DNA from: a virus
Length of the DNA stretch: 26,257 bases
Strand: one strand, 5' to 3'
IMG/VR virus record: IMGVR_UViG_3300042914_001339
Span: 1 to 26,257 of that record
The position numbers and the translations under genes were made by a program. Under the pieces are notes generated by a model, which saw nothing but the letters and a program-made list of their open reading frames with translations, ran no database searches and had not been told where the DNA came from. Of the stretch, positions 1 through 26,257 are shown one piece after another. Every line of letters starts with the position of its first letter. Within the stretch, counting starts at the first letter, position 1.

Positions 1-282
1 TTTTAAATGAAGTACTTGCTTTGCATATGGATTTTTTTCACCATATTGATTTCTAACTCCTAATTTACATTTATATAAATTCTGATAATATATTTCTATT
101 TCAAATGCTTTATTTAAATCAGATGTTTCATATAATATTTCAACATTATTGATATCAAAATTGCTTTTACTTTTGTGTTTAATTAATCTATTTTTTAAAT
201 TTTGAGTAACACCAACATAATTTTCATTAGTTAAATAATACACTATAAAATTTGTATTTTTTATATTATTTAATTTACACAT
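1..282 (-). CDS. GIY-YIG endonuclease, 3' end outside window
   Basis: An open frame of 94 codons from the ATG at 282 to the left edge, with no stop, so the C-terminus is missing. Residues about 13-35 read YYLTNENYVGVTQNLKNRL followed by IKHK, which fits the GIY-YIG nuclease core: a YYLT strand, the YVG second half of the signature and the catalytic-type arginine before a histidine. A later NQYGEKNPYAKQV stretch is typical of phage-borne GIY-YIG proteins. Such proteins cut DNA and often act as homing endonucleases or repair-like nucleases. The start overlaps the stop of the upstream small gene (ATGTGTAA), suggesting coupling. Base composition is even more A+T rich than its neighbours, as is common for mobile nuclease genes. 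Family assignment is fairly secure; the biological role is not. Confidence 0.72.
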   Translation of the reverse strand, partial: MCKLNNIKNTNFIVYYLTNENYVGVTQNLKNRLIKHKSKSNFDINNVEILYETSDLNKAFEIEIYYQNLYKCKLGVRNQYGEKNPYAKQVLHLK

Positions 283-454
283 TTTTTTTAGTTTTTGATT
301 TATTATTTTGCTCTAATAAATAGTTAATACCCATTAATAATCCGATTAAGAAATGATAGTCCACTGTGTTGAATCTATCCTGTTTTCCTATTACTTCAAT
401 CTTGGCAGTTATATCTTCTAACTGCTCTTTAAGAAACTTATCTACTTGTTTCAT
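275..454 (-). CDS. Small hypothetical protein, 59 aa
   Basis: An ATG at 454 opens a 59-codon frame ending with TAA at 275-277. The protein starts MKQVDKFLKEQLEDITAKIE, an amphipathic charged helix. A more hydrophobic middle (YHFLIGLLMGINYLLEQ, residues 33-49) and a lysine-rich tail (KSKTKK) follow. It overlaps the preceding gene by 17 nt and the GIY-YIG start by 8 nt, the compact packing seen throughout this early operon. I do not recognise the family. The hydrophobic segment is short and interrupted, so membrane association is possible but unproven. Confidence 0.55.
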   Translation of the reverse strand: MKQVDKFLKEQLEDITAKIEVIGKQDRFNTVDYHFLIGLLMGINYLLEQNNKSKTKKNV

Positions 455-608
455 TGCTTATATATTTAATTAACTGTTTTTCGTTCTTTATGTTTTTGGC
501 TTCGTGTTTTTGTATCCTTATGTATTCAGTCTTTCCTTTATGAAGTACTGTAAAAATAGTTGTCAATTCTCCCTGCTCGTAATATTCCTCTATGTTTAAT
601 ACTTTCAT
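438..608 (-). CDS. Small hypothetical protein, 56 aa
   Basis: The frame runs from the ATG at 608 to TAA at 438-440. The protein begins MKVLNIEEYYEQGELTTIFT and continues through VLHKGKTEYIRIQKHEAK to a lysine-rich end. It is charged, soluble-looking and has no membrane segment. The start lies directly on the stop of the upstream gene (TGATG overlap), so translation is probably coupled. One copy of the dispersed AAACACGAA motif lies inside it at 501-510, read as K-H-E. No family recognised. Confidence 0.6.
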   Translation of the reverse strand: MKVLNIEEYYEQGELTTIFTVLHKGKTEYIRIQKHEAKNIKNEKQLIKYISNETSR

Positions 609-811
609 CAGTTTAATGTAAATAAAATATTTTTATGCTCTGCTATTTCAAAATCAAAATGATTGCTTTGTTCTATTCCTTGCATTAAAATATATTGGTG
701 AAATCCGTAAAGTATCATATATCCGATAACAATTCTTTCAAGTTGTTCTACATCTGTACGAAGATAAACAATTTGACCGATGCCATATTTAAATTCTCTC
801 GTAATCTTCAT
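608..811 (-). CDS. Hypothetical phage protein, about 67 aa
   Basis: The protein reads MKITREFKYGIGQIVYLRTD, then VEQLERIVIGYMILYGFHQY and a short acidic tail. The pattern YGIGQIVYLRTDxEQLERIV resembles small hypothetical proteins I associate with Bacteroidota phages (memory, not a search). It looks like a small beta-barrel-type fold with a glycine-led strand. Upstream in-frame ATGs exist at 826 and 835. I prefer the one at 811 because it keeps the overlap with the sigma-like gene to 23 nt and gives the MKITREF start. No function can be assigned. Confidence 0.6.
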   Translation of the reverse strand: MKITREFKYGIGQIVYLRTDVEQLERIVIGYMILYGFHQYILMQGIEQSNHFDFEIAEHKNILFTLN

Positions 812-1322
812 TGATAAAATCTTCATAATCTTCACTACAATTCTCTTTGATTCTTTCTTTGCAGTTCTTTATTGTGTTGAATATAGACGATAGTGATATA
901 TGGCTTTTTTCTGCAATATCTCGCATTGATAAATCCTGTTTCATATAAACTCTAAAAAGCATAGCATCATACCATTCCCATTTGTTTATCTCTGATTCTA
1001 ACTTATTACTAAATCTTTCGTATCCGTGTTTTTCTTCAGATACTTCTTCATCCTCAATATCAAACTTATCAGACAAACGAGAAACTTCTATTTTGTTTCC
1101 TGACTTCTTTAGGTCGTTGTATATATTTCGAATCACAAACCAAACATAAGCCTTGTTTACTTCGCCATCAGTTACTATCTTTTCTTCTGTGGTATATCTA
1201 TTAATGCGTAGATACATCTCCTGAACTATGTCCTCTGCATAATCAAACTCGCCCCAACTTCGTACTATCTTTAAGTATTCGTTGTGATATTTAGCAATGT
1301 ATTTTAACCAGTCTGCACTCAA
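789..1322 (-). CDS. Sigma-70-like RNA polymerase sigma factor
   Basis: This 177-aa protein has the two-domain layout of a small sigma-70 family factor. Residues 28-40 (YAEDIVQEMYLRI) match the region 2.1 consensus in which an acidic residue precedes IVQExxLRI. Residues 58-73 (AYVWFVIRNIYNDLKK) match region 2.4-like helices. After an acidic linker (about 85-115), residues 130-158 (LSMRDIAEKSHISLSSIFNTIKN) form a region 4 helix-turn-helix. No region 1 or 3 is present. It probably directs host RNA polymerase to phage promoters, perhaps late ones, although no matching promoter set can be proven here. The gene lies at the distal end of the early operon. The family is well supported; the regulatory target is inference. 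Confidence 0.82.
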   Translation of the reverse strand: MSADWLKYIAKYHNEYLKIVRSWGEFDYAEDIVQEMYLRINRYTTEEKIVTDGEVNKAYVWFVIRNIYNDLKKSGNKIEVSRLSDKFDIEDEEVSEEKHGYERFSNKLESEINKWEWYDAMLFRVYMKQDLSMRDIAEKSHISLSSIFNTIKNCKERIKENCSEDYEDFINEDYERI

Positions 1323-1333
1323 TGGTGCAAAAT

Positions 1334-1411
1334 TTAATCTAATTTCCGATATATTATTAAAATTATAGGAAATATTAGTATATCAGTTATTAACAATAGT
1401 ATATTTTTCAT
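1334..1411 (-). CDS. Small hydrophobic peptide, 25 aa (28 aa from upstream ATG)
   Basis: A short frame codes for MKNILLLITDILIFPIILII followed by YRKLD, essentially one transmembrane helix with a positive C-terminal end. An upstream in-frame ATG at 1420 would add three residues. The ATG at 1411 is preferred because it carries the ACTATG context found at several other starts in this phage. It sits between a hairpin (1437-1467) and the sigma-like gene. It could be a small membrane effector or a chance frame in A+T-rich DNA; confidence is low. Confidence 0.35.
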   Translation of the reverse strand: MKNILLLITDILIFPIILIIYRKLD

Positions 1412-1436
1412 AGTGTTCATATTTAATCATAACAAA

Positions 1437-1467
1437 GCATAAGCGAAACTAAAGCTATCGCCTATGC
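1437..1467 (-). terminator. 10-bp hairpin after the 68-aa gene, possible terminator
   Basis: On the minus strand GCATAGGCGA and TCGCTTATGC form ten base pairs (one G-U) around an 11-nt loop. The hairpin starts 6 nt after the stop of the 68-aa gene. The following bases are TTTGTTATG, so the U-tract is weak and termination may be partial; an RNA-stabilising role is equally possible. Confidence 0.5.
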
Positions 1468-1472
1468 GACTG

Positions 1473-1679
1473 TTAGCGGTAATGCTTAACCATATTCTCA
1501 TCGAGATAATAAGTCGAGAAATTATCACTAACCCAACCACCCTTCCAAATAGTTGTGCTTGTCGTAGTTTCATCAGTTGATAAGCAACCAGTAGTAGCAC
1601 TACCGTTAACACCAGATAAAAGCAATTTATTACTGCTAATATCTAACTTTTCTGCTTGTTTTTTAATCTTGTTTTTCAT
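1473..1679 (-). CDS. Small protein of unknown function, 68 aa
   Basis: The protein starts with a lysine-rich helix, MKNKIKKQAEKLDISSNKLL, then has LSGVNGSATTGCLSTDETTT and a tail with WKGGWVSDNFSTYYLDENMV. A charged N-terminal leader followed by a glycine, serine and threonine-rich segment with a single cysteine recalls ribosomally made, modified peptide precursors of Bacteroidota. No modifying enzyme or exporter is visible nearby, so this is only a resemblance. The ATG at 1679 is the first in frame. A 10-bp hairpin follows the stop. It is not linked by overlap to its neighbours, unlike most early genes, and may be a separately acquired gene. Confidence 0.5.
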   Translation of the reverse strand: MKNKIKKQAEKLDISSNKLLLSGVNGSATTGCLSTDETTTSTTIWKGGWVSDNFSTYYLDENMVKHYR

Positions 1680-1716
1680 ATCTAATTTTATTTTAAACTG
1701 CTTTTATCTGTAAACG

Positions 1717-1848
1717 TTATTCTTCAGGATTTAATCTTTTAAATGCAGTATCACTATATACCCAAGATAGTATGTAGTTAGTTGCTCTTTTCATACTTCT
1801 TTTAAGATACTGATGTACTTCGTGTTTTCTCCGCCTGTTTTTATTCAT
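1717..1848 (-). CDS. Small basic hypothetical protein, 43 aa
   Basis: The ATG at 1848 overlaps the stop of the upstream gene (ATGA), so translation is probably coupled. The product starts MNKNRRRKHEVHQYLKRSMK and ends with RLNPEE: highly basic at the N-terminus with a tryptophan and tyrosine-containing middle (NYILSWVYSD). The basic cluster would suit nucleic-acid binding, but there is no recognisable family. The AAACACGAA motif at 1819-1828 is read here as K-H-E. Confidence 0.55.
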   Translation of the reverse strand: MNKNRRRKHEVHQYLKRSMKRATNYILSWVYSDTAFKRLNPEE

Positions 1849-2063
1849 AATTTTATTTCGTTATCAGTTAGTATTCCATTAAATTCTTCTCTTACTTTTT
1901 CAAGTGTTTTTCGTTCTGTTTCTGTTAAGTTTTCATTGTACTTTAGTTCACTCCTTAAATACTCACGAATTTTATTTAAAGCATAAAGATAGTCAGTTCC
2001 TTTTACTGCATCATTAAACTCGGATTGTTCTTCTGGGAGATTAAATGTTAGTGTTGCTTTCAT
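1845..2063 (-). CDS. Conserved phage hypothetical protein, 72 aa
   Basis: The protein begins MKATLTFNLPEEQSEFNDAV and continues KGTDYLYALNKIREYLRSEL, followed by a glutamate and lysine-rich segment. This N-terminal pattern is familiar to me from small hypothetical proteins in many unrelated tailed phages, where it has no assigned function. A short beta strand (ATLTFNL) followed by helices is predicted by eye. It overlaps the upstream gene by 23 nt and the downstream 43-aa gene by 4 nt. Conservation supports that it is real. Confidence 0.75.
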   Translation of the reverse strand: MKATLTFNLPEEQSEFNDAVKGTDYLYALNKIREYLRSELKYNENLTETERKTLEKVREEFNGILTDNEIKL

Positions 2064-2247
2064 TATTTAAGTCTATAAGTTGATTTATATTTTTATCTAT
2101 AAGTTCAAATGCTGATATTGTTTCCTCTAATAACTCTAATTCATACTCATATTTCTGCATATCGTACAAAAGATCATTTACTTTACAGTAGTATATCTTT
2201 CTTTGTAAATAGTCAATCTGTTCTTCGATTTCTTTTCGTGTTTTCAT
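2041..2247 (-). CDS. Hypothetical coiled-coil protein, 68 aa
   Basis: The product starts MKTRKEIEEQIDYLQRKIYY and is helical throughout, with leucine and isoleucine spacing that suggests a coiled coil across residues 4-60. An in-frame ATG exists at 2274. The one at 2247 is chosen because it forms an ATGA overlap with the upstream stop, as in neighbouring genes. A dispersed AAACACGAA motif lies immediately after the start codon and is read as T-R-K. No family recognised. Confidence 0.65.
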   Translation of the reverse strand: MKTRKEIEEQIDYLQRKIYYCKVNDLLYDMQKYEYELELLEETISAFELIDKNINQLIDLNNESNTNI

Positions 2248-2495
2248 AAGTTTAAATCTATTGTTTTCAACCAATTTCTAAATAATAACTGTAAAGCAAT
2301 TTGTTGCTCAACTGCTTCTTTATAATCTTTATGGTCTGTTTTCTGATTAGTGATATGATTATCTAATGCTCTGATTGAATTTATTACAGTATTTGCTTTA
2401 AATTTTACCATTCTATTCAATGGTACATCTTCAAGTAAATCAGCAAGTGCAGGAAGCAATGAAGTAGATAATACTAATTTTTCTTCTGTTGTCAT
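2244..2495 (-). CDS. Hypothetical protein, 83 aa
   Basis: A helical protein starting MTTEEKLVLSTSLLPALADL, with a second helical region around RMVKFKANTVINSIRALDNH and a hydrophobic C-terminal helix (QQIALQLLFRNWLK). It has no cysteines and no membrane segment. The start has the AAACTATG context that recurs in this operon. The gene overlaps the next by 4 nt. No function can be proposed. Confidence 0.65.
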   Translation of the reverse strand: MTTEEKLVLSTSLLPALADLLEDVPLNRMVKFKANTVINSIRALDNHITNQKTDHKDYKEAVEQQIALQLLFRNWLKTIDLNL

Positions 2496-2509
2496 AGTTT
2501 AATTTTTGA

Positions 2510-3037
2510 CTAATATAAATCTTTTATTTTATCCTTATACGTTTTTATTAAATTTTTTAATTCATCAATAGTCCATTTCTTTGTTTTGTATGCTCTTTCT
2601 CGTAGCATTATAAATTCGTCTTTTCCTATCTTCTTTTCAAGATTTATTCCATATTCGATTAAGTTACCAGATAAGAATGAGTTGCAATGCTCACATTGTA
2701 CCGAGCAATTAAATTCATCAAACCTTACATTTGAATGCCCACCCTGTGAATAGTAATGCCCACAATTTGCTTTCTTTGGCTTCTTTAAACAACTGATGCA
2801 TACTTCGTGTTTATCTCGTTCCCTGATGTATTTATTAAAGACTTGTTGAGTAAGTTTGAGATATTCTTGTAATGTCATTAAATCGTCTTTTCGTTGCTTC
2901 TGTCGCTTCTTCTCATCCTTTGATTTAGCTTCCTTCCAAAACACGGATAAACATTCATCCTTCGTGCAATACTTTTGAAATGATGTATATGGATGGAATT
3001 TATCTTGGCAGTTTTTACACTTCTTTGCTTTTATCAT
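2510..3037 (-). CDS. ninG: NinG/Rap-like recombination nuclease
   Basis: This 175-aa protein has the features of lambda NinG (Rap), a structure-specific nuclease acting on recombination intermediates such as D-loops and Holliday-type junctions. Residues 7-29 hold an N-terminal zinc-binding set (C7, C10, C24, C29). A lysine and arginine-rich helix (38-52) follows. Residues 80-119 contain a second cysteine set (C80, C83, C92) and an HNH-like core: CGHYYSQGGHSNVRF, then NCSVQCEHCN, with H94, H101, C111, C115 and C118. Lambda NinG is slightly longer (204 aa). It lies downstream of the ATPase in the same operon and would work with the ERF, exonuclease and SSB-like proteins encoded upstream. The start overlaps the previous stop by 4 nt. 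Confidence 0.87.
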   Translation of the reverse strand: MIKAKKCKNCQDKFHPYTSFQKYCTKDECLSVFWKEAKSKDEKKRQKQRKDDLMTLQEYLKLTQQVFNKYIRERDKHEVCISCLKKPKKANCGHYYSQGGHSNVRFDEFNCSVQCEHCNSFLSGNLIEYGINLEKKIGKDEFIMLRERAYKTKKWTIDELKNLIKTYKDKIKDLY

Positions 3038-3297
3038 AGTTCAAATATTTTTTCAATTGCTAACTTACTATTTAACTCTAAATTTATTCTTAATAGTTCC
3101 GTGTTTTCGGTGATTAACCTATCATTTTCTTTTGATAATTCATCTAATGTTTTTCTGACTTGTTCTAAATCCGAACACATCCTTGTTAGGTTTTCTTTCT
3201 TTTGCTCACTCATCTGCTCTAAATTTAAACGAAATAGCAGTTTGTTTATGGTTAGATTCAGATTTATCCGTGATTGTATAATTTTTAAGTTGTCCAT
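3034..3297 (-). CDS. Coiled-coil hypothetical protein, 87 aa
   Basis: Almost entirely helical: residues about 25-80 carry heptad-like leucines through EQMSEQKKENLTRMCSDLEQ and later LSKENDRLITENTELLRINL, predicting a long coiled coil and probable dimerisation. The gene begins right behind a copy of the dispersed motif (3301-3310) that fills the gap after the ATPase stop, so the leader reads AACACGGAACTATG. It sits between the ATPase and NinG. No known domain. A second copy of the motif is inside the gene at 3098-3107. Confidence 0.65.
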   Translation of the reverse strand: MDNLKIIQSRINLNLTINKLLFRLNLEQMSEQKKENLTRMCSDLEQVRKTLDELSKENDRLITENTELLRINLELNSKLAIEKIFEL

Positions 3298-3308
3298 AGT
3301 TCCGTGTT

Positions 3309-4202
3309 TTAAAATGGTAGCCCATCATCAAAGTTATCATTTTGTTGTTTTCGTCTTTTTATAGGGTCAATACCTCCTATTTTAAATCCTAATCCAAAAT
3401 TATAATCAAATAGCAAAGGATTATTTAATTCTGTCTGTTGTCCTCCAGTATCTCTATCTTTTACTTTTTCAATATCTATCATAGTCATAAATTTCATTTC
3501 AGGATGTTTAATTAATCGGTGTATTACTATCATATCATCGCATCTATTTAAAAATGGCTTACCTCCTTCAATATGTGCCTTAAGTGGTGGCTTTAAATGA
3601 CCAAACCATTTATGGTCTTGTGGGTAAATCATTCCACTTCTACCACTTTCAGAATTAGGATGTGTTGAAATATACAAAGTTTTTCCTGTACTATTACAAA
3701 ATTCTCGTGTAGTATTTAAAAATTCATAATTATCTGAATGCTGCATCCCTCTATTTAATCCCGTAAATGGGTCAATAAACGCAACATCACAATCAGTATT
3801 TCTAATAATTTCTAATATCTCAAAAGGTGTATACATCTTTTCATTTGATATAAATTGAAAATATTGTTCCAACTCATCTTGGTATTGTAATATTCGATTA
3901 GGTTGTATTTCTGAATATTTTATTCCAGCAAACATTTGTATTAAATCACGCATTACTTGACCTGAACTATTTTCTCCCATCCAAAGAAGAAATTTAAGTT
4001 TATGATTAGTTGCAAGTGCCAAAAAATACCATAGCATCCAATATGACTTACCAACATTATCGTGACCTAATACGATATTAAGTTGTTTACGTTTAAATAA
4101 AATATAATCATCCAAACTACATCCTATTCCTAATCCTCTGCTTATTTTACCATCTCGGTAATCAAGCAAGTATTGTGTGTTATATCCTCGTGGTAGTATC
4201 AT
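3309..4202 (-). CDS. RecA/DnaB-like replication ATPase
   Basis: A 297-aa P-loop NTPase. Residues 46-53 (GHDNVGKS) are the Walker A motif, followed by an aromatic-rich helix (YWMLWYFLALA). Residues 138-146 (CDVAFIDPF) are the Walker B strand with D144. IDPFTGLNRGMQ and the ISTHPNSESGRSG segment near 178-190 match motif 3 regions of RecA/DnaB-type ATPases, where the histidine after the strand is typical. It is short for a full DnaB helicase and lacks an N-terminal primase-interacting domain, so it may be a RepA-like helicase or a loader. It lies just downstream of the DUF6291-like protein with a 4-nt overlap, a common phage replication pair. The ATPase fold is sure; helicase activity is inferred. 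Confidence 0.8.
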   Translation of the reverse strand: MILPRGYNTQYLLDYRDGKISRGLGIGCSLDDYILFKRKQLNIVLGHDNVGKSYWMLWYFLALATNHKLKFLLWMGENSSGQVMRDLIQMFAGIKYSEIQPNRILQYQDELEQYFQFISNEKMYTPFEILEIIRNTDCDVAFIDPFTGLNRGMQHSDNYEFLNTTREFCNSTGKTLYISTHPNSESGRSGMIYPQDHKWFGHLKPPLKAHIEGGKPFLNRCDDMIVIHRLIKHPEMKFMTMIDIEKVKDRDTGGQQTELNNPLLFDYNFGLGFKIGGIDPIKRRKQQNDNFDDGLPF

Positions 4203-4807
4203 TTGTTAGCATTCATTTGTTTCATTACATTTTCATATAATTGTTGGTCTAATGATTTGACTTGTGTTTGAATTTTGCTAATATATGGAATAGTATTTAA
4301 TAATGTAGATTTCCAATTTTTAATTTTTATATTCTTATTATTTCTTATTACACTCCAATCATTAACTAACCAACTTTCATATTTTAATTTTACTTCATTC
4401 GTGTTTATGTTAGGCTCTTTACTTAAAGCATATGCTAAAAACTCATCGATAGATGGTATATTAATATCTTTAACATTAACATTATCATTTACATTATCAG
4501 CTATTTTTGCTATAGTAGAAATGCGTTTGCTATCGTTTGCTATATTTTGCCATCGTTTGTTAGCACCTGCTTTACCTGCTTCACTACGTTTTTCTTTAGT
4601 TTCTTCAAACTTTACTAAATCACGTTTCAATTGTTGCTTGATTGGTGTAAATGCAAGATTAATAATTAAATCTTCAGTAATAGGATTTTCATCATTAACA
4701 TAACTAAATATGTGTTTAATTAATTCTCCTGCTTTTTCGTTTGGTAATTGGTCAAATAATGCTTTTTGGTCAGCATATAAGATAAACCCTTTTTTGTCTT
4801 TAGCCAT
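4199..4807 (-). CDS. DUF6291-like phage replication protein
   Basis: This 202-aa protein begins MAKDKKGFILYADQKALFDQ, then LPNEKAGELIKHIFSYVNDE, the signature I know as DUF6291, common in Bacteroidota phages beside a DnaB-like ATPase. The first 75 residues look like a winged-helix-type DNA-binding domain. A basic linker (KRSEAGKAGANKRW, about 73-86) resembles the linker of phage replication initiators. The C-terminal part (about 115-175) has the SIDEFLAYALSKE and KLKYESWLVNDW pattern seen in DnaD/replisome-organiser tails. It probably recognises the origin and recruits the downstream ATPase. Its start lies 10 nt after the U-tract of a structured RNA (4818-4910), so expression may depend on read-through. 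The role is inferred from family and position. Confidence 0.78.
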   Translation of the reverse strand: MAKDKKGFILYADQKALFDQLPNEKAGELIKHIFSYVNDENPITEDLIINLAFTPIKQQLKRDLVKFEETKEKRSEAGKAGANKRWQNIANDSKRISTIAKIADNVNDNVNVKDINIPSIDEFLAYALSKEPNINTNEVKLKYESWLVNDWSVIRNNKNIKIKNWKSTLLNTIPYISKIQTQVKSLDQQLYENVMKQMNANK

Positions 4808-4817
4808 AATATGTCAT

Positions 4818-4910
4818 AAAAAAAACCCCGTCAAATCCGTAGGCTCTCACTTCTACTTCATTGACAGGGTCAATAACATCTTTAAGTTACATATTGTGAG
4901 AGCGTAACCG
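4818..4910 (-). ncRNA. Structured RNA with complementary hairpin loops and U8 terminator
   Basis: Read on the minus strand from about 4910. The first hairpin has stem GTTAC/GTAAC (4904-4908 with 4886-4890) and a 13-nt loop starting GCTCTCAC (4896-4903). The second is a long hairpin: a 9-bp outer stem CCCTGTCAA/TTGACGGGG (4861-4869 with 4826-4834, one G-U), an inner GTAG/CTAC stem (4853-4856 with 4839-4842), and a 10-nt loop containing GTGAGAGC (4843-4850). The two loops are perfectly complementary over 8 nt. The outer stem is followed directly by eight U residues (4818-4825), an intrinsic terminator. A TATATTTG promoter element lies just upstream. It may be a self-contained small RNA, or a leader controlling the replication gene that starts 10 nt later. 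I do not recognise it as a known riboswitch or ribozyme. Confidence 0.72.
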
Positions 4911-4914
4911 TATA

Positions 4915-4922
4915 CAAATATA
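4915..4922 (-). promoter_or_regulatory. Bacteroidota -7 promoter element TATATTTG
   Basis: A perfect TAnnTTTG match on the minus strand, immediately after the stop of the 64-aa gene. A start site 5-7 nt downstream would fall at about 4908-4910, where the first hairpin of the structured RNA begins. No clear TTTG -33 element is present upstream, so strength is uncertain. Confidence 0.6.
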
Positions 4923-4927
4923 ACTAA

Positions 4928-5122
4928 TTATTCTGATTCTTGTTTTAAATACATACCTAATCGTTTTTCACAATTATCTATCCAGTCATCTAATAGCCAT
5001 ACATCGTATACATCTTCAGGATTTCTGTCGGACTTTTTAATAGCATCTTCTCTGCTATTTGCTTTGCCTATCCAATAGTTAGGTTGTCCGTGATTCCAAC
5101 AAAATACTTTATAATAGTTCAT
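4928..5122 (-). CDS. Hypothetical protein, 64 aa
   Basis: The protein starts MNYYKVFCWNHGQPNYWIGK, followed by ANSREDAIKKSDRNPEDVYD and a tryptophan-containing acidic end. The arrangement of a beta strand, a helix led by SREDAI and another strand resembles small alpha/beta phage proteins, but no family is recognised. The start overlaps the upstream stop (ATGA). It ends 6 nt before a promoter element for the structured RNA. Confidence 0.62.
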   Translation of the reverse strand: MNYYKVFCWNHGQPNYWIGKANSREDAIKKSDRNPEDVYDVWLLDDWIDNCEKRLGMYLKQESE

Positions 5123-5298
5123 TTCTTATCTTCTAAATCATAAATTTCTTTAATCAATCCTTTAAAAGTCCAAGTGCAATAAATATTGTCTTTAAATGTA
5201 TTACATACTACTTCATCTTTTACAGGTAAGTCTTTTCCTAATGCGATTTTTTCATATAAATATTTATACAATAAATCTCTTTCAAATTCTTTGCTCAT
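5119..5298 (-). CDS. Hypothetical protein, 59 aa
   Basis: The product begins MSKEFERDLLYKYLYEKIAL and ends WTFKGLIKEIYDLEDKK. It is mainly helical with two cysteines in the middle (VVCNTFKDNIYC). A longer in-frame start at 5343 would run through a terminator-like hairpin and a low-complexity stretch, so the ATG at 5298 is preferred. A copy of the dispersed motif lies directly upstream (AAACACGAATT then ATG). No function recognised. Confidence 0.62.
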   Translation of the reverse strand: MSKEFERDLLYKYLYEKIALGKDLPVKDEVVCNTFKDNIYCTWTFKGLIKEIYDLEDKK

Positions 5299-5313
5299 AA
5301 TTCGTGTTTTTGT

Positions 5314-5352
5314 AAAAAATAGGTTTTTTAGAAAATCCACCAAAGAAACCTA
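5314..5352 (-). terminator. Terminator-like hairpin with U6 tail
   Basis: On the minus strand TAGGTTT (5346-5352) pairs with AAACCTA (5320-5326) around a 19-nt loop and is followed by six U residues (5314-5319). The stem is short and A/U-rich and the loop is large, so termination is uncertain. It closes the GC-rich noncoding block that precedes it in the transcript. Confidence 0.4.
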
Positions 5353-5447
5353 CAAAACTTTGCCGACCAACGATTCGGTATCCGAGTGAGCAGTTCTAAC
5401 GGTATGCCCGACAGTGCTTCGTTCCCTTGTACTTTGGGCGTGTATTT
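5353..5447 (-). other. GC-rich noncoding block with repeated CGGTAT element
   Basis: About 95 nt between the SSB-like gene and the 59-aa gene, visibly richer in G+C than the surrounding A+T-rich DNA. On the plus strand CGGTATCCGA (from 5376) and CGGTATGCCCGA (from 5400) are imperfect direct repeats spaced 24 nt apart. Short inverted elements such as TCGG-ATA-CCGA are present on the minus strand. There is no ATG-started gene. It may be a structured RNA, a protein-binding array or part of a replication origin; nothing here decides between these. Confidence 0.4.
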
Positions 5448-5453
5448 TTTAAA

Positions 5454-5759
5454 TCAAAAAGGGAGGTCATCTTTAGTAGAATCAATAATCTTTTGTGATG
5501 AACTTTGAAGTGGTTTATCTTGCTTCTCTGCTACTTTTACCTCTCCATTGGTATAAACTACTTTTCCATTGCCTAAAAACGTCTTAGATGCCTTTATTTC
5601 ACGTTCTTCTTTTGACTGCTGAATAGTCAAAGCTACATTGTTTCCATAGTTATCTAAATTGTCATTGACTGAAATAGTCATATTTAGATACTTTCCTTTG
5701 ATTAGTTTAGACTTGTCTACTTTTGTCAAGTCAATACTTGCGTTAATTAGTGTTCCCAT
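5454..5759 (-). CDS. SSB-like single-stranded DNA-binding protein, 101 aa
   Basis: The protein starts MGTLINASIDLTKVDKSKLI, then KGKYLNMTISVNDNLDNYGN, a strand-rich pattern that would suit an OB-type fold. The last residues, STKDDLPF, form an acidic tip like the C-terminal DDDIPF peptide of bacterial SSB that recruits repair and replication enzymes. A flexible glutamine and serine-rich linker (about 78-93) precedes the tip. It is shorter than E. coli SSB (178 aa), and the domain itself is not a clear match to canonical SSB. It lies between the exonuclease and replication genes, which fits. I call it SSB-like on the tail and context. Confidence 0.68.
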   Translation of the reverse strand: MGTLINASIDLTKVDKSKLIKGKYLNMTISVNDNLDNYGNNVALTIQQSKEEREIKASKTFLGNGKVVYTNGEVKVAEKQDKPLQSSSQKIIDSTKDDLPF

Positions 5760-5768
5760 TTTACTCTA

Positions 5769-5966
5769 TTAATTGATTATTTTTTTATTTCTTCCTAATT
5801 TAATATAAAGATTGTTAAATCTTCTTATAGTGCATTTAAAGATTTTTAAAGGATTGTAATAGTTCCCTTGTGTTACTTTATACACTACTGTACTTGCATT
5901 TACTTCTAATAGTTCTACAATTTGGTCTGCTCGTGAGCAGTTGTAGTATCTTTCTCCTGTTTTCAT
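5769..5966 (-). CDS. Hypothetical protein, 65 aa
   Basis: The protein starts MKTGERYYNCSRADQIVELL and continues EVNASTVVYKVTQGNYYNPL, ending with a basic region (IRRFNNLYIKLGRNKK). The strand pattern suggests a small beta-barrel domain. The start overlaps the exonuclease stop by 4 nt, so it is probably translated from the same message. No family recognised. Confidence 0.65.
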   Translation of the reverse strand: MKTGERYYNCSRADQIVELLEVNASTVVYKVTQGNYYNPLKIFKCTIRRFNNLYIKLGRNKKIIN

Positions 5967-6643
5967 AAGTTTATTTTTTTAAGTGATTCGTAATATTCAT
6001 TCGCTTGTTCTACTTTTTCCTTTATCTTGTTTTCTGCTTCTTGGTTACCTTCAACAATAAATCTTTTAATTCTTAATGTATCAGGAATATGGTCATAGTT
6101 GTGTTGATTCTGAATGGCATCCCTAACATCTAAATTCTCATCAATTAGATTCAGTTTCCAATGTGTTCTTCTAATTTCATCTTCAACTATCTGTTGTGGT
6201 GTATTCATAAGACAATACACTAACTCTGCTTGTAAATGTCCTGTGAGCATCATATAACCTTGTAATTGCCAAAAGTAATCTTTATTTGGAAGTTCAGTAT
6301 CGAAGAAAGGAAATGTACTACCACTCCAACTGCATTTAATATCTGCAAGTAATGTCTCCGTGTTTATGTCGGGAATGCCTGTTATCCATTCATTCTTTAA
6401 ACGTTCTTCGTTTTTGTTTACACTTATATCCCACCCAAGAACATTACCTGCTAATTGTATGGCTTCATCTTCCATCTGAATACCTTTATCGGTATAACGT
6501 GATGAAATGTCTTTGTAGATTCCGTATTCTTTCTCACGAAATACATCTTCAATAAAAGTCTTTGCAGTTTCAGATAAGACCTCTCCCTTACTACGGGGAG
6601 AAGTCATAAGTTTACCTAAACCACTGCATCTAAATTGTATCAT
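5963..6643 (-). CDS. YqaJ-type recombination exonuclease
   Basis: A 226-aa protein of the PD-(D/E)xK nuclease superfamily, related to YqaJ/lambda exonuclease, which degrades one DNA strand from double-strand ends to give single strands for annealing. The N-terminus FRCSGLGKLMTSPR is the RxSxLxxLM motif of these viral recombinases. E58/E60 (QMEDEA) lie in the helix that usually carries a metal-binding glutamate. D92 (GIPD) and D101-x-K103 (LLADIKCSW) are the catalytic core. QLQGYM (126-131) is the conserved glutamine helix. Length fits the family. It is encoded together with ERF and the SSB-like protein, a standard two-component recombination system. Confidence 0.88.
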   Translation of the reverse strand: MIQFRCSGLGKLMTSPRSKGEVLSETAKTFIEDVFREKEYGIYKDISSRYTDKGIQMEDEAIQLAGNVLGWDISVNKNEERLKNEWITGIPDINTETLLADIKCSWSGSTFPFFDTELPNKDYFWQLQGYMMLTGHLQAELVYCLMNTPQQIVEDEIRRTHWKLNLIDENLDVRDAIQNQHNYDHIPDTLRIKRFIVEGNQEAENKIKEKVEQANEYYESLKKINL

Positions 6644-6644
6644 A

Positions 6645-7466
6645 TTAATAACGTAGATTAATTTTATTTCTTGAACGATAATTATAAATATCTTCTATTA
6701 ATGTTTTGTATTGCTCACGATTAGCACAATCAACTAATGCAGTTGGTTGTAATCTTAATTTATGCATAAACTCATTAAAATCAAAATTTTCATTTTTAAA
6801 TAATACAATCATTGTTCCAGTAAATGCCGTTCGATTGTATCCTAAATAGTATGGTTTAACCATTCGTATTTTATTTGCCCAATCTTGAGCCAAATTAAAA
6901 TCTTTACCTTTCCACGTTCCTTCTTCAAAAATTTCAGTCATATTATAAGATTTTTTATCATCAGTTCTTATTTTTTGTTTTGCATCAGAAGAAGATACAC
7001 CTGATAAATTAGAACATAATGCAATGCAATCATTAAAACTATAATCATCATTTTTTATTGAAAAATCACGAAGTTTAATATAAGATTCTATCCCCATATT
7101 AGCGTAACCCTCCATAAAATCTTTTTTAGTCCAATTTTTTTGATTAAGATTAAGAGTGTGAACTTCATTTAAAGAATAGCCATTTACAATAATGTAGTAA
7201 ACAAATGATTCAGCTTCTTTTGAAGCCATTAAACGATGTTGTCCGTCTATTACTTCCATTCGTTCATTTACTAAAATTGGATTACATTTCATTCCATAAA
7301 AACGGATTGAATCTGCCAATCTCCTAACGTGTTGTAAGTTTGGCACTCTGTTTCCATCAATTTGTTTAAAAATTGATAAATCATTTGTTTTGTAAACTTT
7401 GTTTACTTCTTGTCCTTGCACTTGACTACTATACTTCGTCATTGGTGCTGTTGTTGTTCTAAACAT
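6645..7466 (-). CDS. ParB-like N-terminal domain protein
   Basis: A 273-aa protein with a ParB/Srx-like fold. Residues 22-110 match the ParB N-terminal domain: PNLQHVRRLADSIRFYGMKC, a NPILVNERMEVIDGQHRLMA strand-loop with the IDGQHRL signature (73-79), then KEAESFVYYIIVNGYS. A helical C-terminal half follows, without an obvious helix-turn-helix. ParB-fold proteins bind or hydrolyse nucleotides, and phage versions are variously DNA-binding, nuclease or regulatory. It is not paired with a ParA, so plasmid-type partitioning is unlikely. Its place between ERF and the exonuclease suggests a role in recombination or DNA processing, but that is context only. Confidence 0.75.
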   Translation of the reverse strand: MFRTTTAPMTKYSSQVQGQEVNKVYKTNDLSIFKQIDGNRVPNLQHVRRLADSIRFYGMKCNPILVNERMEVIDGQHRLMASKEAESFVYYIIVNGYSLNEVHTLNLNQKNWTKKDFMEGYANMGIESYIKLRDFSIKNDDYSFNDCIALCSNLSGVSSSDAKQKIRTDDKKSYNMTEIFEEGTWKGKDFNLAQDWANKIRMVKPYYLGYNRTAFTGTMIVLFKNENFDFNEFMHKLRLQPTALVDCANREQYKTLIEDIYNYRSRNKINLRY

Positions 7467-7492
7467 ATTTATTTGTATTTATTGATTACTAA

Positions 7493-8050
7493 TTATAATA
7501 AAGCGATTGTTTTAGTTTGTGATTCTGTTAATTGAAATTTAGATAGTATTTTCTTAAACTCATCTTTAGTCATATCTCCGTTATCAACTTGTTTAAGTCC
7601 ATTTTGGAATCTATCCTCTGTGATGCTTGGCTTCGTGTTTTTAACTGCTTCGCTAACTGTATTACCATCGTCATCAATTGCTTGTAAAGATAAAAGACTT
7701 TGCAATGTTGCTCTACGGAAATAAGTCACTCCTGCAATTTGTTTCTGTGGGTCAGATACTACAGGAAGTGTTAAACTACTTTCTACGAAATCACCATTTT
7801 CAATGTCAATAATTCGTGTGCATACTTGACCATCTATTATTGGTTGTAAGACAATTAAATCATACTTTAGTAGGATTGGTTCAGTTGCTTCTAAAAGTGC
7901 GTTTAAATCAGCGTATTTGCTTTTAAAGAAAGGATTATCTTTTCCTTTTGCTACTTTACCGATTTCTTGCTTTGCTTTCCAAAGCTTAAAATAGATTCCG
8001 TTTGGTCTTGGAATCGCATCCTCGAAGGATGTTTTTGTTGTTGTTTTCAT
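7493..8050 (-). CDS. erf: ERF-family single-strand annealing protein
   Basis: This 185-aa protein matches the ERF superfamily of phage recombinases. Residues 20-50 read FKLWKAKQEIGKVAKGKDNP then FFKSKYADLNALLE, the typical N-terminal motif. Residues 94-130 contain the diagnostic TLPVVSDPQKQIAGVTYFRR, then ATLQSLLSLQAIDDDGN. ERF proteins form rings on single-stranded DNA and anneal complementary strands, allowing circularisation or recombination-dependent replication. The C-terminal 40 residues form a short helical domain. A promoter element (8075-8082) lies 25 nt upstream of the start. The partner exonuclease is two genes downstream. Confidence 0.9.
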   Translation of the reverse strand: MKTTTKTSFEDAIPRPNGIYFKLWKAKQEIGKVAKGKDNPFFKSKYADLNALLEATEPILLKYDLIVLQPIIDGQVCTRIIDIENGDFVESSLTLPVVSDPQKQIAGVTYFRRATLQSLLSLQAIDDDGNTVSEAVKNTKPSITEDRFQNGLKQVDNGDMTKDEFKKILSKFQLTESQTKTIALL

Positions 8051-8073
8051 ATTTATTTGGTTTTAAAAGTTTC

Positions 8074-8514
8074 TCAAATATAAGATAATAATTCTGATTT
8101 TTCTACAAGGACATAAGAAATATAATTGCTATGTTCCTTCTTTTCATGAATCCATCTGTAATTACTTACAGTTACTGGATACATCTTTTGCTCAACTAAT
8201 TCTTTCCACTTGTATTTGACTTCAAAGCATTGTACATCTTCAATTCTTCGATTTACTAAATTGATAATGGTTGAGTAATGGGCATCTAATATCTCTCCTA
8301 TTTGCATAAAAGAATAGTTTGCTTTGCGTAGTTCAATGGATGCTTCGTGTTTTATTGTAATGAAATAAATACCTCTATACTTTACATTAGCGAAGTAATC
8401 ACGGATAACATCAATTGAAATACCTATATCTTTTTTTTCTTTAGGTAATCTTCCGTGTTTTTTAATGTACTTATCTTTGATTTGGATTTGACCTTTTGCT
8501 TCTTTCAGTTTCAT
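8074..8514 (-). CDS. DnaA domain IV-like HTH DNA-binding protein
   Basis: A 146-aa protein. Residues 10-60 include ISIDVIRDYFANVKYRGI. Residues 57-92 (EASIELRKANYSFMQIGEIL, then DAHYSTIINLVNRR) strongly resemble the C-terminal DNA-binding helix-turn-helix of DnaA, where YSxxxIGxxLxxxHSTI is the core. DnaA's ATPase part is absent. Such proteins occur in phage replication regions and may bind origin or operator DNA. The C-terminal 50 residues are strand-rich and unknown. Two copies of the dispersed motif (8344-8353 and 8452-8461) lie inside this gene. The start overlaps the previous gene by 44 nt. Confidence 0.68.
   Translation of the reverse strand: MKLKEAKGQIQIKDKYIKKHGRLPKEKKDIGISIDVIRDYFANVKYRGIYFITIKHEASIELRKANYSFMQIGEILDAHYSTIINLVNRRIEDVQCFEVKYKWKELVEQKMYPVTVSNYRWIHEKKEHSNYISYVLVEKSELLSYI
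8075..8082 (-). promoter_or_regulatory. Bacteroidota -7 element TATATTTG before erf
   Basis: A perfect TAnnTTTG on the minus strand, inside the very end of the upstream HTH gene. A TTG lies 23 nt upstream of it, slightly far for a -33 element. The expected start would leave a leader of about 18-20 nt ending in AAATAAAT before the ATG of erf. Confidence 0.5.
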
Positions 8515-8740
8515 AGTATTTTTCTATTTCTTGTTCGTTATTAAAATTTATTATTTCGTATTTGTTTATTTTAAAGTTAAATTGAACTGCTGACATCTGT
8601 CTTTTTGCTCTGTTAATGTTACATTTAATACAACAGATATTTGTTCCTTTGTCACTTGGTAAACAATACTTTCTTCGATTGATACTAAATTCAGTTAGTT
8701 GTTTAATTTGTCTACATTCAAAGCATCTTTTAGTTTGCAT
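8471..8740 (-). CDS. Zinc-finger-like protein, 89 aa
   Basis: The N-terminus reads MQTKRCFECRQIKQLTEFSI and is followed by NRRKYCLPSDKGTNICCIKC. Cysteines at 6, 9, 26, 36, 37 and 40 give two CxxC pairs about 30 residues apart, as in HNH-associated or zinc-ribbon domains. The usual histidine-asparagine catalytic core is missing, so nuclease activity is unlikely. The C-terminal half is a charged helix. The gene overlaps both neighbours by about 45 nt, so the exact start is uncertain. Function unknown; nucleic-acid binding is plausible. Confidence 0.6.
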   Translation of the reverse strand: MQTKRCFECRQIKQLTEFSINRRKYCLPSDKGTNICCIKCNINRAKRQMSAVQFNFKINKYEIINFNNEQEIEKYYETERSKRSNPNQR

Positions 8741-8916
8741 AATTCCTGTTTTAAACGTTCAATGTATAGTGTAGCATCCATTAACTCTTCTTGCAGATGG
8801 TTAAGCCATTCATCAGTTGATAGGTCATTTCTCTCTAAAGTAGTTCCGTATTTCTTTAGTCCAGCTTCTGCTCTGTCAAGATACTTTCCGATTACTTGCT
8901 TTACAAATTTGTCCAT
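8695..8916 (-). CDS. MazG-like/dATP-dGTP pyrophosphohydrolase-like small protein
   Basis: The 73-aa protein has IGKYLDRAEAGLKKYGTTLE, then RNDLSTDEWLNHLQEELMDA and TLYIERLKQEL. The YGTTLER-(x)n-WLxHLxEExxDAxxYxxRL pattern is one I associate with small all-alpha phage NTP pyrophosphohydrolase-like proteins. The EELMD segment matches half of the MazG metal-binding motif. It is much shorter than typical MazG enzymes, so activity is uncertain. It could adjust nucleotide pools or be a structural derivative. The start carries the AACTATG context. Confidence 0.58.
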   Translation of the reverse strand: MDKFVKQVIGKYLDRAEAGLKKYGTTLERNDLSTDEWLNHLQEELMDATLYIERLKQELCKLKDALNVDKLNN

Positions 8917-8996
8917 AGTTATTTAATTTAATGTCGCATATTCGGAGATATAAATCCATATTAAAGTTTCCTCCCTTTTCCTGTTTTACTGATGGC

Positions 8997-9194
8997 TTAC
9001 TCCACCATCTCTTTATCTGTGCTATTGGTATTGTTTTCATCTTGTTTTTGTAGTTTGTTTATAAATTCAAAAATATCCTCTAATACTACTTCTGGATGTT
9101 GTGCTTTGCAATAATCAGCATACGAAGTAATGAAATGCTTAACGTGATTAAAAGCATCCTGTCTGCCTTTTAAATAGCTTTCTAAAATGTTCAT
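8997..9194 (-). CDS. Hypothetical protein, 65 aa
   Basis: The product starts MNILESYLKGRQDAFNHVKH and is helical up to about residue 48, with a polar tail rich in asparagine, threonine and glutamate. The ATG overlaps the stop of the 32-aa membrane peptide gene (ATGA). Nothing identifies a function. The 80 nt that follow hold a purine-rich GGGAGG stretch but no convincing gene. Confidence 0.6.
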   Translation of the reverse strand: MNILESYLKGRQDAFNHVKHFITSYADYCKAQHPEVVLEDIFEFINKLQKQDENNTNSTDKEMVE

Positions 9195-9289
9195 ACGTTA
9201 ATGTTTTGTGTTAAATAAAGTCCGTAAAGAATAACAGACCAAAAAATTGCGTAGACTAATTTCTGTCCGAGTGGTGTTAAATGTTTCAT
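9191..9289 (-). CDS. Single-pass membrane peptide, 32 aa
   Basis: A frame from the ATG at 9289 codes for MKHLTPLGQKLVYAIFWSVI followed by LYGLYLTQNINV. One hydrophobic helix spans residues 11-26, with a positive N-terminal end. The start has the AAACTATG context, and the stop overlaps the next ATG by 4 nt, both supporting translation. Function unknown; possibly a small inner-membrane effector. Confidence 0.55.
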   Translation of the reverse strand: MKHLTPLGQKLVYAIFWSVILYGLYLTQNINV

Positions 9290-9292
9290 AGT

Positions 9293-9514
9293 TTATTTAT
9301 TAGTTATTTTTAAAAATTTTTTAGCTTCTTTTTCAAAATCCCAATCATAATTATTTATTAAATCTTTTTCATATAAAAACAATTGAAATTTAATTAATTT
9401 ATTTAGCTGTCCTTCAAAACATAAATGTGTTAAAATAGGATGTTTATATCTGCTTGTATATAAAATGTTTTTTTCACATTCAGGGCATTTCCATAAATGA
9501 TTTGTCCAACTCAT
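9293..9514 (-). CDS. Small protein with zinc-ribbon-like N-terminus, 73 aa
   Basis: The N-terminus MSWTNHLWKCPECEKNILYT has a CPEC pair, followed by a histidine-rich segment (HPILTHLCFEG). Together these could bind one zinc ion. The rest is helical and charged. The ATG overlaps the upstream stop (ATGA). No specific family recognised. Confidence 0.6.
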   Translation of the reverse strand: MSWTNHLWKCPECEKNILYTSRYKHPILTHLCFEGQLNKLIKFQLFLYEKDLINNYDWDFEKEAKKFLKITNK

Positions 9515-9720
9515 AATTTTTCTAATTCTTTTTTAACTTCTTGCCAGTAATATATTTCTATTTGATTTGAAATTAATATGATTTCATCAATCATAAAAAG
9601 TAATACATTTATTATAGCATTTATAGAAAGTTCATTTTTTACAATTCCTTTATCATCTCCTAATTCTATAATAGGACATTTTAAAAATAAATCTTTAGCT
9701 TTTTGTTTCGGTGTTTTCAT
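9511..9720 (-). CDS. Hypothetical protein, 69 aa
   Basis: The protein starts MKTPKQKAKDLFLKCPIIEL and continues GDDKGIVKNELSINAIINVL. The KAKDLFxK...ALxxVxxxIxEI arrangement is a familiar pattern in small Bacteroidota phage proteins of unknown function. The ATG at 9720 is preferred over one at 9762 because it gives the MKTPKQKA start and removes overlap with the upstream gene. Helical throughout. Confidence 0.65.
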   Translation of the reverse strand: MKTPKQKAKDLFLKCPIIELGDDKGIVKNELSINAIINVLLFMIDEIILISNQIEIYYWQEVKKELEKL

Positions 9721-9722
9721 AA

Positions 9723-9929
9723 TTAATAAGTTAAGTGTATTAATCCGTAAATATTTTTGCAAATTTGATTTTTTGCCTGTTTTGAACGTTCTGTTTTTTG
9801 TGCAATCATTTCTTCAATTAAGTTTTGTTCTTCAATTATAGCTAGTTTAATAGCCTCTAATACTTCAATTCCTTCAATAATTAATTTAATTGCTCTTTCT
9901 TCTACTGATTTTGATAATTGTGCTTTCAT
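9723..9929 (-). CDS. Hypothetical protein, 68 aa; first gene of the early operon
   Basis: The protein starts MKAQLSKSVEERAIKLIIEG and is helical, with many isoleucines and glutamates in a heptad-like pattern. It is the first gene after the promoter at 9953-9960, with a short leader that ends in AAATAAAACT before the ATG. An upstream in-frame ATG (9995) lies on the far side of that promoter and is rejected. Function unknown, although first position implies very early expression. Confidence 0.65.
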   Translation of the reverse strand: MKAQLSKSVEERAIKLIIEGIEVLEAIKLAIIEEQNLIEEMIAQKTERSKQAKNQICKNIYGLIHLTY

Positions 9930-9952
9930 AGTTTTATTTTTAATTGTTTCTA

Positions 9953-9960
9953 CAAATATA
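9953..9960 (-). promoter_or_regulatory. Bacteroidota -7 element TATATTTG, early promoter
   Basis: A perfect TAnnTTTG on the minus strand in a gene-free, extremely A/T-rich stretch (9930-10046) downstream of the 10047-10079 terminator. The expected start gives an untranslated leader of about 17-20 nt before the ATG at 9929. No clear -33 TTTG is visible. AATTGTT and AACAATT flank it as an imperfectly placed inverted repeat. It is the best candidate for the main early promoter. Confidence 0.65.
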
Positions 9961-10046
9961 TATACATTATTAATAACTTGTATCATTTTTAACAATTATT
10001 TTTAAAGTATTTTTATTTTCTCAATGTTTATAAGGGTTTCAGAAGC

Positions 10047-10079
10047 AAAAAAATACCCTCACATCTCTGCAAGGGTATC
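10047..10079 (-). terminator. Intrinsic terminator after the metallophosphoesterase gene
   Basis: On the minus strand ATACCCT (10072-10078) pairs with AGGGTAT (10053-10059), followed by a run of seven U residues. The loop contains TGCAGAGATGT, the same 11 nt found in the terminator at 14839-14868, although the stems are unrelated. It separates the late block from the early promoter. Confidence 0.82.
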
Positions 10080-10134
10080 TTTAACCTAAACCAAACTATG
10101 AAAACTATGAAAAAGTACGCTAATTTACTTCTTA

Positions 10135-11148
10135 TTATCTGACTTGACCACCTATTATCCTGTGGTTATTAACAATAAAACTACCGTTTGCATCAAATTC
10201 AACATAAGCAAAGCCGTGATTCCACTTATTAAAAGGCATATATTCAGGACTTAATCCTGCTAAACATCCAACTGACCAAGTTGTAACAACATTGCCCGTT
10301 AAGTCTTTTTCGCTATGTTCTGATGTCTGATGATGATGTCCTACTAAAGAATCGCTTTTAGCCCTCATATAAAGACCTCTCGCAGCATTTACTGGACTAA
10401 ATACACTTTGCCCAAACTCGTGACCGTGTAAAATACTTAAATTACCTGCTTTGATAATTTGAGTTGATTTAATTTCTTGAATACCTAATGCACCAAATTG
10501 AAGTACAGATGACAATTCAAAGTCTGCTATTCCTAATAATTCAGGTGCAGAAACTCTCAAATAGTTTTCCCATCGTGCCTCGTGGTTTCCTATCTTGAAA
10601 TAAATAGGACAATCAAATTCTTCTTTTAGGTAGTTAAGAAAATCTCTTACCATTTCTAACTCTCCTGCCAAATCACGCAATCTCCTATCTTTAATAAAAC
10701 GCGAAGCTTGGTACATATCAATAATATCTCCATTCAACAAAATAGCATTAGGATTAAGTTTCTTACCATATTCCAAAGCAATTTGTAATGCTTCTATATC
10801 GTGATAAGGTATATGTATATCTGTCAAAACAAGGATGCGATTATTTCCTTTAGGCATTATAAAAGGCATAACTTCTTTGTAGTCACTTTCAGGTATTTTA
10901 TGCGATGCCATTGCTTCTTTCTTCTGTTCCTCTGTGCGTTTAAATATACTCATACCTTTATATTTTTTTTGTGTACTTAACTCACCCCTTAAATATTTGA
11001 TTGCTTCCCTTGTACCTCCGTAACTATGACATTCGATGGGATGATTCTTACATAATAATGTAGCAAGTGTTCGTGTTGGTATTTTGGGATTTTCAGTAAG
11101 ATATTGAATAATCAAATCCTTTCTTGCCTGTTTATCTTCTTTATTCAT
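10135..11148 (-). CDS. Calcineurin-like metallophosphoesterase
   Basis: A 337-aa protein with all the motifs of the calcineurin-type phosphoesterase fold: D110-x-H112 (LTDIHIPYHD), G140-D141 (LLNGDIID), GNHE at 187-190, HGHE at 241-244 and GHHH at 270-273. Together these bind two metal ions. The first 60 residues form a separate helical domain (TRTLATLLCKNHPIE) that looks like a helix-turn-helix. Phage enzymes of this type cleave phosphoesters such as nucleic acids or nucleotides; the exact substrate is unknown. The gene follows the lysis peptidase and is closed by a strong terminator. Family assignment is secure. Confidence 0.88.
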   Translation of the reverse strand: MNKEDKQARKDLIIQYLTENPKIPTRTLATLLCKNHPIECHSYGGTREAIKYLRGELSTQKKYKGMSIFKRTEEQKKEAMASHKIPESDYKEVMPFIMPKGNNRILVLTDIHIPYHDIEALQIALEYGKKLNPNAILLNGDIIDMYQASRFIKDRRLRDLAGELEMVRDFLNYLKEEFDCPIYFKIGNHEARWENYLRVSAPELLGIADFELSSVLQFGALGIQEIKSTQIIKAGNLSILHGHEFGQSVFSPVNAARGLYMRAKSDSLVGHHHQTSEHSEKDLTGNVVTTWSVGCLAGLSPEYMPFNKWNHGFAYVEFDANGSFIVNNHRIIGGQVR

Positions 11149-11170
11149 ATATAAAAATATGATTTATTTT

Positions 11171-11186
11171 ATCTTATTAATAAGAT
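11171..11186. repeat. 16-bp perfect palindrome at the end of the peptidase gene
   Basis: ATCTTATTAATAAGAT is its own reverse complement and includes the stop codon of the M15 peptidase gene. No U-tract follows on the minus strand, so it is not a standard terminator. It could be a protein-binding site or an RNA-stabilising hairpin. In A+T-rich DNA a chance origin is possible. Confidence 0.3.
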
Positions 11187-11626
11187 GTATAAGGAACGTA
11201 TATAGTTTCTCCGTGTTTTTTTACACTTCGCAATACCTGTTTTCTATTACCTTCTTTTTTGTAACTTATATGAAACCAATCAGCAGTAAGATTATTACCG
11301 AACTCCCATATTAATTGGTCAAAGTTTACGTTCTTAATTATCCACTCAAAAGTATCTTTATCGTGTAAATCCAAATCCATTGCTTCGCCTTTGCAATGCT
11401 GACTTGAAGATGCACCACCGATTTTCTTATTCAATGCCTTTCCTCTGAATCCTGAATTGATTTTTATTGGATAACCTACTTTTTTGCGGATAGGCTCAAA
11501 AACATTATTACATAGTAAAATTGCTTTGATTGTCTGTTCTTCGTTCATTTGATTGTCTAATCCTAACCTAATTGCAGTAGGTGACATTTCAAATTCTTGT
11601 TTAGTAACGTGCTTACTTAAATTCAT
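11177..11626 (-). CDS. M15 family peptidase, phage endolysin
   Basis: This 149-aa protein carries the zinc-binding set of M15A peptidases: SSQHCKGEAMDLDL with H77 and D84, then E108 (LIWEFG) and WFHIS with H119. SGFRGKALNKKIGG before the first histidine is the usual substrate-cleft region. These enzymes cut peptide cross-links in peptidoglycan. There is no signal peptide, so release through a holin or the small membrane proteins encoded upstream is expected. It overlaps the 31-aa membrane peptide gene by 4 nt, completing a lysis cassette. A copy of the dispersed motif lies near its 3' end (11210-11219). Confidence 0.88.
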   Translation of the reverse strand: MNLSKHVTKQEFEMSPTAIRLGLDNQMNEEQTIKAILLCNNVFEPIRKKVGYPIKINSGFRGKALNKKIGGASSSQHCKGEAMDLDLHDKDTFEWIIKNVNFDQLIWEFGNNLTADWFHISYKKEGNRKQVLRSVKKHGETIYVPYTSY

Positions 11627-11718
11627 TTTAATTGGTTGTTATCGTTATTAATAATAAATGTAGTGTAAATAAGTAGTATAAGTACAAATGCTACTATTAA
11701 AAAACGATTACTATCCAT
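11623..11718 (-). CDS. Single-pass membrane peptide of the lysis cassette, 31 aa
   Basis: A frame from the ATG at 11718 codes for MDSNRFLIVAFVLILLIYTT followed by FIINNDNNQLK. It has one strong hydrophobic helix (6-23) with a short polar N-terminus and an asparagine-rich tail. It shares one base with the stop of the 88-aa gene (TAATG) and overlaps the peptidase ATG (ATGA), so it is well embedded in the cassette. It could be a pinholin-like or spanin-like accessory protein; the sequence does not decide. Confidence 0.65.
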   Translation of the reverse strand: MDSNRFLIVAFVLILLIYTTFIINNDNNQLK

Positions 11719-11984
11719 TATCTATCTAAAATAAGTTGTTTTACTGCACTTGATAACTCGCTAACATTCTTTGCAAGGTTCTTTATTTCAAGTTGTGTTT
11801 GTTCTTGTATTGCTTGGTATTTTAATCTCGCTTCCTGCTCTACTAACTCAATCTTGCCTTTTTGCTTTCCAATTTCCTCCGTGTTTTTGCGAACATCGTT
11901 GTGCACTATTTTAAGAAAGTACCCTATTATTCCTGTTGCAGTAGCAATAATAAACATCCAAATCTCTGAACTACCTATTGTCAT
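11718..11984 (-). CDS. Membrane-anchored coiled-coil protein, XhlA/holin-like
   Basis: The 88-aa protein has one N-terminal membrane helix (IWMFIIATATGIIGYFLKIV, residues 8-27) followed by a long coiled coil, KIELVEQEARLKYQAIQEQT to LSSAVKQLILDR. This layout is like phage XhlA-type lysis proteins, where a membrane anchor is joined to a coiled coil, although XhlA itself has the reverse order. It lies between a two-helix membrane protein and the peptidase, so a lysis role is likely. A copy of the dispersed motif is at 11878-11887. Confidence 0.66.
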   Translation of the reverse strand: MTIGSSEIWMFIIATATGIIGYFLKIVHNDVRKNTEEIGKQKGKIELVEQEARLKYQAIQEQTQLEIKNLAKNVSELSSAVKQLILDR

Positions 11985-12184
11985 CTTTGTTCAGCAGTTT
12001 GTGCTATCGTTGCTGCAGTAGTGCCGATTGCAATTAAATACGAAGATGTTGCTATCAATGTAGCAGGAAGGCTAATAGGTAAAGTAGCGATTGCAGTTCC
12101 GATACCTGCAACTATCAATCCAATGTTACGTACCTTTTTGAAAAATGGTGGCGTAGTTGCTCTTAATCTTTTAACTATTCTCAT
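11981..12184 (-). CDS. Putative holin, 67 aa with two membrane helices
   Basis: The protein starts with a basic stretch, MRIVKRLRATTPPFFKKVRN, then two hydrophobic segments: IGLIVAGIGTAIATLPI (21-37) and LPATLIATSSYLIAIGTTAA (39-58), joined by a proline turn. Small size, two membrane helices and position before the peptidase suggest a holin that permeabilises the inner membrane. The sequence itself is not a named holin family known to me. It overlaps the next gene by 4 nt. Confidence 0.66.
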   Translation of the reverse strand: MRIVKRLRATTPPFFKKVRNIGLIVAGIGTAIATLPISLPATLIATSSYLIAIGTTAATIAQTAEQR

Positions 12185-12238
12185 TTTGATAGTGATTTAA
12201 TGAATGCCTGTAATTTAATTATATTGCTTTGCTTTGGT

Positions 12239-12739
12239 TTATAAGTACCACCCATAATTTATCGTATTAGTATTTGGAAACATATCTCCGTTGCTATTCT
12301 CGTAGTATTCAGGGAATGATGCCTGATTGAAACACATATAATCTTTGAATCTCGTTGTGTAGTGTTGTGCGATGCTTTGTTGTTTGTTTATTAAATAATC
12401 AACTTCTTCTTTGCTTACTGTTTCGCTTGTTTCACTTCCTCCCTTGTAAATACCTTTATTTGCTATCTGATAAGACGCAAAAGGTAAATATTCATAAAAA
12501 GCCCAATGTATAACCATAGGCTTAATATACTTTGTTAAAAGCGTTGTATATGGCTCTGATAAATCATCAGCAACAATATCATCGTTTATCTTCTCAAATA
12601 ATCGTGTACCCAAATACTCCTGTATATGTGTGTCTTGTGCTATCTTGACAAATTGAATGAACTTGTCAGGATCTACATTACCATTTAATGCAGTGAACTT
12701 TTTTATATCTTCGGTTGTTACAAATATTGCTTGTGCCAT
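12239..12739 (-). CDS. DUF6712-like head-tail connector protein
   Basis: A 166-aa, mostly helical protein starting MAQAIFVTTEDIKKFTALNG. The pattern with FIQFVKIAQDTHIQEYLGTR, then LFEKI and YIKPMVIHWAFYEYLPF is what I know as DUF6712, a head-completion or adaptor protein of Bacteroidota phages. It resembles gp6-type connectors that attach below the portal. Its ATG shares a base with the portal stop (TAATG), supporting that role. About 54 nt without a gene lie between it and the holin candidate. Confidence 0.74.
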   Translation of the reverse strand: MAQAIFVTTEDIKKFTALNGNVDPDKFIQFVKIAQDTHIQEYLGTRLFEKINDDIVADDLSEPYTTLLTKYIKPMVIHWAFYEYLPFASYQIANKGIYKGGSETSETVSKEEVDYLINKQQSIAQHYTTRFKDYMCFNQASFPEYYENSNGDMFPNTNTINYGWYL

Positions 12740-14490
12740 TATTTTCTATAATTAGGATGATGTCCATTATCAGGCATATCAAAAGGTGCGATTTTACTTT
12801 CAGCAGTTCCGTATGGTCGTGGTTTGTATGATTTCGGAATACTTGCTACTTCCTCTGATGAGCTTAATGCCTTATCCTCAACATAACCTTTTCCGTCTTT
12901 TTTAGTTTTTAGTTTGTAAAGCACTTCGTTCCAAAAATGTCCACAGTTGGGTCCGCCTTTAAAGCGAAACAAATCGTAATTTTGTCCTTTATGTCCGAAT
13001 TTTTTATTTACTCCTGCCCTACTTGCTTTATCAATATCTTCTAAACGATAAACTACACCATTAGCAGTTCTACTCATCATTTGTTTGCAGAAGTTTCGCG
13101 AACTTGATTTTGAATATCGTTCAGAGTATTCATAACGTACTTTGTAAACTGACTTGTCTAAATTTGAATCTCTACTCGGAAATGAAGTAATATAATCAGC
13201 CAATTTAGTAAGCATTGATTTTTTTGGTTCGTGTTCTGCTATCCATTCGTCAATACTTGAATTATCTTCTTTGTATTCACGTTTCGCTACTACTTCCCAC
13301 TCATCACTTAAACATTCGCCTGATAACTCATCCAAAAAAGCATCTGCATCCTCATCATTTATTTCTTCTTGACTGCTCATATTAACCTGTGTTTCTTCAG
13401 GATCTATAATTGTCAATCGTTCAAAGTATAAGTCAAGTGAAATTCCGTTAAAAGAAAGTATCTTATCAAGCCCATCAATTATCAATTCTTGGAATGGCTT
13501 AATAACTGTATTATAGAAATAAGCACTTGCTACTTTTATTTCATCAGCATTTGAACTGAATCCTTGCCCTCCTTGATTGATACCTACTAAAAAAGAACTT
13601 GTAATATTGTGTCCGTTTAATATCTTATCTCGTGCCTCTGTTGCTAACCAAGAATAGTGTTCAGGTGCATCAGTTAAGCTAATATCTTCAACAGTTGTCG
13701 CTAAATCACGGTTATTGTTAAATGATACTATTACTTTTTGCCCTGTGCTACCCGTTAACTTCTTCATCACTTTAGAAGTGATTTCTTGTTGTTGTTCCTC
13801 TGTTGGTACAAGTCCGTTAAAATTGATAACTTTAGTTCCTGAAAAACTATTTTTTATTTCGTTAATTAGATACAAAGCAATTTCTTCTTCTGCTACGCAA
13901 TAGTCTAATGCACCCAAATAATCAACAAATGAAAAATACTTTTGACCTACTGAATAATTACCTAAAACAAGGATTTCAATACTCTCATTTGAAGTACCCA
14001 TTGCAGGTATTCTTGTAGGTACATACTTGCGTACATCCTCCCAATTATCAGAATAGTAGTAAGCGTTTATTTTACCTTTCTCATCGCACTTTTCGGGTCT
14101 AATTAAGTTGATAGGTAAATGCTCAACTCTCGCTATCTTTTTTCTGTCTTTGCTATATATTACTTGAAATACACAATTACCTAACATCTTCAAGTCCATA
14201 ATCACGGAACGAAGCATATCCTTCCCAAATAACATCTTCATTTGTGCGTATTCGTTAGGTTTACGAGCAGCATCTTTAGCGTTTAACCCATTACCATAGA
14301 TAAGTCTTGAAATGTTGTTTATACAAGCGTTATTTGTAGTAGAATTTTGGTAGCAGTCAATTAAGAAATCGTAGTAATCATTCTTATCTCCGTATTCTAC
14401 CCATTCGTTGCGTTTGCTTTCAACTATCTTCGGTTGTGTGTATTGGCTTAAATTGATAACGTGAATATCATTCATATATAATAAATTCAT
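12739..14490 (-). CDS. Phage portal protein with extra C-terminal domain
   Basis: A 583-aa protein. Residues about 1-370 form a portal core: YQNSTTNNACINNISRLIYG near the start, GNCVFQVIYSKDRKKIARVE, and EARDKILNGHNITSSFLVGI with an FSSNADEIKVAS helix typical of SPP1/HK97-type portals. A portal makes the 12-subunit ring through which DNA enters the capsid. Acidic and low-complexity linker at 370-425. Residues 448-530 (VYKVRYEYSERYS, SSRNFCKQMMSR, VVYRLEDI, GGPNCGHFWNE) form a second domain that I associate with the C-terminus of XkdF-type protease proteins; in this phage the protease is separate and lacks it. The internal ATG at 14475 is an equally likely start because it shortens the overlap with the upstream gene to 8 nt. 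Confidence 0.82.
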   Translation of the reverse strand: MNLLYMNDIHVINLSQYTQPKIVESKRNEWVEYGDKNDYYDFLIDCYQNSTTNNACINNISRLIYGNGLNAKDAARKPNEYAQMKMLFGKDMLRSVIMDLKMLGNCVFQVIYSKDRKKIARVEHLPINLIRPEKCDEKGKINAYYYSDNWEDVRKYVPTRIPAMGTSNESIEILVLGNYSVGQKYFSFVDYLGALDYCVAEEEIALYLINEIKNSFSGTKVINFNGLVPTEEQQQEITSKVMKKLTGSTGQKVIVSFNNNRDLATTVEDISLTDAPEHYSWLATEARDKILNGHNITSSFLVGINQGGQGFSSNADEIKVASAYFYNTVIKPFQELIIDGLDKILSFNGISLDLYFERLTIIDPEETQVNMSSQEEINDEDADAFLDELSGECLSDEWEVVAKREYKEDNSSIDEWIAEHEPKKSMLTKLADYITSFPSRDSNLDKSVYKVRYEYSERYSKSSSRNFCKQMMSRTANGVVYRLEDIDKASRAGVNKKFGHKGQNYDLFRFKGGPNCGHFWNEVLYKLKTKKDGKGYVEDKALSSSEEVASIPKSYKPRPYGTAESKIAPFDMPDNGHHPNYRK

Positions 14491-14800
14491 TGTCAGACGA
14501 TTTCTCTATGTATTCGTCTTTATTAATTGAATAGTCCGTGATTTCCTGATTTGTACAAAATACTTTGTCTTTATACACTACGTTACCATCTCCATTGAAT
14601 AGAGTAAGCGAATAAAAGTTACCTTCTTTAGTTTCAGAAATAAATGTTATCTGATGATAATAACCTATTCTTTCGGGAGATACATCATATTGGTAAACGT
14701 TACCTGATGATTCATTTACTAAACGTAGATTCACTCCTGTATAATATCTCGGTATTATTTTAAATGATTGGCTTGTATTTTGTTCTTTTAGGATAATCAT
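14468..14800 (-). CDS. Putative virion-associated protein, 110 aa
   Basis: The protein starts MIILKEQNTSQSFKIIPRYY and is strand-rich throughout (GVNLRLVNESSGNVYQYDVS and later FYSLTLFNGDGNVVYKDKVF). The pattern suggests an immunoglobulin-like or beta-sandwich domain. Similar small proteins occur beside the portal in Bacteroidota phages, in my recollection. The leader contains a copy of the dispersed motif (14820-14829) right after a terminator, so expression may rely on a separate promoter or read-through. Function unknown. Confidence 0.62.
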   Translation of the reverse strand: MIILKEQNTSQSFKIIPRYYTGVNLRLVNESSGNVYQYDVSPERIGYYHQITFISETKEGNFYSLTLFNGDGNVVYKDKVFCTNQEITDYSINKDEYIEKSSDNEFIIYE

Positions 14801-14838
14801 ATACTTATATAACTTGAAGTCCGTGTTTTTGTTTTAAA

Positions 14839-14868
14839 TAAAAAAGGGATACATCTCTGCATCCCTTA
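14839..14868 (-). terminator. Intrinsic terminator after the tail-tube gene
   Basis: On the minus strand AAGGGAT (14861-14867) pairs with ATCCCTT (14844-14850) and is followed by a U-rich run. The 10-nt loop GCAGAGATGT is identical to the core of the loop in the 10047-10079 terminator. Confidence 0.82.
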
Positions 14869-14889
14869 ATTATTATTGATTAGTTGTTG

Positions 14890-15432
14890 TTATTCAACTA
14901 CCGTACCACCTATATCAGTCAATAAAGCTGCCTGCGTAGTAGCATCAAAATAGTTAGCAAATGTTTTCTCACGAGCAACTAATGTAACTTCGTATCCTGT
15001 CATATCGCCCATAGCAGCACCACTATTTGCGTTGATAGTTGTTACATCACATCCGAACTCTTTACCTACTAAAAAGAAATTATTGTTATTTGTTTTAACA
15101 ATTACTTGAGGATTACCGTAAGCTAATAATTTCAACTCTTTGTGCATAGTAGCACTCATTACAGGCAAATTCAAAACAAGTGTTTGCTCAACAAATGTAG
15201 TACCGTTTTCACGAGAAGTAGTCATCACTTGATTAAAAGTAGATGTTCCTTTCAAATCATATTTGTAAAGCGTTGGCGAACCAGCAGCAGTATCAATCAC
15301 ATCAGAATTATCTCCTGTTAAATATGTAATTGCACCGATTGGGTCAGAAGCATTTATGAAATAGATAGCATCCAAACCACCTACTGCATCTGTACAAGGT
15401 AATGCCCTACCTTTTGAAATATCACAAGCCAT
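14890..15432 (-). CDS. Major tail-tube-like protein
   Basis: This 180-aa protein begins MACDISKGRALPCTDAVGGL and has YFINASDPIGAITYLTGDNS, then KYDLKGTSTFNQVMTTSREN. Its beta-rich composition, length and FVEQTLVLNLPVMSATMHKE segment fit phage tail-tube subunits. It lies directly after the capsid gene and is bracketed by two terminators, which suits a protein needed in many copies. The MACDISxGR start is common in Bacteroidota phage tail proteins as I recall. The exact subunit class cannot be proven by reading. Confidence 0.7.
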   Translation of the reverse strand: MACDISKGRALPCTDAVGGLDAIYFINASDPIGAITYLTGDNSDVIDTAAGSPTLYKYDLKGTSTFNQVMTTSRENGTTFVEQTLVLNLPVMSATMHKELKLLAYGNPQVIVKTNNNNFFLVGKEFGCDVTTINANSGAAMGDMTGYEVTLVAREKTFANYFDATTQAALLTDIGGTVVE

Positions 15433-15455
15433 TTTTTAAATTATTTAAAGTTTAT

Positions 15456-15486
15456 AAAAAAAGGGTGGCAGATATTCCACCACCCT
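15456..15486 (-). terminator. Intrinsic terminator after the major capsid gene
   Basis: On the minus strand AGGGTGG (15480-15486) pairs with CCACCCT (15462-15468) around an 11-nt loop, followed by seven U residues. It lies 20 nt after the capsid stop, consistent with a high-level capsid message. Confidence 0.82.
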
Positions 15487-15506
15487 CGATAATTAATAGG
15501 TTAATA

Positions 15507-16442
15507 TTAGTCTACTGCTGTAGTTGACAAATACCATACGATTTCAGAACCGAATGCATACTCAACACCACCTGTATATACCATGTTGAAACGAACCATA
15601 CCTGTCATATCATACTCATCCATGTTTTTGATACGGATTTCATTATGGTCAGCTAATAGACCTGTACCAAATGCAAGATTTTTCTTATCGTATGCTACAA
15701 ATGTATTATCAGGCAAAGTATCAATAACTTCAAGTGTATAACGACCAAATTTCATCATTTTATCATCACCACCTAAACCATTATTGATTCCTTGCGTTAC
15801 CAATAAGTTATTATAAGCAGTAGCCCAATTTTCAGAGATACCGATTACTAAACCTGCTGATTTACGAACTGCTAATGGAATAGCTGCGATTGCTTTTTTA
15901 GTTTCAGCAAGTACATTGTCCTCATCAATTGCTTCTGCTGCTGGTACAATACCGTTATTTGCTTTAATTACATCTCCATCAGCTTCGAACTTAGGTATAA
16001 ATCCTTCAAAATGTCCAGAAGTATCACCATTACCATTCCAAATGTCCTCATCAACTCCCACTGCTGTATCTCCTAATACTTGAGAAATTAATGCTGTTTC
16101 AACATCTGCTGGCATTTCGTCATTATGAGCAGAAAATCCCATAGATGCACTTGACCAAATTTGTCTTAAATCCTCTTTACAAATTTCCAAAGGAACTTGG
16201 ATTTTTTTAGGTGTTAACAATTTTTCATTTAATGTAATTGCACTTGATGGATTCCAACCACACGCATAGTCTTTACGACCATCCGCATATTCAATTTTTC
16301 TTAATGAAATTTGAAAATCAATATCAGGTAATACCGTGATAAGACCTCTTGAAATAGTCGTTGCTTCTTTGAATGCTTTTCCGATTATTTCTCCTGCAAC
16401 CTGCCCCGCATAGTTGCTACTTACTGTTAAATCTGTTGCCAT
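15507..16442 (-). CDS. Major capsid protein
   Basis: A 311-aa protein starting MATDLTVSSNYAGQVAGEII, with TISRGLITVLPDIDFQISLR, KIQVPLEICKEDLRQIW and DEDIWNGNGDTSGHFEGFIP. The GNG-(x)n-GFIP stretch is typical of the E-loop to P-domain region of HK97-fold major capsid proteins in Bacteroidota phages. RKSAGLVIGISENWATAYNN, DTLPDNTFVAYDKKNLAFGT and the final YTGGVEYAFGSEIVWYLS fit the A-domain and last strand. It follows the protease and scaffold-like genes and is followed by a strong terminator. The leader ends in AAATAAATAACAA. Assignment is supported by context and family look. Confidence 0.84.
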   Translation of the reverse strand: MATDLTVSSNYAGQVAGEIIGKAFKEATTISRGLITVLPDIDFQISLRKIEYADGRKDYACGWNPSSAITLNEKLLTPKKIQVPLEICKEDLRQIWSSASMGFSAHNDEMPADVETALISQVLGDTAVGVDEDIWNGNGDTSGHFEGFIPKFEADGDVIKANNGIVPAAEAIDEDNVLAETKKAIAAIPLAVRKSAGLVIGISENWATAYNNLLVTQGINNGLGGDDKMMKFGRYTLEVIDTLPDNTFVAYDKKNLAFGTGLLADHNEIRIKNMDEYDMTGMVRFNMVYTGGVEYAFGSEIVWYLSTTAVD

Positions 16443-16445
16443 TTG

Positions 16446-17039
16446 TTATTTATTTAATTTAGCGTTTAAAAATTCGTTTATATTTCCTTTTTTGTTAAAT
16501 AAGCTACTTGTATTTTTGCTTAATTTAGTTTCAGGATTGAATACAATTGGATCAGCTGCAGCTTCATTTTTTTCTGCATTTTCAACCTCTTGTGCTTTCA
16601 ATTCAGTTAATTTTTGTAGTTCTTCTTTAAGTTTTGTATTTTCTGCCATCAATGATTCGATTTCAGCGAAATATAATTCTTTAGAAATTGTTTCAACTAC
16701 TTTTTTAGGTTGTGCTTCTTCTTCCATTTGAACTTGTGATTCTTCTGTTTCAGAAACTATCGGAGCATTGTCATTTGTTGTTTCTTCAGTTTGAGCATCT
16801 TTAATTTCTTTAATTACTCCTTCTTGCTCAACTACTAAAACTCGCCCATCTTCCAAAATGTGTTCTCCTACAGGTGCAGGTACAATTCCCTCTGGTGTAA
16901 CTATTCCAACTGAATAACCTGCTTCAAAACTTTCTGCTTCGATTACAGTTACTCCGTCTTGTAGTTTCATTTGAGCAAGTTTTACCTCCAATCCAAGAAG
17001 TGTTTTCACTTCATTCAAGACTTTTGTTGCTTTGTTCAT
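16446..17039 (-). CDS. Scaffold-like head assembly protein
   Basis: This 197-aa protein has two parts. Residues 28-80 form a beta-rich domain: GVTVIEAESFEAGYSVGIVT, then PEGIVPAPVGEHILEDGRVL and VVEQEGVIKEI, a repeat-like hairpin pattern. Residues 85-120 are acidic. Residues 118-160 form a coiled coil (ELYFAEIESLMAENTKLKEE). The last 30 residues are basic (NKKGNINEFLNAKLNK). This looks like a scaffold with a capsid-interacting tail, encoded just before the capsid gene as usual. The protease one gene upstream would remove it. An additional role as a decoration protein is possible. Confidence 0.72.
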   Translation of the reverse strand: MNKATKVLNEVKTLLGLEVKLAQMKLQDGVTVIEAESFEAGYSVGIVTPEGIVPAPVGEHILEDGRVLVVEQEGVIKEIKDAQTEETTNDNAPIVSETEESQVQMEEEAQPKKVVETISKELYFAEIESLMAENTKLKEELQKLTELKAQEVENAEKNEAAADPIVFNPETKLSKNTSSLFNKKGNINEFLNAKLNK

Positions 17040-17067
17040 ATTACTACTATTTATTTAATTAACTTGA

Positions 17068-17220
17068 TTATAATTGTCTTGTTTCATTTTCGTTTATAAT
17101 CACATCTTGGTCAGCAGTTACCAAACTACCTAATCCTTGACCTTTAGACTGCTCTAAATAGTCCTCTAATTGTGGCTTAAGTACTTCTCCCGTACCTGCC
17201 AAGTTTACTTTTTTAGCCAT
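17068..17220 (-). CDS. Small head-region protein, 50 aa
   Basis: A frame from the ATG at 17220 codes for MAKKVNLAGTGEVLKPQLED, then YLEQSKGQGLGSLVTADQDV and a short polar end. It shares one base with the protease stop (TAATG) and ends 28 nt before the scaffold-like gene, so it fits the operon. It is soluble with a basic start and glycine-rich middle. No family recognised; position suggests a head assembly helper. Confidence 0.65.
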   Translation of the reverse strand: MAKKVNLAGTGEVLKPQLEDYLEQSKGQGLGSLVTADQDVIINENETRQL

Positions 17221-17789
17221 TATATTTGTTTTAATATTTCCTTTATTTGTTCAAGTAGTTCTTCGTCTTTTGATAATCCTAACTTTTCAAGACCTGAAAA
17301 CATTGCTTCGATTGAATATCCTTTGTAAGTTCCGTCTTTTACTTGTTGCCATACTTGCTCATTATCAATCTTACTCATTACTACCCACTCTCCACCTTTA
17401 GGATTTAAATTGTATAAGTTTGATTTGTCGTTATTAGCATCTTCTACTATCCAACTTTCAATTACACTTACTCCATCCGTGTTTTTCTCGTGTTCTAAAG
17501 TGAAATTTTGTAGGTTAAGTTGTTTCATATACAACTCTTGAGCCTCTCTAATTGTATCAGCAGAGAAATAAATATTGAATTCTTTGCCTTTTAAAACACG
17601 ATAGATACGTTTGTCAGGAACTAATGCAAATCCAACTACTATTCTTCTTTCAGAATCAATAACTTTTAGTTCTACTTTTTCAGAAGATAATGCTATAAAA
17701 TCTTCTTCGATTGCAGGATTCTCTACTAATGAAATAGCGAAAACACCATCTTTCGCATCTTCTATTGTTAATTCTACTTCTTGTAACAT
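17220..17789 (-). CDS. XkdF-like prohead protease
   Basis: The 189-aa protein begins MLQEVELTIEDAKDGVFAIS and has SLVENPAIEEDFIALS (20-35), the conserved opening of XkdF-type putative serine proteases. VVGFALVPDKRIYR follows. H100 (FTLEHEKNTDG), ESWIVED (111-117) and GYSIEA with S159 are the likely catalytic and core positions of the herpesvirus-protease-like fold. Such enzymes mature the prohead by removing scaffold. Order protease, small gene, scaffold, capsid is standard. It stops soon after the protease domain, whereas relatives I recall carry an additional C-terminal domain, which here is at the end of the portal. Confidence 0.8.
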   Translation of the reverse strand: MLQEVELTIEDAKDGVFAISLVENPAIEEDFIALSSEKVELKVIDSERRIVVGFALVPDKRIYRVLKGKEFNIYFSADTIREAQELYMKQLNLQNFTLEHEKNTDGVSVIESWIVEDANNDKSNLYNLNPKGGEWVVMSKIDNEQVWQQVKDGTYKGYSIEAMFSGLEKLGLSKDEELLEQIKEILKQI

Positions 17790-17812
17790 ATCTTTTTATT
17801 TATATAACTTAA

Positions 17813-19735
17813 TTAAAGAACACTTGTTTTAATTGCTTTCTGCTCTAACATTTGAGCAGTTGTAATGTCACTTGCTACTACATAGGCTTTCAATGGTTGT
17901 GCAGATAGTCCTTGCAATAGTTGTGATGTTTGATTTCCACCTACTATATTGAATGTTGGTGTCATTGATTGAGTAATATTGTTGGCGTTTGGAATATTAC
18001 TATCCATATTTGCATTTCCTCCTTCAAATTGTTGTGCCGATATTTTAGCAATATTTACTGCACCTGCTGCTGCTGCGATTCCTGCTTCAACAAATTGCAT
18101 ACCTGTTGCTAATTTAATCGGATTACCTCCTGCCGTTAATGCACCTGTAACTGCCAATGCAGTATTTATAATTGCACTTGATAAATTAAATGCTTTTTGT
18201 ATCTTAAATTGTGCTTTTGCATCTTTCTCATTCTTCGTAGTAAATAAAGTGGTAGCATCTGATAAGATAGATAATGCTTGGGAAGCCATTTGCCATCTTT
18301 TTGTTAAATACCTTCTATTTATTTCAGATATATCTCTTTGCTTTGCTTCTTCAATTATTTTTTCTTGTTCGGCATTTCCTTTCGCTGCTTGTTCTAATGC
18401 AAAGTATTTATCATTTACTAATTGAATTTCTCTATCTTGATTTGATAGTGATAATAGATAACTTTCTTCTTGAAGATTCTCTATTTTTAATAGATAATCA
18501 TTTTCTGCTTGTACCTTTAATCTGTCTGCTTCTTTTTTTGCTTCTACATCTTTTTTATAGTATTCAGTATCTAACTTATCTAAATCAGCAATAAGGTTAG
18601 TTCTGATTTCTTTTATTAATTCAGATTTTTGGCTTTCAGTAGCATTTGAATCTTTTATTTCTTGAATCCGTCTTTCTGCATTTACAATTAATTGTGTTTG
18701 TTCTCTTTGATTTAATTTATCAATTTGTTTTATTTGTTCATCTACTATTTCATTTCGTAAATTTTTTATCTCCTTCTCTTTCTTCTGTTCTTTTTCTAAT
18801 AAAGCATCATTTATTTTTTTTCTTTTTTCAACTAATAAATCAGCTTCTTTTTCTTCAATGCTTAATTTTAAATCTGTATACTCATTAGATAACTTTAAAT
18901 AATTTTTTTCAGCTTCTTCAAATTGCTTTGTAGTGCCTACTCTTGATAAATATAAATAACGATTTTCTGATTGTTTTACTTCATCTTCTAAACCTTGTAA
19001 TCTTCGTTTTTGATATTGTAATGTTAATTTTGTTAATTCTTCTTCTGACGCACCTCTTTTTTTAGCATTTAATATATCTTGTCTTGCATTAAAGTCTAAT
19101 CCTCTTGCTACTGCATCTAATCTATTTTGTTGTTGTTCAATAGAATCAGTTGTTGCTTTAAATGCTTTATCTAAATTTTTTTGTGCTTGTGCTGCTTGTT
19201 CTGCTTCATCATTCATTGATTGATAAGCATAAATTAAACCACCTATTGCAGTTACAACTAATCCAATCCCTGTTAATGCGAATGCCCTACCCGCAGCAGT
19301 CATTGCAGCAAATGAATTTTTAACAACAGAACCTAATGCAATAAAACTATCTTTGGCTTCAAATACACCTTGAATACCTTGTGATAATGCCATTGCAGAT
19401 TGTACTTTCAAAAGTGTTTTTTGCAAATCTTCACTTTCAACACCCATCACACCTAAAGCACCCTCAAATGCTTGAAATCCATTTAATACACCACCTATTG
19501 AAGTAGATAATGCGTTAAACTTTGCATCAGGATTAAAGGCATCAGTTAATTTTTTAGCATCTTCAATCCTGTCTTTTAACTCTGCTGCTTTCTTTGCTGC
19601 GTTTGCTGCTTCTGTACTTGTTGCACCGAATTTTTCTGATAGTATGGCAACTTCTTGTTGTGCTTCTCTTAATTGACTTCTTAAACTGCCTAAATTAGTT
19701 TCTACATTTAACTCTATTGTCTTATTTTCTGCCAT
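17813..19735 (-). CDS. Tail tape measure protein
   Basis: A 640-aa protein. Residues 1-65 are a coiled coil (LGSLRSQLREAQQEVAILSE). A hydrophobic segment (AFALTGIGLVVTAIGGLIYA, 151-170) is a membrane helix typical of tape measures. Residues about 175-480 form a very long glutamate and lysine-rich coiled coil. The end holds a second hydrophobic alanine and glycine-rich region, FNLSSAIINTALAVTGALTA and FVEAGIAAAAGAVNIAKISA. This layout sets tail length and helps DNA delivery. At 640 residues a moderately short flexible or contractile-free tail is implied. It follows the 53-aa gene with a 14-nt overlap. Confidence 0.88.
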   Translation of the reverse strand: MAENKTIELNVETNLGSLRSQLREAQQEVAILSEKFGATSTEAANAAKKAAELKDRIEDAKKLTDAFNPDAKFNALSTSIGGVLNGFQAFEGALGVMGVESEDLQKTLLKVQSAMALSQGIQGVFEAKDSFIALGSVVKNSFAAMTAAGRAFALTGIGLVVTAIGGLIYAYQSMNDEAEQAAQAQKNLDKAFKATTDSIEQQQNRLDAVARGLDFNARQDILNAKKRGASEEELTKLTLQYQKRRLQGLEDEVKQSENRYLYLSRVGTTKQFEEAEKNYLKLSNEYTDLKLSIEEKEADLLVEKRKKINDALLEKEQKKEKEIKNLRNEIVDEQIKQIDKLNQREQTQLIVNAERRIQEIKDSNATESQKSELIKEIRTNLIADLDKLDTEYYKKDVEAKKEADRLKVQAENDYLLKIENLQEESYLLSLSNQDREIQLVNDKYFALEQAAKGNAEQEKIIEEAKQRDISEINRRYLTKRWQMASQALSILSDATTLFTTKNEKDAKAQFKIQKAFNLSSAIINTALAVTGALTAGGNPIKLATGMQFVEAGIAAAAGAVNIAKISAQQFEGGNANMDSNIPNANNITQSMTPTFNIVGGNQTSQLLQGLSAQPLKAYVVASDITTAQMLEQKAIKTSVL

Positions 19736-19883
19736 TTTTTAGGTTTTTAAGTTGTCTTTTGCCTTGTTTAATTGCTTGTTTTACACTTGTAGGAATTTGG
19801 TATTTCCCCTTTGCTATTTCGATGTTCTCCGTCTTTCCGTAGAACTCATCGAATTGAAGTAAGTTTAAAATATTCTGTATCAT
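19722..19883 (-). CDS. Small tail-region protein, 53 aa
   Basis: The ATG at 19883 overlaps the stop of the 785-aa gene (ATGA). The frame reads MIQNILNLLQFDEFYGKTEN, then IEIAKGKYQIPTSVKQAIKQ and a very basic end (GKRQLKNLKNGRK). It overlaps the tape-measure start by 14 nt. Its place just before the tape measure is that of tail assembly chaperones in many phages, but it is too short and dissimilar to claim that. Function unknown. Confidence 0.62.
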   Translation of the reverse strand: MIQNILNLLQFDEFYGKTENIEIAKGKYQIPTSVKQAIKQGKRQLKNLKNGRK

Positions 19884-22237
19884 TCTGCAGGGTAATTAGG
19901 GTAACTTTCAGGGTCGTCTTGCCAATCTAAAGCACTTACTAACCTAAAATCATTTAATAATTTTAATTGTACATCTCCACTTGTTAAATCTGCCTGGTAA
20001 TCGTTTATTATATATCTCTTATCTCTGATGACTAACCTATCGTTTAACTTTAAGTTTGTAAGAATAGATAAAGGCAGATTCGTTTTAACAGTAGTCAATC
20101 TGTTTTTCTTGTTGTATAAGTTTAGTAAATACGATTGATAGTAAAGTGAATAGGAATTGTAATCCATTGCTTTATTCAGCAAGGTTGAAAAGTCTGTTGT
20201 CCAATTTAAACTAATATCTTGACTTCCGAATCTTACATCTTGCCCGAATGGTTGATAAGATGCTAAATTATACGTTGTAGTTCCATCCGTAATGTTAAAA
20301 TCAACATCCGTATCTTGCCATTCGTACTTATATAGTATTATTGGATGAGGAACATAATCATCAAACTGCTGATTTAAACAATAACCTACTTGTACATTTG
20401 TTCCTGTAAAGCGTTGAAATAGTAAATTCTCAAATGGTAACTCTATATTATACTCCCCGCCATCAAAGTTTTGTACATCCCTCAAATCTCCGTATTCATA
20501 ATTGTTTATAGCATAAAACTCTCTGTTTATAAACGATTGGCTTTGTTGGTGTGTGAACTTGATAGCTTTGTATAAAGAAACTCTTTCAATATCTATGCTT
20601 TCCGTGTCTGTGTACTCTGTAATATCATAAATAGTACCTTGACTATACCAAGTATCTAAAGGCTCGATATTATATTCTGTATCAGATAATGGTACACAAA
20701 CCATATTAAACTGCTTTAATATTCCACTTATGAAGTCCGTGATTTTAAAGTCAGGCAAGTACTTACCGAAGTCAATAGTTGATGCAGTTAAATCAGCGTG
20801 ATGATAAGCATAGTAATTATACTCACTTAACCCACTTGTATACCTAAATCGTATATCTACATCAAACTCAATAGCACTTAATGTAGATACATAGAATTTA
20901 TAATCTGCATTGATGCTATCGTTATAATTACCAAATGTGTTAGCAAATAAATCTGTATGGTATTTCTCTCCATCCCCTGATGCAGTAATTGTATTTATAA
21001 GCACATCGTCTTTATAAACGTATATTTTGTAATCGTCAGCAGTTGTAGTGTTAGATACACTAAATGTTAATATTACACTATCATAATAATCTAAATACTG
21101 CATTTTAGCCGTACTTGTACCTACATCAAATAATACTCCATTTGTTACTGTGTCAAAAGTTACTAACTGCCTTGCAAATTGTGTGCTTATAGTAGGAATA
21201 TTAGAAATAACAGGTATTTCTTGATTCTTCATCCACAAATACAAGTTAGTAAACCTAATATTTGATAAGAATGTACTTGTAAATGTTACATTAAACTGAT
21301 TTTCAATCGTGTTAAGTAAGTCTTTTACTTTGATTGCAGGAAATAACTCCGTAAAGTTTAAAGCAGTTGCAGGGTCATTAATATCGTATGCACCACTATC
21401 TCCATAAGTCCATCGATTTTTACTTGTAATCATTGGGAACTTTATAGCACTATCAAAGTCAAGTGATACTAAATCAGATACATTTGCTAAATTGTATTCA
21501 AATGAATAATCAGATAAATCCAATGTGTTTAAACTTGCTTCGCCTAATGTATCTTTTAGACTTACTAAATCCCCAAAGAATTGAAGTGTGTACGATTCTA
21601 TTCGTTTATTCTTAATGTTTGCCTTTTCAAGTTGTAAATTACCTGTTTTAAAAGGTATGTGGTCAATCTCGATTCGTGCTTTTCTACGGATGCGATTGTC
21701 TTGTAAAGCATTTACATCTGTATTATACCAATGCTCTAAAATTTGATTGTTATGTGCCGAAGCAGGAACTACAAAAGACTGCGAATAATCAGAGTGAACA
21801 CTTGCAATATCTGATACATTCTGAACTGAACTATTAATGACAATTTTCTCATCTTGGAATAAATCTAAACGTTCAAAGTATTGTCTGTTTACCGTACAAC
21901 TTTCTGTTAATATAGAAGTACGAATTTCTGTATACCAATTATCGGAAACAGGACAGTTAGTACCTACATCAAATGTATATCCTTCTACTCTTTCCCCTAT
22001 CCCATCTCTATAAAGCACCCATGCATTATCTCCTAATCCTGCTGGGCCACCTGCTAATTCAAATACTATAAAATAGTGAAATTCGCCAACATAGAACTCG
22101 TAAATGTTAAATCCTCCTTCCGTAGATGAGAAAGCACCTGCTTGGTATGCAACACCATCTAATGTAATAATTAAACACGAACAAAATTGCTCATCAATCT
22201 TATCTGTCTGTATGTAAATCTGTACTTTTCTATTCAT
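19880..22237 (-). CDS. Large tail-tip/baseplate protein, 785 aa
   Basis: A strand-rich structural protein. The first 110 residues form a separate beta domain (MNRKVQIYIQTDKIDEQFCS, FYVGEFHYFIVFELAGGPAG). Residues about 120-260 contain FERLDLFQDEKIVINSSVQN and DYSQSFVVPASAHNNQILEH, then KTGNLQLEKANIKNKRIESY, a pattern I recall from Bacteroidota phage tail proteins next to the tape measure. The last 100 residues include LPLSILTNLKLNDRLVIRDK and NDYQADLTSGDVQLKLLN, which resemble the end of distal tail or tail-associated baseplate proteins. It probably forms the tail tip connecting tube to receptor-binding parts. Its ATG overlaps the upstream stop (TAATG). Confidence 0.7.
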   Translation of the reverse strand: MNRKVQIYIQTDKIDEQFCSCLIITLDGVAYQAGAFSSTEGGFNIYEFYVGEFHYFIVFELAGGPAGLGDNAWVLYRDGIGERVEGYTFDVGTNCPVSDNWYTEIRTSILTESCTVNRQYFERLDLFQDEKIVINSSVQNVSDIASVHSDYSQSFVVPASAHNNQILEHWYNTDVNALQDNRIRRKARIEIDHIPFKTGNLQLEKANIKNKRIESYTLQFFGDLVSLKDTLGEASLNTLDLSDYSFEYNLANVSDLVSLDFDSAIKFPMITSKNRWTYGDSGAYDINDPATALNFTELFPAIKVKDLLNTIENQFNVTFTSTFLSNIRFTNLYLWMKNQEIPVISNIPTISTQFARQLVTFDTVTNGVLFDVGTSTAKMQYLDYYDSVILTFSVSNTTTADDYKIYVYKDDVLINTITASGDGEKYHTDLFANTFGNYNDSINADYKFYVSTLSAIEFDVDIRFRYTSGLSEYNYYAYHHADLTASTIDFGKYLPDFKITDFISGILKQFNMVCVPLSDTEYNIEPLDTWYSQGTIYDITEYTDTESIDIERVSLYKAIKFTHQQSQSFINREFYAINNYEYGDLRDVQNFDGGEYNIELPFENLLFQRFTGTNVQVGYCLNQQFDDYVPHPIILYKYEWQDTDVDFNITDGTTTYNLASYQPFGQDVRFGSQDISLNWTTDFSTLLNKAMDYNSYSLYYQSYLLNLYNKKNRLTTVKTNLPLSILTNLKLNDRLVIRDKRYIINDYQADLTSGDVQLKLLNDFRLVSALDWQDDPESYPNYPAE

Positions 22238-23304
22238 TACATATTTGTATAAACAAGTGCTTTTAAATATTCAAACTCTAATTGATAGTTGATTAACTTA
22301 TCGTTTATGTGTCTAAATAACTGTGTTTGTGTAGTGTTTAGCTTTACAGGGAATGGCATATACTCTGTTTCTTCTATTGTGCTATCATTGTCAATAGTCA
22401 ATAACAATTTCTCGGATAACATTATTTGTTGAAGTATGTTATTCCAGCTTTCAGGCTTCCAATTCGTGTTTATGGTAAATGAATGAATCCCATTCTTATT
22501 AAATTCTTGTTTTTCTGCTTCAACTGCGTAATTATCGAAATTAGTTTGATATAACTGATAACTATTAGCGTTTACTTGCATATTATACTTAATACTTCCA
22601 CTCAAACAAGTGTTTTCAAAAAATCCGTAAGTGTTTAAATAAGTTACCTCTGAATAATTGCTACATATTTCTTCTGCTTTGAATGTATATGAAGTAATTA
22701 ACTCATCTGATGAATTATAAATTGACAAAGTAAAATATGGTAAACTAACATCGGCCCATTGAACAGGATTATCAGTATCTATTGCGTAACTTCCAAATCC
22801 TTCCCCACCAATTTCGGCATATTCTAAATAATATCCATTGCCATTGATAAAGTAAAATGTTGGTGCAGTACAGTAGTAGTTTATTTCCGTGTTTGAGTAG
22901 GTATTTGCTACTGTTATTAAAGCACTTGAAATAGGATTAAAATAATTTGAATTACCACTCTTTACATAACCATCCGTAGCATAATATTCAACCTCATCTA
23001 ATAAAGTGTAAGTTGTATCTGTTTCTTGATTATATCGTTTTATTTTAACATTACACCAATGCAAATCTGTATCATCTGTATATGGATGTTCATTTTTTAT
23101 ATATTCACGAATGTAATTGCTTACATCGTAAAGCATTTTAAAATTAGTAGGAGATGCAACTAATTTAGTAAGTACATAAGTAGCCGAAACAGGTGCAGAG
23201 CCTGTACCATTCCATAACCATACTTCAATCTTACTACCCATTGAAGATGCTTCATCAATCTCAACTAAAAACGGACTTCTCGCCAATATTATAGGTCTGC
23301 TCAT
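22237..23304 (-). CDS. Tail structural protein, 355 aa
   Basis: The protein starts MSRPIILARSPFLVEIDEAS and has SKIEVWLWNGTGSAPVSATY, VLTKLVASPTNFKMLYDVSN and YIREYIKNEHPY. This opening is typical of beta-sandwich tail proteins of Bacteroidota phages lying between gp10-like and large tail-tip proteins, as I recall. The middle has repeated aromatic strands; the end is QLEFEYLKALVYTNM. Two copies of the dispersed motif lie inside, at 22463-22472 and 22886-22895, read as N-T-N and N-T-E. A role in the tail tip is inferred from position. Confidence 0.66.
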   Translation of the reverse strand: MSRPIILARSPFLVEIDEASSMGSKIEVWLWNGTGSAPVSATYVLTKLVASPTNFKMLYDVSNYIREYIKNEHPYTDDTDLHWCNVKIKRYNQETDTTYTLLDEVEYYATDGYVKSGNSNYFNPISSALITVANTYSNTEINYYCTAPTFYFINGNGYYLEYAEIGGEGFGSYAIDTDNPVQWADVSLPYFTLSIYNSSDELITSYTFKAEEICSNYSEVTYLNTYGFFENTCLSGSIKYNMQVNANSYQLYQTNFDNYAVEAEKQEFNKNGIHSFTINTNWKPESWNNILQQIMLSEKLLLTIDNDSTIEETEYMPFPVKLNTTQTQLFRHINDKLINYQLEFEYLKALVYTNM

Positions 23305-23810
23305 TTCTTATAATTTGTTAGTGTGTATGCAAAAAATTCCTCCATATCTAATCCGTATGCGTTAATTAAATCTTTAGATAGTTTCTTGTACTCGTTTTCA
23401 AATGGCTTCGTAAAGAATAAACTTGGTTTAAACCCTTTTCTGTAAATGCTTCGTGCAACTAAAAATTGTAGTGTTTTACGATTAAGCAACTTTCCACTTT
23501 TATCTCTCGGTGCAAGTCCTCGCCTTACTATCCATTTATCCAATTTACTTGGTGGTGGCATTTTATTAGTGTACGCATATTTAGTATCGTACTTCTTTTG
23601 TGTACCACTTACCCCCTTATCTACATACTCGCCATAGTCAGTCATAGTAAAGTCAAGTTGAAATGAATTTTTACTATCTTTTAAGTCAGAGCCTAAACTA
23701 TTATACAAGCGTTTTGAAGCGTTCTTTTTAGTCCGTGTTAAGTTAGTCTTCGCTTGTTGTATAACTCGCTTTCTAAAAGTATTTAATTCGTCTTTAAGAT
23801 GCTCTAACAT
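23301..23810 (-). CDS. HK97 gp10-like tail completion protein
   Basis: This 169-aa protein starts with a basic helix (LKDELNTFRKRVIQQAKTNL). TRTKKNASKRLYNSLGSDLK and FQLDFTMTDYGEYVDKGVSG follow: the TxxYGEYVDxGVxG motif is typical of HK97 gp10-like/tail completion proteins. PPPSKLDKWIVRRG and RSIYRKGFKPSLFFTKPFEN fit the rest. Such proteins cap the tail tube and join it to the head. Here the gene lies among tail-tip genes instead of beside the connector. It overlaps both neighbours by 1-4 nt. Confidence 0.76.
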   Translation of the reverse strand: MLEHLKDELNTFRKRVIQQAKTNLTRTKKNASKRLYNSLGSDLKDSKNSFQLDFTMTDYGEYVDKGVSGTQKKYDTKYAYTNKMPPPSKLDKWIVRRGLAPRDKSGKLLNRKTLQFLVARSIYRKGFKPSLFFTKPFENEYKKLSKDLINAYGLDMEEFFAYTLTNYKK

Positions 23811-24949
23811 TATTGTAAAGTTGCGATTTGGTCGCCTGTGCTTTGAACACTTGCAGGGTTAGTAGGTATTCTGTCGGTTGATGTTTTAACATCTCCCACT
23901 TTTGCATTTAAGTTGTCTTTTATCAATTTACCGATTGCATTTGTTGTGCTAAATTCTGGGTTTGTTATTAAATATCCCCAAAATTCAGCAGCAGTAGAAG
24001 CAGATGGAGTTTGATTTTGATATGTTATAAATGTTGTAGGAGTATCATAATAAATAATATTTGTAACGCTTAATAATGCTTTATACAACATTAAGGCATC
24101 CATTCCACTTGAATTACTTTTTACATTAGTTGCTTTAATTATAAACTGTGTTTTGTTCAATGATTGAATAGCTGGAGATGTTGCACTTGCTATAATATCT
24201 GTTACTTCTGATGCAGTAGGTGTAGAAGTTGTGAAATCCCAAGTATACCCAACATACTGATTTTGTGAAAGGTTTTCGTTCTGTTGATTAATCGCAGGTA
24301 TACTGTTGCCACCTTCAATTGTTGTTGCTTTATAAATTACAATACCTGTAGTCGTGTTATTATTTATTGCAGCAGCAATACCTCCTGTAATTTTATTACA
24401 ATTTATATAAATAGTGTTTCCCGTTGAAGCAGAAGGTATATGTATTGCATAAGCACTATTTGAAGTAATACCGCTTAATATCTCATCAGCAGTGATATAT
24501 ATTTTTGAATTCGTGCAGTTAATAATTATTGCGTGTGATGTTGGAACAGAACTAAATCCACCCGTTATATCTCCACTACACAATATTTGACATACAGAAG
24601 GTTGTGCAGTTGGCGACCCTGAAATTTCAATCGTATTTCCTGCCGTTGTTGCTTGACTTGATTCAATTCCACCACTTCCTACAGTTACAGTTGGTGAAAA
24701 AGTATTTGATAATGTTATAGTAGTTTTTCCTCCTGCAACAGGACTAAATCCTGAACCTGTAAATGCTTTATTACTTAATTTATCGCAAGTAGCGTTGGTA
24801 TCAATAACTATTGTTTTGTTATTTAACCAAACATTATCTATATTACCTCCTGAATTAGGTAATCTATTTACAGTTGTTCCTGTTGCTGCATTGTACCAAT
24901 TTGTAGCGGTACTCCAATTTCCGTTTGCGAATGGATATAAATCTGCCAT
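23810..24949 (-). CDS. Beta-rich tail appendage protein, 379 aa
   Basis: The protein begins MADLYPFANGNWSTATNWYN and is dominated by threonine, serine, glycine and asparagine, with short repeats of T-I-x-I-S and N-T-I-x-I-N (GNTIEISGS, HAIIINCTNSKIYITADEIL, GNTIYINCNKITGG). These suggest a beta-helix or beta-solenoid between residues 50 and 210. The C-terminal KLIKDNLNAKVGDVKTSTDR resembles ends of tail fibre or collar proteins. The first ATG is preceded by an A/T-rich leader. Adsorption or fibre attachment is likely but not demonstrated. Confidence 0.6.
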   Translation of the reverse strand: MADLYPFANGNWSTATNWYNAATGTTVNRLPNSGGNIDNVWLNNKTIVIDTNATCDKLSNKAFTGSGFSPVAGGKTTITLSNTFSPTVTVGSGGIESSQATTAGNTIEISGSPTAQPSVCQILCSGDITGGFSSVPTSHAIIINCTNSKIYITADEILSGITSNSAYAIHIPSASTGNTIYINCNKITGGIAAAINNNTTTGIVIYKATTIEGGNSIPAINQQNENLSQNQYVGYTWDFTTSTPTASEVTDIIASATSPAIQSLNKTQFIIKATNVKSNSSGMDALMLYKALLSVTNIIYYDTPTTFITYQNQTPSASTAAEFWGYLITNPEFSTTNAIGKLIKDNLNAKVGDVKTSTDRIPTNPASVQSTGDQIATLQ

Positions 24950-24960
24950 ATTCTATTTTT

Positions 24961-26257
24961 TTATTCGTAGTTTAAATTTGCTCTATTATCCCAACTACCA
25001 GTTGCTTTGCCTGATGTTGTTGTTCCGTTACTTGCTAAAACTATTTGTGTTATTGTCCACGTTGAAGCACTTGTTGCAGTTCCGTATTTTGCCACTCCCA
25101 TATAGTCATAGCTATTAACTGCATCCCAAGCGTGTAACACTTCCAATTTAGTGGTTGTAGCTTCCCAAAGTGAATTACTTGTATTGTAAACTAAACTATC
25201 TCCGTTTGCAGGACTTTGTGCAGATACATCGTGCAATTCTTTTACTTCAAATCCGTTTTGTACGCGTACAAATATCTCTCCGTTGTTTGTGTTTTTCCGT
25301 GTTACAATACCAATGTACACCAAGTGAGCAGGTGCATAAGGTTTGTTAGCAAGTCCATAAATAAGATTTCCATCAGTACCTAACCATACAGTGTCGCCTA
25401 CATTTGCACTATTAGTATTCAATCCTGCAAGTAGTCCTTCCGTGATTACATAGCCTTGTCCGTTATTCGCTAAATCAGTAGTTATAAGCCCCATTGTTTT
25501 AGAACTCAATCCCTCTGTAGTGTTCGATGCTTTGGTAACTATCATATTAGTACCATCAGCCGAACTGACATATACTGCTTGTCCTTTAGTAAGTGTTTCT
25601 CCTGCTTTGACTGCGTGTTGCACTACACTTGTTGAAGTAGGTAAGGTTTGCAATGCACCCGTACCATCTATGTATTGTAATATTGTTCCTGTAGGTTGTT
25701 GTAAAGCACCAACATCAGAATAGTTTAATACTACTGCACCCGTTTTAGTGTTTACAGAAGTAACTGCATCCGTAGCAGGAGAATGTTGCCATATACTGCC
25801 GTTATACATTACCCAATCACCAACTCCGAAACTGATAGCACCACTACCGAAGTTAACGGTACCTGCTACTGAACATCTGTATACATCTCCTGCATTACCT
25901 GTACCATCTGCTAACGTAGGTGTGTTTGTTGAAGCATCCCAACTACCTTTGAACTCCATAACAGAATTAGGTAACTGTGAAGCGGGAATCTTACCTCCAG
26001 AATCAAGCGATGCATAACCTAAAGCCTGACCCTTTTCAGATGTATTTTGTTTATTAGATAAATCCGTGTTTATATCATCTAATTCAGTCTGTAAGTCTGT
26101 TTGGTCGCTTAAAGTACCTGTAATAGTTCCCCAAGTACCACCACTTGCACCACCTGCTAACTCAACATAAGCACCATCCCAATAATAGGCTTTGTCCGTA
26201 TCTTTTGCAATGTAAATAGTCTTTACTACTCCTGTTGCAGGAAAGTTACTTAACGTT
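24961..26257 (-). CDS. Tail fibre protein, 5' end outside window
   Basis: An open frame of 431 residues continues through the right edge without a start, so the N-terminus is missing. An internal methionine at 25959 is not the start, because the same frame upstream is clearly coding: IYIAKDTDKAYYWDGAYVEL, then SLDSGGKIPASQLPNSV, both typical fibre phrases. Further on are SVNTKTGAVVLNYSDVGAL and a compact domain VQHAVKAGETLTKGQAVYVS to RNTNNGEIFVRVQN-like text, which resembles capsid-decoration/cement beta domains. Fibres bind the host surface. A copy of the dispersed motif is at 26063-26072. Confidence 0.8.
   Translation of the reverse strand, partial: TLSNFPATGVVKTIYIAKDTDKAYYWDGAYVELAGGASGGTWGTITGTLSDQTDLQTELDDINTDLSNKQNTSEKGQALGYASLDSGGKIPASQLPNSVMEFKGSWDASTNTPTLADGTGNAGDVYRCSVAGTVNFGSGAISFGVGDWVMYNGSIWQHSPATDAVTSVNTKTGAVVLNYSDVGALQQPTGTILQYIDGTGALQTLPTSTSVVQHAVKAGETLTKGQAVYVSSADGTNMIVTKASNTTEGLSSKTMGLITTDLANNGQGYVITEGLLAGLNTNSANVGDTVWLGTDGNLIYGLANKPYAPAHLVYIGIVTRKNTNNGEIFVRVQNGFEVKELHDVSAQSPANGDSLVYNTSNSLWEATTTKLEVLHAWDAVNSYDYMGVAKYGTATSASTWTITQIVLASNGTTTSGKATGSWDNRANLNYE

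Follow-up and report, generated by a model that had tools for sequence, protein, structure and literature searches.

A kissing-loop RNA with a predicted promoter and terminator of its own precedes replication genes in many viruses of Bacteroidota

The window, i.e., the whole stretch of 26,257 nucleotides analysed here (IMG/VR virus record IMGVR_UViG_3300042914_001339), carries on its minus strand a DUF6291 gene and a gene for a DnaB/primase-helicase-like ATPase, directly preceded by a predicted RNA of about 95 nt that consists of two hairpins with mutually fitting loops, enclosed between its own putative promoter and terminator (Table 1). The promoter, the hairpins H1 and H2, the U8 tract, and the spacing described in the initial annotation are all present on this strand, and the assignment of the downstream gene as DUF6291-like is borne out by its Pfam match. 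Transcription should start at the base of H1 or just 5' of it. H2 is built in two tiers, with an outer stem of 9 bp (CCCTGTCAA/TTGACGGGG) and an inner stem of 4 bp (GTAG/CTAC) separated by a purine-rich internal loop (UGAA/GGAU), and the U8 tract ends 10 nt before the ATG at position 4807. The minimum free energy fold contains both hairpins (-24.1 kcal/mol, z -2.36; 4 of 200 shuffles are equally good), and the probability that a 13-nt and a 10-nt loop share an 8-nt complement by chance is approximately 3e-4 (18 alignments / 65,536). A word search of the whole window returned no further occurrence of word 1 or word 2.

Table 1. Predicted parts of the RNA and the genes behind it in the window
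Feature	Position	Strand	Basis or remarks
Whole element	4922->4818	-	promoter, H1, A/U-rich linker, two-tier H2, U8, then DUF6291 ATG
Putative Bacteroidota -7 promoter element TATATTTG	4915..4922	-	sequence and conservation in class A relatives
Hairpin H1 (GGTTAC/GTAACT), 13-nt loop	4885..4909	-	sequence, fold, covariation
H1 core stem GTTAC/GTAAC	4908-4904/4890-4886	-	
Loop word 1 GCTCTCAC, starts H1 loop, complement of word 2	4896..4903	-	covariation, mutual information
A/U-rich conserved linker TTAAAGATGTTATTG	4871..4885	-	near-invariant columns in class A alignment
Terminator hairpin H2 (predicted)	4826..4869	-	sequence, fold, covariation
Loop word 2 GTGAGAGC, within 10-nt H2 apical loop AAGTGAGAGC	4850-4843	-	sequence, covariation, mutual information
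U8 tract completing predicted intrinsic terminator	4818..4825	-	sequence; U-tract also in relatives
First gene: DUF6291 replication-type protein, 202 aa	4199..4807	-	Pfam PF19808, 83.7 bits; PHROG primosomal protein, 4e-8
Second gene: DnaB/primase-helicase-like ATPase, 297 aa	3309..4202	-	PHROG 239 / 18375 primase-helicase, 3e-17 / 2e-16

Inspection began with the sequence preceding 79 DUF6291 loci in viral contigs, and most of these loci display the same layout with very different but mutually matching loop words, such as GTCGCTG/CAGCGAC, GTTGCAG/CTGCAAC, and CCTTCGAC/GTCGAAGG. Because selecting for complementarity had to be avoided, the pattern used to scan viral contigs for this type of element (class A) fixed only linker and terminator bases and left all loop words free. 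Word-blind patterns for class A and for a second type, class B, retrieved at least 120 stretches each from viral contigs, a lower bound on the size of the family. The kissing-loop RNA is present in well over a hundred viruses of Bacteroidota, the contigs being metagenomic and their hosts deduced from the promoter type, the protein relatives, and three named phages that carry the element, namely Tenacibaculum phage Gundel_1 and Cellulophaga phages phi19:3 and phi13:2. Judged by sequence, the two classes share a common architecture and differ in the internal module of the putative terminator. The linker consensus across the family is AAgGaa-TTATT, with an A-rich linker also in class B, in which H2 contains a GAGUA/GAA module (bulged-G, sarcin-ricin-like) and the loops measure 6-8 nt and are nearly all paired. 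The R1 model recovers the element of the window at 4e-20 with no other match in the window, and on 34 records it finds one strong copy in most. Plasmids gave no match to the element, and a blast match in BF486P2 was discarded, as the promoter region alone matches.

The loop-loop contact proposed in the initial annotation for a single 8-nt match is strongly upheld by these relatives. Among the class A matches listed, 83 of the 85 distinct elements with enough upstream sequence to be scored have a complement of at least 7 nt to their own loop upstream, vs 12.6% after exchanging loops among elements whose words differ. In class B, where complementarity was counted by direct parsing because the MAFFT alignment (A3) misaligns H1 and had to be dropped, a complement of at least 6 nt is found in 71 of the 80 distinct matches listed, vs 9.4% upon swapping; the remaining nine lack a loop complement and are regarded as chance matches. 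Perfect loop-loop complementarity of 6-10 nt occurs in some 150 elements among the matches listed, counted as distinct and not phylogenetically independent, with about 50 different words among the matches listed (24 in class A and 28 in class B). Three class B pattern matches (L265, L326, L333) resemble group I intron cores, and a few others with short fortuitous complements were set aside after inspection.

Two pairs of near-identical elements (L049 vs L051 and L118 vs L119) are distinguished almost solely by their loop words (CTCTCAC vs CTTCCAC), which are altered on both sides at once; this hints at recombination or rapid paired change.

Covariation was evaluated on 35 class A sequences (A2), with the structure taken from the window and the first relatives. 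Double-sided changes occur in 24 of the 27 pairs and are distributed over all helices (5/5 in H1, 7/8 in the loop-loop helix, 8/10 in the outer and 4/4 in the inner stem of H2), and the compensatory changes predicted in the initial annotation are thus abundant. Across the same sequences, 95.7% of the cells are paired, vs at most 49% for slid structure controls, and the covariation amounts to 0.689 vs 0.216 in shuffles. Pairing reaches 99.3% in the loop-loop helix, which has no G-U pair, whereas the outer stem of H2 has many. When mutual information is computed for all column pairs, the top 16 are pairs of the proposed fold, with the loop-loop pairs leading, and no competing (antiterminator) helix covaries in class A. 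The top pairs all belong to one fold, which indicates that the selected fold is the predicted terminated one with the two loops paired; the covariation gives no sign of switching between a terminator and an antiterminator helix. Linker length and helix length show no positive correlation, so the geometry gives no added support for an intramolecular contact. The divergence of the words roughly tracks that of the adjacent inner stem. Diversifying selection on the words was accordingly rejected, since their rate of change is not clearly above that of the neighbouring stem; structural drift under pairing fits this pattern, with no clear selection of the immunity type.

The position of the RNA is as regular as its fold. 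In all of the 162 distinct elements scored among the matches listed, a co-directional ORF starts within 60 nt after the U-run, vs 34% of the remaining T-runs on these contigs, at a median distance of 19 nt in class A and 9.5 nt in class B. At the 5' side, a TAnnTTTG element lies 10 nt (modal) upstream of the loop word in 88 of the 89 distinct class A relatives listed, and at a nearly fixed distance in 48 of the 66 class B elements listed (1.7% in control stretches). Together with the U-tract in the relatives, this agrees with the initial proposal of an own promoter and an intrinsic terminator. The usual location is the head of the replication module, with the common order of RNA, optional small or HNH gene, initiator, helicase, and then NinG and a sigma/HTH-like gene; a DnaB/primase-helicase-like gene comes after the initiator in most relatives. 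The initiators behind the RNA comprise DUF6291 proteins and others that fall into one similarity cluster with them, and alternative genes code for a 740-800-aa primase-like protein (one with BT4734-like_N) or a NUMOD4-HNH endonuclease, while in Gundel_1 the RNA precedes an AntA/KilAC antirepressor gene. By genome comparison, the position of the RNA appears to be kept while the downstream genes are swapped. Hence, the originally proposed location upstream of replication genes holds, mostly as the head of the replication module, whereas the tie to DUF6291 does not, and a DUF6291-specific element was rejected because the genes behind the RNA change. The DUF6291 gene also exists without the RNA, as in the Flavobacterium phages Moomin, elemo, and 11b, the Olleya phage Harreka, and the Riemerella phage CRP19.

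Contigs with two elements (L162, L185, L252, L260, L307, L334, and L215) carry different words in them, for instance GAGTCTCA and AATGCAG in L185 or CATCCTAC and GTCGTGG in L252; in L215, both elements belong to class A. A regulon with one common word within the same genome was considered and discarded, as the apparent second matches are the reverse strand of the same element. L215, L125, and L150 harbour an inserted three-gene block (130, 405, and 217 aa) with its own kissing-loop RNA upstream; directly 5' of the initiator, L215 has a second RNA with another word, and L125 and L150 have a candidate with the word GAGCAG. A survey of 395 Bacteroidota genomes with the exact patterns, which miss divergent members, gave three matches (2 + 1), all without a loop complement and attributable to chance; this points to elements mainly of virulent phages and led to the rejection of a prophage immunity element.

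Some members of the family carry what is here called a third copy, a further occurrence of word 1 at the start codon or no more than 11 nt away from it. This involves five words among the matches listed, four in class B (GTTGCAG in 15/15 elements, GTGCAG in 10/11, CAGCAC in 1/1, and GTCGCAG in 1/1) and one in class A (CCTTCGAC in 3/6), and GTCGCAG represents a change from GTTGCAG that is present at all three places. Word 2 was never found near the start codon in the same elements. In class B, 27 of the 71 elements have a third copy, vs 2.1 expected upon permutation; the maximum of 16 in 300 permutations is probably due to the resemblance of GTTGCAG and GTGCAG. The window has no third copy of word 1. 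In the lineages that have one, base pairing between the terminator loop and the start region of the same read-through mRNA would be possible.

In the initial annotation, no described class was put forward for this layout, in agreement with a covariance-model search of Rfam 15, in which neither the window nor 16 class A and B loci contain a member at the gathering score; the best sub-threshold match for the window is RF01691 (16.7 bits vs a cut-off of 31). The kissing-loop leader constitutes a large, apparently undescribed RNA family. RT-14 (RF02921) resembles class B in that an A-rich linker leads into a long hairpin carrying a bulged-G module (AGUA/GAA), but at 29.6 bits class B falls short of the gathering score (48.1), with its 5' half unaligned, and class A and the window have no match. 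The sub-threshold RT-14 match in the class B locus L248 (1027-1135) covers the A-rich linker and the bulged-G hairpin, and RT-14 may deserve re-examination for a hidden loop-loop contact.

Fully complementary hairpin loops of 6-8 nt are found in the rep leader of IncB/IncI-alpha plasmids (ColIb-P9), in RNAI/RNAII, and in TAR/TAR*. In all three, unlike here, the complement is not part of the same molecule: here it does not come from an antisense transcript. The likeness to IncB/IncI-alpha extends, in the third-copy lineages, to a possible pairing of a loop with the start region upstream of a replication gene; the differences are that the kissing loop here is predicted to lie in a terminator, and that the carrier is a phage rather than a plasmid. 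The put RNA of HK022 is likewise a structured RNA directly behind phage early promoters; it is not known to have its own terminator at a gene start or kissing loops, and no Rfam match links it to the present family. The P4 CI leader has complementary repeats seqA-seqB-seqC in the leader of a replication operon, and IsrK is a short terminated RNA that shares one promoter with a read-through mRNA (PMC4825925). Common to P4 CI/c4/IsrK and the kissing-loop RNA are the leader position in a phage operon that encodes replication proteins or an antirepressor, an early stop of transcription (predicted here), and complementary words in one transcript, and, in part of the family only, the A-B'-A order of repeats. 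The differences are that both words here lie in kissing hairpin loops, word 2 in the putative terminator loop itself, and that P4 CI/c4/IsrK belong to temperate phages or satellites, whereas the kissing-loop RNA occurs mainly in virulent phages with words that differ freely between them. As far as Rfam holds models of c4, IsrK, or P4 CI, none matches at the gathering score; membership in these families seems to fail on sequence and on temperate carriage.

We lean, with somewhat more confidence than doubt, towards a cis-acting promoter-proximal attenuator or leader RNA of virulent Bacteroidota phages with the kissing loops as its core. The fold, the loop-loop pairing, the promoter, the terminator, the position, the differing words of co-resident elements, and the third copies are computed features; attenuation, its direction, the translational competition, and any trigger are what we infer. 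From a start at the base of H1, the transcript would first fold H1 as it emerges, and the A/U-rich linker would follow before the terminator hairpin H2 forms. The loops of H1 and H2 would then kiss, locking the leader into one compact fold that ends at the U-tract, where most transcripts would stop as an RNA of about 95 nt, so that the genes behind, usually the replication initiator and the helicase, would be made only by read-through. In the third-copy lineages, the terminator loop of the read-through mRNA may pair with the start site instead and block translation, and H1, in cis or provided in trans by abundant terminated leader, may compete to free the start site. Of the two options of the initial annotation, a small RNA or an attenuator, the second is favoured by the invariable co-directional position before a gene start (162/162), combined with a predicted promoter and terminator. 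The ligand, protein, or antisense partner envisaged there as the thing sensed would be no more than a candidate trigger, and the window has no second site with the words. On the other side, a stable trans-acting sRNA would give identical covariation, a classical riboswitch-type attenuator would need a conserved alternative antiterminator fold, of which no covarying helix is seen, and the third copy is confined to part of the family.

A free-standing phage sRNA, whose product of about 95 nt would target a protein or other RNAs of the phage or host in trans, with the location ahead of the replication genes serving only co-expression, would account for the putative own promoter and terminator, for a conserved fold that corresponds to the terminated state without an alternative, and for the usual single strong copy per contig. 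Such an arrangement before a gene start in every element scored would nevertheless be odd for a trans-acting gene; moreover, two elements in one contig have different words, the words are absent elsewhere in the window, and both loops are consumed in cis with no free seed left, all of which make this explanation rather unlikely. Less probable still is a riboregulator like P4 CI/c4/IsrK, with words 1, 2, and 3 as seqA, seqB, and seqC and a terminated leader that acts in trans on new transcripts of the same operon, sensing how many gene copies are present or whether a phage with a matching word co-infects. The repeat order and the replication-operon leader place are as described for P4 (PMC4825925), the third copies near the start codon and the antirepressor gene in Gundel_1 point the same way, but only some members have a third copy, the element is practically absent from chromosomes and hence from prophages, the words show no sign of selection for diverse specificities, and Rfam gives no c4/isrK match. 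The compact conserved fold right behind early promoters and the unpaired bases that hardly vary (in the linker, the loop tail, and the internal-loop modules) would also suit a put-like element, i.e., a folded leader that binds the RNA polymerase or a phage factor and alters termination here and downstream; this appears very improbable for an RNA that is itself predicted to terminate intrinsically ahead of the gene.

The words vary freely yet always fit and therefore look like an address system, testable by single-base swaps. Tentatively, and with considerable doubt about the joint claim, they may form RNA gates in virulent phages that are modular and word-addressable, in which early operons have their own leader with a private word, the terminated leader acts on its own read-through mRNA, and word 1 and word 3 compete for the terminator loop; if true, phage DNA replication would be under operon-specific gene-dose control without a protein regulator. 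The family sits at the replication switch point in phages whose hosts belong to a dominant bacterial phylum and whose gene control is poorly known; if it is an attenuator, it would supply Bacteroidota genetics with a set of natural RNA gates that is both compact and orthogonal. Because Gundel_1, phi19:3, and phi13:2 are isolated together with host strains, the question is accessible to ordinary RNA mapping.

Elsewhere in the window, a G+C-richer intergenic stretch (5345-5453) separates a 74-aa ORF from an ssb-like gene and has at its end, on the plus strand and opposite to all surrounding genes, a terminator-like hairpin with T6; its folding is modest (z -1.86 on the plus and 0.05 on the minus strand), and it has no match in any other locus fetched. 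A ParB-like/GmrSD_N-like protein (6645-7466; PHROG 12305, 2e-30) adjoins an Erf annealing protein and a RecE-like exonuclease. Lastly, a 177-aa protein (789-1322) with weak sigma-factor/UPF0122 HTH similarity is a candidate phage-encoded transcription factor, and a gene of similar size (cluster 4) often closes the replication module in relatives.

Follow-up and report, generated by a model that had tools for sequence, protein, structure and literature searches.

Minor head proteins of the MuF type, among them F (gp30) of phage Mu and gp7 of SPP1, are encoded by genes that, according to one account, normally adjoin the portal gene and lie directly downstream of it (PMC5576092). SPP1 gp7 is described as bound to the portal and sent to the procapsid interior, with only about 25% of virions being infectious without it (PMC6316719). 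MuF proteins have also been reported to carry effector domains (PMC5512222, PMC5576092), and the role of the MuF protein is described as poorly known by Jamet et al. In one description of Microbacterium phages, MuF is fused to the portal in clusters EA3, EA5, EA8 and EB and to the maturation protease in cluster EG (PMC7302621).

Here we analyse a viral stretch of 26,257 nucleotides (IMG/VR record IMGVR_UViG_3300042914_001339, positions 1 to 26,257; hereafter the window) whose portal protein ends in a module with conserved cysteine and histidine residues. The module resembles MuF minor head proteins in their C-terminal Cys/His part and in its setting among head genes, and a form encoded by a separate gene right after the portal also exists (locus L520). 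Unlike those proteins, it comprises the C-terminal 60 to 90 residues or so, with no helical part, has a Cys/Cys/His set where canonical MuF mostly has His/Cys/Cys, is fused to the portal or to XkdF, and gives no significant direct profile match. The Microbacterium fusions, as they are described (PMC7302621), likewise link a MuF-type domain with either the portal or the maturation protease, whereas in the phages studied here the protease is XkdF (PF14550) and carries the domain in front of its core; those fusions are known from actinobacteriophages with MuF-like genes, and we liken them to ours by description, not by sequence. Fusions of MuF to the portal and to the protease are thus already known, and what is new here is the apparent relation of this module to MuF and a pattern in which it is borne by one carrier at a time. 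In the literature that we searched, we found no paper that treats both XkdF and MuF and no description of the module.

Results

The window holds an uninterrupted 583-residue portal frame on the minus strand only (Table 1). Residues 10-531 of its product align to positions 2-514 of the 560-position profile of PHROG 33693, so that the C-terminal region is included, and the C-terminal piece alone also matches this family, at profile positions 422-514. In Nonlabens phages P12024S and P12024L, which belong to this family, the portal is of the same kind and likewise ends in the module (31% identity, covering 98% of the portal); we see no essential difference between this family, which is annotated as portal only, and the window portal. 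We label the portal core as HK97-type because a related homologue that lacks the module matches PF04860, at an E-value of 2.3e-9 that lies just under the cut-off.

Table 1. Positions of the features discussed in the text. Rows that name a locus (L) give positions in that locus; all others refer to the window.
Feature	Position	Strand	Basis or remark
Portal protein gene, 583 aa	12739..14490	-	PHROG 33693, E 4.5e-86
Portal core, residues ~1-370	13381..14490	-	HK97-type through a module-less homologue
Acidic pre-module segment, residues ~370-440	13171..13383	-	GE...DEWE motif at 391-399
Module (MuF-like Cys/His domain), residues ~441-533	12892..13170	-	
Cys468 codon	13087..13089	-	First of the invariant Cys/Cys/His set
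Cys516 codon	12943..12945	-	C-x-H
His518 codon	12937..12939	-	C-x-H
Post-module tail, residues 534-583	12742..12891	-	Ends in MPDNGHHPNYRK
XkdF-type head protease (Peptidase_S78_2), 189 aa, without module	17220..17789	-	PF14550, E 1.9e-16
Probable scaffold	16446..17039	-	Matches C-terminal part (205-346) of PHROG 24921; role inferred
Probable major capsid protein	15507..16442	-	PHROG 11320 (function unnamed there); role inferred from gene order
DUF6712 protein, next gene after portal	12239..12739	-	E 1.4e-25
Second-module portals	L141 10902-12275; L144 4086-5510; L145 3599-5023		
Second-module XkdF	L159 1699-3336; L126 5932-7584		
Third module	L145 5-964; L142 109-1491; and others		

The N-terminal part of PHROG 24921 matches the window protease, so that the protease and the probable scaffold, two genes here, correspond to opposite ends of one family; the two parts are joined in a single ORF in loci L255 and L261. 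Elsewhere in the window, the minus strand encodes a 175-residue protein rich in paired cysteines (2510-3037), which we take to resemble a NinG-type recombination protein.

A sequence-only reading of this DNA had proposed a distinct C-terminal module at about residues 448-530 of the portal. Our analysis places its boundaries close by, at residues 441-533, and the four peptides by which it was recognised are all present, namely VYKVRYEY (448-455), FCKQMM (467-472), VYRLEDI (480-486) and GGPNCGHFW (512-520). Within the window, a profile of the module matches the portal alone (E 3e-47); the head protease, correctly described in that reading as short and lacking the module, gives no match. An alignment of 20 dissimilar modules contains 16 invariant columns. 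Among distinct portal modules, Cys468 and Cys516 are each present in 239 of 239 and His518 in 238 of 239, the exception being a gap, and the same three positions in the XkdF modules described below are conserved in 55 of 56 (one gap), 56 of 56 and 56 of 56, respectively. An AlphaFold2 model of portal residues 430-583, made with 80 relatives, has a mean pLDDT of 88.1 and a pTM of 0.83 and predicts a strand, two helices and a long second strand for the module. The module is a real and discrete domain, far beyond what would be expected by chance. In the portal, its companions are the conserved acidic segment before it (residues 370-440 or so) and the tail behind it (residues 534-583).

A sequence search found no solved structure like the module. 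The Foldseek comparison of residues 430-583, which had been proposed as a check, fared differently on two databases: against solved structures it returned 30 weak rows, with a best E-value of 1.3, and against the predicted structures of BFVD it returned eight matches at E <= 1e-3, of which four are named XkdF, one is a portal and three are unnamed, with a fifth XkdF at E 8.8e-3. VIA-align of the module model placed 0 of 162 chains at Z >= 2. No Pfam model, including those of Phage_Mu_F (PF04233) and Phage_min_cap2 (PF06152), reaches its cut-off on the portal, on its C-terminus or on the 20 modules.

We kept 80 portal relatives from a search of viral contigs, and those that are not cut by a contig end reach the end of the module; in L018 and L019 the local match stops at window residue 528, yet the module is present. 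Across all fetched loci, the module is found on 214 of 244 distinct complete portals, a sample biased towards the module because most searches used the module or a module-bearing portal. In a less biased set, fetched with the window's protease, it is found on 24 of 29 distinct complete portals, and the portal family PHROG 33693 takes it in. To end in the module is the usual state of the window portal's family. Since portals of this type normally end with it, the architecture seen in the window is ordinary, a finding that the sequence-only reading had itself named as one that would refute its proposal. In a census of cellular genomes that covered 397 from the family of genome G001 and a sample of 395 from its phylum, the module was present in 2 and 5, respectively; four of these five were weak hits, through which the MuF-like family described below was reached. 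PF14550 was present in 3 of 299.

The suggestion that the module occurs in XkdF-type proteins proved sound, as the BFVD matches indicate and as do 80 module-bearing XkdF ORFs in the fetched loci (a count that is not de-duplicated). The position suggested for it, at the XkdF C-terminus, did not: the module precedes the protease core in all 80, ends before the end of the core and is C-terminal in none. A genome scan brought to light the XkdF of a Paenimyroides baculatum prophage (L255), and later scans many more. In the L255 protein the module lies at about residues 95-174 and PF14550 matches residues 217-335, elsewhere in the protein, and for this reason we rejected the idea that the module belongs to the protease domain of XkdF. 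Among distinct complete XkdF proteins, 48 of 189 carry the module in a sample that is again module-biased, and 0 of the 134 XkdF ORFs of loci L001-L241, close relatives of the window XkdF, do so. A module-bearing XkdF thus shares with the window portal the module itself and sometimes portal-type flanks, and differs from it in that the module stands before a protease core and the portal of the same phage ends without one. As to the flanks, a profile derived from the acidic segment of portals matches before the XkdF module in L508, L511, L512 and L516 (E 3e-12 to 2e-9) and more weakly in L503 and L509, and in some XkdF proteins, L255 for one, the module is followed by a tail that by eye is like the tails of other portals. 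Given these portal-type flanks, we take the module and its flanks to have moved together.

The relation to MuF emerges through an intermediate family. The module profile touched four proteins in genomes of the Bacteroidota sample at E-values of 0.003-0.007, all with the C-terminal pattern R-x-FC ... DNG ... GG-x-x-C-x-H. A further such protein, in L281, was found with the Phage_Mu_F model (E 9.9e-5), and the family, which we call MuF-like, was enlarged to 36 members from viral contigs. At E <= 0.1, 17 of the 36 match Phage_Mu_F (best E 5.5e-5) and 7 match Phage_min_cap2. When 32 members were compared with PHROGs, the only matches were to head or unnamed families: four to head maturation protease, three to portal, two to minor head protein, one to head morphogenesis and one to an unnamed family.

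We then have two profile-profile comparisons, one on either side of this family. The first, which sets 81 module rows against 35 stand-alone MuF-like domains, has Prob 98.3 and E 2e-14; its score is 80.6, whereas 100 column shuffles reached 20.7 at most. The second, between the MuF-like family and 14 canonical MuF proteins, gives Prob 95.7 and E 8.6e-9 over 109 columns, with a score of 55.6 as against a shuffle maximum of 25.7. Moreover, a profile built from the 36 MuF-like proteins alone and run on the 10,960 ORFs of the module-phage loci yields 208 hits at E <= 1e-3, every one of them a module ORF, and the first four members alone find the window portal at E 4.6e-5. Direct profile comparison of the module with canonical MuF, on the other hand, is not significant (Prob 0.2, E 0.26).

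Only about 60 columns of the module align, and they correspond to the C-terminal part of MuF. The helical part that precedes the Cys/His part of MuF is absent from the portal in the alignment and in the model, which is predicted to open with coil and a strand where the MuF-like protein has long helices. Beyond this point, the order of strands and helices and the Cys and His positions agree between the module and the MuF-like protein. The ligand positions (NCRC, R..H) are occupied by C/C/H in the module and by C/C/H in the MuF-like family (35 of 35 at each); in canonical MuF (n = 14) they are occupied by H (11) or C (3), then C (14), then C (11). Since Cys and His exchange at fixed places across families, a metal site fits, and the Cys/Cys/His trio probably binds a metal that holds the fold. 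The MuF-like model matches predicted viral proteins named "Phage head morphogenesis domain" and "Minor capsid protein". Its best rows among solved structures are helical bundles at residues 91-182 (Z <= 10.5) with no head protein, in a comparison that barely covered the C-terminal domain. Because no solved structure resembles the module model, the fold link reaches predicted structures only.

One might instead regard the module as a crown extension of the portal peculiar to this phage group, with its MuF resemblance being a short Cys/His-rich motif that arose independently. The failure of the direct comparison, the silence of Pfam, the small number of aligned columns and the lack of a PDB match are what one would expect in that case. 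However, the MuF-like profile picks out 208 module ORFs and nothing else among 10,960, the best of 100 shuffles reaches only about a quarter of the profile-profile score, the strand/helix order and Cys/His positions agree, and a mere crown extension would not be expected inside XkdF or in a gene of its own, where the module is also found. We consider an independent origin unlikely. Judged by profile comparison, the module is homologous, through the intermediate family, to the C-terminal Cys/His part of MuF-type proteins. We use this wording, and do not call it a MuF protein, because the direct comparison is negative and Pfam is blind to the relation.

Gene order gives the intermediate family itself little support, because a portal is recognised in only one of the seven genes that precede seven MuF-like genes; another of the seven is a DNA repair exonuclease, and Pfam names a portal in none. 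In Methanobacterium phage psiM2, the portal gene is followed by that of a small protein with some similarity to MuF and then by that of XkdF. The small protein, ORF11 (L524, 3056-3706), has an FCRC motif and matches canonical MuF weakly, at E 1.3e-4 in a search of three proteins; it is probably the MuF of psiM2.

We next consider how the module is distributed between its carriers. For this count we used 119 non-redundant loci, each of which has a single complete portal and a single complete XkdF, leaving out loci with an ORF that touches a contig end, portals of 330 residues or fewer, XkdF proteins of 150 residues or fewer and identical pairs; near-identical pairs remain. The portal alone carries the module in 94 loci, XkdF alone in 20, neither in 5 and both in 0. 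The "neither" class is under-sampled, since the loci were mostly obtained by searching with the module, a portal or an XkdF. No fetched locus has two module ORFs. In L520, one of the five loci with neither, and in its near twin L519, the module is encoded right after the portal as a separate gene; the ORF in L520 is 203 residues long, overlaps the end of a module-less portal and matches PHROG 33693 at 391-513. The records of the other four of these five (L141, L142, L145 and L159), which are fragments of 5 to 20 kb, have no module anywhere at E <= 10.

On an unrooted tree of the portal core, phages with a portal-borne module occupy most branches; those with an XkdF-borne module are nested among them in two places, and holding the latter together as a single clade is rejected (p-AU 0.005). 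This tree has 58 rows; it omits L371, L228, L417 and L384 for their long branches, L245 for a stop before the module, and near-copies, and L497, whose XkdF is cut by a contig end, was not scored as "none". A single XkdF-borne clade is not rejected on the tree of the module (p 0.19) or on that of the XkdF core (p 0.24). Given the split on the first tree and the tolerance of the other two, either two separate relocations or one relocation plus an exchange of the protease gene would explain the data. From its spread on the portal-core tree, the portal-borne state appears to be the older one, although that tree is unrooted.

The proposal that the module has moved between head proteins therefore stands as far as a change of carrier is concerned: this is supported by the two forms never coexisting in the 119 pairs and by the two places of the XkdF-borne phages on the portal tree. 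The direction that the sequence-only reading implied, from protease to portal, is not supported by the data. A module native to XkdF would be in keeping with the 48 of 189 XkdF proteins that bear it in the module-biased sample and with the XkdF names of the BFVD matches. Against such an origin, the XkdF-borne rows form two groups nested within a mostly portal-borne tree, so that portal-to-protease moves or two captures of a MuF gene need fewer steps, and the XkdF inserts of L508, L511, L512 and L516 bring a portal-type acidic segment with them; we regard it as decidedly improbable. Overall, that reading is supported as to XkdF and a change of carrier, is not supported as to the position within XkdF and the implied direction, and did not see the relation to MuF.

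In L245, whose contig is recorded as part of a Pseudooceanicola MAG, one in-frame stop immediately ahead of the module region interrupts the portal frame (4555-5736 and 5740-6405). The stop may be a sequencing error, or it may mark a pseudogene or a portal split in two.

Other small modules also occur in these proteins (Table 1). A second one, GC..YH.H....WYMPC..H, which Pfam recognises as DUF3721 in L159 (E 6.6e-8), occurs in both carriers; a rough motif places it in 19 of the 313 distinct ORFs for portals and in 27 of the 222 for XkdF. A third, RMASFKRH...GCGG.MWDAWGG, is common in XkdF, with 83 of the same 222 ORFs, and almost missing from portals, with 1 of the 313, again by a rough motif. 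DUF5824 is found at the XkdF C-terminus in L142 and L159.

Discussion

We propose that the module at the end of the window portal is a fused homologue of the C-terminal Cys/His part of MuF-type proteins, with a job in the procapsid at or near the portal vertex, and we put the probability of this reading at about 0.65. The same domain is found on the portal, inside XkdF ahead of the catalytic core or as a separate gene, and in no case do portal and protease both carry it. Portals have their C-terminal end turned towards the interior of the head, and the portal is probably present in twelve copies. A MuF gene lying beside the portal gene could fuse with it, fusion to the protease being the other known kind, and fusion to the lumen-facing C-terminus would set the module at the inner face, in a fixed number, by covalent linkage. 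A module borne by XkdF would enter the procapsid with this internal protease, and one encoded separately would rely on binding to the portal, as gp7 of SPP1 does. By analogy with gp7, the module may help to organise portal-proximal DNA or the early delivery of the genome.

A different function can be imagined, namely that the module is an enzyme or an injected effector whose Cys and His residues are catalytic, the fusion being a route for its packaging. MuF proteins are known carriers of effector domains (PMC5512222, PMC5576092), and in L267 (985-1971) a MuF-like domain is followed by a CdiA_C toxin domain (E 2.9e-7), which is the known MuF-toxin layout. In the MuF carriers that these accounts describe, though, the effector is a further domain and not part of MuF, and in the window portal only a 50-residue tail follows the module. 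The conserved residues also share a ligand type, and Cys and His replace each other between families, a pattern more in keeping with a metal site than with a catalytic one. We therefore judge an enzyme or effector highly improbable.

With the module read as a MuF-type domain acting in the procapsid, its distribution may carry a meaning of its own. We suggest, tentatively and at short of even odds, that the MuF-derived domain is a carrier-independent part of which each head takes one dose, whichever protein brings it in, and that it has moved more than once among portal, protease and a gene of its own, always leaving a single carrier. The one-carrier pattern could also be without functional meaning, in which case a few ancient rearrangements were inherited and the absence of loci with both forms reflects shared ancestry. 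There are only two XkdF-borne groups and one separate-gene phage on the portal tree, a single XkdF-borne clade is tolerated by the module and XkdF-core trees, and the four module-less records indicate that the module may be dispensable. Yet these four are short fragments, and each gain elsewhere is paired with absence from the portal, in two portal lineages that do not form one clade and again in the separate-gene phage; we find an explanation by shared ancestry alone somewhat unlikely.

The relation proposed here gives a putative identity to the C-terminal part of the PHROG 33693 portals and to the N-terminal insert of XkdF, neither of which is matched by Pfam. If each head does take one dose, the differences between carriers would amount to a natural experiment that separates the action of MuF from its entry into the head. 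With the domain being fused to the portal, borne by the protease or free, and with one carrier in each case, the role of MuF would become testable by carrier swaps.
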